NCBI RefSeq assembly: GCF_017873415.1
Contig: NZ_JAGGKD010000007.1
Coordinates: 1-64,000, forward strand
Reading direction: 5' to 3'
DNA length: 64,000 nt
Source: Methanolobus bombayensis
GTDB lineage: Archaea; Halobacteriota; Methanosarcinia; Methanosarcinales; Methanosarcinaceae
How positions within the stretch are numbered: position 1 is the stretch's first letter; each line of letters begins with the position of its first letter. The notes beneath the pieces are model-generated. The model was not told the origin of the DNA and made no database searches. It saw only the letters and a program-made list of their open reading frames with translations. Positions 1 through 64,000 of the stretch are shown here, one piece after another. The translations under genes and the position numbers were made by a program.

Positions 1-1
1 T

Positions 2-208
2 ATCAAGAATATGCCACTTGGTTACAGAACATATGAATGTGATTATTGTGGTAATATTCTTGACAGAGATATGAATAGTAGCGTGAACATTCTCTCAAGG
101 TATTTCAAACATAATGCTTTGTGGACAAGCTATCAATCAATGATTGATAATCTACGACAAACAGGTTTGTTGATCGGAATCATTCTCATCAGAATGATTA
201 CGAAATGA
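2..208 (+). CDS. tnpB: TnpB (IS200/IS605 family RNA-guided nuclease), C-terminal remnant
   Basis: The reading frame is open from the window edge. It contains the end of the TnpB zinc ribbon (CDYCG) followed by DRDMNSSVNIL, which matches the last RuvC catalytic block (Asp, then N-x-x-x-NIL). TnpB is a small RNA-guided DNA nuclease encoded by IS605/IS1341-type elements. After NILS the peptide no longer looks like a usual TnpB tail, and a neighbouring frame stays open across the element end, so a late frameshift is possible. Most of the gene lies upstream of the window, so it is not known whether the protein is intact. No tnpA transposase is visible. Confidence 0.8.
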   Translation: MKNMPLGYRTYECDYCGNILDRDMNSSVNILSRYFKHNALWTSYQSMIDNLRQTGLLIGIILIRMITK

Positions 209-271
209 GACTTACACTCGTAGGAAGCTCCTTCCTCGACAGCCGAAGGCTGGCAGGGAGGAGGAGTTCAC
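209..271 (+). ncRNA. probable TnpB guide RNA (omega/re-RNA) scaffold
   Basis: In TnpB elements the guide RNA comes from the tnpB 3' end and the element right end, and its guide is the flanking DNA beyond the end. Here 239-251 forms CAGCC-GAA-GGCTG inside an imperfect outer stem (about 228-236 with 258-266), ending at GTTCAC near 271. The guide would then be the bases from about 272. The fold and terminus are seen in the sequence; the function is inferred from the family. Confidence 0.5.
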
Positions 272-534
272 TAGAAGACTAATATTGATTGAATGTTTGT
301 GTCTGACCGGAGGTTTTACGTTAATAGGCTAGCTATTTGTAAAATAATTTATTGAAAAATTAATTCTTTGGCTCATGTTCTTCATTATAAAAAAGCACCA
401 TTGGTTATTAATATGTGTTTAAAGGTTTTTAATTGCTTCAATAAGTATTAAAAATTATATAATAGCTTTATTTTGTATTTTATGCTACTATAAAGTTTTA
501 AAAATCATATGTATTAAATTCTATATTTTCCTGT
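272..534. other. AT-rich spacer with no recognised gene
   Basis: About 260 bases of AT-rich DNA lie between the TnpB element end and the promoter of the first structured RNA element. I see no convincing ORF, RNA gene or repeat in it. Confidence 0.5.
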
Positions 535-556
535 AAGTATGCTTTTATTTAAATCT
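535..556 (+). promoter_or_regulatory. promoter of structured RNA element copy 1
   Basis: These 22 bases are identical to 3307-3328 in front of copy 2. They contain a TATA-like TTTATTTAAA (545-554). About 25 bases downstream of its centre is the first base of stem P1 (572), the expected archaeal spacing, so the RNA probably starts at P1. Confidence 0.65.
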
Positions 557-571
557 ACTAATTGGTGAATT

Positions 572-711
572 GCCCGTGGAACAATATGTTAACGGGTACC
601 ACCCCACTTCGGTGGCACCTAACCCCCAACCACATCCAGCCTGAGGTGCCACCACTGTACCAACAACCCCTCCTCGCTTAAGAGGTGCCCTTCCTATCCT
701 GGGCATCTCTT
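572..711 (+). ncRNA. unknown structured RNA element, copy 1
   Basis: The fold is P1 GCCCGT/ACGGGT (572-577/592-597), P2 CCACC/GGTGG (599-603/611-615, or CCAC-TTCG-GTGG at 604-615), P3 GGTGGCACCT/AGGTGCCACC (611-620/644-653) and P4 AAGAGGTGCCC/GGGCATCTCTT (680-690/701-711). P2 and P3 share GGTGG and exclude each other. Copy 2 at 3344-3484 keeps every helix with different bases, but keeps AACCACATCCA in the P3 loop, TGTACCAACAACCCC (656-670) in the linker and CCTATCC in the P4 loop. That is the pattern of a conserved RNA fold. It matches no family I can name; it could be a cis-regulatory leader or a small RNA. Confidence 0.7.
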
Positions 712-734
712 AATCGATAAAGGTTAAAAGGTGA

Positions 735-977
735 GTGATTTTGCCTGACATAAAAGATTCCTTAAAACTATTCATAGATTCAAGAATGGAAGAAGCGATC
801 CGTTCACAGGCTATTTATCCTGATAGGCTTTACGTAAAATCGGCTCTTATAAGGAATATTACTCCCGAACATAAATCATATGGTTCAGGATTGTTTTCAT
901 GTGATTCGGATATCAGGAATGGTTTTGAACGGGTTGATATTGGTATCAATCAGTCATCAAAAGAGTTTAAGTGGTAA
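735..977 (+). CDS. small protein of unknown function after RNA element 1
   Basis: An 80-residue ORF begins with GTG at 735 (TTG at 741 is an alternative), 24 bases after stem P4 of the RNA element. AAAGGTTAAAAGGTGAG lies just before it, so a ribosome site is plausible. The product is mixed and charged, with no signal peptide, membrane span or motif I recognise. Its reality is supported mainly by its position: RNA element 2 is also followed closely by a short ORF, though the two peptides are not visibly related. It may be a leader peptide, a decayed gene or chance. Confidence 0.35.
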   Translation: MILPDIKDSLKLFIDSRMEEAIRSQAIYPDRLYVKSALIRNITPEHKSYGSGLFSCDSDIRNGFERVDIGINQSSKEFKW

Positions 978-1187
978 TTTCAGCAACTTATTGTTGGATC
1001 TTTATTAGTTTATTTGCCTGTTTGTTTTGCTTTCTATTTCCCTGTATATTTCAATATCTAATGACTATCTATTTATATTCATACTATCAATTAAAACAGA
1101 GAAAACGTTTAAAACACATAATATCTGTTAACTGTTGTAAAATCGGATACGTAGTTATACTTATGAGCTCCTTAGATGTGGTCGTCA
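978..1187. other. AT-rich upstream region of the 1188 gene
   Basis: About 210 bases with TATA-like stretches (near 1068 to 1080) and no convincing gene. It presumably carries the promoter of the secreted protein downstream. Confidence 0.4.
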
Positions 1188-2108
1188 ATGAAAAAAATGC
1201 CTCTTGCAGTGTTGATAATTCTTATGCTACTCGTTGTCATTTCAGGCATGACTGGCTCTGATAGTATGCAACAGTATCCTGAAAAGAGCCCGGATAGTTA
1301 CAATTATGATAATAAAGCTCCTGCGGAGGTGTATTCTCCTCCCAAAGAGACTATGATGGACCATATGTTCATCTTGTCTTTTCCGATGGATGAGGAGCGT
1401 TTTCTGGAAGATAATATTGAAAAGTCTGAGTTTATGGTAGAAAGACTTGAAAATGCTACTGTAAAACTGGAGAACGAGGGCAATGATGTATCTGAACTCA
1501 AAGACATGATTAAGAATTATGCAGATCTTGTATCTGAATCTCGTATCTATCTTGAAAAGGCAAATAGTGCCTCTTCTGAAAGTGCTAAACAGGAATATCT
1601 GGATCTATCGCGGAAAAGTATAATTCAGTCTAATTCCAGGCTCAGGCCAATAATGGGTGAGATTAAAAAATATCTTCCGGGTCCGGTAATTATAGAGAAT
1701 AACATCCTCAGTGCTGAAGGTAATGGAGTTGCTATTTTATCAGGAGACCTTGATCTGGATTTTTCACTATCTGATGGTAAATTCTCGGTAGTTGATCTTG
1801 GTGAGGACCTTGTAATTGATGCAGCTGCTGACTACAGGAGAGAGTTTGTTCCTGATAAAGAAACTTCACCTGAGATGATTATGTCTCATTCAATGATATC
1901 ATACGTTGAGGTTACAGGAAACGTTTCTATGTCAGGCTCAGCTTATACAGTTGCTATTATTTCAGACATGATCGTTCTTAATGCAAGTGGAAATGGTGAA
2001 GCGGAACTTATAGGAAATGGCACATATCATCTTGATGGCGATATGTCCGCAGGAAAAGAAAATGTATGGATGATACCAATATTTGAAAGGACAGATGTTG
2101 GGAAATAG
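1188..2108 (+). CDS. secreted protein with coiled coil, unknown function
   Basis: The ATG at 1188 gives a clean signal peptide: basic start (MKKMP) and a hydrophobic core (LAVLIILMLLVVISG). ATG 1176, four codons upstream, is an alternative. The mature part has a Glu/Lys/Ser-rich helical stretch (about residues 70-160, probable coiled coil), then Gly/Asp-rich beta-like sequence in which phrases such as SGDLDLDFSLSDG and GNGEAELIGNGTYHL recur loosely, as in bactofilin-like or beta-solenoid folds. No C-terminal anchor is visible. The next gene starts 23 bases downstream on the same strand and encodes a membrane protein with a DNA-binding tail, so the two may work as a surface component and its reporter. 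I do not recognise the family. Confidence 0.75.
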   Translation: MKKMPLAVLIILMLLVVISGMTGSDSMQQYPEKSPDSYNYDNKAPAEVYSPPKETMMDHMFILSFPMDEERFLEDNIEKSEFMVERLENATVKLENEGNDVSELKDMIKNYADLVSESRIYLEKANSASSESAKQEYLDLSRKSIIQSNSRLRPIMGEIKKYLPGPVIIENNILSAEGNGVAILSGDLDLDFSLSDGKFSVVDLGEDLVIDAAADYRREFVPDKETSPEMIMSHSMISYVEVTGNVSMSGSAYTVAIISDMIVLNASGNGEAELIGNGTYHLDGDMSAGKENVWMIPIFERTDVGK

Positions 2109-2131
2109 TTCTGGGGACAGGGTTGCGTGAC

Positions 2132-3088
2132 ATGAAACCAATATATTATATCTGCTGTGTAGCGATTATTCTGATAATGGCTGGTATTGCCTCTGCAGAT
2201 AATATTGCAACAGTCCATGGTGTAGCCTACGAATGGAACACATTCGAACCTCTTGATAATGCTATCATTGAGGTGAATTCAACACCTGCACAGTCTATGG
2301 TAGCACAATATGGTGTATATTCCTTTGAACTGGCAAATGGCACTTACCTTATCACTGCAAGTTACTATGAGGATGATCAGCTTACTTATTATGCAGAGGA
2401 TTTAATAACAGTATCAGAGGAAGGCAGCTATGTTCTGGATCTTTTGCTGGTTCCTTCATATTCAGGTACTTCTGATCAGAATTCAACCGTTTCAGATGTT
2501 GAAAGCATATCCGGGTCTCAAAGCAGTTCTCTTCTTTATGGATCAATAGTTGTTGTTCTAGTCCTTCTGGCAATCATTACTTCACAAATGAAACAAAGAC
2601 CATTATCATCACAATATCCAACTGGCAGAAAAGAGGTAAGTCATTCTGATTTTTCATTAGTACCAGGACAGGCAACTTATGAAACTTCTCAGATGTCTGA
2701 GTATAAAGTGCCTGAGGCCAAATTCTCTCCTACTGTAAGTGATAAAAAAGAAACAGCAGTCTCATCTCCTGGTCCGGTAATTATCGAAGAACCTCCTGTC
2801 ACATCAGAAAAGGAAGTTACTATGCCTAAAGGTGCAGAAACACTTCCTGAGCCGGCTTCAAAAAATAAACCAACATCAGGTGAACCTGTTCCTGCTGATC
2901 TTCAGGAAATACTGGATATTCTGAAGTCCCAGGGTGGAAGAATGACCCAGAAGGATATGCGTAAGCGTCTGAGGTACTCTGAAGGCAAGGTCAGTCTGAT
3001 GCTTCTTGATCTTGAGAAGCGAGGCAAGATTCAGAAATTCAAGAAAGGACGTGGAAATGTCCTTTTCCTTGTGGAATCCGAGAAATGA
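2132..3088 (+). CDS. membrane-anchored winged-helix regulator with extracellular beta domain
   Basis: The order is signal peptide (residues 1-22, ending ASA), an extracellular domain like the carboxypeptidase-regulatory/transthyretin fold (about 25-110), a Ser-rich linker, a membrane span (about 133-152, LLYGSIVVVLVLLAIIT), a long Pro/Ser/Glu-rich cytoplasmic linker, and a C-terminal winged helix (about 245-315, DLQEILDILKSQGGRMTQKDM then LMLLDLEKRGKIQKFKKGRGN) of the MarR/DUF7343 type. This suggests a one-component membrane sensor that binds DNA. ATG 2132 is preferred over TTG 2123 because GGGGACAGG lies upstream. It is probably in an operon with the secreted protein 23 bases upstream. Ligand and targets are unknown. 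Confidence 0.75.
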   Translation: MKPIYYICCVAIILIMAGIASADNIATVHGVAYEWNTFEPLDNAIIEVNSTPAQSMVAQYGVYSFELANGTYLITASYYEDDQLTYYAEDLITVSEEGSYVLDLLLVPSYSGTSDQNSTVSDVESISGSQSSSLLYGSIVVVLVLLAIITSQMKQRPLSSQYPTGRKEVSHSDFSLVPGQATYETSQMSEYKVPEAKFSPTVSDKKETAVSSPGPVIIEEPPVTSEKEVTMPKGAETLPEPASKNKPTSGEPVPADLQEILDILKSQGGRMTQKDMRKRLRYSEGKVSLMLLDLEKRGKIQKFKKGRGNVLFLVESEK

Positions 3089-3306
3089 TCTTCTCTTATT
3101 TTTTTGTTTGTTGTTGAGTTCAGCACTGGATATTATCTTAAATTATGTTTTATTTGTGATATCTTATTATTTGGTCTTAATTGTTTATTAGTATCTTTTT
3201 AATTTCTTGATAAGCTTTAAATTGATTGGTATTCTCTATTTTTTTCTTAAAATCTTTTATAAAGCTTTATTGATTGATTATGGTATTTTGAACCCCTTTC
3301 TGAAAT
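3089..3306. other. AT-rich spacer before RNA element 2
   Basis: T-rich DNA directly follows the stop codon at 3088 (a TTATTTTTTTG run), usable as an archaeal terminator. The rest is AT-rich and shows no gene. Confidence 0.4.
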
Positions 3307-3328
3307 AAGTATGCTTTTATTTAAATCT
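3307..3328 (+). promoter_or_regulatory. promoter of structured RNA element copy 2
   Basis: Identical over 22 bases to the promoter of copy 1 (535-556), with TTTATTTAAA at 3317-3326. The start of stem P1 (3343-3344) lies about 25 bases downstream of the box centre. Confidence 0.65.
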
Positions 3329-3342
3329 GCTAATCTGGAGAT

Positions 3343-3484
3343 TGCTTGCCAGCAATGATCTGACAAGCATACCACCCAAGCTAAGGTGGCACCCACACCA
3401 ACCACATCCATCTTGGTGTCACCAATGTACCAACAACCCCATTCGTATAAGGGACATCTGCTACCTATCCGCAAGGTGTCTTTT
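3343..3484 (+). ncRNA. unknown structured RNA element, copy 2
   Basis: The helices of copy 1 recur with compensatory changes: P1 TGCTTG/CAAGCA (3343-3348/3364-3369); P2 CCACC/GGTGG (3372-3376/3385-3389); P3 GGTGGCACC/GGTGTCACC (3385-3393/3415-3423, one G-U pair); P4 AAGGGACATCT/AGGTGTCTTTT (3449-3459/3474-3484). P2 and P3 again compete for the same GGTGG. The loop motif AACCACATCCA, the linker TGTACCAACAACCCC (3426-3440) and the P4 loop CCTATCC (3464-3470) are kept. A 57-codon ORF starts 24 bases later and an ABC export operon about 300 bases later. The function is unknown. Confidence 0.7.
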
Positions 3485-3507
3485 ATCCGAAACCGTAGGC
3501 ACGAATT

Positions 3508-3681
3508 ATGAACACTCATATACAGATAACAATTGAAGAAAAAGCCCCTGAAAGTTCTGTTGGAAAACAGGGATCATTTGGCTATGAAACTGTCATTTCA
3601 TCTCTGTATGAAAAGTTGGATTCAGAACAAATGGGTCGACTGACAAAGATATCTCCGGCAGGATATGCGGGGGATGAATGA
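3508..3681 (+). CDS. 57-residue small protein after RNA element 2
   Basis: An ATG ORF starts 24 bases after stem P4 of RNA element 2 (begins MNTHIQITIEEKAPESS, ends ISPAGYAGDE). It is hydrophilic and acidic, with no signal peptide, membrane span or known motif. No strong ribosome site is visible. Its position mirrors the short ORF after RNA element 1, though the sequences are not obviously homologous. It could be a real small protein, the fragment of a decayed gene, or a leader ORF for the ABC operon that starts about 100 bases beyond its stop. Confidence 0.4.
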   Translation: MNTHIQITIEEKAPESSVGKQGSFGYETVISSLYEKLDSEQMGRLTKISPAGYAGDE

Positions 3682-3781
3682 ATGCTTACATATAGTGATA
3701 ATTCAGTAAATATAAATATATTATTATAAAATATTAAATGCACTATATGTTAATAAAAACGGGAATGATTTGAGGTATATC

Positions 3782-4537
3782 ATGGACGAGAATCTCAATA
3801 ATACTGAACAAGAAAAAAAGCTGCAAAATGGAAATTCTGATTCTCTCATGCGTCTGACAGACGTTTGGAAGATCTACAAAATGGGAGAGGTCGAGTTCGC
3901 GGCACTGAAAGGTATTGATCTGGAGATCCTACATGGTGAATTTGTAGTCATACTTGGTCCAAGTGGAAGTGGTAAGAGTACAATGATGAACCTGCTGGGT
4001 TGTCTTGATCTTCCAAGCAAGGGAGTTGTTGAACTAAACAACAAGGATATCTCTAAAATGAAAGAATCCGAACTTGCTCAGATAAGGGGTCAGCTAATTG
4101 GTTTTATTTTCCAGACCTTTAACCTTATACCTACTTTAAACACTATTGAAAATGTGATGCTTCCTCTTGAGTTCCAGGAAGCTGATGCTGATGATTCATG
4201 GACTAGAGCAGCAGAACTTCTTGATGTAGTCAGTCTTGGGGACAAAAAGTACAATCTTCCTTCGCAGTTATCAGGAGGACAAAGACAGAGGGTTGCAATT
4301 GCACGGTCCCTCGCAGTTGATCCGAAAGTAATTCTTGCTGACGAGCCAACCGGTAATCTGGATAGTGAAACCGGAAGTTACATTCTTGAATTCCTTAGTG
4401 ACCTTCACAAAAGGGAAGGTAAGACGATCATAATGATCACCCATGATCCTGAACTAACAAAATATGCGGATCGTGTTGTTCATATCAAAGACGGAATGGT
4501 CGATAATATAGAGATAATAAAGCATGAAGCAATGTGA
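3782..4537 (+). CDS. ABC transporter ATP-binding protein, MacB/LolD type
   Basis: This is the cytoplasmic ATPase of a MacB/FtsX-type ABC system. Visible motifs: Walker [11 protein letters not shown]-loop [13 protein letters not shown], signature [15 protein letters not shown], Walker [15 protein letters not shown] and the switch His in MITHDPEL. The ATG at 3782 has GAGGT five bases upstream and is preferred over TTG 3770. Its stop overlaps the next gene. The three-gene set of ATPase, secreted CARDB-like protein and permease at 3782-7148 is common in Methanosarcinaceae and is thought to export or process surface lipids or peptides, not to import nutrients; the substrate cannot be read from the sequence. 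Confidence 0.92.
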
Positions 4538-5922
4538 TGAAAATGAAAAAGATTCTATTATTAATGTTAGTATTGCTGCTTCCAATAACTAATGCAGCAG
4601 CAGCAGGTATGAATGCCGGGGCTGCAGGAGTGAATGTGGACCTGATGACTCAGAGTCCCTATCCTGCCAGACCTGGTGAGACAGTAGAATTAACAGTAAG
4701 TCTCCAGAATGAAGGAAGTAATGATCTTTCAGATATAACGGTCAGTGTTGACGCTGAATATCCTTTTTCACAGGTGTCCGGTGAATCACTTACAAAGACT
4801 ATCTCTTTCCTTGAAGCCCGACAGGATGAGGAAGATGCGACACTTGTAAAATTCAAGTTGAAGGTGGATTCTGATGTCTCTGACGGTACTTACGATGTAG
4901 ACATAATTGTCAGTGATAGTGAATCTGATTCTAAGTTTGTTACAACCCTTGAAGTTGAAGTACAGGGTAAAGAGTATGCTCAGATTGTCACAATAAGCGA
5001 TTCCAGCATAGATGTTGCAACCGTGGAACCTCTTGAGTTTGTCATAACCAACACAGGTTCATCTCCACTCAAGAATATGGAAATCTCATGGGACGAATCC
5101 ACAGGTGTAATACTTCCTGTATACTCATCCAACACCAAGTACATAAATTACCTTGGAGTTAACGAATCAGCTACAGTAGTGTATTCCGTTATGGCTGATG
5201 TAAATGCGGATCCGGGACTTTATCAGCTTGATATTACACTGAAATTCCAGGACTATAATTCCAACACTACCACAATATCAACAAAAGCAGGAATGTTTGT
5301 GGGAGGAACCACTGACTTTGATTTGAGTTATTCAGAGAGTGATGAGGGAGAAGTGTCACTGTCTCTTGCAAATGTAGGTAACAATGAGGCTTACTCTGTG
5401 AAGGTATCAATACCTGAGCAGGATAATTTCCAGGCAACAGGAAGTACATCTACAATTGTGGGTAACCTCGAAAAAGGTGACTATACCATCACATCGTTCT
5501 CAATAAGTCAGACAAACTCAATGCCATCAATTGATGAAGACTCATCCGGCACAGCCAATGCACAACCTTCTGAGATGACAGAAGAAGATATGGAAACCAT
5601 GCAGGAAGAACTGGAATCAAAGAGTGAGCTTCTTGTCACGATCGAATACACAGACTCTGCAGGACAGAGACACACCGTGGAAAAGGCTGTTCAGATCGAA
5701 GAGCTTACCGGTGGCACAATGATGGCTGGCATGGCCGGTGGACCCGGAGGTCAGAGCTCATCATCTAACAGTTATCTGTTGTATGGGGCTGTTATACTGG
5801 TGGTTGTAGTTATAGGATACAATTACAGAAAGAAGAAGATGCTCAAAGAGGGTAATTATGTACCACTCAATGTCCAGCTCAGAGAGCTTAAAAGGAAGAT
5901 TATGAAGAAGGATCAGCAATGA
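4537..5922 (+). CDS. secreted, membrane-anchored CARDB/NEW3-type protein of the ABC operon
   Basis: It starts with ATG at 4537, overlapping the upstream stop (GTG 4534 and ATG 4543 are also possible). It has a signal peptide ([23 protein letters not shown]), then repeated beta-sandwich units with phrases such as TVELTVSLQNEGSNDLSDI and EPLEFVITNTGSSPLKNM, as in CARDB/NEW3 domains of archaeal surface proteins. A Gly/Ser-rich linker (GGPGGQSSSSN) leads to a C-terminal membrane span (YLLYGAVILVVVVIGYNY) and a basic cytoplasmic tail. Placed between ATPase and permease, it is probably the extracytoplasmic partner of the transporter, in the position MacA-like adaptors occupy in bacteria. That role is inference. 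Confidence 0.82.
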   Translation: MKMKKILLLMLVLLLPITNAAAAGMNAGAAGVNVDLMTQSPYPARPGETVELTVSLQNEGSNDLSDITVSVDAEYPFSQVSGESLTKTISFLEARQDEEDATLVKFKLKVDSDVSDGTYDVDIIVSDSESDSKFVTTLEVEVQGKEYAQIVTISDSSIDVATVEPLEFVITNTGSSPLKNMEISWDESTGVILPVYSSNTKYINYLGVNESATVVYSVMADVNADPGLYQLDITLKFQDYNSNTTTISTKAGMFVGGTTDFDLSYSESDEGEVSLSLANVGNNEAYSVKVSIPEQDNFQATGSTSTIVGNLEKGDYTITSFSISQTNSMPSIDEDSSGTANAQPSEMTEEDMETMQEELESKSELLVTIEYTDSAGQRHTVEKAVQIEELTGGTMMAGMAGGPGGQSSSSNSYLLYGAVILVVVVIGYNYRKKKMLKEGNYVPLNVQLRELKRKIMKKDQQ

Positions 5923-7148
5923 GACGAAGTACCTATCTAAAGCTTGCTACCAATATCCTGGTTCACAGTAAGATAAGAAGCTGGCTCACTATAATAGGTA
6001 TTGTCATCGGTGTCGGATCAGTAGTTACTATTATGGCACTCAGTGACAGCATGGCTGCTGATATGGAAGAAAGAATTGCTGACATGGACCTTACGTTATT
6101 GCAGGTCACTCCCGGTTACACCAGGGCCATGTCATCCTTTGGTCCGCCAGGCGGTGGTGACAGCTCATCCTCGGATGCTGAATTGACTGACAAGGATATC
6201 ATGGCAATTAAACTGGTGGAGAATATAGACTATATCTATGGTCAGATAGCCGGTAGTGGTCTGGAAGTATACTTCATGGGTGAAACTGCCGATCTCTCTG
6301 TAACAGGTGTTGATCCACAGGTCTGGCAATATACCGTAAGCTATGAACTGGAGTCCGGCAGGTTGCTGGAAGCTACTGACAATAATGTTGTTGTCATTGG
6401 TTACAGGATAGCCCATGAGATGTATGATCAGGAAATAGGTCTGAACCGTATACTTTCCATCGAAGGCAAATCCTACAGAGTGGTGGGTATACTGGCAGAA
6501 GGTGAAAGTGACCGTTCTATCATCATGCCTATTGATTCAGCGGTTGGCATTATAGATGATGCTGAGCAGGATGTCTATGATACTATCGTTGTAAAGGTCG
6601 ATGATGTTGACAACGTTGAAAGTGTAGTAGATGAGATTGAAGAGAAACTCATGATATCCAGGCATGTTATGAATGACGATGATCGTGATTTCACAGTTTC
6701 AGATTCGTTGTCACAGGCAGAGTCTTTCAGTGAGATGATGTCATCATTCACAATATTCCTGGGTGCCATAGCGGGTGTATCACTTGTTGTGGGTTCGGTG
6801 GGTATTGCAAATACGATGTTCACTTCTGTGCTGGAAAAGACCAAGGAGATCGGTACTATGAAAGCTATAGGTGCTAAGAATCGGGATATTCTGATGATAT
6901 TCCTGTTCAATTCAGCACTGGTAGGTTTTGTAGGAGGTGTGCTCGGTATATTGCTGAGTCTCATACTAACATCCCTTATGCCGTATCTGGGAATTACAAT
7001 GATGCGTTCATCCTTGGGTATGACCGTTGCTCCGGACCTGATGCTGATGGGTATTTCCATTGCAGTGGTAATCGGAGTGCTCTCAGGTGTGATACCTGCA
7101 TACAATGCTTCAAAGATGAAGCCGGTTGATGCACTGAGATATGAATAA
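5919..7148 (+). CDS. ABC transporter permease, MacB/FtsX family
   Basis: The ATG overlaps the upstream stop (ATGA), so translation is coupled. The 409-residue protein has the MacB layout: an N-terminal helix (about 20-42, SWLTIIGIVIGVGSVVTIMAL), a large extracytoplasmic MacB-PCD domain (about 45-275), then three C-terminal membrane spans (about 280-305, 330-355 and 370-395) with the FtsX signature MFTSVLEKTKEIGTMKAIGA and the ending PAYNASKMKPVDALRYE. Such permeases act mechanically and do not form a channel. With the upstream ATPase and CARDB-like protein it makes one transport complex. A strong terminator region follows. Confidence 0.9.
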   Translation: MRRSTYLKLATNILVHSKIRSWLTIIGIVIGVGSVVTIMALSDSMAADMEERIADMDLTLLQVTPGYTRAMSSFGPPGGGDSSSSDAELTDKDIMAIKLVENIDYIYGQIAGSGLEVYFMGETADLSVTGVDPQVWQYTVSYELESGRLLEATDNNVVVIGYRIAHEMYDQEIGLNRILSIEGKSYRVVGILAEGESDRSIIMPIDSAVGIIDDAEQDVYDTIVVKVDDVDNVESVVDEIEEKLMISRHVMNDDDRDFTVSDSLSQAESFSEMMSSFTIFLGAIAGVSLVVGSVGIANTMFTSVLEKTKEIGTMKAIGAKNRDILMIFLFNSALVGFVGGVLGILLSLILTSLMPYLGITMMRSSLGMTVAPDLMLMGISIAVVIGVLSGVIPAYNASKMKPVDALRYE

Positions 7149-7156
7149 GTATGGTG

Positions 7157-7214
7157 ACTTAAACTAGAAACTCAAACTTAAGTGTACTCTGTAATAGAAG
7201 TATGGTACTATTAC
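7157..7214 (+). other. tandem perfect inverted repeats after the ABC operon
   Basis: Two perfect hairpins follow the permease stop: ACTTAA/TTAAGT (7157-7162/7178-7183) and GTAATAG/CTATTAC (7191-7197/7208-7214). With the terminator at 7256 they make about 160 bases of closely packed structure. It may be a 3' UTR that protects the mRNA or a small RNA. No ORF is seen here. Confidence 0.4.
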
Positions 7215-7255
7215 AACAACGAATACTTCATTGACCTGAGTTAAGGAATAGAAGA

Positions 7256-7320
7256 TGCTCCGGATAACTGGGATGAAAAACCTTCCAGTTATAATTGAGC
7301 ATTTTTTCTTTTTTTATTTT
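7256..7320 (+). terminator. intrinsic-type terminator of the ABC operon
   Basis: TGCTC (7256-7260) pairs with GAGCA (7297-7301), and inside it ATAACTGG (7264-7271) pairs with CCAGTTAT (7285-7292). A long T-rich run follows directly (7302-7320). Confidence 0.75.
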
Positions 7321-7435
7321 ATTATGCAATAGTTGTAAATTTTAGTTATGTGTGTATAGTTGCAATTCTATTTTAGTTTGGGTACAAACGCATGTGTGTT
7401 AAAGTAAGTAAACTTTAGCACTAGGAGTGAATAAA

Positions 7436-7534
7436 ATGAAAGATGCGTTTAAAATAGTTCTAAGTATGCTTGTCATATCAATCATGCTTATAGGGACTGT
7501 GGGAGCTGAATCGGCAGATTCAACTCAATATTAA
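7436..7534 (+). other. signal-peptide ORF severed from the protease by an in-frame TAA
   Basis: ATG 7436 has a good ribosome site (GGAGTGA, 7423-7429) and encodes 32 residues that form a textbook signal peptide (MKDAFKIVLSMLVISIMLIG, then TVGAESA). The next codon, at 7532-7534, is TAA, and the protease frame continues from 7535 with no shift. So the natural start of the protease is here, and a single stop separates export signal from enzyme. It may be a nonsense mutation, a sequence error or a readthrough site. Confidence 0.75.
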
Positions 7535-8533
7535 TTGTTTGAAGGTGAATACTACTTACCTGATTTTAGTTCCGATTCGTTTGAATCCCTTAAAGAAGAT
7601 TCAACAGTAATTGAAACTTGTGGAACTATACCAGAGATATCAGATGACAAAGAAAAGATAGAGTGGTTATGTAATATTGACACCTGTATGCATGATTCTA
7701 AAGATGAATTGATGGCATATATGAAAGACAATGCTGGACATGTATCTGGATTTGGAATTCATTATGAAGGGTATATGTTTGTAGATATTGACAAGAATTC
7801 AATTAACAAAGTTGACCAAAAGGCCATTGATGAAATGTACAGCATAATAGAGGCAAATGCAGAGAAAAGTGGTATGAAATCTGCTCCTGTGGTTTTTAGA
7901 GAAGAAACAACATTTGAGCTTCATTCACGCACAGATTATTGGGCTAACATGATTGGCGGTATCAAAATAAACTATGATAATGAATCAGGCACAACATATA
8001 AGTCAACATTAGCATTTGCCGCAGAAGACAGTAGTGGTACACCTGGATTTGTAATATCAGGACATTCTGCTGTGACTGCAGGAGGAGTTGGCGGAGAGAT
8101 ACGTCAAGGTGGAAGAATAGTAGGCTATGTAGACTATTTGACACTTCACTTTGCAGATGCTGCCTGGGTAGAAGCAAGCAATGTACTTGATGACATCTAT
8201 TATGCAGACAATAATGTACTAAAAGACGTGACTGCTTATGGGGATACAAATGTCGGTGCTAAGGTATACATGTCAGGAATAACCACTGAAACCACAAGTG
8301 GTTATGTAATAGAGGATTATACTGCTATAAATCAATCAGGCACAGGCATCACCTTCTATGATCAATTCACAGCTGACTATGACTCCGAAGGAGGAGATAG
8401 TGGTGGCCCTGTGTTCAGGAAGACTGTCGGAGGAGTAAAGATAGTAGGCATGCACTGGGGTGGCGAAACTAGGTCTGTATTCTCTCCAGTTAGTGGTGTT
8501 ATCTTAGATTTGGGCGTTACACCATTATATTAA
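7535..8533 (+). CDS. trypsin-like (S1/streptogrisin-type) secreted serine protease, leader interrupted
   Basis: Counting from TTG 7535, residues about 13-122 are a propeptide-like unit (FESLKEDSTVIETCG to MKSAPVVF) and about 135-332 a chymotrypsin-fold protease. The catalytic triad is visible: His177 in ISGHSAVT, Asp208 in FADAAWV and Ser289 in GGDSGGPVF, with the streptogrisin-like spacing of secreted alpha-lytic-type enzymes. TTG 7535 has no ribosome site of its own; the real start is ATG 7436, cut off by TAA at 7532, so the gene may be a recent pseudogene. The catalytic body shows no other damage. The propeptide unit is also the building block of the two surface proteins downstream. A terminator follows at 8551. 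Confidence 0.8.
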   Translation: MFEGEYYLPDFSSDSFESLKEDSTVIETCGTIPEISDDKEKIEWLCNIDTCMHDSKDELMAYMKDNAGHVSGFGIHYEGYMFVDIDKNSINKVDQKAIDEMYSIIEANAEKSGMKSAPVVFREETTFELHSRTDYWANMIGGIKINYDNESGTTYKSTLAFAAEDSSGTPGFVISGHSAVTAGGVGGEIRQGGRIVGYVDYLTLHFADAAWVEASNVLDDIYYADNNVLKDVTAYGDTNVGAKVYMSGITTETTSGYVIEDYTAINQSGTGITFYDQFTADYDSEGGDSGGPVFRKTVGGVKIVGMHWGGETRSVFSPVSGVILDLGVTPLY

Positions 8534-8550
8534 ACCCCAAGTTATCTCAA

Positions 8551-8588
8551 AAATGTCAAATAGTCTTTATTTGGCATTTTCTATTTTT
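8551..8588 (+). terminator. terminator after the protease gene
   Basis: AATGTCAAAT (8552-8561) pairs with ATTTGGCATT (8569-8578, one G-U pair), followed by TTCTATTTTTT. Confidence 0.65.
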
Positions 8589-8694
8589 TAAGAATAATAA
8601 AACATATAACAAACAATATTTATTTAATGTGGTAGTAAAATACCAACGAAGGTATCTCAATGTTCACTATATTCTGTAAAAAGCTCGGAAAAAA

Positions 8695-9693
8695 ATGTAT
8701 AAAAAAACAATTCTCTTGATATTACTAGTTAATATATCACTAAATGGATGTGCAAGTGCTTCAACTGAAACATTTGAAGAATACGCCAAAGACTCTCATT
8801 TCATAACAAACAAAGGTACTTTTACGGACACAATTGACCAGGAATGGAGAAATACAATTAACAATTGTTGTACAAGTCTCCCCGATTCGTATTCTTACTA
8901 TAGATTTGATAAAGCCATAAGAACTTTTGCATGCAGTGAGTTCATAATAGTTGAGTTAAAATCTGAATACAAAGGAGAGATAAACGATTCCAGAATCGAT
9001 AAGTTGTATCAGAAAATAGAAGCTCATTGTGAAGAAAATACAGGTTTAAGTGAAGTTCCCGTTGTTTTTATGTGGGCAGAAGATGAAGAAGATATAATAT
9101 ATGAATACGATCCTGATTCATTTGAAAATGCAAAGACCAGTTCTGGATTTGTAGCTACCATGGGATCTGTCCCTGTATTTGCTAATGAGGCTGAATGGTT
9201 GGAATGGTCAGAGAAAGTTCATGAAGCCAGGCATATTAAAGAACTTGAACAGTATTTCTCATCTGGCCCTGTGATATCATGTGGTTTCAAAAAATACAGT
9301 GGATATATAGAAGTTGGGGTGAACATAGATTCACCTGAACAAGTTAATGATTCAATACTCAGTGAAATATACCAAATAATTGAGGATCATTTTGAAGAGG
9401 AAGGTATCAGTAACATTCCAGTTGTTTTTGTGTGGACTGAAATGCCTCATACTGATGAAGCCATAGATACTGAGGAACCTGACGCATATGAAGGGAACAT
9501 CAATGTTTTGGATGATGATGGAAATGTTATAACGTATACTAGGGACCAAGCTTATTTTGATGAAGAGGGAAATCTAGTAATCATTGATAACAATAACTCA
9601 CAAAACGGAGATGTGTCTTCACAATCGTCTCCGGGTTTCACTTCAGTTATGCTTGTTATGTGCATTCTTATACTGGCAAGATTTAGAAAATAA
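8695..9693 (+). CDS. surface protein of two protease-propeptide-like units, PGF-type anchor (paralogue A)
   Basis: A 332-residue secreted protein. The N-terminus (residues 1-21, ending LNGCASA) is a signal peptide with a lipobox-like L-N-G-C. Two related units follow (about 28-128 and 142-248), each ending in an IY/LYQ.IE helix and PVVF(M/V)W. The same pattern (FGF..YSGYIEVGV, then EIYQIIE, then GISNIPVVF) is the propeptide unit of the protease upstream. The acidic tail ends SSPGFTSVMLVMCILILARFRK, a PGF-CTERM-like signal (PGF, membrane span, basic end) recognised by archaeosortase-type systems. DNA 8751-9089 is identical to part of the next gene, indicating very recent duplication or conversion. 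A role as inhibitor or chaperone of the protease is inference. Confidence 0.8.
   Translation: MYKKTILLILLVNISLNGCASASTETFEEYAKDSHFITNKGTFTDTIDQEWRNTINNCCTSLPDSYSYYRFDKAIRTFACSEFIIVELKSEYKGEINDSRIDKLYQKIEAHCEENTGLSEVPVVFMWAEDEEDIIYEYDPDSFENAKTSSGFVATMGSVPVFANEAEWLEWSEKVHEARHIKELEQYFSSGPVISCGFKKYSGYIEVGVNIDSPEQVNDSILSEIYQIIEDHFEEEGISNIPVVFVWTEMPHTDEAIDTEEPDAYEGNINVLDDDGNVITYTRDQAYFDEEGNLVIIDNNNSQNGDVSSQSSPGFTSVMLVMCILILARFRK
8751..9089 (+). repeat. 339-bp perfect direct repeat, copy 1
   Basis: Identical base for base to 9775-10113. It begins just inside the mature protein sequence and stops at the end of the first propeptide-like unit, while the flanking signal peptides and second units differ. 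The offset is 1024 bases. Confidence 0.95.
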
Positions 9694-9703
9694 GAGGAAT
9701 TGC

Positions 9704-10660
9704 ATGTGTAAATGTTATAAATATGGAACATGGTTTTTGCTATCATTAGCTTTATTGTTAATGTTGGTAGGTTTTGCAAGTGCTTCAACTGAAACATTTG
9801 AAGAATACGCCAAAGACTCTCATTTCATAACAAACAAAGGTACTTTTACGGACACAATTGACCAGGAATGGAGAAATACAATTAACAATTGTTGTACAAG
9901 TCTCCCCGATTCGTATTCTTACTATAGATTTGATAAAGCCATAAGAACTTTTGCATGCAGTGAGTTCATAATAGTTGAGTTAAAATCTGAATACAAAGGA
10001 GAGATAAACGATTCCAGAATCGATAAGTTGTATCAGAAAATAGAAGCTCATTGTGAAGAAAATACAGGTTTAAGTGAAGTTCCCGTTGTTTTTATGTGGG
10101 CAGAAGATGAAGAGTACCTTAACTTTGAATACGACCCGGATGCATTTGAAAAAGCAAAAAACAGCTCAGGATTTGTAGCTTCTATGGGCCATGTTCCAGT
10201 ATTTGCTGATGAAGATGAATGGCTGGAATGGTCTGAGAAAGTTCATAAAGCTAGGCATGTATTTGAATTAGAATCCCATTTTGCTTCTCAAGATGGACCT
10301 CTTCTGTCATTCGGATTCAAAAAATACAGTGGATACATTGAAGTGGGAGTCAATAAAGAGACACCAGATAAAGTCAATGATTCATCTCTAAACGAAATAT
10401 ATCAGATAATTGACGAACACTTTGACGATGCAGGTATAAGTGATATCCCAGTCGTTTTTGTTTGGGACCTACCAGCACAAACAGAAGAGGCTCTCTTAGA
10501 GGAAATTCCTCCAACTGAAGAAGAATCTTCTCAATCAATAGAAGAATCCATTGATAACGAATCTGCTGAAAATGAAGAAGAAAGTTCACAAACCACGCCT
10601 GGTTTCACTTCAATTATGCTTATTCTTTGTTTGTTGATATTGTGCCGGTTCACTAAATAA
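9704..10660 (+). CDS. surface protein of two protease-propeptide-like units, PGF-type anchor (paralogue B)
   Basis: The start is ATG 9704 with AAGAGGAA upstream, 10 bases after paralogue A. The signal peptide (MCKCYKYGTWFLLSLALLLM, cleavage near FASA) is unrelated to that of paralogue A, with a plain Sec-type end and no lipobox. The first unit is identical to paralogue A at DNA level; the second (about 130-240) is clearly related but diverged. An acidic Glu/Ser-rich tail leads to TTPGFTSIMLILCLLILCRF, again PGF-CTERM-like. The pair is thus one duplicated surface protein with a homogenised N-terminal half and two export routes. Function unknown; see the protease entry for the shared unit. Confidence 0.8.
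   Translation: MCKCYKYGTWFLLSLALLLMLVGFASASTETFEEYAKDSHFITNKGTFTDTIDQEWRNTINNCCTSLPDSYSYYRFDKAIRTFACSEFIIVELKSEYKGEINDSRIDKLYQKIEAHCEENTGLSEVPVVFMWAEDEEYLNFEYDPDAFEKAKNSSGFVASMGHVPVFADEDEWLEWSEKVHKARHVFELESHFASQDGPLLSFGFKKYSGYIEVGVNKETPDKVNDSSLNEIYQIIDEHFDDAGISDIPVVFVWDLPAQTEEALLEEIPPTEEESSQSIEESIDNESAENEEESSQTTPGFTSIMLILCLLILCRFTK
9775..10113 (+). repeat. 339-bp perfect direct repeat, copy 2
   Basis: Second copy of 8751-9089, inside paralogue B. The first mismatches are at 9774 and 10114. Confidence 0.95.
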
Positions 10661-10732
10661 TTTTGAAGCATAGTCATTCAGATTGGCTATATTTTCTTCT
10701 TCTTCTATTTTTCATATAGATAATCTTTATAT

Positions 10733-10775
10733 ATTAGTTTCACATTAAACCAATTAGTTTCACATGAAACTAATT
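10733..10775 (+). promoter_or_regulatory. tandem operator of the MarR-type regulator with TATA box
   Basis: The TATA box TTTATATA lies at 10727-10734. Just downstream are an imperfect site (ATTAGTTTCA-CA-TTAAACCAAT, 10733-10754) and a perfect palindrome with 11-base arms (10752-10762 and 10765-10775, AATTAGTTTCA/TGAAACTAATT). They overlap the predicted transcription start and the ATG at 10764, the classic layout for self-repression by a MarR dimer. Confidence 0.75.
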
Positions 10776-11240
10776 AAAACGGGAACATTACAAAACATGA
10801 AGCAGTCTGAAAGAATCGGTGCTAAGATCGCATACATCTTTTCGCACAATCATCATTACATAGAGAATGCGCTTGAATCATACAAGCTGAAAGGTCCGAT
10901 GTTTGCATTCCTGCTGACACTTTCACATAAAGATGGGTGTTCACAGGAAAGTCTGGCACGCTATCTCAAGTTTAGCAAAGCAACAGCTACACGATCTATT
11001 AAAGCGCTTGAAAAAGAAGGCTATGTATATCGTGAGAGGGACGAGGAAGACAGGCGAATATATCGTGTTTTCATCTCTGATGAAGGCAGGGAAGTTGTTC
11101 CGGCAATAAATACTGCTCTTCAGAAGTGGAATGACATTCTTCTTTCCGATCTGTCTGATGAAGAGGAGCAGATCTTCAGAAAGCTCCTTGACAAAGCAAA
11201 AGACACCCTTGTGGAATTTGACAGAAATTCTTCCAATTGA
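10764..11240 (+). CDS. MarR-family transcriptional regulator
   Basis: A 158-residue winged-helix protein. The central DNA-binding part reads CSQESLARYLKFSKATATRSI (recognition helix) followed by the wing GYVYRERDEEDRRIYRVFIS with the MarR signature D-x-R. N- and C-terminal helices would form the dimer interface. ATG 10764 lies inside the palindromic operator and would make the mRNA nearly leaderless; ATG 10797 (MKQSERIGAK) fits the usual MarR start equally well. It is followed after 33 bases by a MATE exporter, the typical repressor/efflux pair: the regulator probably represses both genes until a toxic compound binds it. Confidence 0.88.
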   Translation: MKLIKTGTLQNMKQSERIGAKIAYIFSHNHHYIENALESYKLKGPMFAFLLTLSHKDGCSQESLARYLKFSKATATRSIKALEKEGYVYRERDEEDRRIYRVFISDEGREVVPAINTALQKWNDILLSDLSDEEEQIFRKLLDKAKDTLVEFDRNSSN

Positions 11241-11273
11241 ATGAAAAACAAATATTGATATCAGGATTACATC

Positions 11274-12635
11274 ATGAATGAAAAAAGTGAGTTTTTAGGT
11301 ACTGAGAAGATCAATAAACTTCTCTGGCAGCTTGCCACACCGGCAATAATCGGACTTCTTGTCCAGGCATTCTACAATCTTGTAGATACCTTCTTTGTAG
11401 GAAGAGCACTCGGAGACCAGAGCGTGCTTGGAATTGCAGGAGTTGCTGTTGCGTTCCCACTGCAGATGCTCATGATAGCACTCTCCATCGGTATAGGTGT
11501 TGGTGGGTCATCGGTAATTTCCAGGATGTTAGGTTCAAAGGATGTAAATAAGGCAGAAAGAACACTTGGCAATGTCTTCACCTATACAATACTGCTCAGT
11601 ATCATCTTCCAGATTTTATTCTTCTTCAATGTAGACACAATACTGAACCTCTTCGGTGCAACTGCTGATAACTTTGTCTACGCAAAGGAATATGCTGTTG
11701 TCATATTGCAGGGTACTCTGGCATTCACTTTTGGTTTTGTGCTTAATAATCTTGTAAGGGCTGAAGGTAATTCAAAAATAGCCATGAACAATATGGTGTT
11801 TTCAGGTGTACTGAACATCTTCCTTGATGCAATCCTGATGTTCGGATTTGGGATGGGTGTAAAAGGTGCAGCTCTTGCAACCGTACTTGCACAACTGGCA
11901 GGTACTATCTATCTGTTATACTACTACGTTAGTGGCAAAAGCCCACTCAGGCTTGAACTGGCAAATTTCAAACCGCAACTTAGCCTGATAAAAGAGATCA
12001 CAACAATTGGATTCGGTTCCTTTGTCATGGGAGCATCCAACAGTTTCATGATGCTCGTACTTAACAATGTGCTTGTGATCTATGGAGGAGACCTGTCAAT
12101 AGCAGTATTTGGAGTAGCCATCAAATTGCTAATGCTGATCTTAATGCCAATAATAGGTATCTCTCACGGATTACAGCCAATTGTTGGATACAACTACGGA
12201 GCAGAGAATTACGAAAGGGTCAATGAGTCGGTTAAGAAATCATTGATGATAACCACTCTCTTTGGATTGGGCGGTTTTATTCTGCTGGCAGGATTTCCGG
12301 GAACATTTTTCAGCATGTTCAGCAAGGATGCTGATCTTATAAGCAGTGGAGCATCAGCTTTGAGAATAATGGTACTAGCAAGTCCTTTGATAGGTCTGAA
12401 TGTTATCGGAACAACACTGTTCCAGTCAGTTGGAAAAGCAAAACCATCATTCTTCCTGTCAATGTGTCGTCAGATCTTGTTCCTTATTCCTCTGGTGATA
12501 CTCCTTCCATATTACTTCGATCTTTCAGGAGTATGGATGGCATTTCCAATATCAGACCTCATGGCTGCCATGGTAAGTTTGTTCTTTGTCTGGAGAGAAT
12601 ATCGTTATTTTCAACACATAAGTATTAATACATAA
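11274..12635 (+). CDS. MATE-family multidrug/metabolite exporter
   Basis: A 453-residue integral membrane protein with about twelve spans in two related halves (MatE domains about 20-180 and 240-400). Family phrases include LATPAIIGLLVQAFYNLVDT, FVGRALGDQSVLGIAGVAVAFP and GISHGLQPIVGYNYGA. MATE proteins export cationic drugs or metabolites against Na+ or H+. It lies 33 bases behind the MarR-type gene and is probably cotranscribed and controlled by the operator at 10733-10775. The substrate is unknown. Confidence 0.92.
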   Translation: MNEKSEFLGTEKINKLLWQLATPAIIGLLVQAFYNLVDTFFVGRALGDQSVLGIAGVAVAFPLQMLMIALSIGIGVGGSSVISRMLGSKDVNKAERTLGNVFTYTILLSIIFQILFFFNVDTILNLFGATADNFVYAKEYAVVILQGTLAFTFGFVLNNLVRAEGNSKIAMNNMVFSGVLNIFLDAILMFGFGMGVKGAALATVLAQLAGTIYLLYYYVSGKSPLRLELANFKPQLSLIKEITTIGFGSFVMGASNSFMMLVLNNVLVIYGGDLSIAVFGVAIKLLMLILMPIIGISHGLQPIVGYNYGAENYERVNESVKKSLMITTLFGLGGFILLAGFPGTFFSMFSKDADLISSGASALRIMVLASPLIGLNVIGTTLFQSVGKAKPSFFLSMCRQILFLIPLVILLPYYFDLSGVWMAFPISDLMAAMVSLFFVWREYRYFQHISINT

Positions 12636-12707
12636 GATAGCTACAATATTTTATTTCACGACAACTATTTATATTTTTGAACCCCTGAATATTTATGGGA
12701 GATATAA

Positions 12708-13022
12708 ATGCCGGAAAAATCCTGGTTCTTTGCTATAAAAGACGATGACCTGAAAGAAAGTAGTATGGGCTTTGCAAGGGTTAAAGGGACTCCTGTACTT
12801 CTTATCAGGAAGAATGGTACTGTATATTCCCTTTTCGGGAAATGCAAACATATGGGATGTCGTTTATCAAAAGGTACTTTCAGTGATGAATATGTGCTAA
12901 AGTGTCCGTGTCATGGTTGGGAATATGACATAAGATCCGGTGAATATCTGGGCGATAAGGATGAAGCCCTTTCAGTCTTCGAGAACAAAGTCGAAGACGG
13001 GGAAATACTTGTCCTCCTTTAA
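12708..13022 (+). CDS. Rieske [2Fe-2S] protein 1
   Basis: A 104-residue soluble Rieske ferredoxin. Cluster ligands are Cys46 and His48 in CKHMGC and Cys66 and His69 in CPCHGW. Cys51 and Cys68 are in the positions of the disulfide pair typical of high-potential Rieske proteins. There is no signal peptide or membrane anchor, so it is cytoplasmic. It is the first of three adjacent paralogues that share the scaffold (opening W-x-x-A-x-x-x-D, then LLI/VLR). With the glutaredoxin-like, FTR-type and nitroreductase genes behind it, it probably belongs to one redox operon, carrying electrons or sensing oxidants. Confidence 0.88.
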   Translation: MPEKSWFFAIKDDDLKESSMGFARVKGTPVLLIRKNGTVYSLFGKCKHMGCRLSKGTFSDEYVLKCPCHGWEYDIRSGEYLGDKDEALSVFENKVEDGEILVLL

Positions 13023-13046
13023 ACCTTGAATATACGGAGAATTCAA

Positions 13047-13352
13047 ATGACTTCATGGGTAATCGCTGCAAGCGAAAGTGATGTGAAAGAAGGTAAAATG
13101 AAGCCTGTAGAAGTAGAAGATACAAGAATCCTCCTTATTCGTATCCAGGGGGAAATATTTGCCATTGAAAATCGCTGTCCTCATATGAACTGTCCTCTCC
13201 AGGGCGGTATAATTCAGGATTATTCTATCAAGTGCCCCTGCCATAGCTGGAGCTTTGATATTCGTACAGGGTCATATGTAGCATCAGACAAGATTAAGGT
13301 TAATGTATATGAAACACAGCTAAAGGATGGAAATATATCTGTCCTGGTGTGA
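13047..13352 (+). CDS. Rieske [2Fe-2S] protein 2
   Basis: ATG 13047 with CGGAGA upstream is preferred over TTG 13026; it lies 24 bases after Rieske 1. The 101-residue product has CPHMNC and CPCHSW, giving two Cys and two His ligands plus the extra Cys pair. It is closest in layout to the flanking paralogues, so the three arose by tandem duplication. No targeting signal is visible. Confidence 0.88.
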   Translation: MTSWVIAASESDVKEGKMKPVEVEDTRILLIRIQGEIFAIENRCPHMNCPLQGGIIQDYSIKCPCHSWSFDIRTGSYVASDKIKVNVYETQLKDGNISVLV

Positions 13353-13368
13353 TAGCGGGAATATATCT

Positions 13369-13704
13369 ATGAAACAGGAAGATAACTGGATATTTGCACT
13401 CAAGACGGACGATCTTGGCAACGGTGAAAAGAAGCCTTTGTTGCTTGAAAATAATAAAGTGCTTGTTCTCAGGATCGATGGCGACTTTTTTGCAATGTCC
13501 AACAAATGTCCGCATATGGAGTGTCCTCTTTCAAAAGGAACTCTTGAACAATACGTGATCAAATGTCCCTGTCATGACTGGAGATTTGATGTACGTGAAG
13601 GCAAATTCCTTGATGCAGAAGAGATCAGGGTACCTATATACGAAACCAAAGTAATGGAAGAAAGTGTTTTTGTAAATTTGAATATGGAAGGTGCAGGTAA
13701 ATGA
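13369..13704 (+). CDS. Rieske [2Fe-2S] protein 3
   Basis: The start is ATG 13369 (MKQEDNWIFALKTDD), which aligns with the other two Rieske starts; the frame is open upstream from 13327 but that extension overlaps Rieske 2. Ligand motifs are CPHMEC and CPCHDW. The stop overlaps the start of the glutaredoxin-like gene (ATGA), so the two are translationally coupled, linking Rieske electron carriers with thiol chemistry. Confidence 0.88.
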   Translation: MKQEDNWIFALKTDDLGNGEKKPLLLENNKVLVLRIDGDFFAMSNKCPHMECPLSKGTLEQYVIKCPCHDWRFDVREGKFLDAEEIRVPIYETKVMEESVFVNLNMEGAGK

Positions 13705-13949
13705 AGAAAGTAGTAATGTACACCCTGAGCACCTGTCCCTGGTGTATGAGGGCAAAGAAATTCTTCAGGGAACATGATATTCCCTTTGAATATACTGATT
13801 ATGACAAAGCAGACGACAATACAAAGAAAGCCATCAGGGAAGATTGTCTTGCACATAAGTCTGAAATGTCTTTTCCATTTGTAAAAATCGATGATGATGT
13901 TGTCGTTGGTTATAATCCGGATAAATATGCAAAGTTACTGGGGCTTTGA
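13701..13949 (+). CDS. glutaredoxin-like thiol-disulfide protein
   Basis: An 82-residue thioredoxin-fold protein with active site CPWC (Cys12, Cys15) right after the first beta strand (KKVVMYTLST), the cis-Pro in SFPFVKID and a glutaredoxin-like end (VVVGYNPDKYAKLLGL). The start overlaps the Rieske 3 stop. The FTR-type gene starts 6 bases downstream, so this protein is the likely partner reduced by that enzyme, as in the ferredoxin-disulfide reductase systems known in Methanosarcina. The pairing is inference from gene order. Confidence 0.88.
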   Translation: MKKVVMYTLSTCPWCMRAKKFFREHDIPFEYTDYDKADDNTKKAIREDCLAHKSEMSFPFVKIDDDVVVGYNPDKYAKLLGL

Positions 13950-13955
13950 TTTCTT

Positions 13956-14297
13956 ATGGATAATGAGAAGCGCAAAGGGCAACTGAGAACTATGTTCTCA
14001 AAAGTTGTTGATCCTCTGGGATACAAGTTCAGCCCTGATGAGGAATTGGTTGACTTCCTTCTTGAGCAGGAGGTTAACATCGAAAAGGAAAAAGGAAGTC
14101 CGTTCTGTCCCTGTCAGGGACTTACGGGTGAAAGGGAACATGACATGAAACTTGTGTGTCCATGCATACCTTTCCACCGGGAACACTATGATGCCATGAG
14201 ACGTTGCTGGTGTGGTCTCTATGTCCATAAGGATGTGAAAGATCCTGACAGTTTACCTCAGATCTCGTTGAAAGAGTTCCTGGAAGCAAAAAAATAA
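13956..14297 (+). CDS. ferredoxin:thioredoxin reductase catalytic-subunit-like protein
   Basis: A 113-residue FTR-beta family protein. Six cysteines lie in three pairs: CPC (51/53), CPC (68/70) and CWC (84/86), the pattern that binds the [4Fe-4S] cluster beside the redox-active disulfide. The spacing between the last two pairs is longer than in plant FTR, as in stand-alone methanogen homologues. The protein would use reduced ferredoxin to reduce a disulfide on a thioredoxin or glutaredoxin; the gene 6 bases upstream encodes a suitable partner. No FTR variable (alpha) subunit is present. Confidence 0.88.
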   Translation: MDNEKRKGQLRTMFSKVVDPLGYKFSPDEELVDFLLEQEVNIEKEKGSPFCPCQGLTGEREHDMKLVCPCIPFHREHYDAMRRCWCGLYVHKDVKDPDSLPQISLKEFLEAKK

Positions 14298-14326
14298 GAA
14301 CAGAAGAGCAAAAAGGGAGTGAATTT

Positions 14327-14908
14327 ATGGGAGTGGCGGAAAATACTGTAATTGAAAATATAAAGACACGAAGAAGCGTTCGTGAGTATACGGGTCAGAA
14401 AGTAAATGATGATGACATCAAGAAAATAATTGATGCCGGTATTCATGCACCATCAGCTTTTAACAGTCAGCCATGGTTCTTTGTTGTGGTGAAGAACCGT
14501 GAAATGATGACTCGGATCTCGGATCACTGTAAACCACGTCTTCTGGAAAAGCTGGAAGAGGCTACCGGTGAAACGATGGAAGAGTTCAAAAAGTACCTGT
14601 CCATGGAAGATTTCGATATTTTCTATAATGCTCCGGTACTTGTCATAATCCTTGGTAACAATGCAGCTATAACTGCGGATTATGATTGTTCTCTGTGTGC
14701 TGAGAATATGATGCTTGCAGCCCATTCAATGGGAATAGGTAGTTGCTGGATAGGATCAGCTTGCTTTGTGCAGGAAAGTGCTGAACTACTTGAAGAGCTT
14801 GGAATTACGCCTGATTACAGGGTGATCGCACCTATTGTATTCGGGTATGAATTGAGGGTGACTGAAGAACCACCTAAAAAAGATCCACCTATTGTGTGGG
14901 TTGATTGA
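14327..14908 (+). CDS. nitroreductase-family FMN protein
   Basis: A 193-residue nitroreductase-fold flavoprotein. It begins with the family signature KTRRSVREYTGQKVNDDDI, continues with HAPSAFNSQPWFFVVV (FMN site) and a C-terminal helix with MMLAAHSMGIGSCWIGSA. Such dimeric enzymes bind FMN and reduce nitro compounds, quinones or other electrophiles with NAD(P)H or other donors. It is the last gene of the Rieske/Grx/FTR cluster, 29 bases after the FTR-like gene, with GGGAGTG before the ATG. The physiological substrate is unknown. Confidence 0.9.
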   Translation: MGVAENTVIENIKTRRSVREYTGQKVNDDDIKKIIDAGIHAPSAFNSQPWFFVVVKNREMMTRISDHCKPRLLEKLEEATGETMEEFKKYLSMEDFDIFYNAPVLVIILGNNAAITADYDCSLCAENMMLAAHSMGIGSCWIGSACFVQESAELLEELGITPDYRVIAPIVFGYELRVTEEPPKKDPPIVWVD

Positions 14909-14926
14909 ATATAATATTCAACTATA

Positions 14927-15004
14927 TTTATTCTATATACATAGAATAAATAATCACATATAGTGTGCAAGTAACCCTTATTTAAGGTGGTACGGTGCAC
15001 ACTA
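14927..15004. other. two strong inverted repeats between redox operon and giant surface gene
   Basis: TTTATTCTA/TAGAATAAA (14927-14935/14942-14950) is followed by TAGTGTGCA/TGCACACTA (14961-14969/14996-15004), whose interior adds GTA/TAC and ACC/GGT pairs. No T-run follows, so these are not simple intrinsic terminators. The TATA box of the next gene (TTTATATATAAC near 15107) lies downstream of both, so they are not in its leader. Confidence 0.5.
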
Positions 15005-15149
15005 GTTCCTCTATTCTGTTTAATAAAGAAGTGTCAGAAAAATCATTTTGCATGTATCTGCTTTTTTTCTAAAATAAAGTGCTATTGACGATGTCATATA
15101 GTACATTTTTATATATAACTTTCCTCTTATATTGATAAGGTGGCACCAG

Positions 15150-18100
15150 ATGAAAAATATTCTTTTCCAGGTACTTTTAGTTATAACATTATTAACAGCT
15201 CAATTTTACCCTGTTGTTGCAGCAAGCAATGAAGATATTTTCAGCGAGGAAGATGAAAATTATATTCCTCAGGATACCGTCACAGCTCTTTCTATGGTTT
15301 CACAGATTAAAATGCAAAATCCTGCAGCTAACGGGTTAGACGTTCTTGAACTCATAAACGTAACAACTGATCCAACCGATACAGACGGTGATGGTTTGCC
15401 GGATGCTGTTGAAGCTATACTTGGAACTGATATAAATACCACGGATTCTGATTTTGACCAGCTTGATGATTATAATGAAACTGTTCTCTATCTTTCCGAT
15501 CCTCTTGAAATGGATTCAAACTTTGACGGCCTCGCTGATAACTTTGAAGTAACTGATGTACTTTCTCTTGACATTGATTCAGATGGTGTATCTAATATAT
15601 GGGATTTTGATAACGATGATGACGGTGTAGAAGACAACGTAGATTCGTCACCTTTTGCCGTTTCAACAAATTACGATTATTTCAATTTCAGCGTTTCAAC
15701 CAATGGAAACCCTGTTTACATTGATTTCCAGCTTGTTCCGCAAACTTCCAGTCATGTAAGACTTGCCAATCAAAAACTGGATTGGCCATTTGATAATAAA
15801 AGCTCCATGCAGGATCTTGATGGTTCTACAGAGGACCTGACAATCGTGCCTCTTCTTGAACTGACAATGGATCATGTGCCTGACCAGTCAGATGTAGATG
15901 ATTATGGTCTTGGAGTTTCCGGTGACAGAGTATACGTTCCATTATTCCAGGTAAATGGCATAGGCGGAGAAACTGCCCTTGCAGGAAAGATGTTCTATCC
16001 TGATTCAAGTAACACTGATATCAATGTGAACGCAAGTCTTCTGTGGCTAGTCCAGGCAAAAACAGACACTCTGGATGAGACTAACAGTACAATAAGTACC
16101 GAATCCACAACTCTCATAACATACAGGGAAGATTTCACTCTCACAGGTTTAAGTGTTGAAGAAAGCTATGGAAGCGATGTTGGTATTTTCTATACTGATG
16201 ACATCAACCAGAGCATTGGTAGCAACTTCATGATGGCTTACTCATTTTTGAGAAATAACCAGTCAACAATACAGGACATGCCACAGGAGCTAGCTGATCA
16301 CAATATCACTATATCATCTGACATCGATAATTTTGCACATCGTGATCTTGGATTACAGTCACTTACAACTGAAATGACACCTGATGCATTAAATTCCCTT
16401 CCAGATAACCGTGTTCTTCCAATCATATCTGCAATCCAGAGTGATTTTACAATAACAGACCTTTCTGATCTTGGTTCCAGCTCATACGTTATTGGTAATG
16501 ATATTTCCGTAGACATGAGTGCTGAACCTGTTATTTCCTTAAAGACGATTCAGACCAACTGGTACAATACAACGGATAATTCTGCTGTGGATTCAGAGTC
16601 CATGCTCGGAGAACTTGAAGACTGGGGTAGTGCAGTAAGCATTGATGCAGACTCTCTCCAATCTGTAATGGCACTGTCACTGGTCTGGTCTGTGGGTGAG
16701 TCAAAGGTCATAAGTGTTGGTGGGGAACTCCAATCATTTGAATTCCCGGTAGAAATGGAAATTCTAAATGAGATCACGTCGTGGGTTGGAAATGTTGTTT
16801 TTGTAAGCTTCACATTCATTGACCTTGTATCCAATGCAACGGAAATAGCTTATCGTGCTTTCTTTGCAACAAAATATGTCCTTGAAGCAGTAAAAGGATT
16901 TTTGGGAATCCTGCTGACAACGAGTGAGTCGCTGAACAAGACCCTTAATGTGGTGGGTAGTATCGCCAAAGGTCTGAACGGTTTAGGAGAAGTGCTCGGT
17001 GTTATCGGCATAATTACAATGATAGCGGGTTTTGTCCTTGACGTTGGTTTTGCGTTATGGGGATTCTTTAACATTGCCATGAGTGAAGGCTGGTCAAATA
17101 CCGGTACTTTCCAGGGTGCTGTTTATGCTTCCATCATGATCGCATACGCTGCTGTCATGCTTACCATTGGTGTGATCCTTCTGGCATGTGCTACCATACC
17201 TACAGTGGGATGGATAATTGCTCTTGTTGGTGGTATTATTATGGGACTTATTGGTTTGACCGATTTTATCCTCGGAATCTTTGGAATAGGTTTCTCGGAC
17301 TTGGTCTCATGGATCGTTGGTACATTCCATCAGACGTATCCGAACACAGAGTGTTCACTGGGTATGATAAACACATCACTTGACCTTCGGGATAACGAAA
17401 GCAACGGACTGGATCTTGGAGACCGGATTATTTTCAGGAGTTACATTAACGGAACAATTACGAAAACATCTTCTGGAACCTGGACGGATGTACAGAACAG
17501 CTACATCATCCCTCATTATAAGAACTACAGGGTTGGGTACGCAGAGACCCCGCTGTCTTACTGGCTCTCAGATTATGGTGATTATACCAACACCATTTCA
17601 ATAAACAATAATTATCCTGATGTACAGAACACCACCTATGAGGCGGTAGCATGGATCGAGCCAGAATCTGCTGTTCTCAATTTCCCGGTTCCAACGATGT
17701 TTGTAGCTGATTACAATATAGTGTACACAGATCGTAAAATAGAGTGGGATTTCTGGAATGGTTACAAATATACCATAATGAATGAAACCGATTCCTCTTA
17801 TACCATACTGGATACACTCTATTTTGATGTACTTCCTAACAGTATCGATGGTCTTGTAAGATGGAACCCACTCTCTGCACTGGATTATGATCATGATGGT
17901 CTTGCAAACGGTGACGATCCATATCCAAGATCATGGGATTCAGATGGTGATGGTCTTAGTGATGCTTTTGAGATAAATACCACTGGTACTGATCCATCAA
18001 AGTCAGATGGTGACGGAGATGGTCTGAATGACAGGATGGAAATCATTTATGGTACAAATACTTCAGATTATGACACTGACAACGATAACATGTCAGATTA

Positions 18101-20273
18101 TCTTGAGATAAGTGGATGGCAGGTAAGTTTCAACTACTGCAATGAGACATTTAACATGACAGTCTACTCCGATCCTCTTTCACCTGATAGTGACAGGGAT
18201 GGTCTTGGTGATGAAGAAGAATACCTGAACAATCTTAACCCCATGGCACCGACCAATACTACAGATACTGACGGCGATGGCGTGATGGATGTTATCGAAA
18301 CAGCCGGATGGGATGTGACCTTTACCAATGAGTCCGGTACTTACACAGTTCATGTTGGTAGTGAACCTCTTAATGAAGACACAGATTATGACGGCTTGAG
18401 TGACCTGGCAGAATATAGTAATTCAACCAATCCAAGGGACACGGATTCTGATGATGACGGCTTGACTGATCTTGTGGAACTAAGTCTGGGTACAAACCTT
18501 CTTGATTACGATAGCGATGGAGGAAGATTGGATGATAACTCCGAGATTATTTTTGGCACTGACCCATGGGATAGTGATACAGATGGTGACTTTTTAAGCG
18601 ATTGGGAAGAAATACGTGATGGTACAGATCCACTTAACGAAGACACCGATAATGACGGTCTTTCTGATGGTTTGGAACTTGAGAGCTGTACAAGTGCGAC
18701 AGACGCAGATTCCGATGATGACCTAATACCCGATGGCCAGGAATTTAGTTGGGAGAATAATCATGCGTGTAATCCTGATATTGATGGTGATGGGGTGCTT
18801 GATGGTTACGAAATATTCTACAATACCAGTATGGAATCCAACGATACCGATGGCGACGGACTGCTGGATGGAATGGAAATAAGTAACAGGACCGATCCAA
18901 AGAACAATGACACCGATGGTGACGGACTTTCTGATATGTTCGAAATCATGAACGGTACTGATCCTATAAATGGCGATACCGATGGAAATGGCCTGAATGA
19001 TTCTGAGGATCCGTATTCATTTGCAGAAAATGTTGAAAGGATATGGGCCAGCTATGATGAGGATGAAGATACCCTTGAGCTGATAGAGAATCTTGAAAAG
19101 TACATCAATGTAACTGTCTTCAATCCGGAAAACATCAGCAATTATTCTGGCAGGGAAAATATCCTGTTTGTTGGAAGGCCGGGAACTGTTGATGACACAG
19201 CCGGTAATATTACAATGAACATTCTTGCTTCAGTTGCTCCGGATACACTTTCAGATATGCAGGAATCCGATTATGACAGGTTTGCAGTTGAGTATGAGGT
19301 ATGGTCTGAAAACCAGACTGTTGTCATGCTCTCAAATCCATACCCAAACGACCATTATAAAGTGCTTGAGCTGTTCAAGACCGGTTCAGAACTTGAATAT
19401 CCAGATGCTGTAAGCCAGTTCAGGACAGATTCCATTAGCAAAACAGGAATTTATGTGATGGTTGAACTTAAAGAACCGGTTCAGCCTTCCATTGAACTGA
19501 CTCAATATAATGAAGATCAACTTCCTCACAACATAAGTTTCGGATTATCCTCAGGCGACCTTGGTGTCAAGTATCTTGACATTAACGTCAGTGATAATGT
19601 CATGAACGAAACAGTCAATAATATCCAGCGTGCTTTGCTTGTGATATATTATACTGGTCGTGACCTTGACAGGACAGGTGACCTTGATGGGAATGACGCC
19701 GGTGATATTGACGAATCCAGTCTTTCAATGATCTGGTACAACGAGACCAGTGGTCTGTGGGAAAAGATGAGCACTGACATGGATTGGGTTTATGAACTTG
19801 GAATAAACACCGAAAATGATGTGATTAACGGAAAGGAGTATGAAGGCTACATGTGGGCGAATGTTTCACACTTCAGTACTTACGGACTTTCCGGCGGAGC
19901 AAGAGCAGAATCTGTTGTATCGGGTGATAGAAGTGACGATAACAGTCCGCTTGATTCAGACCGTGATGGACTCTTCGATTTCATAGAAAGAAGAATGGGT
20001 ACTGATCCTTTCAATTCAGATACAGATGGTGACGGCATCATCGATTCAAAAGATGACACTCCGCTTGGAACAGACGTTTCAGATGAAATAGGTGATGCAG
20101 TTACATCTGGTGAAACGGCAGTTACTCAGGATGATATACCGGAAGTTCTGGAAGATGAAGGAGCCGTTCCAGATAATGAGGATACATCCGGTTCATCAGC
20201 TTCATTCTGGCTGGTGGCTGTAGTTGTGATAGCACTTCTGGCAGGCATTGTTATTCTGAAAAGAAAAGGATAA
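15150..20273 (+). CDS. giant surface protein with thrombospondin-3-type calcium repeats
   Basis: About 1707 residues from ATG 15150 (AAGGTGG upstream; TTG 15132 also open). A signal peptide ends near FYPVVAAS. A short block of type-3 repeats (DTDGDGLPDAVEAILGTD and similar) opens the mature protein. A middle domain holds a very hydrophobic stretch (about residues 580-735) with several potential membrane spans, unusual within an exported protein. About 940-1290 is a long array of D-x-D-x-D-G calcium repeats, then a beta-rich region, one more repeat pair and a C-terminal membrane anchor (FWLVAVVVIALLAGIVIL, then KRKG). It is probably a calcium-stiffened surface stalk or adhesin; a pore-forming role for the hydrophobic core is speculation. 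Confidence 0.85.
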   Translation: MKNILFQVLLVITLLTAQFYPVVAASNEDIFSEEDENYIPQDTVTALSMVSQIKMQNPAANGLDVLELINVTTDPTDTDGDGLPDAVEAILGTDINTTDSDFDQLDDYNETVLYLSDPLEMDSNFDGLADNFEVTDVLSLDIDSDGVSNIWDFDNDDDGVEDNVDSSPFAVSTNYDYFNFSVSTNGNPVYIDFQLVPQTSSHVRLANQKLDWPFDNKSSMQDLDGSTEDLTIVPLLELTMDHVPDQSDVDDYGLGVSGDRVYVPLFQVNGIGGETALAGKMFYPDSSNTDINVNASLLWLVQAKTDTLDETNSTISTESTTLITYREDFTLTGLSVEESYGSDVGIFYTDDINQSIGSNFMMAYSFLRNNQSTIQDMPQELADHNITISSDIDNFAHRDLGLQSLTTEMTPDALNSLPDNRVLPIISAIQSDFTITDLSDLGSSSYVIGNDISVDMSAEPVISLKTIQTNWYNTTDNSAVDSESMLGELEDWGSAVSIDADSLQSVMALSLVWSVGESKVISVGGELQSFEFPVEMEILNEITSWVGNVVFVSFTFIDLVSNATEIAYRAFFATKYVLEAVKGFLGILLTTSESLNKTLNVVGSIAKGLNGLGEVLGVIGIITMIAGFVLDVGFALWGFFNIAMSEGWSNTGTFQGAVYASIMIAYAAVMLTIGVILLACATIPTVGWIIALVGGIIMGLIGLTDFILGIFGIGFSDLVSWIVGTFHQTYPNTECSLGMINTSLDLRDNESNGLDLGDRIIFRSYINGTITKTSSGTWTDVQNSYIIPHYKNYRVGYAETPLSYWLSDYGDYTNTISINNNYPDVQNTTYEAVAWIEPESAVLNFPVPTMFVADYNIVYTDRKIEWDFWNGYKYTIMNETDSSYTILDTLYFDVLPNSIDGLVRWNPLSALDYDHDGLANGDDPYPRSWDSDGDGLSDAFEINTTGTDPSKSDGDGDGLNDRMEIIYGTNTSDYDTDNDNMSDYLEISGWQVSFNYCNETFNMTVYSDPLSPDSDRDGLGDEEEYLNNLNPMAPTNTTDTDGDGVMDVIETAGWDVTFTNESGTYTVHVGSEPLNEDTDYDGLSDLAEYSNSTNPRDTDSDDDGLTDLVELSLGTNLLDYDSDGGRLDDNSEIIFGTDPWDSDTDGDFLSDWEEIRDGTDPLNEDTDNDGLSDGLELESCTSATDADSDDDLIPDGQEFSWENNHACNPDIDGDGVLDGYEIFYNTSMESNDTDGDGLLDGMEISNRTDPKNNDTDGDGLSDMFEIMNGTDPINGDTDGNGLNDSEDPYSFAENVERIWASYDEDEDTLELIENLEKYINVTVFNPENISNYSGRENILFVGRPGTVDDTAGNITMNILASVAPDTLSDMQESDYDRFAVEYEVWSENQTVVMLSNPYPNDHYKVLELFKTGSELEYPDAVSQFRTDSISKTGIYVMVELKEPVQPSIELTQYNEDQLPHNISFGLSSGDLGVKYLDINVSDNVMNETVNNIQRALLVIYYTGRDLDRTGDLDGNDAGDIDESSLSMIWYNETSGLWEKMSTDMDWVYELGINTENDVINGKEYEGYMWANVSHFSTYGLSGGARAESVVSGDRSDDNSPLDSDRDGLFDFIERRMGTDPFNSDTDGDGIIDSKDDTPLGTDVSDEIGDAVTSGETAVTQDDIPEVLEDEGAVPDNEDTSGSSASFWLVAVVVIALLAGIVILKRKG

Positions 20274-20315
20274 GAGGAAGATAATTATCCTGATATTGTG
20301 TACAAAGGTGGTTTG

Positions 20316-21038
20316 ATGTCATCAGAAGAAAAAGGAAATGGTAGTAAGCAGCTTTATGCTGGCATAGTTATCATTTCTGTTTTAATATTATCCAGTATTT
20401 TTTATTATGCGGAGTACAGGGAAATTAATGATCCATATGATCTTGCAGGAAGGGTTGTACATGTCTCTGAAGACATAAAATCCTACCAGTTTGAAATGAG
20501 TAGCAATATTACTATTCTCGGGGAGACGATCTCTGCTCTTGAAGGAAGTGGCTATGTTGGTTATGACGATCAGCAAATGGATATCACTTTCTTCTCACCT
20601 GAAAAGTCCATTGACATGATGGTGGTTGATGAAAAAGCATACATGAGAGAGAATGGTGGTATATGGCAGTCCAGAAACCTGGATAAAGATACATGGACAA
20701 GCAATGACCAGTTGTCTCAGAATGAGTTCCTTCTTGAAGAATCTACAAATCTAAGTATGGAAAGAACTGATTCAGGCATAATTCTTACAGCAATTCCTGA
20801 GCAAGAATCGTTGATTCAGGAAGCTGAAAATGTTGGACTGGATCTTCAGGGAACAGAGCAGCTAAATGAGTATTATGTGAGATATCTCATTGATGAAGAC
20901 ACGTACTACGTGTTGTCAATTGAAACTTACATCGATATACAGATGAAGGTTCAGGGGATGAACTCTCCTGTTATTATTGATAATGTAATCAATATCTATG
21001 ACTACGATGAGGAGAAGGATGTTGAAGCTCCTCTCTAG
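20316..21038 (+). CDS. membrane-anchored LppX/LolA-like protein
   Basis: The start is ATG 20316 with AAAGGTGG upstream. One N-terminal membrane span (LYAGIVIISVLILSSIFYYA) anchors a long external domain. That domain has alternating beta-strand phrases (YQFEMSSNITILGETISAL, YDDQQMDITFF, VVDEKAYMRENGGIWQ) like LolA/LppX-fold proteins that bind lipid or hydrophobic ligands. It lies 42 bases behind the giant repeat protein and is probably cotranscribed with it. The fold assignment is by pattern only; the ligand is unknown. Confidence 0.7.
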   Translation: MSSEEKGNGSKQLYAGIVIISVLILSSIFYYAEYREINDPYDLAGRVVHVSEDIKSYQFEMSSNITILGETISALEGSGYVGYDDQQMDITFFSPEKSIDMMVVDEKAYMRENGGIWQSRNLDKDTWTSNDQLSQNEFLLEESTNLSMERTDSGIILTAIPEQESLIQEAENVGLDLQGTEQLNEYYVRYLIDEDTYYVLSIETYIDIQMKVQGMNSPVIIDNVINIYDYDEEKDVEAPL

Positions 21039-21119
21039 GTCAGGATATTTTTTGAGACTAGAAAACGAGACAGGAATTAAGAATAAAATTTCAGATTAAA
21101 CTTTAAAATCAAACTAAAA

Positions 21120-21164
21120 AGAAAAAAGTCAATGCAGGATTGTTTTACGTTTTTCACCCTGCAT
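21120..21164 (-). terminator. terminator of the nif operon
   Basis: On the minus strand ATGCAGG (21164-21158) pairs with CCTGCAT (21138-21132) and a T-rich run follows (GACTTTTTTCTTTTTAG), 28 bases after the nifN stop. Confidence 0.7.
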
Positions 21165-21192
21165 CTCTTATTACACATTTGTGGTTTCGTCC

Positions 21193-22608
21193 TCACGCTT
21201 CTGCGGAGTGAAAGCTACTTTCGCCGAGCGGAACGTAGCTTTCCGGTTCAGACCATTTCGCAGCTAATTCAGTATCCTCGACTTCGAGGATAGTATTTGT
21301 AATTCTGTCAAGCATGCGCATTGCTCCCTTGTATCCAAGTGTCAGTAACCTCTGGGAACCGACTCTGTCATGGATTGGGAAGCCGAATCTAATCAATGGG
21401 ATGTTCATCTCCTTTGCAATGTACTTTCCATTGGAATTGCCGATCATCATCTGTGGCTTTGCCTTCTGGATCGCATCATTGAAGGTGTCAAAGTCCACAT
21501 CTTCAAGGATCGTTACGTCACAGTCAGGCTTTACCTGCTTTACTCTTTCCATGGCCTGTTCAGCAAATCTTGGGGACTTGCTGGAAGCGACCACAAGTAT
21601 TGGATGCATTCCGTTCTCAAGCACAAGGGAAAGCATTCCAAGCACGTTGTTCGGATCACCATAGATAGCAACCTTTGTACCGTAAACGTATTTGTGAGAG
21701 TCTACCATGGCATCAATAAGCCTTCCGCGTTCCTTCTGGAACTCGTGTGGTATTTCTGCTCCGGATATATTGGACAATGCGGCCAAAACCCTGTCAGTGT
21801 ACTCAAGTCCTATCGGGAGGGGCAGATTCTGCGAAGGGATATCAAAGGTCTGCTCAAGGTAGTTGACCGCTTTGTTATCATTGGTAATTCCCAGTCCGAT
21901 GGTTGCAGCGCTGTTCTTCATGTCTGCAATATCAGCATGAGTTGTTCCTCCTGGGGGAATCTTATGAAGATCTCCTGTCATTGGAGCATCAAAAGTTTCA
22001 GAGATATCAGGGAGAAGTATGTATGAGTTCTGTCCCACAATACTGTCAAATACGTGCTTAAGTTCCCTTGTATCTTCAGGTGAAATATTCTCTGAAAGCA
22101 CAACATTGAGCTTATTGTTGAATATCTCTTTCTTTGAATCTTCAAGGGTAAACGTCTTGACAATAGCTTCAACAGCCTTAATGTATCCACTGTTGTGGCT
22201 CTCTTCATAGCTTGGTGTTGGGACAGGAATTATTATTCTCTCATCGCCAACGTTCTCTTCTTCTTTGAATTCGCTGATGATACGTGTAATGTCATCTCCA
22301 ATTGTCTCTGCCAGACATGTTGTTGATACACCGATCACCTTTGGATTGTAACGTGATATGAGATTCTTAAGTCCCTTCTTCAGGTTCTCGCTTCCACCGT
22401 ACACAGCTCCCTTTTCACTAAGTGAGCTTGAACCAATGTCCACAGGTTCCCTGAAGTGGTGTGCAAGGTGCAATCTCATATAGGTGCTGCAACCCTGTGA
22501 ACCATGTAAAAGGACCATTGAATCTTCTATACCCTTAAAAGCCATTACACTGCCAATTGGCTGACACATGATACATGGATTAACTGTAGTATAGTTACGC
22601 TGACTCAT
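21193..22608 (-). CDS. nifN: nitrogenase cofactor scaffold protein NifN
   Basis: A 471-residue NifK-like protein. It has CMCQPIGSVMAFKGIEDS and GSQGCSTYMRLHLAHHFREP near the N-terminus, and the family block VSTTCLAETIGDDI. NifEN is the scaffold on which the NifB cofactor matures to FeMo-co before transfer to NifDK. Its start overlaps the nifE stop (ATGA), so the two subunits are coupled. It is the last gene of nifHI1I2DKEN and is followed by a terminator. No nifB, nifX or nifV is present in the window, so those must lie elsewhere. Confidence 0.93.
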   Translation of the reverse strand: MSQRNYTTVNPCIMCQPIGSVMAFKGIEDSMVLLHGSQGCSTYMRLHLAHHFREPVDIGSSSLSEKGAVYGGSENLKKGLKNLISRYNPKVIGVSTTCLAETIGDDITRIISEFKEEENVGDERIIIPVPTPSYEESHNSGYIKAVEAIVKTFTLEDSKKEIFNNKLNVVLSENISPEDTRELKHVFDSIVGQNSYILLPDISETFDAPMTGDLHKIPPGGTTHADIADMKNSAATIGLGITNDNKAVNYLEQTFDIPSQNLPLPIGLEYTDRVLAALSNISGAEIPHEFQKERGRLIDAMVDSHKYVYGTKVAIYGDPNNVLGMLSLVLENGMHPILVVASSKSPRFAEQAMERVKQVKPDCDVTILEDVDFDTFNDAIQKAKPQMMIGNSNGKYIAKEMNIPLIRFGFPIHDRVGSQRLLTLGYKGAMRMLDRITNTILEVEDTELAAKWSEPESYVPLGESSFHSAEA

Positions 22609-24101
22609 GCTACAGACTCCTCCTGTTGTAATGTAATGGGATCGATCTTTTGCATACTTCTCTCCCCTGTTATCTTGTTGTTGGATGTCTTTGTCTCATC
22701 TTCAGTTCCGCAGTCTGCCCCACTGCTTTCTGAATAAGCTCCTTCTATCTTACTACCAACGTATTTCCAGACAGGACTGTTGACTGAAGTATCAAGTTCC
22801 CTTGCAAAGTTAAGGAAACCATCGTAACCTTCAAATTCTATTACCCTGTCGTGGTTGAAATCACAGAAAGAAACACCAAGCTTGTAAGCCAGGAACCTTT
22901 CCTTTACACCTGCTACCATAAGGTCTGCCTTCTGATTGACAATGAGGTCAGCAAGTTCCAGAGGATTTGCGTCATCTACAATGACTGTTCCATCCTTTAC
23001 CCGATAACTTATCTCCTTGTAGTCATCACGCTTTCCTGTCTGTGTTCCTATTATAACAACTTCCATACCGAGTTCTCGGAAGCCCTTTATTAATGTAAGT
23101 GCCTTGGCTGCCCCGCCCATGTAAATTGCTGCAGTCTTCCCTTCAAGCCTGCTTCTGATTTCCTGAATCTCAGGCATGATTCTGTTTGTTTCCTGCTCGA
23201 TTATTTCTTCTGCAATGTTCATCATTTCTTCTGAACCGAAGAATTCAGCAGTTGTTCTGAGTGCAATTGCAAGATCCTCTATTCCAAAATAGCTGACCTT
23301 TCTGAAAGGAATCCCGAATTCCTTCTTCATCCACTTCGCGAGATATGTCATGGAACCTGAACACTGAACCAGATTCAGTTGTGCTCCATGTGCCTTTGAG
23401 ATGCTATCTGCCGTCGCATCTCCTGTCATAGAAGTGATCACCTGTATTCCCATCTTTTCAAAGAGGGGCTTTACTAACCAGACGTCTCCTGCTACGTTGT
23501 AGTCACCAAGAATGTTTATCCTGTACTCAGATGTGAACTCAGGTTCCTTAGTTCCTACAATTTCCATAAGTGCATTACATGCTGCCTTATATCCATCGGA
23601 CTTTGTTCCCTTAAATCCCTCTGACTGTACAGGTATTACAGGTATTCCTACCCTTTCTGTTGATTCCTTACAAACGGCCTGGAGATCGTCGCCGATTATA
23701 CCGACAATACAGGTTGAATAGACAAAGATGACAGGCGGGTTGTATAACTCGACCAGTTCGTCAATGCTCTTTGAAAGTTTTTTCTCGCCACCGAATACAA
23801 CATCGAGTTCTTTCATATCAGTTGAGAAACTGGTACGGAAGGTCTCCTTATCACTTGACAGGCTGCCTCTGATATCCCAGGTGTAACTTGCACAACCAAT
23901 GGGACCGTGCACGAGGTGGATTGCATCGGTTACGGGGTTAAGTGCCACACGTGCTCCTGAATATACGCAGGCTCTCTGGCTCATTGAACCGGCGATAGAT
24001 GTACTGTCACATGAAAGTTCACCTGCCTTGTTTGCCTGCTTCAGTTCTATGTATGGCTTTCTTTCATCCAGCGTGTTTACCACGCTTGTAATGTCTGGCA
24101 T
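22605..24101 (-). CDS. nifE: nitrogenase cofactor scaffold protein NifE
   Basis: A 498-residue NifD-like protein. It shows QRACVYSGARVALNPVTDAIHLV, HGPIGCASYTWDIRGS and VYSTCIVGIIGDDL, which carry the cluster-ligating cysteines in family positions, and lacks the active-site His of NifD. It forms the NifEN heterotetramer with the next gene. The C-terminal tail of about 45 polar residues (from SSGADCGTEDETK) is longer than in many homologues. The start is 33 bases downstream of nifK. Confidence 0.92.
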   Translation of the reverse strand: MPDITSVVNTLDERKPYIELKQANKAGELSCDSTSIAGSMSQRACVYSGARVALNPVTDAIHLVHGPIGCASYTWDIRGSLSSDKETFRTSFSTDMKELDVVFGGEKKLSKSIDELVELYNPPVIFVYSTCIVGIIGDDLQAVCKESTERVGIPVIPVQSEGFKGTKSDGYKAACNALMEIVGTKEPEFTSEYRINILGDYNVAGDVWLVKPLFEKMGIQVITSMTGDATADSISKAHGAQLNLVQCSGSMTYLAKWMKKEFGIPFRKVSYFGIEDLAIALRTTAEFFGSEEMMNIAEEIIEQETNRIMPEIQEIRSRLEGKTAAIYMGGAAKALTLIKGFRELGMEVVIIGTQTGKRDDYKEISYRVKDGTVIVDDANPLELADLIVNQKADLMVAGVKERFLAYKLGVSFCDFNHDRVIEFEGYDGFLNFARELDTSVNSPVWKYVGSKIEGAYSESSGADCGTEDETKTSNNKITGERSMQKIDPITLQQEESVA

Positions 24102-24134
24102 GTTCTCACTCCAAAAAATGTTTAGTGAGGTCGT

Positions 24135-25505
24135 TTACTGAACGACCTCAAGTTCTTCTTCAGGAACTGTCTTGTCCTTGATGTCAAGGAAAGTGTTTCC
24201 TATCCACTCGATCATGCGAGCTGCTCCTGCGTATCCCATGACCGGGAAGTGATGCAGGTTTGCCCTGTCCATGACTGGGAACCCGACCCTGATCAGTGGG
24301 ATATTCTCGGCAAGAGCAATGTGCTTACCATAGGTGTTACCGATCAGCATGTCTACAGGCTCGTTCTTTATGATCTGGTGGAGTGTAAATAGGTCTGCTC
24401 CGGTGAGTATCTGTGAATCCGGGTACAATGGATGTACCATTTCAGAAACTCTCTCCTCGAAAGCCTTGCTGACTGTACCTGAAAGTATCACAGTTGGTTC
24501 CATTCCCATTTCAAGTACAAGGCTTGTGAGACCTTCAATGATGTCGGGGTCACCGAATATAGCTACCTTCTTTCCGTAGAAGTGTGGATGAGCATCTGTC
24601 ATCATATCTACGACCCTTGACCTTTCGTGTTCAAGTTCCGGTGGAATTGCCACGTCTGCAAGCTCAGCCGCCTTCATGACGAACCTGTCTGTAAAACGGA
24701 TGCCTATTGGTACCGGTCCTATCTGGGCTGGCATCTTGAACTTGTTCTGGAATACCTTTGCTGCTGCGCCTCCTGCCAATCCGCAGAGTGCGATCGTTCC
24801 CATGGAGTTCGCACTGTCTTCCACATCACCAATAGGTGTTCCTCCGTTTGCAAACAGTTCTCTCTCCTGGCCGATTCCGTTATCCAGGACATCTGTCTGG
24901 TCAGGGAACACAATTGCAGGGATATTCATGATGGAGAGTGTTCTCTTGATCTCACGAATGTCTCCCGGGTTCACGAAACCAGGAATTACGTTCAGCTTTC
25001 CGTTTGGCTTTGTTTTCTTTGCAAAGGTTGTGACAAATGACTTTACCATGTTGTCATAACCGGTCACGTGGGTACCCACATAACTTGGGGTTGATGCTGC
25101 ACATAGTTTGATGGATGGGTCGATGAGTTCTTCTTCCTCCACATCTTCTATTATCTGTCCGACATCGTCACCAATTGTCTCTGAGAGACATGTTGTGTGT
25201 ATCGCAACTACTTCAGGTGTGTATACAGCCTCAATGTTTGCAAGTGACTTCTTAAGATTTGATGCACCACCGAATACGGCAGTCCCTTCATAGAAACTGC
25301 TGGTTGTACCGACAGTTGGTTCCCTGAAGTGTCTGGTAAGGCACATTCTCAGGTATGAAAGACATCCCTGTGATCCATGACTGTGAGGCATACAGTTGCG
25401 TATACCCAGTGCAGCATAGGTTGCACCGATTGGCTGGCAGATCTTTGCAGGGTTAACAACCAGTGCATCTCTCTGGACATCTTCCTTTGGTGTATAATCT
25501 AACAT
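24135..25505 (-). CDS. nifK: nitrogenase MoFe protein beta subunit NifK
   Basis: A 456-residue beta subunit. It has ICQPIGATYAALGIRNCMPHSHGSQGC, with P-cluster cysteines, and HTTCLSETIGDDVGQII. It lacks the roughly 50-residue N-terminal extension of proteobacterial NifK, as is usual in methanogen and clostridial enzymes. With NifD it forms the alpha2beta2 tetramer that holds the P-clusters. It is 14 bases from nifD, with GGAGG near the nifD end of the spacer. Confidence 0.94.
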   Translation of the reverse strand: MLDYTPKEDVQRDALVVNPAKICQPIGATYAALGIRNCMPHSHGSQGCLSYLRMCLTRHFREPTVGTTSSFYEGTAVFGGASNLKKSLANIEAVYTPEVVAIHTTCLSETIGDDVGQIIEDVEEEELIDPSIKLCAASTPSYVGTHVTGYDNMVKSFVTTFAKKTKPNGKLNVIPGFVNPGDIREIKRTLSIMNIPAIVFPDQTDVLDNGIGQERELFANGGTPIGDVEDSANSMGTIALCGLAGGAAAKVFQNKFKMPAQIGPVPIGIRFTDRFVMKAAELADVAIPPELEHERSRVVDMMTDAHPHFYGKKVAIFGDPDIIEGLTSLVLEMGMEPTVILSGTVSKAFEERVSEMVHPLYPDSQILTGADLFTLHQIIKNEPVDMLIGNTYGKHIALAENIPLIRVGFPVMDRANLHHFPVMGYAGAARMIEWIGNTFLDIKDKTVPEEELEVVQ

Positions 25506-25519
25506 TTTTCAGGCCTCCT

Positions 25520-27100
25520 TTATGCTCCCTTCCATGGAGTCTTCTGGAGCTTCCAGCTTGGGTTGTTCACTGCCATGTCTACATCTCTTGCAAAGTTCAG
25601 CACACCAGTAAATCCGGTGTAGCGACCACTGTAGTCATATGAGTGTATCTGTCTTGATGGAACTCCAAGCTTCTGTGCCCAGTACTTGTCCTTGATACCT
25701 GAACAGAACAGGTCCGGTTTAAGTTCCTTGATGAGGAATTCAGTCTCGTAGTGGTTAAGATCGTCCACAGCGATCGTACCGTCCTTCATTTCAGGAAGCA
25801 TTCCTTCATAGGTCATCAGACCAAGCTTTTCCTTTAGTTCTTCCATACGTTCCGGACTGATAGCGGGTTCGAAATCCGGATCTCTTTCATAGTGAAGATC
25901 TTCGAGAATACCACTTGATGCTTTTTCCTTCATACCTTCAAGGATCTGTCTGCCTTCGTAGTCATCACGGTGAGCAAACTGATATCCTGCGACAACGACC
26001 TTCATTCCGAGATCTTCAAAGAGGTTCTGGTAGTGGTGTGACCTGGAACCGCCAGCATAGATAAATGCTGTCTTGCCCTCTAGCTTGTTCCTGTACTTTT
26101 CAAGTTCAGGCTGGACCTTTGCGACTTCTTCTTCAATTATTTCCTCAGTCTTCTTACTGAGCTCTTCGTCATCGAAGAATTCAGCCATCTTTCTGAGTGA
26201 CTTCTTTGTTCCTTCGATACCAATGTAATTGACCTTGAGCCATGGAACTCCGTACTTCTCTTCCATCATACGGTTTGTGTAGTTAACCGACCTGTGACAG
26301 AGGAGGATACTGAGCTTTGCCTGGTGTGCCTTTGAAAGATTATGATATGAACCGTCTCCTGTGAAACTTGAAACAATACGGTATCCTATTTTTTCAAAGA
26401 GTGGCTTGATCTCCCAGAGGTCACCACCAATGTTGTATTCACCAAAGATATTGATGTCAAACGGTGTTGGGTTTTCAAGTTCCTCAGTACCGATTAACTG
26501 TTCCATGATCACGTTACTTGCAACGTGGTGTCCTGCTGACTGGCTGACACCTCGGTATCCTTCACAGCGAAGAGCCAGTACCTTTACACCATGTTCCTTT
26601 TCCGCTTCTGTAGCGACTGCTTCAATGTCATCACCGATAAGTCCTACAGGACATGTTGCATTGATTGAGATAGCTCCCGGCTTGAAGATCCTGACTGCAT
26701 CATCAATTGCTGCCTTGAGCTTCTTTTCACCACCAAATACAATATCTGTTTCTTTCATGTCTGTTGAGAAACAGTATTGCAGGTAGTTATCGCCGCCATC
26801 TTCTGCCCTGGCCATGTTCCTCCTGGTTCCCCAGGTGTAATATCCACAGCCAATTGGTCCATGTGTGATGTGAACCATATCCTTGATAGGTCCCATTACC
26901 ACACCCTTTCCACCGGCATAGGCACAACCACGGTTTGTCATTATACCCGGAACTGTCTTGGCGTTGGCTTCTATGTTCTGTTCTGCTTCGCAGGAATCCT
27001 TTACTACAAAGTGCTTCTTTCTGTCCTTTGCAGTCTTCTTAGGGTATATCTTCATCATTTCGTCAATGACGTTCTGTGTCTGTTCTACTTCAGAACTCAT
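25520..27100 (-). CDS. nifD: nitrogenase MoFe protein alpha subunit NifD
   Basis: A 526-residue alpha subunit holding FeMo-co. P-cluster cysteines are Cys59, Cys85 and Cys150; the FeMo-co ligands are Cys268 (LLCHRSVNY) and His486 (IHSYDYSG); His191/His192 in [11 protein letters not shown] match the catalytic His region. An insertion of about 50 residues (385-440), typical of methanogen and Clostridium enzymes, is present. There is no vnfG/anfG-like delta subunit between D and K, so this is a Mo-type nitrogenase. The start overlaps the nifI2 stop. It is the second structural block of the operon after nifH and the two PII-like switch genes. Confidence 0.95.
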
Positions 27101-27474
27101 TCCAGATTCCTCCCTACAGTCATTTCTCCGGATTCGCCGGTCCTTACTCTGTAAACTTCAGGTATGTCTGTTACGAAAACCTTTCCATCTCCTGCATGCC
27201 CTGTCTGGTTGATATTGATTATCTTCTGTACTACTCTGTCAGCTGCCTTGTCATCAACTACTATTGTGAACATGCGCTTTGGGACAAAAGGTACGTGTGT
27301 AAGATTTGGTTCTTCCTGTTCCGGAAGTGGTGGATCAAATTCAAAACACAATCCCTTTTGCTTACCACGGCCCATGACCTTTTCCACGGTGAATGAGGGG
27401 TAACCGCATCCATCAAGGGCATCTACAGTCTTATGCACCTTGTTCATGCGGATGATTGCCGTTATTTCCTTCAT
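27097..27474 (-). CDS. nifI2: PII-like nitrogenase switch protein NifI2
   Basis: A 125-residue PII-family protein. The correct start is ATG 27474 ([16 protein letters not shown]), with GAGGGATCTC upstream; the open frame continues to 27531 into nifI1 but without a ribosome site. It has [12 protein letters not shown] at the T-loop base and [19 protein letters not shown], the PII signature. In methanogens NifI1 and NifI2 form a complex that binds NifDK and blocks it when ammonium is supplied; 2-oxoglutarate relieves the block. The longer T-loop is typical of NifI2. Confidence 0.93.
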
Positions 27475-27493
27475 TTGAGATCCCTCTACGGTT

Positions 27494-27811
27494 TTAAAGT
27501 CCGCATTCGCCTGTACGGATTGTGTATGCACTTTCTACCGGGTTTATGAAGATCTTACCGTCTCCATATTTTCCTGTATGGGCTGAAGTCTTGATAATGT
27601 CAAGGACTTTGTCCTTGTCTCCATCTTCGACTACAAGCATGAGCATTGTCTTTGGGAGTTCGTCGAACTGTACTTCAGCTGTGTGGATTCCTCTCTGCTT
27701 ACCTCTTCCGAATACATCGGACTTGGTGAGAGATACAAAGCTTTCCTTTTCAAGTGCTTCTACAATATCAGTTACCTTACTGGGTCTGACAATTGCACGG
27801 ATCATCTGCAT
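27494..27811 (-). CDS. nifI1: PII-like nitrogenase switch protein NifI1
   Basis: A 105-residue PII-family protein: [35 protein letters not shown] (short T-loop) and [20 protein letters not shown]. It lies between nifH and nifI2, the fixed position in methanogen nif operons. With NifI2 it causes post-translational ammonium switch-off of nitrogenase. The T-loop lacks the uridylylated Tyr of GlnB/GlnK, as is usual for NifI1. Confidence 0.93.
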
Positions 27812-27839
27812 TGTTTTTACTCCTCAGTTTCCTGTGTGT

Positions 27840-28679
<840 letters not shown>

Positions 28680-28755
28680 TTATTTGATGTGTTTTTTTGT
28701 TGTGTATGTTGTACGATTGTGTGTTTATTGGAGCTGCTTTATTTTTTTTATCATA

Positions 28756-28792
28756 CAACGGAATCCTATGTACTAGTTTTTAATATTTAAAG
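28756..28792 (-). promoter_or_regulatory. nifH operon promoter with small palindrome at the start site
   Basis: On the minus strand a TATA-like TTTAAATATTA is the complement of 28781-28791. About 25 bases downstream, at the expected start near 28760, is GGATTCC (complement of 28760-28766), a short symmetric site in the place where NrpR-type repressors bind in methanogen nif promoters. The nrpR gene is in this window at 33062. The operator assignment is inference. Confidence 0.45.
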
Positions 28793-28978
28793 TTATTGTT
28801 TAGCTATAATTGTTGAATTTCTCTGTATTCTGAAGAAAAGGTTGCTTGGTATTGTATTTTTTCACTGTGCAGTTTTATGTAGTATGTACTGCGTTCTGTT
28901 CAAATACGGAAAAAATTCATGGTTTTTGTCTCATTCTGGCAAACACTTATATATAGTTGTATTTAAAAAATCAAATGA

Positions 28979-29125
28979 TAACAACTGGATTGTGCGCCAA
29001 GGCAGTATTTATTTTAAATTATATTTGCAAAGTATTGAAAAAAGAAGTACTACTCCGATTGACAACCGGAGCTGCTATCGGAGTGATCCTGTCACCTAAG
29101 AGGTAGTTAACCCCAATTTCCTTTT
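28979..29125 (+). ncRNA. candidate nitrogen-regulatory sRNA upstream of nifH (sRNA154-like)
   Basis: A plus-strand TATA box (CTTATATATAG, 28947-28957) predicts a start near 28979; a T-rich stretch (from 29118) could end it at about 140 nt. The 3' half folds well: outer stem ACTAC/GTAGT (29049-29053/29103-29107), hairpin ACTCCGA/TCGGAGT (about 29052-29058/29077-29084) and hairpin GTGA/TCAC (29083-29086/29092-29095). The loop of the middle hairpin contains GGAGCTGCT (29068-29076), perfectly complementary over 9 nt to the nifH mRNA leader. Methanosarcina mazei sRNA154 is of similar size, is made under nitrogen limitation and stabilises nif mRNA. Homology to it is not proven here. Confidence 0.55.
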
Positions 29126-29148
29126 TACGTTTATTTCAATTTTGTAAA

Positions 29149-30645
29149 TCAAAACGCTTTTTTCAGAGTGAACCAGAAGACACTACCTTTTCCCTGAGGG
29201 TTATCAATAACAGCAACACTTTCGCCGTGAAGGTCCATGATCCTTTTTACAATGGCAAGCCCGATACCGCTGCCTTTAATATTTTCCTTGTGTAATCTGT
29301 TAAAGCGGGTGAATACAGCTTCTTTGTCAGCATCTGGTATTCCGTCTCCCTGGTCAGCCACAGATATTTTCCATTTGTCAGTAAATCTTCTATTCTTACG
29401 GTTATTGTTGTGGTATCAGGGCTGTATTTGATAGCATTTGAAATGATATTGGTAAAAACTCCTTCTATCATAGGATTGGCGAGTGCAAAGAATGGGCCAG
29501 GGTTTTCAAATATTATCTCAATATTTTTGCAATTAAGATCCTGCTCAAAGTTTTTCAGGACTGTATTTATCACAGAAGTAATGTCAGTTCTTACAAAAGC
29601 CATTTCCTCAGTAGATTCAAGTTTGGCGAGCTTGGCTGCATTTTCAATAAGCTCAATGAGCTTGATATTTGACTTTTTAATGTTTTCAATAATACGCCTG
29701 TTTTTCACTGGTTTCGGTCTCTTGCAGTAAATCAGTGAATGACCTGATAAGCCCTGCAGGGTTTAACAGGTCATGACGAAGAACGTCAGTAAAGAGGTCC
29801 TTTATCTCATTGGATTTCTGAAGCTTTTTTGCATATTCCATGAGTTTTATCTCATCTTTTCTCTTTTCGGTTATGTCCTCTCCTGACATCAGTATGTTAG
29901 TGATATTACCTCTTGTATCTTTCAGGATGGAATAGTGCCATTTGAAAAGTTTTTCTTTGCGGGTTATTGTCATTATGGGGTACTCGGAGCATTCAGGCTC
30001 ATCCATAATTTCACCCAAAAGAAAATCGCATTTTGTTTTCACAATATCTGCATAGCTTTCAGAAACAATAAGATCTATCCAGTCTCTGTTGATGATGTTA
30101 TTCCTGTTATATCCAAGGATATCCGCTCCTTTTTTGTTGATATGGATAAGCTTGTAGTCTTTGTCAAGTACTGCTATCAGTACCCCTACATAATCCAGGT
30201 ATTCATATGCTTTATTGCGATCATGCAGCAGTGAATCGTGCTGCTCCTTTATACGCAAAAGTGCTGTGATCTTCTTGTCCAGTTCAAACCTGTCAGCAGG
30301 CTTTTTAAGAAAATCGTCTGCACCGACTTCTATCCCTTTCTGGTGATCATCCCTTGAAGTAAGTGCTGTGAGCATTATCACAGGTATAAAGTCGAGTTTA
30401 TATTCATGTTTGATGGTCCTGCATACATCAAAACCATCCATTCCTGGCATAACGACATCTAGTAATATCAGATCTGGCTCTTCTTTTTTTACGATACTTA
30501 GTGCTTCTTCACCATTTGAAGCCGTTATTACGTCATAATTATCTATCAGGTATGACGTCAGAATGGCGACGTTGATTTTCTCATCGTCGACTATCAGTAT
30601 TTTATCCTTCCCCTTCAAAATATCACAAACAAAATATAATGTCAA
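29149..30645 (-). pseudogene. hybrid response-regulator/PAS/histidine kinase gene broken by two frameshifts
   Basis: Reading from 30645, the domains are: receiver (KILIVDDEKINVAIL, phosphoacceptor Asp in LILLDVVMPGMDG), PAS (about residues 150-255), HisKA with His in LRHDLLNPAGLI, then ATPase. The first frame stops after TETSEKQAYY; the kinase continues in another frame from KNRRIIENIKKSN (shift near 29700, at an A-run). A second shift near 29360 separates IEDLLTNGK from VADQGDGIPDADKEAVFTRF, whose G-boxes end the protein at 29149. Joined, the three pieces make one ordinary methanogen sensor kinase, so it is a recent pseudogene or the assembly has two indels here. It lies among nitrogen genes but need not be part of that circuit. 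Confidence 0.8.
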
Positions 30646-30710
30646 AATATATTATATTTTTGATATTATCAAAGAAGCTATGTTTAAATAAAAAATAGTA
30701 TTTTTTAGGG

Positions 30711-30815
30711 AAGAGTCCCGGAACTATGGAAGTGCTATATTGTGACAACTGGACTGCAGAATCCTTATCAATAGGTATTTTAAATTCCCGGGACTCACGT
30801 TGATTGTTTTTTTTG
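30711..30815 (+). ncRNA. candidate small RNA closed by a 12-bp terminal stem
   Basis: GAGTCCCGGAA (30713-30723) pairs with TTCCCGGGACTC (30785-30796), enclosing about 60 bases; a run of eight T follows at 30807-30814. Upstream, GTTTAAATA (30681-30689) is a TATA-like box about 25-30 bases before the stem. Promoter, closed stem and T-run together fit a plus-strand RNA of about 100 nt between glnK and the broken kinase, both on the other strand. It shares ACAACTGGA (30745-30753) with the candidate sRNA upstream of nifH (28981-28989), which may be chance. Confidence 0.45.
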
Positions 30816-30862
30816 ATGTGGTTAATTTGATGTGACAATAATAAAAAAAAGAAAGAGAGCAC

Positions 30863-31201
30863 TTAAAGTGCATCTCCGTCTGTTTCTCCTGTACGGATCC
30901 TGACAATTTTGCTTATTGGAGATATGAATATCTTACCATCACCGATGGATCCGGTTTCTGCTGTTTTGACGATAATGTCAACTACTGTGTCGACATCTTC
31001 TTCCTCAACTACCATTTCCATCTTTATTTTTGGTAAGAGATCAACGCAGTACTTGCGTCCTCTCCACTGTTGCATTACGCCCTTCTGCTTACCACGGCCT
31101 TTTACATCGGTCACGGTGACACTTTCAAATCCAGCTTCTTCAAGGGCATCCTTGACTTCATGGATCTTTGTTGGCCTAATGATTGCTTCAATCTTCATCA
31201 T
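30863..31201 (-). CDS. glnK: PII signal protein GlnK
   Basis: A 112-residue PII protein: MKIEAIIRPTKIHEVKDAL, GRGKQKGVMQQWRG with Tyr51 (KYCVDLLPK) at the T-loop tip position, and the C-terminal signature GDGKIFISPISKIVRIRTGE. GlnK senses 2-oxoglutarate, ATP and ADP and plugs the ammonium channel AmtB when ammonium is plentiful. It starts 7 bases behind amtB, with GGAGTGATG upstream, the conserved amtB-glnK pair. It differs from NifI1/NifI2 by the full T-loop. Confidence 0.95.
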   Translation of the reverse strand: MMKIEAIIRPTKIHEVKDALEEAGFESVTVTDVKGRGKQKGVMQQWRGRKYCVDLLPKIKMEMVVEEEDVDTVVDIIVKTAETGSIGDGKIFISPISKIVRIRTGETDGDAL

Positions 31202-31207
31202 TTAACA

Positions 31208-32623
31208 TCACTCCTTCAGAATCATAAATTCTGGGTATGCACTGATACCGTGTTCAACTACGTCAAGTCCTTCGATTTCATGTTCTTCTGATACACGGAG
31301 TCCGATAACTACATCGATCATCTTGAAGATAATGAATGAGATTCCGAATGCCCATACTATACTGAGAATCACTGCAACTATCTGGATCATAAGAAGCTGT
31401 GCTCCGCCACCATAGAAGAGACCTGCTGTCTCTGCAGTGTATGCTGCACCTTCCAGGATTGATCCTTCACCTGTTCCAAGTGCGAAGAGACCTACAGCGA
31501 TAAGTCCCCAGCTACCTGAGTATCCGTGTACTGCAATTGCACCTACAGGGTCATCGACCTTGAGTACATTTTCATTGAACATTACACCTGCATATACTAT
31601 AATACCACCGACAAGACCTATGATCAATGCGCCAGTATTACTGACTGAACCACAAGGTGCGGTGATAGCTACAAGACCTGCGAGAAGTCCGTTTGCTGTA
31701 AGTGATGGGTCTGGCTTTCCTGTCTTCATCCAGGTAATGACCATTACCATGATCGCTCCTGCACCTGCTGCAATGAATGTGTTAACTATTACAAGGTTTG
31801 CGAATGGGTCGTTTGCATCAAGGGTACTACCACCGTTGAAACCTACCCAACCGAATGCCAGTATAAGGGTACCGAGGAATGCAAGTGGGAGACTGTGACC
31901 TGGAATTGCAAGTGGCTTTCCGTTCTTGAACTTACCAATTCTTGCACCTACCAGCAGTACACCTGCAAGAGCTGAGTATCCACCAATTGAGTGTACTACA
32001 CCGGAACCTGCAAAGTCGTGGTGAGCAACGCCGATCGCATCTACTATGAATCCTGTTGTAAGTATTCCTGAACCACTCCATACCCAGTGTCCGTAGACAG
32101 GGTAGATGAGTGCTACCATAAGTATTGTATAAACGAGATATGCCTTGAAGTCAGTCCTCTCAGCCATTGCACCGGAAACGATTGTTGCACCGGTTGCTGC
32201 GAATACCATCTGGAACCACCAGCCGTTCCAGACTGCGTTATCAGCACCCATTAGGAAGAACTGGTCAATACCGATCAGTCCTGCAAAATCGGCACCATAC
32301 ATGATCCCCCATCCTACTGCCCAGTATACGATGACACCAAGAGAGATGGTCATGAAGTTCTTCATGAGAATGTTAGCAGTGTTCTTTGTTCTGGTAAGAC
32401 CAATCTCTACCAGAGAGAAACCTGCATGCATAAGGAACACGATTGCACCGGCTATTAAGAGCCACATGAATGTGAGTGCTGTCTGGAGATCTGCAATTGC
32501 TGCAGTGTTCTCTTCAATTGTTTCAGCTGACGCTGGACCTATAAATACCATAAAAATGACGCTCATTAGCAGTAAAACCTGCCAGATCATCTTTGAATTG
32601 AGTTTCTGTGATATTCCATACAT
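31208..32623 (-). CDS. amtB: ammonium transporter AmtB
   Basis: A 471-residue Amt/MEP channel. ATG 32623 with GGTG upstream is preferred over GTG 32632. A signal-like N-terminus (ending PASAETIEE) is followed by eleven membrane spans with family phrases AGFSLVEIGLTRTKNTANILMK, DFAGSGVVHSIGGYSALAGV and GFNGGSTLDAN. It brings ammonium across the membrane under nitrogen limitation and is closed by GlnK, encoded next to it. A 16-bp perfect palindrome stands upstream of its TATA box. Confidence 0.95.
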   Translation of the reverse strand: MYGISQKLNSKMIWQVLLLMSVIFMVFIGPASAETIEENTAAIADLQTALTFMWLLIAGAIVFLMHAGFSLVEIGLTRTKNTANILMKNFMTISLGVIVYWAVGWGIMYGADFAGLIGIDQFFLMGADNAVWNGWWFQMVFAATGATIVSGAMAERTDFKAYLVYTILMVALIYPVYGHWVWSGSGILTTGFIVDAIGVAHHDFAGSGVVHSIGGYSALAGVLLVGARIGKFKNGKPLAIPGHSLPLAFLGTLILAFGWVGFNGGSTLDANDPFANLVIVNTFIAAGAGAIMVMVITWMKTGKPDPSLTANGLLAGLVAITAPCGSVSNTGALIIGLVGGIIVYAGVMFNENVLKVDDPVGAIAVHGYSGSWGLIAVGLFALGTGEGSILEGAAYTAETAGLFYGGGAQLLMIQIVAVILSIVWAFGISFIIFKMIDVVIGLRVSEEHEIEGLDVVEHGISAYPEFMILKE

Positions 32624-32687
32624 GAGTAACACCTTTGTTTCATCTTCATAGGAAGACGGATGCTATGTGTAGACTTCATACTATTTA

Positions 32688-32737
32688 AACAATTCGGTTT
32701 AATAGTACAACTTCTTATTATTAAATACATGTATTTA
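32688..32737 (-). promoter_or_regulatory. amtB promoter with 16-bp perfect palindrome
   Basis: The minus-strand TATA-like box GTTTAAATAG is the complement of 32688-32697. About 25 bases upstream of it is TAAATACATGTATTTA (32722-32737), a perfect 16-base palindrome in the position of an archaeal activator site. The binding protein is unknown; it does not resemble the short GC-containing sites of NrpR. Confidence 0.5.
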
Positions 32738-33061
32738 CAATTAATAGTAACAGTTATCCGTATTTGGCAACTAAATTAGACCAAAAATTACAAATCCCAC
32801 ACATTAGATATTTTGATATTTATATTATATAAAAGAGATAATCTATTTTTCGTGCAACTTATTCTTATTGGAAGTTTTTGTGGGGCAAGGTATTAACATG
32901 TTTATTTTTTTATTTTTCAAGCTCTTATATAATGAGTGTTACCCTGAAAAAAGAGTTAATAAAGCAAAAAATGATGAAATGGATTATAGGTTGATATTTC
33001 AAGTTAATTTTATACAAAAAAAGCTATCATATGACATCCTGATTTTGATGCCATGACTATC
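32738..33061. other. AT-rich region between amtB promoter and nrpR
   Basis: About 320 bases of AT-rich DNA. The 62-codon plus-strand ORF at 32868-33056 has no ribosome site or family resemblance and I do not call it. No hairpin or RNA gene stands out. Confidence 0.4.
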
Positions 33062-34036
33062 TCAGAGTTTTTTCATCTTGCTATATTCCATAACTGCAGA
33101 AACAGGATGTGTTTCTACATTTATGCCGGCTTCTTCAACCGCAGCAACTGAATTAATTCCGACCATTACGGGAATTCCTATTTTTCCACGCTCAATAGGT
33201 GCATAGAGAACATCTTCTCCGGGATTGCCTATGGTCAAATGCCCGGCAATATCATGCTTGCCTGCAATATTAAGCAGTTCTTCGGCTTTTGAAGCAGCAG
33301 ATGCGGGAATCTGACGAACGTTTGCAAGCATTTTGCCGTTGCCTGTATCTATAGCTTCAAGTATGGATGTAGCTCTTCTTCTAAGGAAAATCTTGATCGG
33401 ATCGATGGATGTTCCATTATATGATATAAGATCCAGGAACCCTGCAGGTGAGTAATCCTCGATCTGCATAAGTCCTCCGTAAACCGGAACCACCGGAATT
33501 CCATTGTTCAGGAGAAGTCCGTCAAAAGTAATACTGCACACCGTTGCAACAGCCACTTTTCCATCAGGGACATAAATATCAAGATCATTATCTTCTTCGA
33601 CAATTCCCACTCTGGGACTTATGGTTGCTCCGTTGTCCATTGCATACTTGATGATCTCAGTGGCACTATCATAATCATCCTTGTCTATGTTCGTAACATT
33701 GACTATAACATTACCCTTTCCCGATTCAAGGTCATAGTCTGCCTTGTATATCAGTTCTTCTATTCTGGTGATGACAAAACCGAACCTGTCACTGATAAGT
33801 GCATCATTCAGCTCTTTCCTGCCACGCTCAGTTATAGTACGTCCTATATAACCATGCTTCTGGGTAAAACCTCGCTCATCCAGTATTCGTAAATGATATC
33901 TGACGGCTCTTTCTCCAATTGCATAACCACGGTTATGGAGTTCATCAGCAATAAGTCGTGCACCTAAAGGCTTGTCGCTTTCATTTATAATGCGCATGAT
34001 CTCAACAAGCTTTCTCTCAACGTTTGGATCTGTCAT
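33062..34036 (-). CDS. nrpR: nitrogen regulatory repressor NrpR (NrpRI type)
   Basis: A 324-residue protein with an N-terminal winged helix (residues 1-75: KPLGARLIADELHNRGYAIG, ERAVRYHLRILDERGF) and one NrpR domain (about 80-320, VGIVEEDNDLDIYVPDGKVAV, GGLMQIEDYSPAGFLDLISY, GIPVMVGINSVAAVEEAGI). NrpR represses nif, glnK-amtB and glnA until 2-oxoglutarate rises. HTH plus a single NrpR domain is the NrpRI form of Methanosarcina, which works with a separate NrpRII lacking the HTH; NrpRII is not in this window. The gene stands behind its likely targets amtB-glnK and nif. GGGTGA precedes the ATG. Confidence 0.92.
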   Translation of the reverse strand: MTDPNVERKLVEIMRIINESDKPLGARLIADELHNRGYAIGERAVRYHLRILDERGFTQKHGYIGRTITERGRKELNDALISDRFGFVITRIEELIYKADYDLESGKGNVIVNVTNIDKDDYDSATEIIKYAMDNGATISPRVGIVEEDNDLDIYVPDGKVAVATVCSITFDGLLLNNGIPVVPVYGGLMQIEDYSPAGFLDLISYNGTSIDPIKIFLRRRATSILEAIDTGNGKMLANVRQIPASAASKAEELLNIAGKHDIAGHLTIGNPGEDVLYAPIERGKIGIPVMVGINSVAAVEEAGINVETHPVSAVMEYSKMKKL

Positions 34037-34136
34037 TTTTTCACCCGAAGATGGTCGCCGAAGGACATTTTCAACGACTTATTAGTTATATTCTAAGTCT
34101 ATTTAAGATGTGCGATTATTATTGCTTTAATGAATC

Positions 34137-35816
34137 TTATATTCTTCCTGTCCTCAGAATATAGATAACAAGCCACATTCCCAGGAATCCTGCCATTAAA
34201 AAACCAATTACTCCGAGCAAAGGGACTCCCCATATATGCGGTTCCATGCCGGTCTGTATGATAAAAGACGAACCTACAATGATAGCTGATATTATCAGGC
34301 TGAATGAAAGCCGGTTGCTGGCAGCATCCAGTTCAGATACGACCCTGTCAAAGCCGTGTGGATCAAAGCGCAGTTTCAGGTATCCTCTTTCAGCAATATC
34401 AAGTATGTGTCCTATCTGCATAGGTGCTTTATGAAGGACCCTTCCCCAATTACTGGAGTCTCTGTATACATTTTCTGCAATGTTGGTAAGTTTTAAGCGA
34501 TCTTTGATGGCTTTCTTTGCAAAAGGTTCGGCTATAACTGTAAGATTGATTTCCGGGTCCATGATGCTACTGAAACTTTCAGCTGTCATTGCTGCTTTTG
34601 ATAGCAGTGCAACATTAGAGGGAACTCTTACCTGATATTTTCTCAGCAGATTTATCATCTCTTCGAGTATCAGGGCAGTGTTCAATTGCTTTACAGCTCT
34701 TCCATAATATTTGTAAAGCAGATGATCAATATCTACTTTAAGGGACCTGAGATCTGTAGTTTCGTCAATGGATCCCAGTTCACGCAGAAGTTCAATGTAG
34801 AGTACAGTGTCCCCTTTTGTAATTGCTATGAGGTCATCTATCAGGAGATTGCGCATATCTCTTGAGAGAAATCCTGCCATTCCAAAGTCCAGGAGTGCTA
34901 TTTTTCCATCTTTCATGATGAATACGTTTCCCGGATGAAGGTCTGCATGGAAAAACCCATCATCGTAGATCTGCTTCATGAAAGCTTTCAGGACATCAAT
35001 GGCTATTTCTCTCCTGTCAATTCCCATTCTGTCAAGTTCTTTGAATGAATTGCTTTTTACACCATCTATGAATTCGAGTGTCAGCACTTTTGCACTGGTG
35101 TAGTCCCAATATACTTCAGGTATGTATATCCGAGGATCATCCCTGAAGTTGCGTCCAAAATGGTCTGCATTCCTGCCTTCCTGGGTGTAGTCCATCTCTG
35201 ATTTTATGGTACGTTCGAACTCCTCTACAATTCCCACGGGCTGATATAGCTTTGCTTCAGGAAGGTGTTCTTCTGCAAAATGGGCGATACTGTACATTAT
35301 ATCAAGATCGGAATTTATGATCTTCTTTATGCCTGGTCTCTGAACCTTAACGACAACATCGTCACCACCCTTTAGTTTTGCACGATGAACCTGACCAATT
35401 GAAGCTGCTGCAATAGGTTCTGTTTCAAAGTACTCAAAAATATGATTGATTTCAGAACCAAGCTCTGTTTTGATGAGTTTTTCCACTTCATCCATTCCAA
35501 ATGGCTGGACATCATCCTGAAGTTTTGAGAACTCATTTGCATATTCAGGGGGAATAAGATCCTGGCGCATGCTTAGGATCTGTCCAAGTTTAATGTAAGT
35601 GGGTCCAAGTTCTTCCAGCATCATCCTGGCTTTCATTGGTCCGGTATCAGTGTCTTTGAGGATCTTTTCCTTTTTTTTGATCCTTGAGCTCAGAGGCCTT
35701 ATGCCTCCAAGTCCCATCCTGTCAACAATGTAGCCAAACTCATATTTTATGAGTGCATCAACGATCTTACCATATCTTTTGATCATTGAGTATCTGTTGA
35801 TCTTTCTTTGTTTCAT
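34137..35816 (-). CDS. ABC1/UbiB-family atypical kinase
   Basis: A 559-residue AarF/UbiB/ADCK-type protein. It shows the family A-rich loop and KxGQ region (YIKLGQILSMRQDLIP), AAASIGQVHRAKLKGGDDVVVKVQRPG (Lys), and the catalytic block DGFFHADLHPGNVFIMKDGKIALLDFGM. Two C-terminal membrane spans (about 500-520 and 528-552) anchor it. UbiB proteins support quinone or isoprenoid-lipid biosynthesis by ATPase activity; in methanogens it may serve methanophenazine or membrane lipid, but that is inference. It stands alone between nrpR and a divergent small gene. Confidence 0.9.
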   Translation of the reverse strand: MKQRKINRYSMIKRYGKIVDALIKYEFGYIVDRMGLGGIRPLSSRIKKKEKILKDTDTGPMKARMMLEELGPTYIKLGQILSMRQDLIPPEYANEFSKLQDDVQPFGMDEVEKLIKTELGSEINHIFEYFETEPIAAASIGQVHRAKLKGGDDVVVKVQRPGIKKIINSDLDIMYSIAHFAEEHLPEAKLYQPVGIVEEFERTIKSEMDYTQEGRNADHFGRNFRDDPRIYIPEVYWDYTSAKVLTLEFIDGVKSNSFKELDRMGIDRREIAIDVLKAFMKQIYDDGFFHADLHPGNVFIMKDGKIALLDFGMAGFLSRDMRNLLIDDLIAITKGDTVLYIELLRELGSIDETTDLRSLKVDIDHLLYKYYGRAVKQLNTALILEEMINLLRKYQVRVPSNVALLSKAAMTAESFSSIMDPEINLTVIAEPFAKKAIKDRLKLTNIAENVYRDSSNWGRVLHKAPMQIGHILDIAERGYLKLRFDPHGFDRVVSELDAASNRLSFSLIISAIIVGSSFIIQTGMEPHIWGVPLLGVIGFLMAGFLGMWLVIYILRTGRI

Positions 35817-36035
35817 GAGACCCTGTACTTTAATTTTTTTATTTGGATGTCCTATTTATTTGAGGCGGCTTGATTATTAAATTATCGCCGAAAATATTAC
35901 TGTTCAATTTTGTTTTCATTCCATCACTATTGCTACTTTAAAATTTAAGGGACAGTTATATAATTACTGAAAACCGATTATTTGTTGCCAGAATTAACTG
36001 GTATTGTGAAGCAATATTAAATGGAGTGTGAAAAG

Positions 36036-36305
36036 ATGTTATTTTTCGATATAAGCACATGGGATCCGCAGGATAGTGAAAAGGTAATTGAACATTTCAA
36101 GAATCTCAAACCACCTGCAGGTATAAATGTAATCAACCAGTGGGTAGACCTCAACGGAGGCCGTTATTTCATACTTTATGAGGCCGAGAGCAACGAAGCA
36201 TATGCAGAATTCAATATTCCATGGTCCGATGTTTGTCTCATAGAGAGTGTTCCTGTAATGGAATCCACCGATTTCATAAAATTGATGATATCAAAGGGAT
36301 TATAA
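36036..36305 (+). CDS. small DUF3303-like protein
   Basis: About 89 residues from ATG 36036, chosen because GGAGTG lies 7 bases upstream; ATG 36021 is in frame but has no ribosome site. The sequence (MLFFDISTWDPQDSEKVIEHF, NQWVDLNGGRYFILYEAES) looks like a ferredoxin-like alpha-beta barrel of the DUF3303 type found in many methanogens. It has no metal or catalytic motif I recognise. The function is unknown. Confidence 0.7.
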   Translation: MLFFDISTWDPQDSEKVIEHFKNLKPPAGINVINQWVDLNGGRYFILYEAESNEAYAEFNIPWSDVCLIESVPVMESTDFIKLMISKGL

Positions 36306-36339
36306 TCCCTTCTTTACTTTTAGATTCTGATCTCTCTTT

Positions 36340-36855
36340 TTATTTTTCAGAGTTTCCTGCCAAGCTTATCACTTTTTCGCGATTACCGATCCTGACAATG
36401 AAATCTCCTTCCGGTAATGTGCAGGTATCATACTTTTGGCGGAACTTTCCTTCACTGTCAGCTTTGATGGTCTGGGTTGCCAGAAAATCAAGTCTTACCT
36501 GTTTTTCTCCTTCTATAGCTTTCCCATTAACAACGATCTCATAATTTCCAGGAGGTACGTTCTCTTCATAGAATTCAGCTATGTCATTCCGGGCATCAAA
36601 ACTGCGTTTAAAATCAGCGAACATCCTTACTATGAAATTAAGATCATGAACCTTCTCTGCCCTGACCCGAAAACTGTTGCTTCCTCCCGGGATTCCAACT
36701 TTTTCGAAAAGATGCTCATATCTCTCATTTTCAACTAGTGTTATTATTGAAAATGAAACTGCCATTGTAATGGTTTCATCAGGTTCAGTCTTGCCAGTAA
36801 TATCGAGAATATCGCCTGTACATGGGCTGAGTGGGTAAAAACTCCACTCATCCAC
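36340..36855 (-). CDS. Ig-like beta protein of unknown function
   Basis: 171 residues from GTG 36855; the frame stays open upstream to beyond 36960 without any ATG, GTG or TTG, and no ribosome site stands before the GTG, so the true start is doubtful and the 5' end may be damaged. The product is beta-rich and looks like two Ig-like or surface domains (PCTGDILDITGKTEPDETI, then PPGNYEIVVNGKA, TCTLPEGDFIVRIGNREKVI). No signal peptide is in the called part. The family is common next to methanogen surface genes but its function is unknown. Confidence 0.6.
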   Translation of the reverse strand: MDEWSFYPLSPCTGDILDITGKTEPDETITMAVSFSIITLVENERYEHLFEKVGIPGGSNSFRVRAEKVHDLNFIVRMFADFKRSFDARNDIAEFYEENVPPGNYEIVVNGKAIEGEKQVRLDFLATQTIKADSEGKFRQKYDTCTLPEGDFIVRIGNREKVISLAGNSEK

Positions 36856-36966
36856 AATAGCTTCGGGATTTCCCTCTTGATGGCTACTGGCAATGGAATA
36901 GATTGCCTTTGATAGATTTAAAAAGAGGTTCTTATTTTTGCTGAAGGGAACTCCTCCTCTTCAGTT

Positions 36967-37308
36967 TTAAAGATCTTGTTCCTTATTATTTACGAGCTTG
37001 TCGATCTTAGCTTCAAGGCTTGAGATTGTATCTTTAAGTTCATTTACTTCTTCTTTGGTTGCAACGTCTGCTTTGTTGAAAGTTTCCTGAACCTTGGAGG
37101 AGATCTTCTTCTCGACTTCTTCTTTCTGTTTCTTTTGTTCGTCGACCACTTCGCGAACAAACTTCTTTCCTTCTTCCTTTTTTATCTCCCCATTCTCAAT
37201 AAGATCATCAGTAATATCCTGTATTTTCTCTTCTGTAAGGGCCCACAATCCTATTCCAAAAAGACCAACTTTTCTCATAACTTCATTGATGTCTGTAGCA
37301 TCTTTCAT
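36967..37308 (-). CDS. phasin-like coiled-coil protein
   Basis: A 113-residue Lys/Glu-rich protein. A short hydrophobic start (MRKVGLFGIGLWALTEEKI) and then EEGKKFVREVVDEQKKQKEEVEKKI, followed by a predicted coiled coil with EEVNELKDTISSLEAKIDKL, match the pattern of PhaF/phasin-superfamily proteins. Methanosarcinaceae carry such genes although they do not store polyhydroxyalkanoate, so the role is unknown. It is the gene upstream of the Ig-like ORF, on the same strand. Confidence 0.7.
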   Translation of the reverse strand: MKDATDINEVMRKVGLFGIGLWALTEEKIQDITDDLIENGEIKKEEGKKFVREVVDEQKKQKEEVEKKISSKVQETFNKADVATKEEVNELKDTISSLEAKIDKLVNNKEQDL

Positions 37309-37437
37309 TTTAAACCTCCAATGATTAATTAGCAGGTGTTAGGATAAAAATCTTGTTCTGAACATGGATACAAAGAAAAAGAAATCAAAAAGGCCCATTT
37401 AATAAGGGTCTGTGTAATATTTTTCAGATAAGGACTA

Positions 37438-39159
37438 TTAGCTCTCTATAAGCTCACTTATGTCATGCTCAAGGTATTTTGCATCAGACATTTCGATAAG
37501 CTTGTGGCATACTTCTTCCGGATTTCCATCCATTATTATCTTTGCATCATCAAGAAGTATGGCTCTATGTGCGGCTTCCCTGACAAAGTCTGTGTGATGA
37601 CTTACAAAAACAATGGTTGTGCCGAATTTTCTGTTTATGTTTTTCAGGGAATTAGTCACATCCCTGAGAGTTACAGGGTCCAGGTCACCGAATGGTTCAT
37701 CAAGCATGAGTATTTCAGGACGTGTGACAAGTGCCAGTGCTATGTATGCCCGGACATGTTCTCCACCACTTATCTGATAAGGTGTCTTGTCCAGAACAGA
37801 CATTGGAAGGTCAAGGGTTTCAAAAACTTGTGCAGCCTGTGTGTCAACAGTTCCCTTTGTAATCGTTGGGAATAGCTTTGCATACACATCAATTGTCAAA
37901 CCCATTTCGCTGAGTGTCTTGTCCTTTTCTTCCTCGGTGACTTCAGTCAGTTTATAAAGAATATCAAGTTTCTCATCAGATATTCCAAGCTCTGCTGCTT
38001 TTTCCCTTGCGTATTTCAGAGATGTTTCACCTTTAAGGCGTAGCTTGAATGCGAGTTGGTCCCGGATAGTTGAATGGGGTGAAAGAGTGAATTCCTGGTG
38101 CATAATACTCATCTTTCTGCGAAGATCCAGTCGCTGTATTGTAAAATCAATGATATTGAGCCAGTTTCCATCATGAAGATATGTTATTTCTCCTTCCTTT
38201 GGATATCTTAAGCCTTCAATCATTTTAAGAAGTGTTGTTTTTCCTGCTCCGGAAGGTCCTATGAGAGAAGTGATCTCTCCTTTGTTAATCTCAAGGGACA
38301 GATCTTCAAATTTCAGAACTTCTCCGACTCTTAAGAGTGCAAAACGATTGGAAAGTCCCCTTACCTTTATAATCGGTTCCTTGCTGTTAATTTCAGCCAG
38401 AGGTGTCTGCTCCTTAATGTCTTTCAGGAAATGTTTCAGAACATATTTAGCCTCTCCGGTTTCTATTACCTTTCCTCCTTCAAGATAAACGACCCTGTCT
38501 GCAAGATAGAGATGTATTTCCGGGAGGTGTGAAACAACTATGATCGGGATGTTCAGCTCTTTTCTGATGTCCTTTATGACATCAAGCATTTCCTGCTTTG
38601 TACCGGGGTCTGTCATTGTGACCGGTTCATCAAGAAGCAGAAGATGTGGTTGTGCAGCAAGCTGACGTGCAAGTATCAGCCTTTGCTTTTCGCCGCCACT
38701 TAGAAGATTTGAAGAATGCTTTGCCTTGTGATCAAGTCTTACCAGCCGCATGTAGTACATTGCCTTTTCATACAGCTCATCATAATTGTAGGCTTCTGTA
38801 TCTGGTAATCCTTCATGCCCTTCTTCAAGGAAATTTAGTCTTCGGATTATGTTCTCCACAGCAGGTCCGTTCCATAAGCCGAAGTTGCGCTGGAGGTGTA
38901 TTGCACTGTTGAATGCCAGGAATTTGAGTTTATCTTTTCCTGCTCCCGGTTCTATTCTTTCTCCATCGATTTCGAAATATCCGGACTGAAAATCCTCTAG
39001 TCCTCGAAGTATTTTCAGAATTGTAGTTTTTCCACAGCCACTTTTTCCGGTAATACCAAGTATTTCCCCGTCTGCAACATTAAAACTGACATTGTCAAGA
39101 ATTCTTTTTACTTCATCTTTGAATTCGTATTCTTTAACAATATTGGATACTTCAAGCAT
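37438..39159 (-). CDS. atwA: methyl-coenzyme M reductase activation factor A2 (AtwA)
   Basis: A 573-residue protein of two fused ABC ATPase domains without membrane parts. Walker A motifs are GKSGCGKTT (first) and GPSGAGKTT (second); signatures are LLSGGEKQR and QISGGEHVR; Walker B motifs are LLLLDEPVT and ILMLDEPFGDLD. Component A2 is needed for ATP-dependent reductive activation of the Ni(I) form of methyl-CoM reductase, together with the McrC/marker complex. It is specific to methanogens and relatives. The L40e and GGGP synthase genes upstream on the same strand may share its transcript (63-base gap). Confidence 0.92.
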   Translation of the reverse strand: MLEVSNIVKEYEFKDEVKRILDNVSFNVADGEILGITGKSGCGKTTILKILRGLEDFQSGYFEIDGERIEPGAGKDKLKFLAFNSAIHLQRNFGLWNGPAVENIIRRLNFLEEGHEGLPDTEAYNYDELYEKAMYYMRLVRLDHKAKHSSNLLSGGEKQRLILARQLAAQPHLLLLDEPVTMTDPGTKQEMLDVIKDIRKELNIPIIVVSHLPEIHLYLADRVVYLEGGKVIETGEAKYVLKHFLKDIKEQTPLAEINSKEPIIKVRGLSNRFALLRVGEVLKFEDLSLEINKGEITSLIGPSGAGKTTLLKMIEGLRYPKEGEITYLHDGNWLNIIDFTIQRLDLRRKMSIMHQEFTLSPHSTIRDQLAFKLRLKGETSLKYAREKAAELGISDEKLDILYKLTEVTEEEKDKTLSEMGLTIDVYAKLFPTITKGTVDTQAAQVFETLDLPMSVLDKTPYQISGGEHVRAYIALALVTRPEILMLDEPFGDLDPVTLRDVTNSLKNINRKFGTTIVFVSHHTDFVREAAHRAILLDDAKIIMDGNPEEVCHKLIEMSDAKYLEHDISELIES

Positions 39160-39222
39160 TGTCTAACCTCTTAAAATCCTTAGAGCCTGAAAAGAATATA
39201 AAGAAAAAAGGAAAACTTTTAG

Positions 39223-39966
39223 TTATCTTTTGATAGCTGAAACAAGTTCTTCTATTTTTGCAGTGACATTGGAACTTTCTTCTAGGATAGTTCCGGTAAC
39301 TATCATATCTGCTCCTGCCATTGCACAGAGCTTTGCAGCTTCACCGTCACGGATTCCGCCACCAACTATGAGTTTATTGTCACCAAGCACGTGTTTTACA
39401 GAACCTATCATCTCAGGAGTCACCGGAGCATCAGCACCGGACCCTGCTTCAAGATATGTGTAATGCATGCCGAGGTATTTACCTGCGAGTGCATAGGCAA
39501 CTGCCAGTTCTGGCTTGTGTTTTGGAAGGAGCTTTGCATCTCCCACCCAGCCGACAGTCCCTCCGGGCTCTACCACAAGGTAGGCCATGGAAATAGGCTC
39601 AATACCACTCTTATAGACGACTGGCGCACCCATTACCTGATTAGTCGTAATAAAACTTATATCCCGGGAATTGAGCAGGCTCATGAAAAAGATCGCATCA
39701 GCGTGTCTGCTGACACCTCCTGCATTACCGGGGAATAGTATTGTAGGCTTGTCTGTTTTCTCTTTTATTTTGAGGATAGTCTGGTCAAGAATCGTTCCTC
39801 CGGCTCCAGTGGAACCTCCGACCATTATGGCATCAGTACCTCCAAGTGCTGCAGCATGAGCAATCTCTGCTGCCTGGTCCGGGGTCTGTGATGCAGGGTC
39901 GATAAGTGTCAAGTGAACTGTACCCTCGCTTTCAGCGATTCTGTCAAGGTACTCTTCCACTTGCAT
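39223..39966 (-). CDS. geranylgeranylglyceryl phosphate synthase
   Basis: A 247-residue TIM-barrel enzyme that joins geranylgeranyl diphosphate to sn-glycerol-1-phosphate, the first committed step of archaeal ether lipids. It begins HLTLIDPASQ, has the phosphate and substrate region MVGGSTGAGGTILD, LFPGNAGGVSRHADAIFFMSLLN (split in the sequence by short links), Y-x-E in HYTYLEAGSGADAPV, and IVGGGIRDGEAAK. It starts 8 bases after L40e, so the two are cotranscribed. Confidence 0.93.
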   Translation of the reverse strand: MQVEEYLDRIAESEGTVHLTLIDPASQTPDQAAEIAHAAALGGTDAIMVGGSTGAGGTILDQTILKIKEKTDKPTILFPGNAGGVSRHADAIFFMSLLNSRDISFITTNQVMGAPVVYKSGIEPISMAYLVVEPGGTVGWVGDAKLLPKHKPELAVAYALAGKYLGMHYTYLEAGSGADAPVTPEMIGSVKHVLGDNKLIVGGGIRDGEAAKLCAMAGADMIVTGTILEESSNVTAKIEELVSAIKR

Positions 39967-39974
39967 AGAAACGA

Positions 39975-40121
39975 TCAGCCTCTTGTTTCCTTGGATTTCA
40001 TACGCAGGTCTTTGCTACCGCATTTCCTGCACCTTGTTGCACGTACTGCATTGCGTGCATTGCAATCCATACAGATCTTCTTGATCAGTATCCTTTCTTC
40101 AGCTTCTGGGAATCTTGCCAT
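39975..40121 (-). CDS. rpl40e: 50S ribosomal protein L40e
   Basis: A 48-residue basic zinc protein ([20 protein letters not shown], ends MKSKETRG). Four cysteines in CMDC and CRKC form the zinc ribbon of archaeal L40e. The length and start match the family. It is too short for usual ORF filters. GGGP synthase follows after 8 bases on the same strand. Confidence 0.93.
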
Positions 40122-40332
40122 TATTTTCACCTAAATGATTATGATATGTATTGATTAGAATAATAGGCTGCTTACATGATGCTCAAAACATATAATTGTT
40201 TTGGCAAATATCAGCTCATCTTCATGTCCTATTGAATAGTCCAGACACTACTTTCTATGGTATAAACATTGCTGCTATTATACTACGAGTCAGGAAAAAC
40301 TATATATCAAATATAATAATTAATAATGAACG

Positions 40333-40986
40333 ATGGCTATGTCAAAAGAGGAACAGGACCAAAGAAGACAGGAATGGTATGAGAGAGTTAAAAAAGAGGG
40401 CAAGCTCGACAGGGATCCAAAAGAGGATCATGATGCAAAATTGAAGACCCTGCAAAATCCTGTCAGAAGGAACATAATCAAAAGCCTGAATGAAAAGAAG
40501 ATGACATTCGACGAACTAAAGGCTGAGTTCAATCTTGATAGCATGCCGCTGAAACTGCACCTCGGAATGCTCGAAGATACCCTGTACATTGAAAAAGAAG
40601 ATGAGAGCACCTATGTCATCACACCACGCGGCGAGGACTACCTTGAGAGTGCAGAACCAAAGGATGACCTGAAGAAAAGAAGAGACGAATGGTACGAGAA
40701 AGTAAAGAAAGAAGGGAAGCTCAAAAGAAACCCAACTGAGGATCATAAAGCAGGTCTCAAAGCAATGCAGAATCCTATTCGCAGACAGATTGTTGAAAGT
40801 CTGGGTGAAGGAAAAATGACCTTTGATGAGGTCAAGTCCAGGTTCGATCTTAATGATGTACAGGCAAAGCTGAACCTCGATATGCTTGTTGATACTCTAT
40901 ATATCGAAAAAGAAGATGATACCACTTACGTTATCACAGTGCGAGGTGAGGCATTCCTTGAGAATGTAGATCATAAGCACCTGTGA
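40333..40986 (+). CDS. tandemly duplicated winged-helix protein
   Basis: 217 residues made of two copies of one unit of about 105 residues: (R)RxEWYE(R/K)VKKEGKL, then LQNPVRRNIIKSL/MQNPIRRQIVESL, KMTFDE(L/V)K, LHLGML/LNLDML, DTLYIEKEDxxTYVIT, RGE. The core of each is an ArsR-like winged helix. A single chain could thus bind a two-fold DNA site as an intramolecular dimer. No metal-binding motif or sensor domain is visible. ATG 40333 and 40339 are both possible. It stands alone; targets are unknown. Confidence 0.82.
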   Translation: MAMSKEEQDQRRQEWYERVKKEGKLDRDPKEDHDAKLKTLQNPVRRNIIKSLNEKKMTFDELKAEFNLDSMPLKLHLGMLEDTLYIEKEDESTYVITPRGEDYLESAEPKDDLKKRRDEWYEKVKKEGKLKRNPTEDHKAGLKAMQNPIRRQIVESLGEGKMTFDEVKSRFDLNDVQAKLNLDMLVDTLYIEKEDDTTYVITVRGEAFLENVDHKHL

Positions 40987-41102
40987 TCATAACTTGATAT
41001 ATCAACGTAGAACTATAATAATTACCACTTAATATGTGGATTTTAGTCAAACATATTTAAAAAGTTTTAAATGGGGTTATTACCCCATTTTTTAGTTTTA
41101 AG

Positions 41103-42524
41103 TTATTCTTTCAATTTTGCAAGCACTTTCTCTCTTGCTTCACGTGCGTCGGCACGTCCCTTTGTTTTCTGCATGACCTTACCAACAAGGAAGTTCAGAG
41201 ATTTTTCTTTTCCTCCAAGATAGTCTGCCACAGCGTCCGGATTCTCAGCAACTGCCTCTTCTACTGCCTTTGCAACAATATCATCTTCTACCTTAAGAAG
41301 CCCTTTCTTCTCAACAATTTCCTGTGGTTTGCCACCGTCATCAAGGACTGTACGTATGATTTCAACAGCACTCTGCTCTGTGATCTTATTTCCCGTTACA
41401 AGCTCGATGACAGTAACTATATCTTTCACTGTGAAAGCATCGATGGTAAGTTCACGATAATTGAGTTCACCCTTCAGAGTGTCAGATACCCAGACTGCTG
41501 CATCCTTTGGATCGACCTTTGATGCAACTTCTTCATAGAAGTTTGCCAGCTTAATTTCGGTGGTCAATGCCCTTGCATGGGTTTCGCCAAGGCCGTACTC
41601 TTTCATGAAGCGCTCTCTCTTTGCGTCAGGAAGTTCCGGGAGTGTCTCACGTACTTTTGGCACCCAGTCTGCAACTCTGAGAGGCACAAGGTCAGGTTCG
41701 GGGAAGTAGCGATAATCATGTTCTTCTTCCTTTGTACGCATGGAAATTGTCACACCTCTTGCTTCATCGAAGTGCCTTGTTTCCAGTACGATCTCGCCAC
41801 CACGTCTGATGTGGTTCTTCTGCCTCATAATCTCGTAGAGCAGTGCCCTTTCAGCACCCTTGAAAGATGAGATGTTCTTAACTTCAACACGTTCTCCCCA
41901 GTGTACAGAAACGTTGGCATCCACCCTCATTGCACCCTCAAGGTCACCGTCGAATACATCAAGGTAGTCAAGGATACTCCTGAGTTTGTCAAGGTAGCGC
42001 CTTGCTTCCTTAGGACTTCTCATGTCCGGTTCACTGACGATCTCGATAAGTGTCATACCTGAACGATTGTAGTTTATGAGTGTTCCCTTTGACCTGTCAA
42101 TGCTTCCCATGTGCTGAAGCCTTCCGGGATCTTCTTCCATGTGGGCACGGGTGATACCTACTTCGTGCTCCCCGTCCTCACCTTCAATGATGACCTTTCC
42201 TTCTCCTGCAATAGGGTAATCATACTGGGTTGTCTGGAATCCTTTTGGAAGGTCGGGATAGTAATAGTTCTTCCTGTGGAACTGGGTCTGCTCCACAATA
42301 CTACAGTTAAGTGCAAGACCGATCTTTATGGCAAACTCCACTGCCTTTTCGTTAATAACCGGAAGTGAACCTGGAAGTCCTAGACATACCGGACATGTGT
42401 GAGTGTTCGGTTCTGAGTCGTGGTAGTTTGTGGAACAGCCACAGAACAATTTTGTGTTGAGCTTGTTCAACTGAACGTGAACCTCAAGTCCTATTCTTAC
42501 TCCATCAGGGTTCTCGTACACCAT
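41103..42524 (-). CDS. gatB: Asp/Glu-tRNA amidotransferase subunit B
   Basis: The 473-residue GatB: GLEVHVQLNKLNTKLFCGC with zinc-binding cysteines (CGC, then CPVC), HRKNYYYPDLPKGFQTTQY, and the tail domain that grips tRNA (FLVGKVMQKTKGRADAREAR). With GatA and GatC it converts Glu-tRNA(Gln) and/or Asp-tRNA(Asn) to the amide forms. It overlaps the gatA stop by one base, in a gatCAB operon on the minus strand. Confidence 0.96.
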   Translation of the reverse strand: MVYENPDGVRIGLEVHVQLNKLNTKLFCGCSTNYHDSEPNTHTCPVCLGLPGSLPVINEKAVEFAIKIGLALNCSIVEQTQFHRKNYYYPDLPKGFQTTQYDYPIAGEGKVIIEGEDGEHEVGITRAHMEEDPGRLQHMGSIDRSKGTLINYNRSGMTLIEIVSEPDMRSPKEARRYLDKLRSILDYLDVFDGDLEGAMRVDANVSVHWGERVEVKNISSFKGAERALLYEIMRQKNHIRRGGEIVLETRHFDEARGVTISMRTKEEEHDYRYFPEPDLVPLRVADWVPKVRETLPELPDAKRERFMKEYGLGETHARALTTEIKLANFYEEVASKVDPKDAAVWVSDTLKGELNYRELTIDAFTVKDIVTVIELVTGNKITEQSAVEIIRTVLDDGGKPQEIVEKKGLLKVEDDIVAKAVEEAVAENPDAVADYLGGKEKSLNFLVGKVMQKTKGRADAREAREKVLAKLKE

Positions 42525-43951
42525 TATGCCACCTCCGGGGGTCTGGCTTTGTTGTGATCGGTATTCTGTTCGAAACTGTATGCAGCCTTGATGATGGTAT
42601 TCTCATCAAAATGCTTACCAATTATCTGAAGTCCCACAGGCATTCCGTCTGCAAGTCCGCATGGAACTGAGATTGATGGTACACCTGCAAGGTTAATTGG
42701 TACTGTGTTAACATCGGCAAGGTAAAGTGAAAGTGGGTCATCTATCTTCTCACCAATCTTGAATGCCGGTGCTGGCATGGTTGGTCCCATGAGCACGTCA
42801 ACGTTTGCAAGAGCCTTATCGAAGTCCTGCTTTACAAGTGTCCTTACCTTGAGTGCTTTAAGATAGTACTTATCGTGGTAACCTGCTGAAAGTGCATAGG
42901 TTCCGAGGAGAATTCTGCGCTTGACCTCGTCACCGAATCCTTCTGCACGGGTCTTTGATGCCATAACGTGCCAGTTGTCTCCATCGACGCGGTAGCCGTA
43001 TCTTGTTCCGTCAAAACGTGCAAGATTTGATGAAGCCTCGCTCATGGCTATAATGTAATATGATGCAAGGGCATATTTTGTGTGTGGCATGGATACCTTC
43101 TCATAAGTAGCTCCCATGTCCTCGTATTTTCCGATAGCATCCCATGCTGCCTTTTCTACCTTCTCATCGATGCCCTCTCCGAAGTATTCCTCCGGAACAC
43201 CAATCTTCATGCCTTTCACATCGTCTTTCAGGGCATCGCTGTAAGTGTTCTCCCTGTTGATGGATGTGCTGTCCCTTTTGTCGTATCCTGCTACAACATC
43301 CATGATGGTTGCAATGTCTGCTACGTTTGTTGCAAGGGGACCGATCTGCTCCAGTGAGTTTGCGTAGGAGATAAGTCCGTATCTTGAGATGCATCCGTAG
43401 GTTGGTTTGAGTCCTACCACACCACAGTATGCTGCCGGACACCTGACTGATCCACCTGTGTCAGAACCCAGGGACACAGGTGCTTCGCCTGCTGCAACGA
43501 CTGCTGCACTGCCACCGGATGAACCTCCCGGAACCCTGTCCATATCCCATGGGTTGAATGTTGGTCCGTAGTGGCTTGATTCTGTGGAAGTTCCCATGGC
43601 GAATTCATCCATGTTCGTCTTTCCGAGAATGACTGCGCCTGCTGCCTTTAATCTCTCGATGACATGTGCATCGTATGGTGGCACATATCCCTGAAGTATC
43701 TTTGATGAGCAGGTTGTGGAGAGTCCCTTTGTGGAAATGTTCTCCTTAATTGCGATCGGTACACCTGCAAGAGGTCCTTCGTGACCGTTTGTGTCAATCT
43801 CACGGGCTGTGTTGATGGCCTCGTCTGAAAGAGTGGTGAATCCGTTGATCTTGCTCTTGCCAATGGTCTCGATGTAAGAGGCAGTGACCTCTTCGGCTGA
43901 AGAGTCTGCAATTTTCTGTCTGATGCCTGAAATGTCTGTCCATGCTGCCAT
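42524..43951 (-). CDS. gatA: Asp/Glu-tRNA amidotransferase subunit A
   Basis: A 475-residue amidase-signature protein that frees ammonia from glutamine. The Ser-cis-Ser-Lys site is visible: Lys in [12 protein letters not shown], and [23 protein letters not shown] with the catalytic serines. The full family length is present. It lies between gatC (10 bases upstream) and gatB (1-base overlap). Confidence 0.96.
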
Positions 43952-43961
43952 TTATCCCACC

Positions 43962-44243
43962 TCACATAATCTTTGGAGACTTGAAGTTGCCTTCCTGCTT
44001 GTGTTCGGTGTTTGCAAGCACTTCTTCCTGTGGCATCGATCCTGTGACTTCATCTTTCCTGAACACGTTCACAATGTCCGCTACGTGGTATGTTGGTTCT
44101 ACGCCTTCGGTGTCGACCTCATCGAGCTGCCCGAAATATCCCAGTACGGAGTTGAGCTTCTCTGCATACGCATCAGATTCTTTTGCATCGATCTCGATAC
44201 GTGCGAGCCAGCCTACGTGTTCTACCTCTTCTTTAGTGATCAT
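43962..44243 (-). CDS. gatC: Asp/Glu-tRNA amidotransferase subunit C
   Basis: A 93-residue GatC: ITKEEVEHVGWLARIEID opening, NSVLGYFGQLDEVDTEGVEP and HVADIVNVFRKDEV. It wraps around GatA and joins it to GatB. It is the first gene of gatCAB. Confidence 0.94.
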   Translation of the reverse strand: MITKEEVEHVGWLARIEIDAKESDAYAEKLNSVLGYFGQLDEVDTEGVEPTYHVADIVNVFRKDEVTGSMPQEEVLANTEHKQEGNFKSPKIM

Positions 44244-44489
44244 CGTAAGTTCCTCAAATTGAAATAGGGTAATGTGTAGTATAATTTAAGTCTTAGAAAA
44301 GCAGGCGATTATATTAAAAATGTTGGTTAAGCAGTTTGCTTATATCTGGCAGAATGTATGCTGAAAAATTACAATAGCTTTTATTCAATTAATGAGACTT
44401 GGATTTCTCATCCCGATTGATATATTAATATCTGAGTCAGTAATGTTAATTAACATATTTCTTATAATATCTTATGGGAGCTAGATAAA
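44244..44489. other. intergenic region, divergent promoters
   Basis: About 245 bases between gatC (minus) and the DUF1232 gene (plus). TATA-like AT stretches face both ways; no gene or strong hairpin is seen. Confidence 0.4.
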
Positions 44490-44822
44490 GTGGGTATAAT
44501 TACATTTGTCTTGAAAAAGATATTGAAGGATAGATTCTACAAGCTGCAATTGCACACAAAGACATTGTCACTTGCCAGCAAACACTCTGATCTGCCTGTT
44601 TATACAAGATTGCTTGCATCTTTTGTCACTCTGTATATTCTAAGCCCTATTGACCTGATTCCCGATTTCATCCCTATTATTGGTACTCTGGATGATATAA
44701 TTCTCATTCCTCTGGCACTGATACTTGTCATAAAGATGATTCCTGAGCCTATCATGAATGAGTGCCGCCACAAAGCTGAATGTGAACTTTCCGACAAGAA
44801 ATCATCATGTTCTGCATCTTAG
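44490..44822 (+). CDS. small DUF1232 (YkvA-like) membrane protein
   Basis: 110 residues from GTG 44490 with GGGAG upstream. The family core is clear: LPVYTRLLASFVTLYILSPI, DLIPDFIPIIGTLDDIILIP, ending with a second hydrophobic stretch and a basic, Cys-containing tail. DUF1232 proteins are small membrane proteins of unknown role. The next gene on the strand begins about 50 bases later. Confidence 0.82.
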   Translation: MGIITFVLKKILKDRFYKLQLHTKTLSLASKHSDLPVYTRLLASFVTLYILSPIDLIPDFIPIIGTLDDIILIPLALILVIKMIPEPIMNECRHKAECELSDKKSSCSAS

Positions 44823-44872
44823 ATCCGTCCTATTCCGAATCAATTTATGATTGCAGGGAGTATTGTGGGATT

Positions 44873-45547
44873 ATGAGCAAACATGAAAATCCGTGGATAG
44901 ATGTTGAAGGTGAGGATATCCCGGCAACAATCAAACTTGACCCGGTTCTTTTCAGGTACACACATCCCGATGCCCACATACTTGATGTTGCCTGTGCCAC
45001 GGGAAATGTGAGCATAGAGCTGGCTTCACATGGATTTCCGGTAACAAGCATCGACATTAACCATGATGCTCTGGAAATGACCGCAAAAGCTGCCATAGAT
45101 ACTAATATTCCAACACATCCTGCATTTGCAAGAGCTACTGCCATTGCTCTTCCGTTTGCAGATGAAAGTTTCGATGTGGTTGTTATGCAGGCTTTTCTCA
45201 CAGTTGTAGTCTCAAAGGAAGACCGCTCTAAAATTATCCATGAAGCCTGCCGTGTTCTTAAAACGGATGGGCATCTCTATATTGCAGATTTCGGACAGAC
45301 GTGGCATTCGGCAGTTTATCGCGAACGTTACCTCAGGGATCTGCCGGTGACAAAGGAAGAGGGTTCATTTTTAGCTTATGATGAGAAAACCGTTGAGGTT
45401 GATTATACAGCTCATCACTTTACTGAGAAGGAACTGGTGTTCTTGTTGATCGAGAATGGGTTTGAGGTGGAGTTTTTCAAAAGGGATACTTTTGTGACAA
45501 GGACGGGGAATCGGATTAATGGATTTGTTGTGGTGGGGAAGAAGTGA
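44873..45547 (+). CDS. class I SAM-dependent methyltransferase
   Basis: About 224 residues from ATG 44873 (MSKHENPW, with AGGGAG upstream); the frame is open from 44807 but that start overlaps the previous gene. SAM-binding motif I is ILDVACATGNVSIELA, with the acidic residue of motif II in TSIDINHDAL and motif IV in ALPFADESFDVVVMQ. It belongs to the Methyltransf_11/25 group, whose substrates vary too much to predict. No membrane or targeting part is present. Confidence 0.85.
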   Translation: MSKHENPWIDVEGEDIPATIKLDPVLFRYTHPDAHILDVACATGNVSIELASHGFPVTSIDINHDALEMTAKAAIDTNIPTHPAFARATAIALPFADESFDVVVMQAFLTVVVSKEDRSKIIHEACRVLKTDGHLYIADFGQTWHSAVYRERYLRDLPVTKEEGSFLAYDEKTVEVDYTAHHFTEKELVFLLIENGFEVEFFKRDTFVTRTGNRINGFVVVGKK

Positions 45548-45779
45548 GCTCATTTTTCTGTAAAGGAATATATCACTCTCTCAACATCCCATGAAGAATC
45601 AACCCAATAAACTGCTTCAGAACCTCTCTCTGTACTACGCAGATTATCTAACCATAAAAAAGTGAAATTTTATTCATTTCCTTCCCGACCTGAAGAGAAA
45701 AACAAATGAATATTCCCAGCTACATATCCATCATAAAAAGAGCCGGTTGTGTATCTGCATATCCGCTCTTTTCCAGGAG

Positions 45780-46607
45780 TTGATACTTATTACTCACATA
45801 ATTGTTGATCAGAATCTATGTACAGGCTGCGGTATTTGTGCAAAAGTATGTCCGCCGCGTATAATCGAGCTGTCTGAAGAATCAGATCTTCCACAGGTGC
45901 AGGAAGCAAACGTTTTAAGCTGCATGAAATGCGGGCACTGTGAGGTCTTCTGTCCGTTTCAGGCACTGACCCTGGACCTGCATCCTGATGAGAAAGTCGC
46001 ACTGCCTGCCGGTGTTGGTGATATCTCAACTGAGGATATAGGCCTCTATCTTAAGAAACGCAGGTCAGTGAGGCATTTTACAAAAGAACCTGTGCCAAGG
46101 GAGAAAATACTTGAGATACTTGGCATTGCCCGCTATGCTGCATCGGCAACCAATGGCCAGCCGGTTCAGTGGCTGGTTGTTCATGATCCGGAGAAAGTCA
46201 GAAGGATTGCCGAACTCACGATCGAATGGATGAAAAGCCTTGTGAACACCTCTCATCCGATGAGTGGCTACGTACCTTCACTGATCTCAGCATGGGATGA
46301 TGGACATGATATCATCTGTAGGGATGCTCCACATCTGCTTTTCGCACATATTCCTGAAGAAAATCCGATCGCATCTGTTGATGCTATAATCGCCCTCACG
46401 CATTTTGATATCACAGCACCGGCATTTGGAGTAGGTACCTGCTGGGCAGGTTTTGTTGCTGCAGCGGCCACATCTTACGAACCTCTTCAGAAAGAACTTG
46501 GTTTGCCGGCAGGAAGGAAAACTGCTTATGCGATCTTATTCGGGAATCCTCTGTATAAAATCTATGGAATCCCTCGCAGAAAGCCTCTCGAGGTTACGTG
46601 GCAGTAA
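45780..46607 (+). CDS. ferredoxin-nitroreductase fusion protein
   Basis: The N-terminus holds two [4Fe-4S] motifs (CTGCGICAKVCPP and CMKCGHCEVFCPF), and the rest (about residues 90-275) is a nitroreductase-fold FMN domain (KKRRSVRHFTKEPVPREKI, YAASATNGQPVQWLVV). Such fusions pass electrons from ferredoxin to FMN. The start is unclear: CAGGAG at 45774-45779 is a good ribosome site, but the next in-frame codons are TTG 45780 and non-standard ones; TTG 45747 is also open. The substrate is unknown. It differs from the stand-alone nitroreductase at 14327 by the ferredoxin part. Confidence 0.88.
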   Translation: MILITHIIVDQNLCTGCGICAKVCPPRIIELSEESDLPQVQEANVLSCMKCGHCEVFCPFQALTLDLHPDEKVALPAGVGDISTEDIGLYLKKRRSVRHFTKEPVPREKILEILGIARYAASATNGQPVQWLVVHDPEKVRRIAELTIEWMKSLVNTSHPMSGYVPSLISAWDDGHDIICRDAPHLLFAHIPEENPIASVDAIIALTHFDITAPAFGVGTCWAGFVAAAATSYEPLQKELGLPAGRKTAYAILFGNPLYKIYGIPRRKPLEVTWQ

Positions 46608-46722
46608 TGTTATTTCGAGATTTACCCGAATGCCTTTAAAAAGAACTTTAGTTAAAAATTAATACAACATCCCGGTCTAAAAAGTAAGTTAGTCCTGCAA
46701 TGATCTTACAGGAATATCTTAT

Positions 46723-47226
46723 TTATGCAAATGGGTGTTCTGCACTGTCCTTTTTAGCAAGTGCTTCGTCAACGGTAGGAGTGCCATCAACTGCACGCTT
46801 GATCGCAAGCTTTGTAGCTTCGTAGTTGAACTCGTAGATCTTATCCTTGTCCTGTGCATCCCACTGGATGAATACTGAAACAATGATAAGCAGGTCTTCA
46901 GCTTCTTCCTTTGGAATTACTCCTTCATCGACACTGTCCATCACAGCTTTTGCAATGGATGCCTGAGCAGGTCCGAACATCAGGGCTGCCTGGCCTACAT
47001 TTTTCATTGTCACCTTGTTTACAAGGAGTGTTGCAGGTTTTGGTGTCACGTTTGGTTCAAGTACAGCGAGTAAAGGAGAGTGTCCTTGTCTTGGCATTGC
47101 AAGTGAATTCATAAATGCATTCTCAACAGCACTTCCTTTTCTTCCTATCACAAGGTCTATATGTGCAACTTCCGGTCCTTCACCAACTAATGCTTCGCCT
47201 ACAAGACTATTTACTATCTTTGTCAT
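46723..47226 (-). CDS. fae: formaldehyde-activating enzyme (Fae)
   Basis: A 167-residue Fae: LVGEALVGEGPEVAHIDLVIG with the catalytic His, NSLAMPRQGHSPLLAVLEPN, and KYEFNYEAT-like end (IYEFNYEATKLAIKRA). Fae condenses formaldehyde with tetrahydromethanopterin (or sarcinapterin) to methylene-H4MPT, protecting the cell and feeding the C1 pathway. It is divergent from an HxlR-type regulator; in Bacillus HxlR controls formaldehyde fixation, so a formaldehyde-response pair is plausible here (inference). Confidence 0.95.
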   Translation of the reverse strand: MTKIVNSLVGEALVGEGPEVAHIDLVIGRKGSAVENAFMNSLAMPRQGHSPLLAVLEPNVTPKPATLLVNKVTMKNVGQAALMFGPAQASIAKAVMDSVDEGVIPKEEAEDLLIIVSVFIQWDAQDKDKIYEFNYEATKLAIKRAVDGTPTVDEALAKKDSAEHPFA

Positions 47227-47374
47227 ATTATCTCCTCAATCAGAACTTCGCAGAAATGCGTTGTATGATATTTTATACATGGTACATTTCTACCGTTCCT
47301 TATTTTCACATCACCACATATCATGAGAACATATAAATACTTAATCTAACCATTTGGTAACCTGGTGAGAAATT
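47227..47374. promoter_or_regulatory. divergent fae/hxlR-type promoter region
   Basis: 148 bases between two divergent genes. A TATA box for the regulator (CATATAAATACTTA, about 47330-47343) is followed by ACCATTTGGTAACCTGGT (47351-47368), which has matching ends and a central GGTAACC and lies at the expected start site, so it is a candidate self-operator. Confidence 0.45.
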
Positions 47375-47752
47375 ATGGGAAACCTGGAACGCAGTCCTAT
47401 AGACATAGCAATAAGACTAATAAGCAAGAAATGGACGCTCAACATCATCAGGGATATGTTCTGTGGGAAAAAGCAATTCAATGAATTCTTAAAAAGCAAT
47501 CCAAAGCTTAGCAGTAAGGTACTGTCTACTAAATTGCGTCAGCTGGAGCAGGACGGGTTAATTGAAAAGATCATTGTGTCCAAGACACCGGTAACCATAG
47601 AATATCACCTGACCAGTAAAGGCAGGAACCTGAACAAAGTGCTTTATGAGCTATCAGGATTTGCATATAAGGAATGTGCGGACGAGTCCACTCCTGTATG
47701 CACAGAACACAGTTATGAGCTGACGAAAGAGTTGTTGAATATAGAGGATTGA
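47375..47752 (+). CDS. HxlR-family winged-helix regulator
   Basis: A 125-residue HxlR-type protein: SPIDIAIRLISKKWTLNIIRDM, KQFNEFLKSNPKLSSKVLST (recognition helix region), LRQLEQDGLIEKIIVSKTPV and VEYHLT-like wing (TIEYHLTSKGRNL). Members respond to aldehydes, quinones or redox stress, often through cysteines; Cys residues occur at FCGKK and in the tail (ECADESTPVC). Divergent from fae. Confidence 0.88.
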   Translation: MGNLERSPIDIAIRLISKKWTLNIIRDMFCGKKQFNEFLKSNPKLSSKVLSTKLRQLEQDGLIEKIIVSKTPVTIEYHLTSKGRNLNKVLYELSGFAYKECADESTPVCTEHSYELTKELLNIED

Positions 47753-47851
47753 AAATAGTTTGTAAAAGTCCTCAGGTACAATAAGTTTCCAGTTTTTTAC
47801 TCGTAAATATGGAAAAAAATAATGGCAAGATTGGAAATGTTTGTTCCAATC

Positions 47852-49012
47852 TTATTTATTCTCTCTGCGGTGGATGGAATACATCTGGATCTTCTTCATC
47901 TTTGCAAGGTTAAGGGCGTTCTTCATTTCCTTTTCCTCAAGCAGACGGGCATCAATGTAACCATTGTCCACTGCCTCGTTGAAGATCTCATAGCCAATGC
48001 CGGAACGTGCAAGCACAGTGGTCCATCCCTGAGCTGTACCTACACCACCGAATGAAATGTCAGCATTCTCAGCAGCCATATCCGTACAGTATTTGCATGA
48101 ACTGCTCCTGTACTGGTCAAACTCCTCAAGTGGGAACACCCTGAGTTCCTCAGGTGTCTGGAATTCGAACTTACCCTTGCGGATCTTCATAGATTCAATA
48201 TCAGCAAGATTCATATTCCTGCTCTCTATGAACTCCCTGATGCCTTCGTAATAGAAAGTATCCATGCAGAACAGACCCATTTTAAGGATATTAGCTCTCA
48301 TGAAATGGTGCAGGAAACCCTGCGGACTTTTCTGCATCTTCGTAACCGCATCGATATTACAGCTCGGACCTACAAAGGCGATACTTCTCATGCCTTCTTT
48401 TACGGCATCCATCAAAGGTTTAAGCGTCATGCTGTGACTGTAAATGCTGCCTGAACCTTCAAGGATGTCCTCATAGGTCTTTGCAACAATAGGAACAGGT
48501 TTCCATGGTTCTTCCTCAGACTTTGTTGTTACTATGGCACAGTCGATAAGTCCTGCATCCAATGCATATCCGAGCATGGCGGTCACAACTCCTCCGTCCT
48601 GTCCTTTCATTCCGGAAAGAGCAGACTTCGCACAGTAAGCATTACGCAGCTTACCAACAAGTCCGGTCTCAGTTGTGATTGTCCTTGGACATTGATTGTA
48701 ACAAAGGCCACATGCAGTACATTTGTCTACAAGTTTGGGCTGTTCATTCTTGATAACAATGGAATCACAGGAAGCAGTGCAAGCCCCACAAAGAGTACAG
48801 ATTCCAGGTTTGATGATCTCTTTCCTGAGTTTTCCAAAAGAAATTTTTTCTTTTTCAGCAATGGATCTCTTCAGGCGTACAACTCTTTTTTCAACAATAC
48901 CAAATTTGTCTTTACATTCAGACGAGCAGAAACGATATTTTTTCCCTGCATAATCCATAGAATATGAGGTGTCTTCCTGCACTTTAGTTTTACAGATAGG
49001 ATCGATAGGCAT
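47852..49012 (-). CDS. FrhB-like F420-dependent oxidoreductase subunit with N-terminal YHS domain
   Basis: A 386-residue three-part protein. Residues 1-40 are a YHS/TRASH-type metal-binding domain (MPIDPICKTKVQEDTSYSMD, then YRFCSSECKDKFG). Residues 60-115 hold two [4Fe-4S] motifs (ICTLCGACTASCDS and KCTACGLCYNQCPR). The rest is the FrhB/FpoF fold that binds F420 and FAD (GQDGGVVTAMLGYALD, VGPSCNIDAVTKM, KYCTDMAAENADISFGGVGT). It would pass electrons between F420H2 and iron-sulfur partners. It is divergent from a siroheme reductase; in Fsr the same two modules are fused. A YHS head on an FrhB protein is not the usual layout. Confidence 0.85.
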   Translation of the reverse strand: MPIDPICKTKVQEDTSYSMDYAGKKYRFCSSECKDKFGIVEKRVVRLKRSIAEKEKISFGKLRKEIIKPGICTLCGACTASCDSIVIKNEQPKLVDKCTACGLCYNQCPRTITTETGLVGKLRNAYCAKSALSGMKGQDGGVVTAMLGYALDAGLIDCAIVTTKSEEEPWKPVPIVAKTYEDILEGSGSIYSHSMTLKPLMDAVKEGMRSIAFVGPSCNIDAVTKMQKSPQGFLHHFMRANILKMGLFCMDTFYYEGIREFIESRNMNLADIESMKIRKGKFEFQTPEELRVFPLEEFDQYRSSSCKYCTDMAAENADISFGGVGTAQGWTTVLARSGIGYEIFNEAVDNGYIDARLLEEKEMKNALNLAKMKKIQMYSIHRRENK

Positions 49013-49257
49013 CTTAATCTCCCAGGATCGCGGATGTCCTTAGTATAATTCGCATATTGTTCTTATTGTATAAAACTAAATTTGAATTTAATAATCGTGA
49101 TGGTTCGCTGCATAATGATTATTAGTTATAATTATTATTTATGAGGAAATTCGGGGCACAATGTTTTTACACAATACAATATATCAAGTAAACTTGTTTT
49201 CAGAGAACTGGATATATTTCATAGCATTATTCAGTAAAACTACCAACTGGAACAGAA
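49013..49257. other. divergent promoter region of FrhB-like and siroheme reductase genes
   Basis: 245 bases of AT-rich DNA with TATA-like stretches near 49130 and 49210. No gene, no clear operator. Confidence 0.4.
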
Positions 49258-50127
49258 GTGACCCAAATGGTAAAAACAAATGCAAACAAAGACCTGCTTA
49301 AGGAGAAAGGTTTTCTTTCCCAGAGGCAGGAAGATTTCTTTTCAATGCGCCTGCATGCAGCAGGTGGAAACGTGACATCCGACTACCTCCGGGCAGTTGC
49401 AGATGCAGCAGACCATTATGGCAAAGGTTATGTTCACATAACCTCGCGTCAGGGTATTGAAATACCGTTCGTCCATCTGGACAATACCGAAGCTGCCAGA
49501 AATGATATGGATTCTAATGACATCGGTCCCGGAGCTTCAGGAAAGAAAATACGTGCCGTAGTTGCCTGTCAGGGAGACAGGGTATGCAAACGCGGACTCA
49601 TCGACTGCCAGGGAATATGTGAAGAAATAGATGACCTCTATTTTGCAGAACCTGTACCATACAAATTCAAGATAGCAGTAACAGGATGTCCTGCGTCATG
49701 TCTCAAGGTCCAGGAGAACGACTTCGGTATCATGGGATTCTGTGAACCGGTCTTTGTGGAAGAGAATTGTATAATGTGCAGAGCGTGTGAGAAAGCATGC
49801 GGCTCATCTGCCATCACAATAGAAAACGGTAGTCTCTATCTGGATATGCACAAATGCGTGTCCTGTGGGTCATGCATCAGAGCATGCCGTAAGGATGCTA
49901 TGCAGAATCAGGAGCAGGGATTCACTATATTTGTCGGTGGGAAAGTAGGTAAAAAGCCACGCATGGGTGATATGCTGCTCAGAACCACGGACAGGTCTGT
50001 GATTTTCGATGTGCTCGAAAAATCCGTGAATTACTATCGTGAAACCGCTCTGGAAGGGGAAAGACTCGGTGATGTGATCGACCGTGTAGGCCTTGATGAA
50101 TTCAGGGAAACAATAAAGTATCCCTGA
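49258..50127 (+). CDS. small siroheme/[4Fe-4S] dissimilatory sulfite reductase-like protein
   Basis: About 289 residues (GTG 49258; ATG 49267 also possible). N-terminal LSQRQEDFFSMRLHAAGGNV and GKGYVHITSRQGIEIPFV are the sulfite/nitrite reductase half-domain; the siroheme-cluster cysteines are ACQGDRVC (C-x5-C) and CPASC (C-x3-C). A ferredoxin insert with two [4Fe-4S] motifs follows (CIMCRACEKACG and CVSCGSCIRACR). Such short Dsr-like proteins are common in methanogens; some may reduce sulfite, others have unknown substrates. Together with the divergent FrhB-like gene it resembles a split version of Fsr. Confidence 0.88.
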   Translation: MTQMVKTNANKDLLKEKGFLSQRQEDFFSMRLHAAGGNVTSDYLRAVADAADHYGKGYVHITSRQGIEIPFVHLDNTEAARNDMDSNDIGPGASGKKIRAVVACQGDRVCKRGLIDCQGICEEIDDLYFAEPVPYKFKIAVTGCPASCLKVQENDFGIMGFCEPVFVEENCIMCRACEKACGSSAITIENGSLYLDMHKCVSCGSCIRACRKDAMQNQEQGFTIFVGGKVGKKPRMGDMLLRTTDRSVIFDVLEKSVNYYRETALEGERLGDVIDRVGLDEFRETIKYP

Positions 50128-50219
50128 TTAGTATCTTTCATATATCATACTAAATACATGCCGGAATTCTATAAAGTTCCGGCAGAAAAAACGACCATTA
50201 TTCTGGTATCGGAGCACTC

Positions 50220-51203
50220 ATGAACGCAGAAACCAAAGCTCAACTGATCTCAGTGGGTTCTGTTAATATGGACCCCTCACTTATCCACTGGTTAACCATA
50301 CCCACAGCCGGCCCAGGAGCCGGAAATATTGCTTTCTTTTTTAACTCAGAAGGACACCGTGTCCGTCTCGCTGTAAAAGAGAACTCTCCTCTTGAAGCTA
50401 AAATGGAAGATGGAGAACTTGTGATTAGAAAGGATGGTGTTGAAATTGCACGGGGCAGTATCGAAGAAGAACTCATTCACTGTCCTGACCAGGCTTTCAT
50501 AACAATGTGCGAGCAATGTGTCTTTGACTGTAAGTTCTGTCCGGTTCCAAAACTTGGTGGAAAGGTTAAGAGCATGGATCAGATGCTTGGGATGATAGCA
50601 GAAGCCAACGAAACCGGCAGGATGAAAGCTATTTCAATTACCTCCGGTGTTGAGATATCAGCGGAACATGAGGTAGAACGAGCTGAAAAACTCATTCGCA
50701 GGCTCAGGGTAAAATACAAAGTTCCGATTGGAGTTTCAGTCTATCCAACCGAAGATTCAACCAGCAGACTAAAATTTGCAGGTGCAGATGAACTCAAATA
50801 CAACGTTGAGACAATGGATCGCAAAATCCACGAAGAATTATGTCCTGATCAGGATCTTGAATACCTGCTTGATGCCCTCAGGGAAGGGGTGAAGGTATTT
50901 GGAAAGAATAAGGTATGTTCAAATGTCATAATCGGTCTTGGAGAAACCGATGAATCTGCCGAAAAAGGTATTGAAGAACTCGTTTCTATCGGTGTTGTCC
51001 CAATCCTCAGAGCTGCTGCAAAACATCCTCTGCGTGAGGGCGAGGTAACAGTGGAAAGACCATCTGCAGAAAGATTACTTCATCTCAACCGTTTCCTCGA
51101 AGAGAAACTGGATGAACACGGTTTGCGTGCAGACACTTTTAAGACCATGTGTCTGCCGTGCACGGGATGTGATATTAATCCTCATATTGATTTTGAGGAT
51201 TGA
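50220..51203 (+). CDS. radical SAM protein of unknown function
   Basis: A 327-residue protein with radical SAM core C-x3-C-x2-C in CEQCVFDCKFCPVPK; an extra Cys precedes the motif. The TIM-barrel continues with ISITSGVEISAEHE, GVSVYPTEDSTS and NVIIGLGETDESAEKGI. The C-terminus carries a second Cys cluster (MCLPCTGCDINPHIDF) that could bind an auxiliary cluster. It lies 92 bases behind the siroheme reductase, perhaps for siroheme- or cofactor-related chemistry, but I cannot assign a reaction. Confidence 0.82.
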   Translation: MNAETKAQLISVGSVNMDPSLIHWLTIPTAGPGAGNIAFFFNSEGHRVRLAVKENSPLEAKMEDGELVIRKDGVEIARGSIEEELIHCPDQAFITMCEQCVFDCKFCPVPKLGGKVKSMDQMLGMIAEANETGRMKAISITSGVEISAEHEVERAEKLIRRLRVKYKVPIGVSVYPTEDSTSRLKFAGADELKYNVETMDRKIHEELCPDQDLEYLLDALREGVKVFGKNKVCSNVIIGLGETDESAEKGIEELVSIGVVPILRAAAKHPLREGEVTVERPSAERLLHLNRFLEEKLDEHGLRADTFKTMCLPCTGCDINPHIDFED

Positions 51204-51226
51204 TCTATTTTTTTATAGATTCTGCT

Positions 51227-51463
51227 TTAGTTATTTTTTATTCTTTTCTCAATAATACCCGGCCAAATCGAAGCCGCCACTATCATACTGAGAATAAAAA
51301 CAAAGATCATACCTGCAATAATGTCTACCTGACTGTACAGCGGAATATCTCTTGAACCATTCACTGTAAATGAAAGCACTGCAAAAATAACCACAAGTAC
51401 AAGTGAAGAGACAACACTGGCAACGAAAGCATACTTTCCTTTATTTTCCGATAGATAATCCAT
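51227..51463 (-). CDS. small two-span membrane protein
   Basis: A 78-residue protein with two hydrophobic spans (FVASVVSSLVLVVIFAVLSF and IIAGMIFVFILSMIVAASIW) joined by a short polar loop, and a basic C-terminus. GGAGGAGA lies directly upstream of the ATG. It is 16 bases downstream of copA on the same strand, so it may be part of the copper operon. No metal-binding motif is seen. The family is unknown to me. Confidence 0.7.
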   Translation of the reverse strand: MDYLSENKGKYAFVASVVSSLVLVVIFAVLSFTVNGSRDIPLYSQVDIIAGMIFVFILSMIVAASIWPGIIEKRIKNN

Positions 51464-51479
51464 GCAATCGTCTCCTCCT

Positions 51480-54248
51480 TTATTTTATCCTGCTTCTCTT
51501 CATGAGCAGTGAATTGGTCGTAACCGATACAGAACTCATAGCCATGAATGCCGCTGCAAGTTCGGGAGTGATAATGATCTTTGTGATGAAAGGATAAAGT
51601 AATCCCGCTGCGAGTGGAATTCCAATACTGTTGTAACCAAATGCCCAGAACAGGTTCTGTTTGATCTTGTTCATTGTCAGACGGCTAAGTCGGATAGATG
51701 CCAGCACATCCCTGAGATCGTTCTTTATCAGAATTATTTTTGCGGATTCCATTGCGATATCGGTTCCCGCTCCCATGGCAATTCCAATGTCGGATTGTGT
51801 CAGTGCAGGTGCATCATTGATACCGTCACCAACCATTGCAACAATCCTTCCTTCATCCTGAAGCTTTTTAATTTCTGAAGCCTTGTCTCCTGGAAGAACC
51901 TCAGACAACACTCTCTTAATTCCAAGCTGTTTTGCAATGGCATCTGCAGTTCTCCTGTTGTCACCGGTTATCATTACAACTTCAATATCCATTTTTTGAA
52001 GTTTCTCAACGGCTTCCTTTGAGTTCTCTTTGAGTGTATCTGCAACGGCAACAAGTCCGATTGCCTGCCCGTCCTTTGAAACAATCATGGCAGTCTTGCC
52101 TTCTGATTCGAGTTTTTCCATATCAGAGTTCAGTGATGAGCTGTCAATTCCGTTGTCTTCCATTAGTTTGCGGGTTCCAAGTAATAACATGCTGTCATCA
52201 ATTGTAGCTTCAACCCCGTGTCCTGCAATTGAATTGAAATGCTCAACGTTCTTTAAGGTAAGTTGCTGATCTTCGGCAGCTTTAACAATTGCTTCTCCAA
52301 GGGGATGTTCAGAGCCTTTTTCGGCACTTGCTGCGATAGATAACACTTCATTCTCATTGTGTCCGGCAGTCAGTACAACATCTGTAAGTTCCGGTTTGCC
52401 TTTAGTGAGTGTGCCGGTTTTATCAAACACAATTGTGTCTATTTTCAGTGTTGTTTCCAGGGCTTCCCCGCCTTTGATAAGAATTCCATTCTCTGCTCCT
52501 TTGCCAGTACCAACCATGATAGCGGCAGGTGTTGCAAGTCCAACAGCACATGGGCATGAAATTACAAGGACTGTGATCGAGATGAGCAGTGAGAACAGGA
52601 ATGGGCTGGCTATTCCTGAGTTGATCGCAACACTGAATTGTTCATATCCTACAAAATACCAGAAGAAAAATGCTGCAAGTGCGATCACATGAACTACAAG
52701 AATAAAGTGACCTGCAACAACATCGGCAATACGCTGTATTGGTGCCTTTGAGTTCTGGGCATTTTCCACAAGCTCGATTATTCTGGCAAGGGTTGTGTCA
52801 GCACCAACATTTGTTGCCCTGAATTTCAGTGCTCCTGACTTATTAATAGTAGAACCGATAACCATATCCTTTACACTTTTTTCAACAGGTATGCTCTCGC
52901 CTGTTATCATGGATTCATCAATTGCAGAAGAGCCTTCAATAACAATGCCATCAACCGGGACCTTCTCACCAGGTCTGACAAAAACGATGTCATCAACCTG
53001 TACATCCTCAACAGGAATTTCCTTTTCCTCACCTGCAATGATGATACGTGCGGTCTTTGCCTGAAGTCCAATAAGTTTCTTTATGGACTCTGATGTCCTC
53101 CCCTTTGCCCTTGCTTCAAGGTATCTTCCAAGTGTTATGAAAGTGATAAGCATCACAGCGGTGTCGTAGTATACATGCTCATATCCTGGACCAAGATTAA
53201 GGTAGGTGGCTGCAATACTGATTACATAAGCTGCGCCAGTTCCGGTTGCAATGAGCAGGTTCATGTCGGTAACGCCGTGTTTCAGGCCTTTGTAAGTACC
53301 AACAAAGAACTGTCTTCCCGGGAATACCATCACAATAGTTGCCAGCAGGAACAGCAGGTTCTTGTCTGAAAAGAAACCAGGTACAAAACCAAAGTATGCC
53401 GGGAACATATTGCTCATGTTTCCAAGCATAATGGGGATAAGAATTACAATAGATATCAGCAGGTTGTTCTTCTGGTCACGTATCTCTTTTTCTCTTTCTT
53501 TTCGTTCCCTGTCCTCAGCTTCATGTCTGTCAGCCGGCAGGGATGCTGAATATCCTATGACTTCAATGGCATTTCTCATCTCATCAACAGAGATAAGTGA
53601 TGAGTTGTACTCTACCTGTGCTCTTCCGGTTGTGATATTCACATTTGCGGAACTTACGCCTTTGAGTCGTTTAAGTACTTTTTCTACATTCTGTGAACAT
53701 GAGGCACACTTCATTCCTCCGACCTCAAGCACGGCCCTGTCCCTCACTACATGGTAGCCAATTCCTTCAATGGCCTTTTCCATATCTTCAAGACTGACAA
53801 GTGCAGGATCATAATTGACTGATGCTCTCTCCATTGGCAGGTTTACTGAGGCCGATGTCACACCATCCAGTTTCTTCAGTGCTCTTTCTACATTCTGTGA
53901 ACATGCAGAGCATTGCATTCCAGAAACCTTGAAGGCGACTTCTTTGACAGAGCCGGATTGGGTTTTATTTCCTTCCGCTTCCTCATCTTCTATTATGATC
54001 GGACATGCAGCTTCCTCATTTTCATCAGGAACTGTACATGTATCTTCTCCAACTTCATATCCTGCATCTATAATTGCCTGTTTGATTTCATCAAGAGCTA
54101 CTGTGTCCGGATTAAAATCAACAGATGCATTTTCCTCCTCCAGGCTGACTTCAGCAGAGTTCACCCCTCCAAGAGCCGATATTGAATCAGTAACGCGCTT
54201 ATGACAATGCATGCACATCATGCCATAGACTTTGATAATAGCTTTCAT
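51480..54248 (-). CDS. copA: copper-exporting P1B-type ATPase CopA with three metal-binding domains
   Basis: A 922-residue heavy-metal ATPase. Three N-terminal HMA domains carry CMHC (Cys12/15), CSAC (Cys113/116) and CASC (Cys181/184). The membrane CPC motif ([20 protein letters not shown]) is that of Cu+ pumps; the phosphorylation site [12 protein letters not shown], the [12 protein letters not shown] and [16 protein letters not shown] blocks are complete. Ends with family membrane helix [13 protein letters not shown]. It exports Cu+ (or Ag+). A copper chaperone is encoded 40 bases upstream, so they form one operon. Confidence 0.95.
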
Positions 54249-54288
54249 TGTTGAAAAGAAAAAGAATTGTTATAAGAATTTTCTAATC

Positions 54289-54498
54289 TCAAGCTACAAC
54301 AGTATAGCCGACATCTGTAACTGCTGCCTTGATAGCATCAAGACTTGCAGTATCAGGGTCAAAAGTTACTGTAGCCTGCTTTGCTTCGAGGTCAACTTTC
54401 ACTTCGCTGACACCTTCTATGGCTACTATGGTTTTTTCCACATTTGCCTGGCAGTGTCCGCACATCATACCTTCGATTTTGATAACTTCTGTTGTCAT
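54289..54498 (-). CDS. copZ: copper chaperone CopZ-like (single HMA domain)
   Basis: A 69-residue HMA-domain protein with metal site GMMCGHC (Cys13, Cys16), the usual length of CopZ/Atx1. It delivers Cu+ to the CopA metal-binding domains or pump. It is the first gene of the copper operon; upstream is GGAG at the usual distance from the ATG, a TATA-like CTTATAAAATAT, and TTCAC-AAGC-GTGAA, a candidate operator at 54546-54559. Confidence 0.92.
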   Translation of the reverse strand: MTTEVIKIEGMMCGHCQANVEKTIVAIEGVSEVKVDLEAKQATVTFDPDTASLDAIKAAVTDVGYTVVA

Positions 54499-54545
54499 AG
54501 TTTTTGAGTCTCCTATATTTTATAAGGGCTGCTAATTATATAGGT

Positions 54546-54559
54546 TTCACGCTTGTGAA
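54546..54559 (-). promoter_or_regulatory. inverted repeat upstream of the copper operon
   Basis: TTCAC-GCTT-GTGAA, perfect 5-bp arms, about 15-20 bases upstream of the TATA-like box of copZ. It may be an operator or activator site for copper control. No copper-responsive regulator gene is recognised in the window. Confidence 0.4.
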
Positions 54560-54573
54560 GTCTCTACTTTAAT

Positions 54574-55596
54574 TCATACAGTTCTTACACATTGCTCGAT
54601 GAATTCTTTCCATCTTGCAGGATTTTCCACAATCAAAGGATGCTTCTTCATATTATCGGAATCTTCAGAAACAATAAGTTGTTCTTTTTTCAGGAATCCT
54701 CTTTTTATTTCAACACCAACTATCTTTTTGTTCGGTATGTCAAGCTCTGAATTCCCTGAAATATCCAGTACTACGAGCCGTTTATTTGTGAGTAAAGTAA
54801 GCTCTGTTCCGTTTCTGGATGAAAGGATCAGGTGTTCTCCTCTTACATATTCCGGGCGTATGCTTTCCATTATTTTTTCAATAGCCTGAAGTTTTCTGGA
54901 ACTAAGGGGATATAATTTGAGCTTCTTGTTTCCAGTTACAAGAATCATCCTTCCGTGTTCACAATGCATGCCCAAAAGCTCTTTTAATTCTATTCGCTCC
55001 TCAATATCAGAACGCTTAGAGAACAGACCGGAACTTTCCTTTTTCAAAAATATGTTCCTGTTTGTGATAGTAATGAGGATTTTCTCCTTACCCAGTATTA
55101 CAGTTTCATTTGCAAGGACCTGTTCTCCTCTCTTAAGAATTGCTCCACCTTTATTTTCTTCCTGCTTTGATGATGAACTATTAGCATGTTCTAACCTGGT
55201 ACTTGCGCATTCATCTGGCAGATAATGGTTCAGCATCTCCGAGAGCAGATAGCCGTCAATTAGTTTGAGGTTGTGCTGTGCTGCTTCTTCCATGGCTTCT
55301 TTTGTAAAGGATGAACTTGCCACTATTATGACCCCATCCACATGGTCACGATATCTGATGCTGCTATATTCCCTGATGTCTTTTACACCTACCGGGTCTG
55401 AGTATCTCTTTGCCTGGACGTTCCATGTGTGGACCAATCCGAAATTCTCTATCCTGATAACAAGGTCGACTCCTTTGTCCCTGGAGTATTGGGTAAGTTC
55501 AGTATGATATCCCATTTTTGAAAAAAGTCGGGAGAGAAGAACCTCAAAGTCCTGTGGGTCAGTTTCAAGCAGTGATTCAACGGTCCATTTTGCCAT
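54574..55596 (-). CDS. Mrr-like restriction endonuclease domain fused to PH-like domains
   Basis: A 340-residue protein. The N-terminal nuclease domain (residues 1-130, Mrr/DUF2034 type) has the catalytic pattern Asp44 (DKGVDLVI) and Gln61-x-Lys63 (WNVQAKRY). The rest is two beta-rich segments (about 150-240 and 245-335) with RGEQVLANETVILGKEKI and RGEHLILSSRNGTELTLLTN, which look like repeated bacterial PH-like domains. Mrr nucleases cut modified DNA; the fused domains may place it on a membrane or protein partner. No methyltransferase is next to it, so it is either a type IV enzyme or a solitary defence or repair protein. Confidence 0.78.
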   Translation of the reverse strand: MAKWTVESLLETDPQDFEVLLSRLFSKMGYHTELTQYSRDKGVDLVIRIENFGLVHTWNVQAKRYSDPVGVKDIREYSSIRYRDHVDGVIIVASSSFTKEAMEEAAQHNLKLIDGYLLSEMLNHYLPDECASTRLEHANSSSSKQEENKGGAILKRGEQVLANETVILGKEKILITITNRNIFLKKESSGLFSKRSDIEERIELKELLGMHCEHGRMILVTGNKKLKLYPLSSRKLQAIEKIMESIRPEYVRGEHLILSSRNGTELTLLTNKRLVVLDISGNSELDIPNKKIVGVEIKRGFLKKEQLIVSEDSDNMKKHPLIVENPARWKEFIEQCVRTV

Positions 55597-55831
55597 CTTT
55601 TTTTCCTTGACTATCCTTTATTTTGCCTGATATTATTATCGGCCTTGACTATTTATCTTTTTAATGTTTATTTGCTTTCTCCTGTTCAATATGGTATTGC
55701 TGAGTTATAGCACAACCATACAAAAACTTAAATGCATTAAAGATAGATAATAGGAAGAATTAACACATCTATATTAAATCATGTTTACAGTTAAATATCT
55801 GTAAATTATACTATTCAAAAGGGTGAATTCA

Positions 55832-56224
55832 ATGGATGACCTAGAATCTATCAGGCAGAAAAGAATGCAGCAATTGCAAGAGTCTCTGGAGAAGAAGGAG
55901 TATCCCTCAAATCCTGTGAGCATAAATGATGCTTCCTTCAATGAGTTCGTATCAAAATATCCTCTTGTTCTTGTGGACTGCTGGGCACCCTGGTGTGGTC
56001 CATGTCGCATGCTTTCTCCTGTTCTCGATGAACTGGCTGTGGAAATGCAGGGAAAGGTCGTATTTGGTAAACTGAACGTTGATGACGAAAAAATGACGGC
56101 CATAAAGTTTGGGATAACAAGTATTCCTGCAATGTTGATCTTCAAAAATGGAGATTTTGTCGATAAAGTTATAGGTGCTGTTCCCAAGCAGAATATCATC
56201 CAGAAACTTCAGCCCCATATCTGA
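55832..56224 (+). CDS. thioredoxin with N-terminal helical extension
   Basis: 130 residues from ATG 55832 (GGTGA upstream; ATG 55823 in frame). The thioredoxin active site is WCGPC (Cys55, Cys58), with Asp50 before it (VDCWAPWCGPC), cis-Pro in TSIPAMLIF and the standard end. About 28 charged residues at the N-terminus are extra (ESIRQKRMQQLQESLEKKEY). It is 9 bases before the methanogenesis marker 14 gene and thus cotranscribed with it. Confidence 0.93.
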   Translation: MDDLESIRQKRMQQLQESLEKKEYPSNPVSINDASFNEFVSKYPLVLVDCWAPWCGPCRMLSPVLDELAVEMQGKVVFGKLNVDDEKMTAIKFGITSIPAMLIFKNGDFVDKVIGAVPKQNIIQKLQPHI

Positions 56225-56233
56225 GGGATAGAA

Positions 56234-57670
56234 ATGTCACATAAACCAAGAATTGCAGAAAGCCCTTCGGTCCGTTTACTTGACTTAAAGGACAAATCTA
56301 AATCATATTTTATTGTAGCGTCGGTGGAAGTGGGTAACACTACTACCAAATGTATCCTTACTGCAACCAATCTGGAAGACGGTAAGACCCGGCTTGTCAA
56401 GAAAACAGTGAGCATGACAAGGGATGTCCGTCCTCCGAAACCCGGTGAAGAGGTTTTTGGAAGAACACTTAACGGTGTAGAGCTGACAAGAGAATCTGTT
56501 GGCGAACTTGTGCGTGACACTCTTCTGGGTGCGGTGAAAGAAGCAAATCTTGATATTAAGACCGACGTTCATTTTGTAGTACGTTCAACTGGTGTTGTAG
56601 CGGGTTTTGATTCGCCTGATGAGGTTGGAGAATTCATCAAAGCATTGGCAGACGGGTGTCTTTTGGCAGGTGTACCACCAAACAGAATGACACCCCCAAT
56701 GTCACTTTCCAATATCCCTGACAGGTTCCAGAAATATTCCAAGCTTGAAAAGGTGATTTTTGACGGTGCAGTGGCAAGTGTAACTCCTCCGGTTGGTGCA
56801 ACAGGTGTGGAAATTGTTGCCAATGAGATGGAAGGTGAACTTGCAACAGCCGGAATCAAGGAGGGTGCCAAATGGGTGGATGTTGATTTCCGCAATCCAT
56901 GTATTTCCATGGACTTCGGTACAACCCTTGATGGCAGGATTATCAGCCCTGATCTTCCTTATGCAAAGACAATAGGCAACTTCTGTGGATACGCAGGTGC
57001 CATTCCTGATTCAATCATCAAGGGTACAGGTATGGTGGATTCTAAAAAGGGTACAGCACTTGATATTTTCGATGGTAAATCCCTTGACGGCATTGCACTG
57101 AGGCTTAAAAGTAAGACCATAAAGGAATATGCTGAGAAAATACTTAATTACATTATAATTGAAAAGGTCCCGAAAGGACGTACCAGATATGGTAGTGTTC
57201 CTGTAAATTCAGAAGCAGCAGATGAAATAAATGTTGTTCTTATAGGTTGCGATATTGGTAACAACGGTTCAGACATGGATAAACTTGCAGAACTTGGTGC
57301 TGAGATCTATGAGAAGCACAATGTAAAGGTTCTGTTTGCAGTTATTGATGAGGTCATGGCGCGCGTTGTTCAGCGTCTTATAAAAGTTGCACAGGATGAA
57401 GGTCTGGTCTTTGAGGATAGTGCAATAGGTATCACTGGAAGAGCTGGTATTACAGGAAACAAGCCAAAGCTGGTCCTCAAGTATCTGCATGAGCTTGGTA
57501 TCAACAATAAGATAGAAGAGCACGTGGTCTTTGTTGATGATGGTCTTGCACGTGGTGCCGCTGTAATGGCAAGATGCATGAATTCTCTTGGTACAACTTT
57601 CAACCCGCTGGGTGGTCACAGAGGTGGAAAATGTATTCTTGCACAGCGTATTAAGTTACAGAATAAATAA
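56234..57670 (+). CDS. methanogenesis marker protein 14
   Basis: A 478-residue protein of the methanogenesis marker 14 family, with an ASKHA-like ATPase appearance (VASVEVGNTTTKCILTATN, SMDFGTTLDGRII, FVDDGLARGAAVMARCM). The family occurs in genomes with methyl-CoM reductase; its function is not settled. It sits behind a thioredoxin in a two-gene operon, which might hint at a redox-linked activation role (inference only). Confidence 0.85.
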   Translation: MSHKPRIAESPSVRLLDLKDKSKSYFIVASVEVGNTTTKCILTATNLEDGKTRLVKKTVSMTRDVRPPKPGEEVFGRTLNGVELTRESVGELVRDTLLGAVKEANLDIKTDVHFVVRSTGVVAGFDSPDEVGEFIKALADGCLLAGVPPNRMTPPMSLSNIPDRFQKYSKLEKVIFDGAVASVTPPVGATGVEIVANEMEGELATAGIKEGAKWVDVDFRNPCISMDFGTTLDGRIISPDLPYAKTIGNFCGYAGAIPDSIIKGTGMVDSKKGTALDIFDGKSLDGIALRLKSKTIKEYAEKILNYIIIEKVPKGRTRYGSVPVNSEAADEINVVLIGCDIGNNGSDMDKLAELGAEIYEKHNVKVLFAVIDEVMARVVQRLIKVAQDEGLVFEDSAIGITGRAGITGNKPKLVLKYLHELGINNKIEEHVVFVDDGLARGAAVMARCMNSLGTTFNPLGGHRGGKCILAQRIKLQNK

Positions 57671-57688
57671 CAATAGAACAAGAACTGG

Positions 57689-57715
57689 CAGGTTTTCCTG
57701 CCACTTTTAATATTT
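57689..57715 (+). terminator. terminator after the marker 14 gene
   Basis: GGCAGG-TTTT-CCTGCC is a perfect 6-bp hairpin followed by ACTTTTAATATTTT. Confidence 0.65.
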
Positions 57716-57751
57716 TGATAATGGACTTTCAAATAATAGAAAAAATCAATC

Positions 57752-57853
57752 TTATTGAGCTCTTCTTTTTTGATTCCTTTTCATCTCTTTCTTATACTCG
57801 ATCTCATGTTTTTTCATAGATCTTTCGTGCCTGTTGGGTTTTGTACCTTTCAA
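57752..57853 (-). CDS. candidate 33-residue basic protein
   Basis: A short minus-strand ORF with TTG start and an excellent ribosome site (GAGGTG, 5 bases upstream). It is extremely basic and charged (begins MKGTKPNRHERSMKKHEIEY, ends KRNQKRRAQ). ATG 57817 would give a 21-residue version. The biased composition and the ribosome site speak for a real gene, perhaps RNA- or DNA-binding. No known motif. Confidence 0.4.
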   Translation of the reverse strand: MKGTKPNRHERSMKKHEIEYKKEMKRNQKRRAQ

Positions 57854-58099
57854 AATTGCACCTCATAGATTGATGAATGATGCGTCTAGCTACCGGCTAA
57901 GCATAAAGCCCAAAAAACTGAATATAGCCTGTAATCCCTGGCTTTCTGCAATTCTACCTCTTTTAAGTGTTTATCACAAACAAATTTGTACAACAGGAAT
58001 TTATATCTTTTGTTTTCTTCTGACAGGAAAACAAGTTCGACATTAATTATGTATTTACTAATGGATGGGAATGTGATTTATCGTATCCTGCTTATAATA

Positions 58100-59830
58100 T
58101 TATTCTTTTGAAATACCGAGTCTGGAACAAATTTTTTTCAGTTTCATTGTATTGAGCACATCATCAGACTCAATCCATGCTCTCCTTGCAATATTAATTC
58201 CGTAAGCGATGTTATCCATATGGTCAATTATGTGTGTATCCGTGTTGATTGCAAGCATCACACCATGTTCTTTTGCCTTTTTCGCATTAACATCGTTCAG
58301 GTCAAGTCTCCATGGTGATGAATTTATTTCAAGCACTTTTTCGTTGTCCTTTGCAGCCTGAATGATAGTTTCCATATCCATATCATAAGGAGGACGCTTT
58401 CCGAACTTTCTCCCGGTGGGATGTGCCATTATATCCACATGCTCGTTCTCCAGGGCAGAAACGATTCTTTTAGTAATCTTCTTCCTGTCCTGGTCAAGTC
58501 CTGCATGGACCGCAACAATCACAATATCAAGTTGTTCCAGCAGGTCGTTACTATAATCCAGCTTGCCGTTTGCCTTAATATCGCATTCTGTTCCCGAAAG
58601 TATTCTGATATCATTGTATTTCTCATTGAGCTTATCAATAGCATCTATATGTTCGAGCAATCTCTTATCAGACAGGCCGTTTGCCACACCTGTTGAATAT
58701 GAATGATCGGTGATAGCAATATACTCATATCCTTTCTGGATGGCAGCCTCTGCAAGTTCTTCCATGGTGTTGGCACCGTCACTCCAGTTTGAGTGTACGT
58801 GGAAGTCACCTTTGATATCTTTTCTTTCGATAAGTCTGGGAAGTTTACCCCTGAGGCTGGTTTCAACTTCTCCTCTGTCCTCCCGGAGTTCAGGTGGAAG
58901 GTACCCAAGTCCCAGTTCATTGTACAGGTTCTCTTCACTGCTGAATTTTGTGAGTTCGCCTGTTTTCTCATCAGTCAGTCCATATTCGTTCAGGCTGTAT
59001 CCTTTTGAGAGTGCAAGCTTTCTAAGGTGGATGTTGTGTTCTTTTGAACCTGTGAAATACTGTAACATGGAACCGTAGGAATCCCTGTTTACAACTCTAA
59101 GGTCAACGTGATAATTTCCGGGATAAATAATGGATGCTTTGGTTGTTCCAGATTCAAGCACTTCTTCCACTTTCTCCATTCCGGTAAAATAGCTGATAGC
59201 TTTCTTCGGTTCTTCAGAGATTGCTATGATGTCAATGTCACCAATAGTGTCCTGCTTTCTTCTCAGACTTCCGGCAATTGCTACTTTCTCAATATCAGGG
59301 CTTAAGTCCAGAAAATCCCTGATTTCTGCGGCTATATCTTTTGCAAGTACGAAAGGATGTCTTCCATGGTCTTTGTCTTTTTTTTGTCTTACAATGGATC
59401 GCAGTATTTTCTCTTCCTGCTTTTCTCCCATACGCGGAAGTCTTCTGATTCTGTGTTCCCTGGCAGCCCTGCTTAGTTCATCAAGGGTCTGCACGCCGAG
59501 TTTTTTATAGAATAGCCTTGCAGTTTTAGGACCTATTCCGGGGATGTTCATTATTTCGATTATTCCTGCAGGAATCTCATCCTTTGTTCTCTCATAGGCT
59601 TCAAAAGTTCCGGTTTCAAGCATTTCCACTATTTTGCTACTGAGTATCTTGCCAATGCCGGGGATATTTTCTATAGTTCCTTCTTTGTGAAGTACCAGAA
59701 GTTCCTCGTCAAGTCCTTTGATCGTGCGTGCTGCATTTGTGTAGGCTCGTGTCTTGAACTGGCTTTCGCCTTTGAATTCAAGTATTTTTGCCATGTGGTT
59801 GAACTTCTCAGCTATCCGGATGTTGTCCAT
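58100..59830 (-). CDS. DNA polymerase X family protein with PHP domain (PolX)
   Basis: 576 residues from ATG 59830 (MDNIRIAEKFNHMAKILEF); the frame is open to 60049 but that part overlaps the DUF166 gene. N-terminal helix-hairpin-helix units (NIPGIGKILSSKIVEML and IPGIGPKTARLFYKKLGV), the polymerase palm with GSLRRKQDTIGDIDIIA (catalytic aspartates), and a C-terminal PHP domain (KGDFHVHSNWSDGANTMEEL, GTECDIKANG, INTDTHIIDHM) make up bacterial/archaeal PolX. It fills short gaps in base-excision repair, and the PHP part gives 3'-5' exonuclease or phosphatase activity. Confidence 0.93.
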   Translation of the reverse strand: MDNIRIAEKFNHMAKILEFKGESQFKTRAYTNAARTIKGLDEELLVLHKEGTIENIPGIGKILSSKIVEMLETGTFEAYERTKDEIPAGIIEIMNIPGIGPKTARLFYKKLGVQTLDELSRAAREHRIRRLPRMGEKQEEKILRSIVRQKKDKDHGRHPFVLAKDIAAEIRDFLDLSPDIEKVAIAGSLRRKQDTIGDIDIIAISEEPKKAISYFTGMEKVEEVLESGTTKASIIYPGNYHVDLRVVNRDSYGSMLQYFTGSKEHNIHLRKLALSKGYSLNEYGLTDEKTGELTKFSSEENLYNELGLGYLPPELREDRGEVETSLRGKLPRLIERKDIKGDFHVHSNWSDGANTMEELAEAAIQKGYEYIAITDHSYSTGVANGLSDKRLLEHIDAIDKLNEKYNDIRILSGTECDIKANGKLDYSNDLLEQLDIVIVAVHAGLDQDRKKITKRIVSALENEHVDIMAHPTGRKFGKRPPYDMDMETIIQAAKDNEKVLEINSSPWRLDLNDVNAKKAKEHGVMLAINTDTHIIDHMDNIAYGINIARRAWIESDDVLNTMKLKKICSRLGISKE

Positions 59831-59844
59831 GTTATCCCGTTGGA

Positions 59845-60513
59845 TTATTTTTCTCTCTTTCTTTTGATGGCATCTTCCACGGCTTTTTTGTGAATATCGC
59901 CAGATTCGTGGATACCACCCATTCCGCCCCTGACGGCTCTGCATGGGTATTGCTGTATCAGGAGCCCGGCTTTTGCAGGTGCATCTTCCACTTTTGTTCC
60001 CACAAGATCTTTTGCCATGTGCCATGTGCTTCCACAGGGTGCCCCGCATAAGACTTTGACCGAACTGATTATACCTTTATCGATGTCAACTTCAAGTTCG
60101 GGTATTGACAGGTATTTGCAGAGTTCTTCTGTTTCAGGTTCTGCCTCAAGGGTGCAGCAAATGTCTTCCACTTCTATGAGCATTTCGTATTTTTTTGCTA
60201 TTTCCTCAAGTTCCACAACTGGTGCTTTTGAAGCTCCACCTGGAATTATCAGTGCTTTAACACCTGCTTTTCCTGCCATGTGTGCGATTGCAACGGTGAG
60301 GTCGGGGTGAAGGGAGTAAGTTATCACGATGTTTGAGTCAAATACGGAAGTATCTATGTTGAGTCCTTCAAGGAATTCCTCGGGCTCGTCTATGAAATCA
60401 GGCAATAGTTCCGGAACTGCTGTTTGAAATACTTCAAGGTCTGTTTTTGTGAGGATTGTTTCAATTAACCTGTTTCCGTATTTGCCTCTGGTGATTACTC
60501 CGATGCTGGTCAT
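59845..60513 (-). CDS. DUF166-family protein
   Basis: A 222-residue protein with MTSIGVITRGKYGNRLIETI, PGGASKAPVVELEEIAKKYE and CGAPCGSTWHMAKDLVG, matching DUF166, a methanogen-rich family sometimes labelled thymidylate synthase-like without proof. Conserved Cys pairs (DICC, CGAPCG, YPCRAVRGGMGGIHESGDIH) suggest a metal or cluster site. It lies 14 bases before polX on the same strand. Confidence 0.75.
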   Translation of the reverse strand: MTSIGVITRGKYGNRLIETILTKTDLEVFQTAVPELLPDFIDEPEEFLEGLNIDTSVFDSNIVITYSLHPDLTVAIAHMAGKAGVKALIIPGGASKAPVVELEEIAKKYEMLIEVEDICCTLEAEPETEELCKYLSIPELEVDIDKGIISSVKVLCGAPCGSTWHMAKDLVGTKVEDAPAKAGLLIQQYPCRAVRGGMGGIHESGDIHKKAVEDAIKRKREK

Positions 60514-60671
60514 TTTTTATCTCTAAAAAAGTTATTTCCTTTGCATATATGCCTGCCGGATATCTGGTGTTGGATAGTTTAGGAAAAATGATTTTATTGG
60601 ATTCAGGATATATTTATTCAACCGATTAGTATATTTATTATGATTAATCATATTTCCATGAGGATTTGATC

Positions 60672-60800
60672 ATGGAAGAATACGACCCCAATAAAGTTTA
60701 TTTCAGGTGCAACACTTGCGAGTTCTTATTTATGGAAGACCCTACTCTTTTTCCTGTTAGATGTCCACAGTGTGGCAGTGAGGATGTTATAAGGACCTGA
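60672..60800 (+). CDS. small zinc-ribbon protein
   Basis: A 42-residue protein starting at ATG 60672 (GAGG upstream) with two Cys pairs: CNTC and CPQC (YFRCNTCEF, then FPVRCPQCGSEDVIR). A rubredoxin-like/FmdB-like zinc ribbon. TATA-like ATATTTATTATG lies upstream. It is too short for usual ORF filters. The function is unknown; it may be a transcription or translation accessory factor. Confidence 0.78.
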   Translation: MEEYDPNKVYFRCNTCEFLFMEDPTLFPVRCPQCGSEDVIRT

Positions 60801-60869
60801 ATTTAGTCCAATCTCAATCCACTGGAATAAATTCTAAATAGTATTCCTTTGCTTTCATTGTTGATGTCA

Positions 60870-61478
60870 ATGAAAGGTAAACTCATTACTCTGGAAGGTA
60901 TCGACGGTTCCGGTAAGTCCACAATTACAGAGCTTCTGCGCTCAAATCCTGATTTCAAGGATTTTGTTTTCACAAGGGAACCAACCACCGGCTGGATCGG
61001 TGATGCTGTAAACCGTGCAATTCATTCGGATACTGATGACCTTGCAGAGCTTTTGCTTTTCACTGCAGACCACGCGGAACATATTTCTAAACTCATTATG
61101 CCTGCACTTGAAAGTGGCCAGAATGTAATCTCTGACAGATACTCAGGAAGTCGTTATGCGTATCAGGCTGTGACTCTTAAAGGTAAGTTCCCTGAGCCGA
61201 TGGAATGGATACAGCAGATACACCACGGATGGACAGTTGATCCTGACCTGACAGTTCTTTTTGATATTGACCCGGAGATATCAGTTGAGCGATGTGGCAA
61301 CCGTGGTGAGCAGACCAAATTCGAGAAAATTGACTTCCTTGAGGAAGTAAGGGCAAATTACCTGAAACTTGCAGAAGCAGATCCTGAGAGTTTTGTTATT
61401 ATCAACACTGACAGACCAGTGGATGAAATTGAGAAGGATGTTCTGGATGCTATATTCTCTCTGGTTGGAACTCGGTAG
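60870..61478 (+). CDS. tmk: thymidylate kinase
   Basis: 202 residues from ATG 60870 (MKGKLITLEGIDGSGKST; ATG 60864 and 60849 are upstream alternatives). P-loop GIDGSGKST, the DR motif SDRYSGSRYAYQ, and lid region with Arg in CGNRGEQTKFEKIDFLEEV. It phosphorylates dTMP to dTDP. It is on its own, convergent with a small conserved gene. Confidence 0.93.
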   Translation: MKGKLITLEGIDGSGKSTITELLRSNPDFKDFVFTREPTTGWIGDAVNRAIHSDTDDLAELLLFTADHAEHISKLIMPALESGQNVISDRYSGSRYAYQAVTLKGKFPEPMEWIQQIHHGWTVDPDLTVLFDIDPEISVERCGNRGEQTKFEKIDFLEEVRANYLKLAEADPESFVIINTDRPVDEIEKDVLDAIFSLVGTR

Positions 61479-61542
61479 AAACCAGTTCTGGTAAAGTAGC
61501 TCAATGAAGTAAAAATGTAAAAAAAGAAGTAAACGTTATCGT

Positions 61543-61779
61543 TTACTCAAGTTCGTTCTCATCTGCGAATTTGATGAGGGCTTCTCCAAGAGTTCTTGTG
61601 TATTTAGGGTTGAGGTTGAAACGTGATTTCTTCTGTCCGCCTCTTTCCTTTGCGATCTCTATGTATTCGTTCTCGTATCTCTCGCTTGTTGCAAGTGTGA
61701 TGGTCAGGTACCAGCCTGCTCCCATCTTAATTTCTCCATAGTTCTCGCCGATTTCCACGTTTTCATCTTTGTCTGCCAT
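61543..61779 (-). CDS. conserved 78-residue protein
   Basis: An acidic small protein (MADKDENVEIGENYGEIKMG, then AGWYLTITLATSERYENEYI, ending LIKFADENELE). A DNA- or RNA-binding look is suggested by the middle KERGGQKKSRFNLNPKYTRTLGEALIK, split here by length limits. No known motif. Its sequence quality (clear start, no shadow frame) supports a real gene. Confidence 0.7.
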   Translation of the reverse strand: MADKDENVEIGENYGEIKMGAGWYLTITLATSERYENEYIEIAKERGGQKKSRFNLNPKYTRTLGEALIKFADENELE

Positions 61780-61870
61780 GATTACACCGATAATTTAAGT
61801 ATGAATTCAATAATGCAAATTCAACTTTGTTCACATTATTTTTATTTGTATATAATATTACTCTGCAAGA

Positions 61871-62590
61871 TTAATCTGAAACTTGCCTTACCATTTCAAG
61901 TGGTATCGAGCCGTTATGCAGTGCTGTTGCCACAAGTGCGCCCTTAATTCCGATATCATCCAGAGTCTTAATGTCTTCCACGTTGCTTACACCGCCACCC
62001 AGAAGTACATTGTGTTTTGAGATAGAAACAATTTTACTTAAGAATTGTGAATCCACGCCGCTTGATGTGCCCACTCTGTCAAGATCAAGGATTATGATGT
62101 CATCCAGATCGTAGTCGTTGAGGAGCTCTACTATCTTAAGCGGATCGTCGGGCATTTCGGGGTCGTTGGTGAGTATCTTGCCGTGTTTCTTGTCGATACT
62201 GACGCTTACCCTTCCGGGGTAGAGGGAGACAACCTCTTTTATTGTTTCAAGTGATGCGGTCTCGGTTCCGAGGATAACGGTCTGCACGATCTCCATTACG
62301 TCTTCGGTTTCTGAGGGTAATGTTATGCCCGGGTCGAGCATTACTTTTGCTGATTCTGCAACGGCCTGTATGATGTCGAAGTTCTTTTCCCTCTTGCCGA
62401 TTCTCTCAAGCAGGTTGAGGTCTGCGATGTAGACCTCTGCTGGCTTTGCGGTTTCCACGATTTTTACTGCATCTGATGTATTGCATATGTTACTTGAGAA
62501 GTGAATGGGCTTGTATTCCCTACGATCACCGCCCTGTGCATGGACTATTGTCCGGTTGAATATATCGAGAACGAAGATGATACGAAACAT
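61871..62590 (-). CDS. HisA/HisF-like TIM-barrel protein
   Basis: About 239 residues from ATG 62590 (ATG 62605 also in frame). It opens FRIIFVLDIFNRTIVHAQGG, continues with AEVYIADLNLLERIGKRE and the phosphate-binding loop VLLGGGVSNVEDIKTL, the plan of HisA/HisF. It differs from true HisA in most of the middle and is not in a his operon. It is divergent from mfnB, 45 bases away, so a role in C1 cofactor (methanofuran or methanopterin) synthesis is plausible. That is inference. Confidence 0.82.
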   Translation of the reverse strand: MFRIIFVLDIFNRTIVHAQGGDRREYKPIHFSSNICNTSDAVKIVETAKPAEVYIADLNLLERIGKREKNFDIIQAVAESAKVMLDPGITLPSETEDVMEIVQTVILGTETASLETIKEVVSLYPGRVSVSIDKKHGKILTNDPEMPDDPLKIVELLNDYDLDDIIILDLDRVGTSSGVDSQFLSKIVSISKHNVLLGGGVSNVEDIKTLDDIGIKGALVATALHNGSIPLEMVRQVSD

Positions 62591-62635
62591 ATATAATTGA
62601 TACATCTGTCATGCTATAAAAAAGAGGTTAATACT

Positions 62636-63334
62636 ATGAAATTACTTATCAGTCCTATCAACCCTGAAGAGGCAATTGCAGCATACGAAGGTGGTGCTGA
62701 CATTGTTGATGTGAAGAATCCTAAAGAAGGTTCACTTGGTGCAAACTTCCCGTGGATTATTAGCTCTGTGAAAGAGTCCATTAATGCCGGAAAACCAATA
62801 AGCGCGACAATAGGTGATTTCAATTTCAAGCCGGGAACTGCATCCCTTGCGGCACTTGGTGCGGCAGTTGCAGGTGCAGATTATATCAAGGTCGGTCTTT
62901 TTGATGTCCAGACCGAGGAACAGGCACTTGAAATGCTCACTAATATCACAAAGTCAGTAAAGAGCTACGATGCTGAGAAGAAGGTTGTTGCATCAGGTTA
63001 TTCTGACTATGAGCGTATCAATTCAATCAACCCACAGCTTCTTCCGGCTATCGGCGCAAAGGCAGGCGTTGATGTTGTGATGGTCGACACAGGTATCAAG
63101 GACGGCCGCTCAACCTTTGAGTTCATGGACGAGGAAGAGCTTACAAAGTTCACAACTGCTATCCGCAAGGAAGGACTTCTTTCCGCACTTGCCGGAACCC
63201 TCAAGTTCGAGGACCTCCCTGCACTCAGGCGCATCGACCCTGACATCATCGGTGTTCGCGGCATGGTCTGCGGCGGCGACAGGTCATCCGTCATTAAGGC
63301 AGAACTTGTCGAGAAGCTAAGGAATGAGATGTAA
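62636..63334 (+). CDS. mfnB: (5-formylfuran-3-yl)methyl phosphate synthase MfnB
   Basis: A 232-residue TIM-barrel enzyme from ATG 62636 (GAGGT upstream; the frame is open from 62597). Family blocks: KLLISPINPEEAIAAYEGGA, DIVDVKNPKEGSLGANFPW with the catalytic Lys, DYIKVGLFDVQ and GVRGMVCGGDR. It makes the furan phosphate precursor of methanofuran from two glyceraldehyde-3-phosphate. Methanofuran is the first C1 carrier of CO2 methanogenesis. Confidence 0.93.
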   Translation: MKLLISPINPEEAIAAYEGGADIVDVKNPKEGSLGANFPWIISSVKESINAGKPISATIGDFNFKPGTASLAALGAAVAGADYIKVGLFDVQTEEQALEMLTNITKSVKSYDAEKKVVASGYSDYERINSINPQLLPAIGAKAGVDVVMVDTGIKDGRSTFEFMDEEELTKFTTAIRKEGLLSALAGTLKFEDLPALRRIDPDIIGVRGMVCGGDRSSVIKAELVEKLRNEM

Positions 63335-63560
63335 CTTCGGTTACTTCTTATTTTTATACTATATTGTTTTAGTATTTTTTTGGTGCTTTTAATAATCTAT
63401 CCTGCCAATAAAATTAATAAAAGTCACTATTAGTTACCAAGAATCAATAAAACGAATAATCTAGAGATACGTTTTTATTTTCATTGCTAGGTATTATTAT
63501 TCTCGTTTTGAAGTTCTCATCGGTTTGATTTTGACTTGACGCACAAAAAAGTAAACATAA
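63335..63560. other. AT-rich gap after mfnB
   Basis: About 225 bases, AT-rich with T-runs after mfnB. No gene or clear structure is seen. Confidence 0.4.
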
Positions 63561-64000
63561 TCAAGAACATATCCGAGTAATTATTGTTTTTGCCCATTCT
63601 TCATTTTGTAGATGGCATTCAATGGCATAATTTCTAAACATTTCTTCTTTATTTCCATCATAATACTTGGTTGCAACAGATCTAACTTCTTCTTGTATGT
63701 TTCCTTTTTCTCTTTTCTTTAATTTTTTCTCAGAATAGCAATAATCCAATGTTAACCTTTCTAAACTATCTGGAATAGTATATATCTCAACATTAACATT
63801 GTACTGATTCTTTGGATGACTAATTGTAAAAACATTATTTTCCACGGCAATTCCAACTGTTCTCAAGTAGCTACTGCTAGATTTAAGTTCATCCAATGTT
63901 TTTTGAATGTTATCCATATGCTTTTCAAGGGGTCTATGGTCATCATCCACAACCACTATAATTGTAATATTTTCCGGATGCTTGCCAACCAGTTCTTTAA
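63561..64000 (-). CDS. unknown protein, 5' end outside the window (Toprim-like)
   Basis: The minus-strand frame is open from the window edge to the stop at 63561 (about 146 residues seen). Upstream of the GTG at 63956 the frame continues as KHPENITIIVVVDDDHRP, so the gene starts beyond 64000. The strand ending in IIVVVDDD followed by a helix and later YAIECHLQNEEWAKTII resembles Toprim/DUF3226-type domains of OLD-like or defence proteins. Base composition is more AT-rich than the neighbours. This may be the edge of an accessory region. Confidence 0.55.
   Translation of the reverse strand, partial: KELVGKHPENITIIVVVDDDHRPLEKHMDNIQKTLDELKSSSSYLRTVGIAVENNVFTISHPKNQYNVNVEIYTIPDSLERLTLDYCYSEKKLKKREKGNIQEEVRSVATKYYDGNKEEMFRNYAIECHLQNEEWAKTIITRICS

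Follow-up and report, generated by a model that had tools for sequence, protein, structure and literature searches.

What are the two similar stretches of about 145 bases near the start of a Methanolobus bombayensis contig, each followed by a small ORF, and what might they control? The window, that is, the whole stretch of 64,000 nucleotides analysed here (NZ_JAGGKD010000007.1:1-64000), had been described preliminarily as carrying two copies of a structured RNA, and re-reading of the sequence found both where they had been placed. To our knowledge, few archaeal cis-regulatory RNA families are known. In our best explanation overall, to which we give a probability of roughly 0.55, the two copies arose by duplication and belong to a hitherto undescribed family of structured 5′ leaders that would act in cis with the help of an ACCA-binding factor. 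This explanation starts from what was observed, namely, structure, covariation, placement, co-occurrence with an exporter, and a shared promoter. The parts of the two copies are as follows.

534-556, plus strand: promoter of copy 1, with a palindromic TAAGTATGCTTA-like core that overlaps a TATA-like box; identical to 3306-3328
569-719, plus strand: leader RNA copy 1 (covariance model R1, 169.8 bits, E = 2.1e-35, the copy being in the training set; model R2, 151.7 bits)
572-597, plus strand: helix P1 of copy 1 (572-580 with 589-597), at the predicted 5′ end of the transcript
598-605, plus strand: conserved ACCACCCC block 3′ of P1, copy 1, including the proposed P2 strand 599-603 (P2 has no covariation support)
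611-653, plus strand: helix P3 of copy 1 (611-620 with 644-653), with AACCACATCCA in its loop at 628-638
656-670, plus strand: conserved unpaired block TGTACCAACAACCCC, copy 1
674-717, plus strand: helix P4 of copy 1 (core, 678-690 with 701-713; foot, 674-676 with 715-717), with loop TTCCTATCCT
3306-3328, plus strand: promoter of copy 2, identical to that of copy 1
3341-3492, plus strand: leader RNA copy 2 (R1, 113.3 bits, E = 1.3e-22, the copy being in the training set)
3343-3369, plus strand: helix P1 of copy 2 (3343-3352 with 3361-3369)
3385-3423, plus strand: helix P3 of copy 2 (3385-3393 with 3415-3423), with AACCACATCCA in its loop at 3400-3410
3426-3440, plus strand: conserved unpaired block TGTACCAACAACCCC, copy 2
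3442-3491, plus strand: helix P4 of copy 2 (core, 3447-3459 with 3474-3486; foot, 3442-3445 with 3488-3491)

Helices P1, P3, and P4 form in copies 1 and 2 on free folding (z = -5.8 and -2.7 compared to dinucleotide shuffles). Three conserved unpaired blocks had been claimed, and all of them are present in both copies; they are A/C-rich and lie at 628-638, 656-670, and about 693-699 in copy 1 and at the matching places in copy 2. P4 had been recognized as a helix, but it is longer than described, with an extra foot in both copies (TCG/CGA in copy 1, TTCG/CGAA in copy 2). Pattern and covariance-model searches of the own 3.12-Mb genome revealed only these two copies.

The fold is borne out by homologues. 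In an alignment of 31 sequences, 23/36 pairs have changes on both sides, a number reached by 0/500 shuffles. With 35 sequences, we counted 31 compensatory double changes on the same branch, distributed over 20 of the 36 pairs. When substitutions were shuffled along a FastTree tree, a null that preserves the phylogeny, the mean was 2.5 to 3.3 and the maximum 9, and none of 400 nulls reached the observed 31. The preliminary description had noted compensating changes in four helices and had staked the element on significant covariation; for P1, P3, and P4, both are borne out by these counts. In the same 35 sequences, 93% of the cells are canonical (null maximum, 70%), and slid structures yield only 0 to 3 compensatory events. 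A base-pair-blind G-test with APC (R-scape style), which has low power here, returned 1/36 pairs at E < 0.05, as is to be expected with few deep lineages. The alignment used for covariation was fitted to the model and thus favors the structure, which is also visible in a structure-free MAFFT alignment of 13 sequences. A coding function of the element itself is ruled out by length variation that is not a multiple of three and by the covariation of the helices.

A further helix, P2 (599-603 with 611-615, ACCACC with GGTGG), had been proposed to exclude P3, as in switch RNAs. P2 can be drawn in most members (95.9% of cells) because both of its strands are conserved; no compensatory change in P2 was found across the homologues. 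Loci L074 and L070 alter the strand shared by the two helices, and the alteration is compensated in P3 and not in P2, so that several members break P2. We therefore read P3 as real and reject a mutually exclusive P2/P3 switch as not supported.

How far does the element extend beyond this genome? A 14-base pattern from the third block recurs without mismatch in eleven further Methanolobus genomes, each time within a full homologue; one-mismatch hits in other genera were apparent chance matches where the sequence was read. A first covariance model (R1), built from an alignment of 13 sequences, detected a pair of copies in most positive genomes, at a spacing of about 2.7 kb, and gave weak matches in further genomes. 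The weak matches of loci L078 to L081 immediately precede either the same small ORF or the same ABC genes, a position that confirms them independently, and their scores were raised by a second model (R2). With R2, the element is found in 19/27 Methanolobus genomes, in G068 (genus g11, n = 1), and, in two copies, in G081 (genus g13). Hence, the earlier expectation that further copies should exist in relatives is answered by copies in other genomes. Across 393 sampled genomes of the phylum, covariance-model matches occurred only in Methanolobus and G081. As had been suspected, no named family fits: no Rfam 15 family reached its gathering score in the whole window, a permissive Rfam search of 400-3700 gave only chance-level hits, all outside the element, and literature searches of incomplete coverage retrieved no description of it. 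From these comparisons, we regard the element as an undescribed structured leader RNA family, of inferred function, that appears confined to the Methanosarcinaceae as far as searched.

The copies in G081 (locus L077) are at 9846-10000 and 12484-12638, and each is followed by an identical 11-residue mini-ORF, MKIMGCTYYSK. Genes downstream of the RNA in G081 encode a DUF1566-like secreted protein and a small membrane protein that resembles DUF4405 and is itself followed by a flavoprotein (domain names assigned by eye).

In the window, the genes next to the leaders are as follows.

727-734, plus strand: ribosome-binding site AAAGGTGA, just 3′ of P4, copy 1
741-977, plus strand: small ORF 1, 78 amino acids, TTG start inferred from homologues (GTG at 735 by ORF calling), no Pfam family
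1194-2108, plus strand: secreted or membrane-anchored protein of an unassigned family (mem310)
2123-3088, plus strand: membrane-anchored winged-helix protein with DUF7343 at the C terminus (PF24034, E = 5e-17), candidate regulator of the regulon
3508-3681, plus strand: small ORF 2, 57 amino acids, paralogue of small ORF 1
3770-4537, plus strand: ABC transporter ATPase (MacB/LolD type)
4534-5922, plus strand: exporter partner protein (NEW3/CARDB-like domains, membrane anchored)
5919-7148, plus strand: MacB/FtsX-type permease (PF12704, PF02687)

The conserved order is a mem310 and winged-helix pair, RNA 1, small ORF 1, a second such pair, RNA 2, small ORF 2, the ABC ATPase, the partner protein, and the MacB/FtsX permease. 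The start codon usually lies 11 to 15 nucleotides past the end of the model, with the ribosome-binding site in between. Within the genus, the RNA is present in 19/19 genomes that have an exporter orthologue and in 0/8 that do not. At locus L075, which lacks an intervening small ORF, the ABC gene follows the RNA directly. Purifying selection acts on the small ORFs (median dN/dS, 0.31), and we consider them to be translated genes on the basis of their sequences. A protein of the single-copy clade joins the part kept by the ORF of copy 1 and the part kept by the ORF of copy 2, and the data suggest that the unit of RNA and small ORF was duplicated, followed by a division of labour between the copies. 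Seen from the window, 735-977 and 3508-3681 encode paralogous small proteins without a Pfam family, each of which keeps a different half of the single-copy form.

Both leaders share one promoter. An identical promoter of 22 bases had been reported; the identity holds, and the match is one base longer (23 bases, TAAGTATGCTTTTATTTAAATCT). Its palindromic core, TAAGTATRCTTA, occurs in 9/14 genera of the Methanosarcinaceae, far above a reversed control, and promoters with this core precede many genes for secreted or surface proteins, whose predicted transcripts often start with an ATTGTC-type hairpin like P1. The leader promoter is part of a wider surface-protein regulon, and the membrane-anchored winged-helix protein may be its regulator. 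In genera g7, g10, and g11, the exporter orthologue is likewise preceded by this promoter and by a structured leader that carries ACCA motifs; the models score these leaders weakly or not at all. In G043, a TAAGTATGC promoter lies ahead of the leader (G043:C1:1348541-1348710, minus strand).

What might read the leader? The unpaired blocks vary between clades, the clade of L078, L080, L081, and L088 having neither AACCACATCCA nor the CCTATCC loop, and this variation fits poorly with one fixed binding site. ACCA occurs 4.6 times per element compared to 1.9 times in shuffles (per-element shuffle tests are moderately significant), and 118/162 occurrences are fully unpaired. In 36 other leaders with the same promoter, ACCA occurs 0.5 times per 150 nucleotides; part of the ACCA excess is due to C-richness (C fraction, 0.34 compared to 0.15). 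A second leader, found at 12 Methanolobus loci before a gene read as DUF4405, has the same promoter and a different fold, namely, a single long stem, in which compensatory changes occur (GATCACATG or GATCGCATG paired with CATGTGATC or CATGCGATC), closing a loop with many ACCA motifs, 5 to 13 in this unrelated leader. Two unrelated leaders with the same promoter and an enriched, mostly unpaired ACCA motif suggest a shared ACCA-binding factor. A protein that binds this motif on both scaffolds is the most economical reading, which we put forward tentatively. It is a doubtful extension that a single ACCA-reading factor binds the clustered unpaired motifs of at least two unrelated scaffolds, those of the MacB exporter and of the DUF4405-like membrane genes, on top of a palindromic promoter read by the membrane-anchored winged-helix protein, which would amount to a two-level archaeal envelope response. 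The second, likewise undescribed leader RNA before the DUF4405-like gene is also present in the own genome (G000:C4:162924-163166; loci L192 to L205).

In our model, transcription would start about 20 nucleotides downstream of the shared TATA-like promoter, at or beside P1. The leader would then fold into the 5′-terminal hairpin P1, the hairpin P3 with its A/C-rich loop, and the hairpin P4, which ends a few nucleotides before the ribosome-binding site of the small ORF; in copy 2 and in single-copy relatives, the small ORF is followed by the MacB-type ABC exporter operon. As far as a sequence can tell, the leader very probably acts in cis. The steps that it would most likely set are translation or stability of the exporter operon, an assignment that is drawn from P4 adjoining the ribosome-binding site and that we hold at even odds. 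A factor acting in trans would probably bind the conserved unpaired ACCA motifs; it would most likely be an RNA-binding protein that also serves the DUF4405 leader. No conserved pairing to the ribosome-binding site was found; predictions for single strands vary, and the sites are only partly paired. A conserved masking of this site is rejected, the likeness of the 5′ arm of P4 to the site in L078 and L080 being absent in other clades.

A metabolite-binding riboswitch, in which P4 would be the expression platform and P1 to P3 with the unpaired blocks an aptamer that recognizes the substrate of the exporter or a related signal, shares with the element the leader position before an exporter, the conserved unpaired bases, invariant within Methanolobus while the helices vary, and a hairpin beside the ribosome-binding site. 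However, the alternative helix P2 lacks covariation, the single-copy clade and other genera with the same operon have lost or changed the unpaired blocks, and ACCA repeats occur in a differently folded leader as well, and we consider a riboswitch unlikely. Could the leader instead be passive, its 5′-terminal hairpin and compact fold protecting the mRNA from decay or keeping the start region open without any sensing? Other transcripts with the same promoter also begin with ATTGTC-type 5′-terminal hairpins, and long stabilizing 5′ untranslated regions (UTRs) are reported in passages of a study of Methanolobus psychrophilus (PMC5378194), but protection requires neither invariant unpaired blocks in Methanolobus nor a clustering of ACCA in only two gene classes, which makes a passive role rather improbable.

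The preliminary description had left open a riboswitch-like leader of surface or export genes or a family of small RNAs, and the fixed placement speaks for a leader. A small RNA that acts in trans, its 3′ end made by processing or termination past P4, with C-rich unpaired loops able to pair with the GGUG-type ribosome-binding sites of other mRNAs, as small RNAs of Methanosarcina reportedly do, would suit the own promoter and the compact fold but is quite improbable, since no U-run follows P4 in the sequences read, which makes termination there unlikely, P4 leads straight into a ribosome-binding site and start codon in nearly all members, and the element strictly co-occurs with the exporter and keeps its place in the gene order. 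The small RNA sRNA162 of Methanosarcina mazei is likewise a structured RNA of the Methanosarcinaceae with its own promoter, but in the passages that describe it, it acts on other mRNAs, whereas the element is fixed before one operon and continuous with an ORF (PMC3510493).

The cis-acting leader that we prefer resembles protein-bound autoregulatory 5′ leaders, for example, those of ribosomal proteins. In both, a conserved RNA structure lies in the 5′ UTR, immediately ahead of the ribosome-binding site of the operon presumably controlled. In contrast to these leaders, the operon here codes for an exporter, and the element has no match among Rfam models. In M. psychrophilus, according to passages of the study cited above, 24% of the mRNAs have 5′ UTRs over 150 nucleotides and the TATA box is 19 to 22 nucleotides from the start site, a spacing that the position of the element's promoter fits (PMC5378194). 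For this member of the same genus, individual stem-loops over ribosome-binding sites are predicted, whereas the main-text passages describe no conserved leader family (PMC5378194). The family described here has strong covariation, named Methanolobus strains carry it, and it is linked to a single exporter operon and a single promoter-defined regulon; through it, the coordination of surface and export genes by methanogens becomes open to experiment. The shape of the leader is preserved across many species, and it probably controls the amount of export pump made. Furthermore, the family points to a putative ACCA-binding regulator, for whose direct isolation the RNA itself could serve as bait.

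On either side of the two units, the window has further features. At the contig start, 11-208 code for part of a TnpB-like transposon protein, namely, a piece from its C terminus with a zinc-finger motif (by eye), and a hairpin-rich end comes next. Relatives have a mem310 and winged-helix pair at this place, and the counterpart of this pair in the own genome is at the beginning of contig C21 (L085), which probably places the contig break at the insertion. Several diverged copies of a trypsin-like secreted peptidase lie downstream of the exporter operon, at 7535-10459 and in L062 to L068.

Follow-up and report, generated by a model that had tools for sequence, protein, structure and literature searches.

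Why should a methanogen encode, directly behind a secreted protease, two surface proteins that are each built from the segment preceding the catalytic domain of that protease? The question is raised by positions 7436 to 10660 of the window, the stretch of 64,000 nucleotides of Methanolobus bombayensis that was analysed (contig NZ_JAGGKD010000007.1, positions 1 to 64,000), in which the protease and both surface proteins lie on the forward strand. The locus begins with a protease signal peptide of 32 residues (7436..7534), which stops at an in-frame TAA (7532-7534). The rest of the protease frame (332 residues, 7535..8533), in which the first start codon past the stop is a TTG, holds a propeptide-like unit (7580..7900; unit HMM E 2e-36, and alignment) and an S1 catalytic domain (7934..8530), whose catalytic residues are placed by invariant alignment columns at 8063-8065 (His), 8156-8158 (Asp) and 8399-8401 (Ser). 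The first anchored two-unit surface protein follows at 8695..9693, delimited by its open reading frame and unit matches, and comprises unit 1 (8773..9072; unit HMM E 3e-29), unit 2 (9121..9432; unit HMM E 1e-33) and a PGF-type C-terminal anchor (9631..9690) consisting of PGF, a hydrophobic stretch and a basic end. The second (9704..10660) repeats this arrangement with unit 1 at 9797..10096, unit 2 at 10145..10462 (unit HMM E 4e-35) and, by its sequence, a PGF-type anchor at 10598..10657; its start was set at ATG 9704 rather than the alternative TTG 9584, because ATG 9704 opens a signal peptide directly after the first gene. Surface proteins 1 and 2 agree completely in the protein sequence of unit 1, and about 240 aligned DNA columns are identical, pointing to a recent duplication or gene conversion.

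The first step is to establish what the protease is and whether it is intact. The preliminary description read the frame from 7436 as the secreted protease, and this has to be corrected: that frame yields just the 32 residues of the signal peptide before the TAA, while the unit and the catalytic domain continue in the same frame beyond it. In the closest relative (locus L050, genome G060), a sense codon occupies the position of the TAA and the protease is one frame. The remainder of the window protease shows a dN/dS of 0.07 against G060, and conservation of this strength implies that the stop is recent, is an assembly error, or is not inactivating. Positions 7436-8533 constitute a single intact secreted protease only if there is a sequencing error or readthrough at the TAA. 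A second protease copy in this genome (C4:228841-229459) has been reduced to a fused protease unit and surface-protein tail, and a catalytic-domain search of the genome found no further copies. What is clearly intact in the window genome is the anchored copies only. As to the class of the enzyme, the original assignment to S1 was confirmed by both triad and fold. H43, D74 and the GDSG motif (G153-D154-S155-G156) are invariant in 24 aligned catalytic domains; the best Foldseek match of the protease is 2sfa (E 1.5e-13), and VIA-align places it with 5mrt at Z 26.8 and rmsd 1.9 over 186 aligned positions. By sequence and fold, the protease is alpha-lytic/streptogrisin-like, with a chymotrypsin-like double beta-barrel. 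Its score against Pfam Trypsin is 20.1 bits for a cut-off of 20.6 (20.9 bits with neighbours), and in the table of a 2008 survey the trypsin family has no entry for any of Methanosarcina acetivorans, M. mazei and Methanococcoides burtonii (PMC2605481). With the window protein at the Pfam cut-off and no entry for these three species, this group of proteases is easily missed.

The second step concerns the unit itself. An iterated profile recognises the unit, about 107 residues long, once in the protease and twice in each surface protein. In profile-profile comparison, the pro-units match the second surface-protein units at E 2.1e-37 (probability 99.9) and the first units at E 4e-19, and the resemblance first noticed between the N-terminal unit of the protease and both units of each downstream protein is upheld. 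Judged by sequence, the N-terminal unit of the protease and the units of the surface proteins are one domain family, and the stand-alone surface proteins are homologous to a unit that occupies the propeptide position of the protease. The first units are set apart by cysteines, one invariant and one nearly invariant (C32, C86). AlphaFold2 predicts the unit as helix-strand-helix-strand-strand-helix-strand in both modelled proteins (mean pLDDT 80.4 and 86.9, pTM 0.52 and 0.63), and the expected likeness of fold stands at the level of element order, which is what was compared. Neither Pfam nor NCBIfam has a model that the unit matches. Pfam Pro_Al_protease is not among the families returned for 23 proproteases (E up to 0.01), no solved prodomain or inhibitor is among the 12 PDB matches of the unit (E up to 10), and the two-unit proteins match no Pfam inhibitor family. 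Fold searches with a two-unit protein returned ribosomal proteins, MIF and cation-transporter domains, with nothing clear among them; the prodomain-like 4hlb reached Z 4.8, tied with unrelated folds in what is a weak comparison, and the absence of a known prodomain from these lists excludes nothing. Since no clear match emerged, we claim no fold family for the unit.

Both surface proteins have an N-terminal hydrophobic segment and a PGF-type tail at the end, and archaeosortase A is encoded in the window genome (TIGR04125 match, E 2.2e-80), in agreement with the initial view of the downstream proteins as anchored. The exact PGF tail is found in 76 of 111 non-protease unit proteins as against 0 of 66 protease frames, and most of the other unit proteins have close variants by eye. 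The PGF motif replaced a count of hydrophobic tails, which was useless because 52 of the 66 proteases pass it too. The Pfam/NCBIfam PGF-CTERM model matched none of 29 scanned proteins. Heimdall-CTERM matches (8 of 29 members, best E 0.0035) do not identify the unit and are taken to fall on the hydrophobic tail, as one such match does (residues 338-353).

Beyond the arrangement in the window, two units accompany a cohesin domain (on C4 of the window genome and at L011), one unit accompanies HEAT repeats (L064, L089, L093, L108 and L109, some of which adjoin proteases), and in other families the unit stands alone and without an anchor. Such combinations, together with the commonness of orphan unit proteins, would be expected if the unit were no prodomain at all, but a module for targeting or adhesion that protease and surface proteins have in common and that attaches to the S-layer or to some other component of the cell surface. 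We consider this unlikely, given the fixed place of the unit before the mature domain, the near-obligate neighbourhood with the protease and the repeated exchange of units described below; in addition, a further targeting domain would be of little use to proteins that already have an anchor.

How regular, then, is the neighbourhood? By an independent search with the catalytic domain, 33 of 111 Methanosarcinaceae genomes have it, and the analysis took in the surroundings of every place so identified. We counted as neighbours unit proteins on the same strand within 700 bases downstream or 400 upstream, and by this rule a partner lies beside 50 of 62 protease genes or remnants (broken ones included), downstream in 48 cases and upstream in 2; the rule missed a third upstream case (L165), whose partner is upstream and overlapping. 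Seven of the 12 partnerless proteases are in one genome (G012), and another (L168) is at a contig end. At least one pair of protease and unit protein is present in each of the 33 protease-bearing genomes of the family, so that the conserved neighbourhood sought as a check on the preliminary description is there at the level of both genes and genomes. That unit proteins are usually encoded right beside a protease suggests that these methanogens fold, hold or block their own protease with anchored propeptide copies.

The distribution of the unit is a separate matter. It is present in 72 of 111 genomes of the family; for the class the count is 81 of 237, and for a sample of the phylum that takes in members of the family it is 78 of 392. 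No such protease accompanies it in 39 of the 72 unit-bearing family genomes, and 13 of those 39 assemblies consist of one or two contigs. Relatives that as a rule carry the surface proteins without an S1 protease had been named at the outset as the finding that would speak against a link between the two, and this proved to be half the case: the 39 protease-free genomes imply that the surface proteins do not need the protease, and in the others the protease is present. A syntenic site marked by a CARDB protein, an FtsX-like permease, MarR and MATE (named by eye; the last two not in all) holds the protease and the surface proteins in G000, G060 and G042, and the surface proteins only in G061, G062, G063 and G059. 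Outside the family, the protease occurs in 20 of 41 unit-bearing genomes picked from the class and phylum unit searches; pairs are seen there (L213, L214, L226, L227, L228, L230, L231 and L240), many proteases stand alone, and in Methanomicrobiales-type genomes the protease is often without a partner.

If the surface proteins were functionless by-products of the duplication and decay of protease genes, remnants such as the fused unit and tail on C4 and the several broken proteases would be natural companions. The orphan surface proteins of protease-free genomes nevertheless keep full frames, with a dN/dS of 0.23-0.41 in six comparisons, and are under purifying selection; tandem copies are likewise kept. 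We regard an origin as mere debris as highly improbable. The direction of decay within pairs was also considered and set aside as evidence. A crude test counted 15 pairs with a broken protease and an intact partner against 3 of the reverse, the 15 including contig ends (L150, L166), divergent cases (L092, L158, L162, L170, L175) and one frameshifted partner (L152); by inspection, a broken protease lies beside an intact surface protein in 7 cases (L012, L060, L073, L085, L088, L156, L169) against up to 4 of the reverse, and the former is not clearly commoner.

Units have also passed between protease and surface protein. At L151, the surface protein consists of the signal peptide and unit of the protease there (identity 82%, next best 34%), and an anchor takes the place of the catalytic domain. 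On a tree of 224 units, obtained from 241 by removing 17 near-identical ones, with 59 protease units in the set and with the ten duplicate loci L140-L149, the loci L226, L230, L244 and L245 and units of less than 85% coverage left out, a minimum of 19 switches separates protease units from other units, a figure that weak deep branches inflate. Supported switches are those of L151 (100), L228 (97), L213/L214 with L215/L216 (99) and L107 (87). In G059, two proteases (L161, L165) are unit-less, with the signal peptide followed by the mature domain, and the product of the gene directly upstream of such a protease is anchored and has a single long unit. A pro-less frame (L064:3967-4587) was rejected as a further natural split; no unit was seen upstream of it, and a decayed gene is more likely. 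Together the loci form a natural series of steps from propeptide to independent surface protein, in which the unit is fused to the protease, is fused to it and also copied, is split from it, or is present only as a copy.

The split arrangement in G059 makes it plausible, though no more than that, that anchored units act as foldases in trans, aiding the folding of the protease and then releasing it in the manner of a membrane-anchored lipase foldase. Most proteases retain a unit of their own, as the 59 protease units of the tree set illustrate, which would make a second foldase redundant, and in the 39 protease-free genomes among the 72 there is nothing of this kind to fold. We think folding rather unlikely as the general role of the surface proteins; for a protease that lacks the unit, the anchored one may serve as foldase.

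Does each surface protein belong to the protease beside it? Of the 50 pairs, 35 that are intact or nearly so were used, and broken, divergent or duplicate pairs were omitted. Within genomes, the neighbouring unit is closer to the unit of its own protease than a swapped one is in 18 of 30 comparisons (two of the remainder being ties at two printed decimals), which is no indication of specific pairing over and above common descent. Catalytic domains and neighbouring units covary strongly by a Mantel test that is confounded by species relatedness (r 0.82, 0 of 2000 permutations); on account of this confounding and of the within-genome result, covariation was rejected as evidence for specific pairing.

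The position of the unit, its neighbourhood and its repeated exchange together argue for one property common to the propeptide and the surface unit, most simply binding to the catalytic domain. We accordingly prefer, at a probability of roughly 0.48, the reading in which anchored propeptide copies act in trans on the protease, as an inhibitor or a tether at the surface of the producer. On this reading the unit would serve a secreted protease of the alpha-lytic type as prodomain; that it lies between the signal peptide and the catalytic domain is observed, and its removal by cleavage is presumed. Homology, neighbourhood and anchor motif suggest that copies of it repeatedly became stand-alone exported proteins, fixed at the surface by an archaeosortase-type anchor. 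Most probably, these anchored copies would attach in trans to the mature catalytic domain, at the site of its own prodomain, and such binding would keep the protease inactive or latent on the surface of the cell that makes it. The anchored copies can be retained in genomes that lose the protease, as would be expected if they protect the cell against proteases of such kind from neighbours.

Counted against trans-acting control of the protease were the 39 of 72 genomes without it, the 18 of 30 in the pairing comparison, the lack of a sequence match to a solved prodomain or inhibitor and the weak fold comparison, as well as the lone proteases of Methanomicrobiales-type genomes and the 7 against up to 4 in the decay count. 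One can go further and suppose a weapon with its immunity, although we hold this to be a doubtful proposal: the protease would be secreted against neighbours while anchored propeptide copies guard the cell's own surface, immunity proteins would persist as orphans in protease-free genomes, and further immunity genes would arise when an anchor replaces the catalytic domain. The surface inventory of methanogenic archaea gains a protein domain for which Pfam and NCBIfam have no entry, and control in trans of a protease that archaea secrete becomes open to direct experiment. The orphan copies suggest that methanogens may compete with one another.

Propeptide-derived partners of proteases as such are known already, and we know of none that are anchored and encoded beside an archaeal S1 protease. 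A literature search by title or abstract, in a collection with few subscription journals, returned no description of anchored propeptide copies beside such an enzyme. The nearest relatives of the protease, the S1 enzymes of the alpha-lytic protease/streptogrisin type, are alike in catalytic fold, triad and the N-terminal region ahead of the mature domain, and the mature start of the window protease resembles ANIVGGI; the archaeal unit differs in having no sequence match to known pro-regions. To our knowledge, none of those systems includes a pro-region copy that is separate and anchored. In halocin C8/HalI, a single precursor gives rise to the secreted agent and to the immunity protein, which resides at the producer's membrane; halocin C8 is a peptide toxin and not a protease, and one gene is involved rather than two. 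Lif/LipH has a lipase as its client, acts in the Gram-negative periplasm and is a foldase not known to be related to a propeptide of its client. With the surface proteins described here it shares the position of an anchored partner of a secreted enzyme. Steric chaperones are described as capable of being separate membrane-anchored proteins (PMC13381987, PMC3352829), and Lif/LipH, the membrane-anchored partner of a secreted enzyme, is placed in one steric chaperone class with protease propeptides (PMC3352829, PMC13381987). With the substrates of archaeosortase A (PGF-CTERM), the window surface proteins have in common the PGF motif, the hydrophobic stretch and the basic end. The fungal proteins YIB2 and POIA1 are stand-alone propeptide homologues that inhibit subtilisin; they are not known to have a surface anchor or to be encoded beside the protease. 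Like the archaeal surface proteins, they are stand-alone homologues of the propeptide of a protease, in their case one of class S8 and not S1. They are named among fungal protease inhibitors and compared with a subtilisin propeptide in an account that also describes how propeptides of another protease class than S1 can, at nanomolar levels, inhibit in trans the enzyme to which they belong (PMC10580911).

An in-frame TAG interrupts two-unit surface proteins in three genomes of the Methanococcoides group, at L244:1075-2175 (genome G018), L245:977-2074 (G020) and L062:8841-9950 (G017). The sequence on either side of this codon is conserved in these proteins, and the position of the TAG is identical in two species, a pattern that fits decoding as pyrrolysine or another form of TAG read-through. 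The protease of the window has a TAA as its stop, for which such read-through does not account.

Surface protein 1 has a signal region (8695-8790) that closes with a lipobox-like motif, LNGC, and matches a lipoprotein model weakly (E 0.014); this protein might therefore also carry a lipid at its N-terminus. Besides archaeosortase A, the genome of the window contains a further and weaker archaeosortase-like match (G000:C4:115023-115373), which scores 39.7 bits, under the cut-off.

Directly downstream of the MATE transporter in the window lies a tandem of three small Rieske-type iron-sulphur proteins (12708-13704), recognised by eye, which have paired Cys-His motifs and are about 104-125 residues long. 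Five relatives have, close to the protease site, a gene for a secreted protein that by eye resembles a transglutaminase or cysteine peptidase, at L050:4012-5121 in the closest relative and also at loci L053, L054, L055 and L058; in the window, no such frame separates the protease from the FtsX gene.

Protease relatives at two further loci (L158:5008-6243 and L161:5605-6444) end in calcium-loop repeats that appear dockerin-like by eye, and for which Pfam makes no dockerin call. The window's own genome encodes a protein that combines a cohesin, two units and a PGF anchor motif (locus L011). Anchoring through cohesin-dockerin pairing is a possibility.
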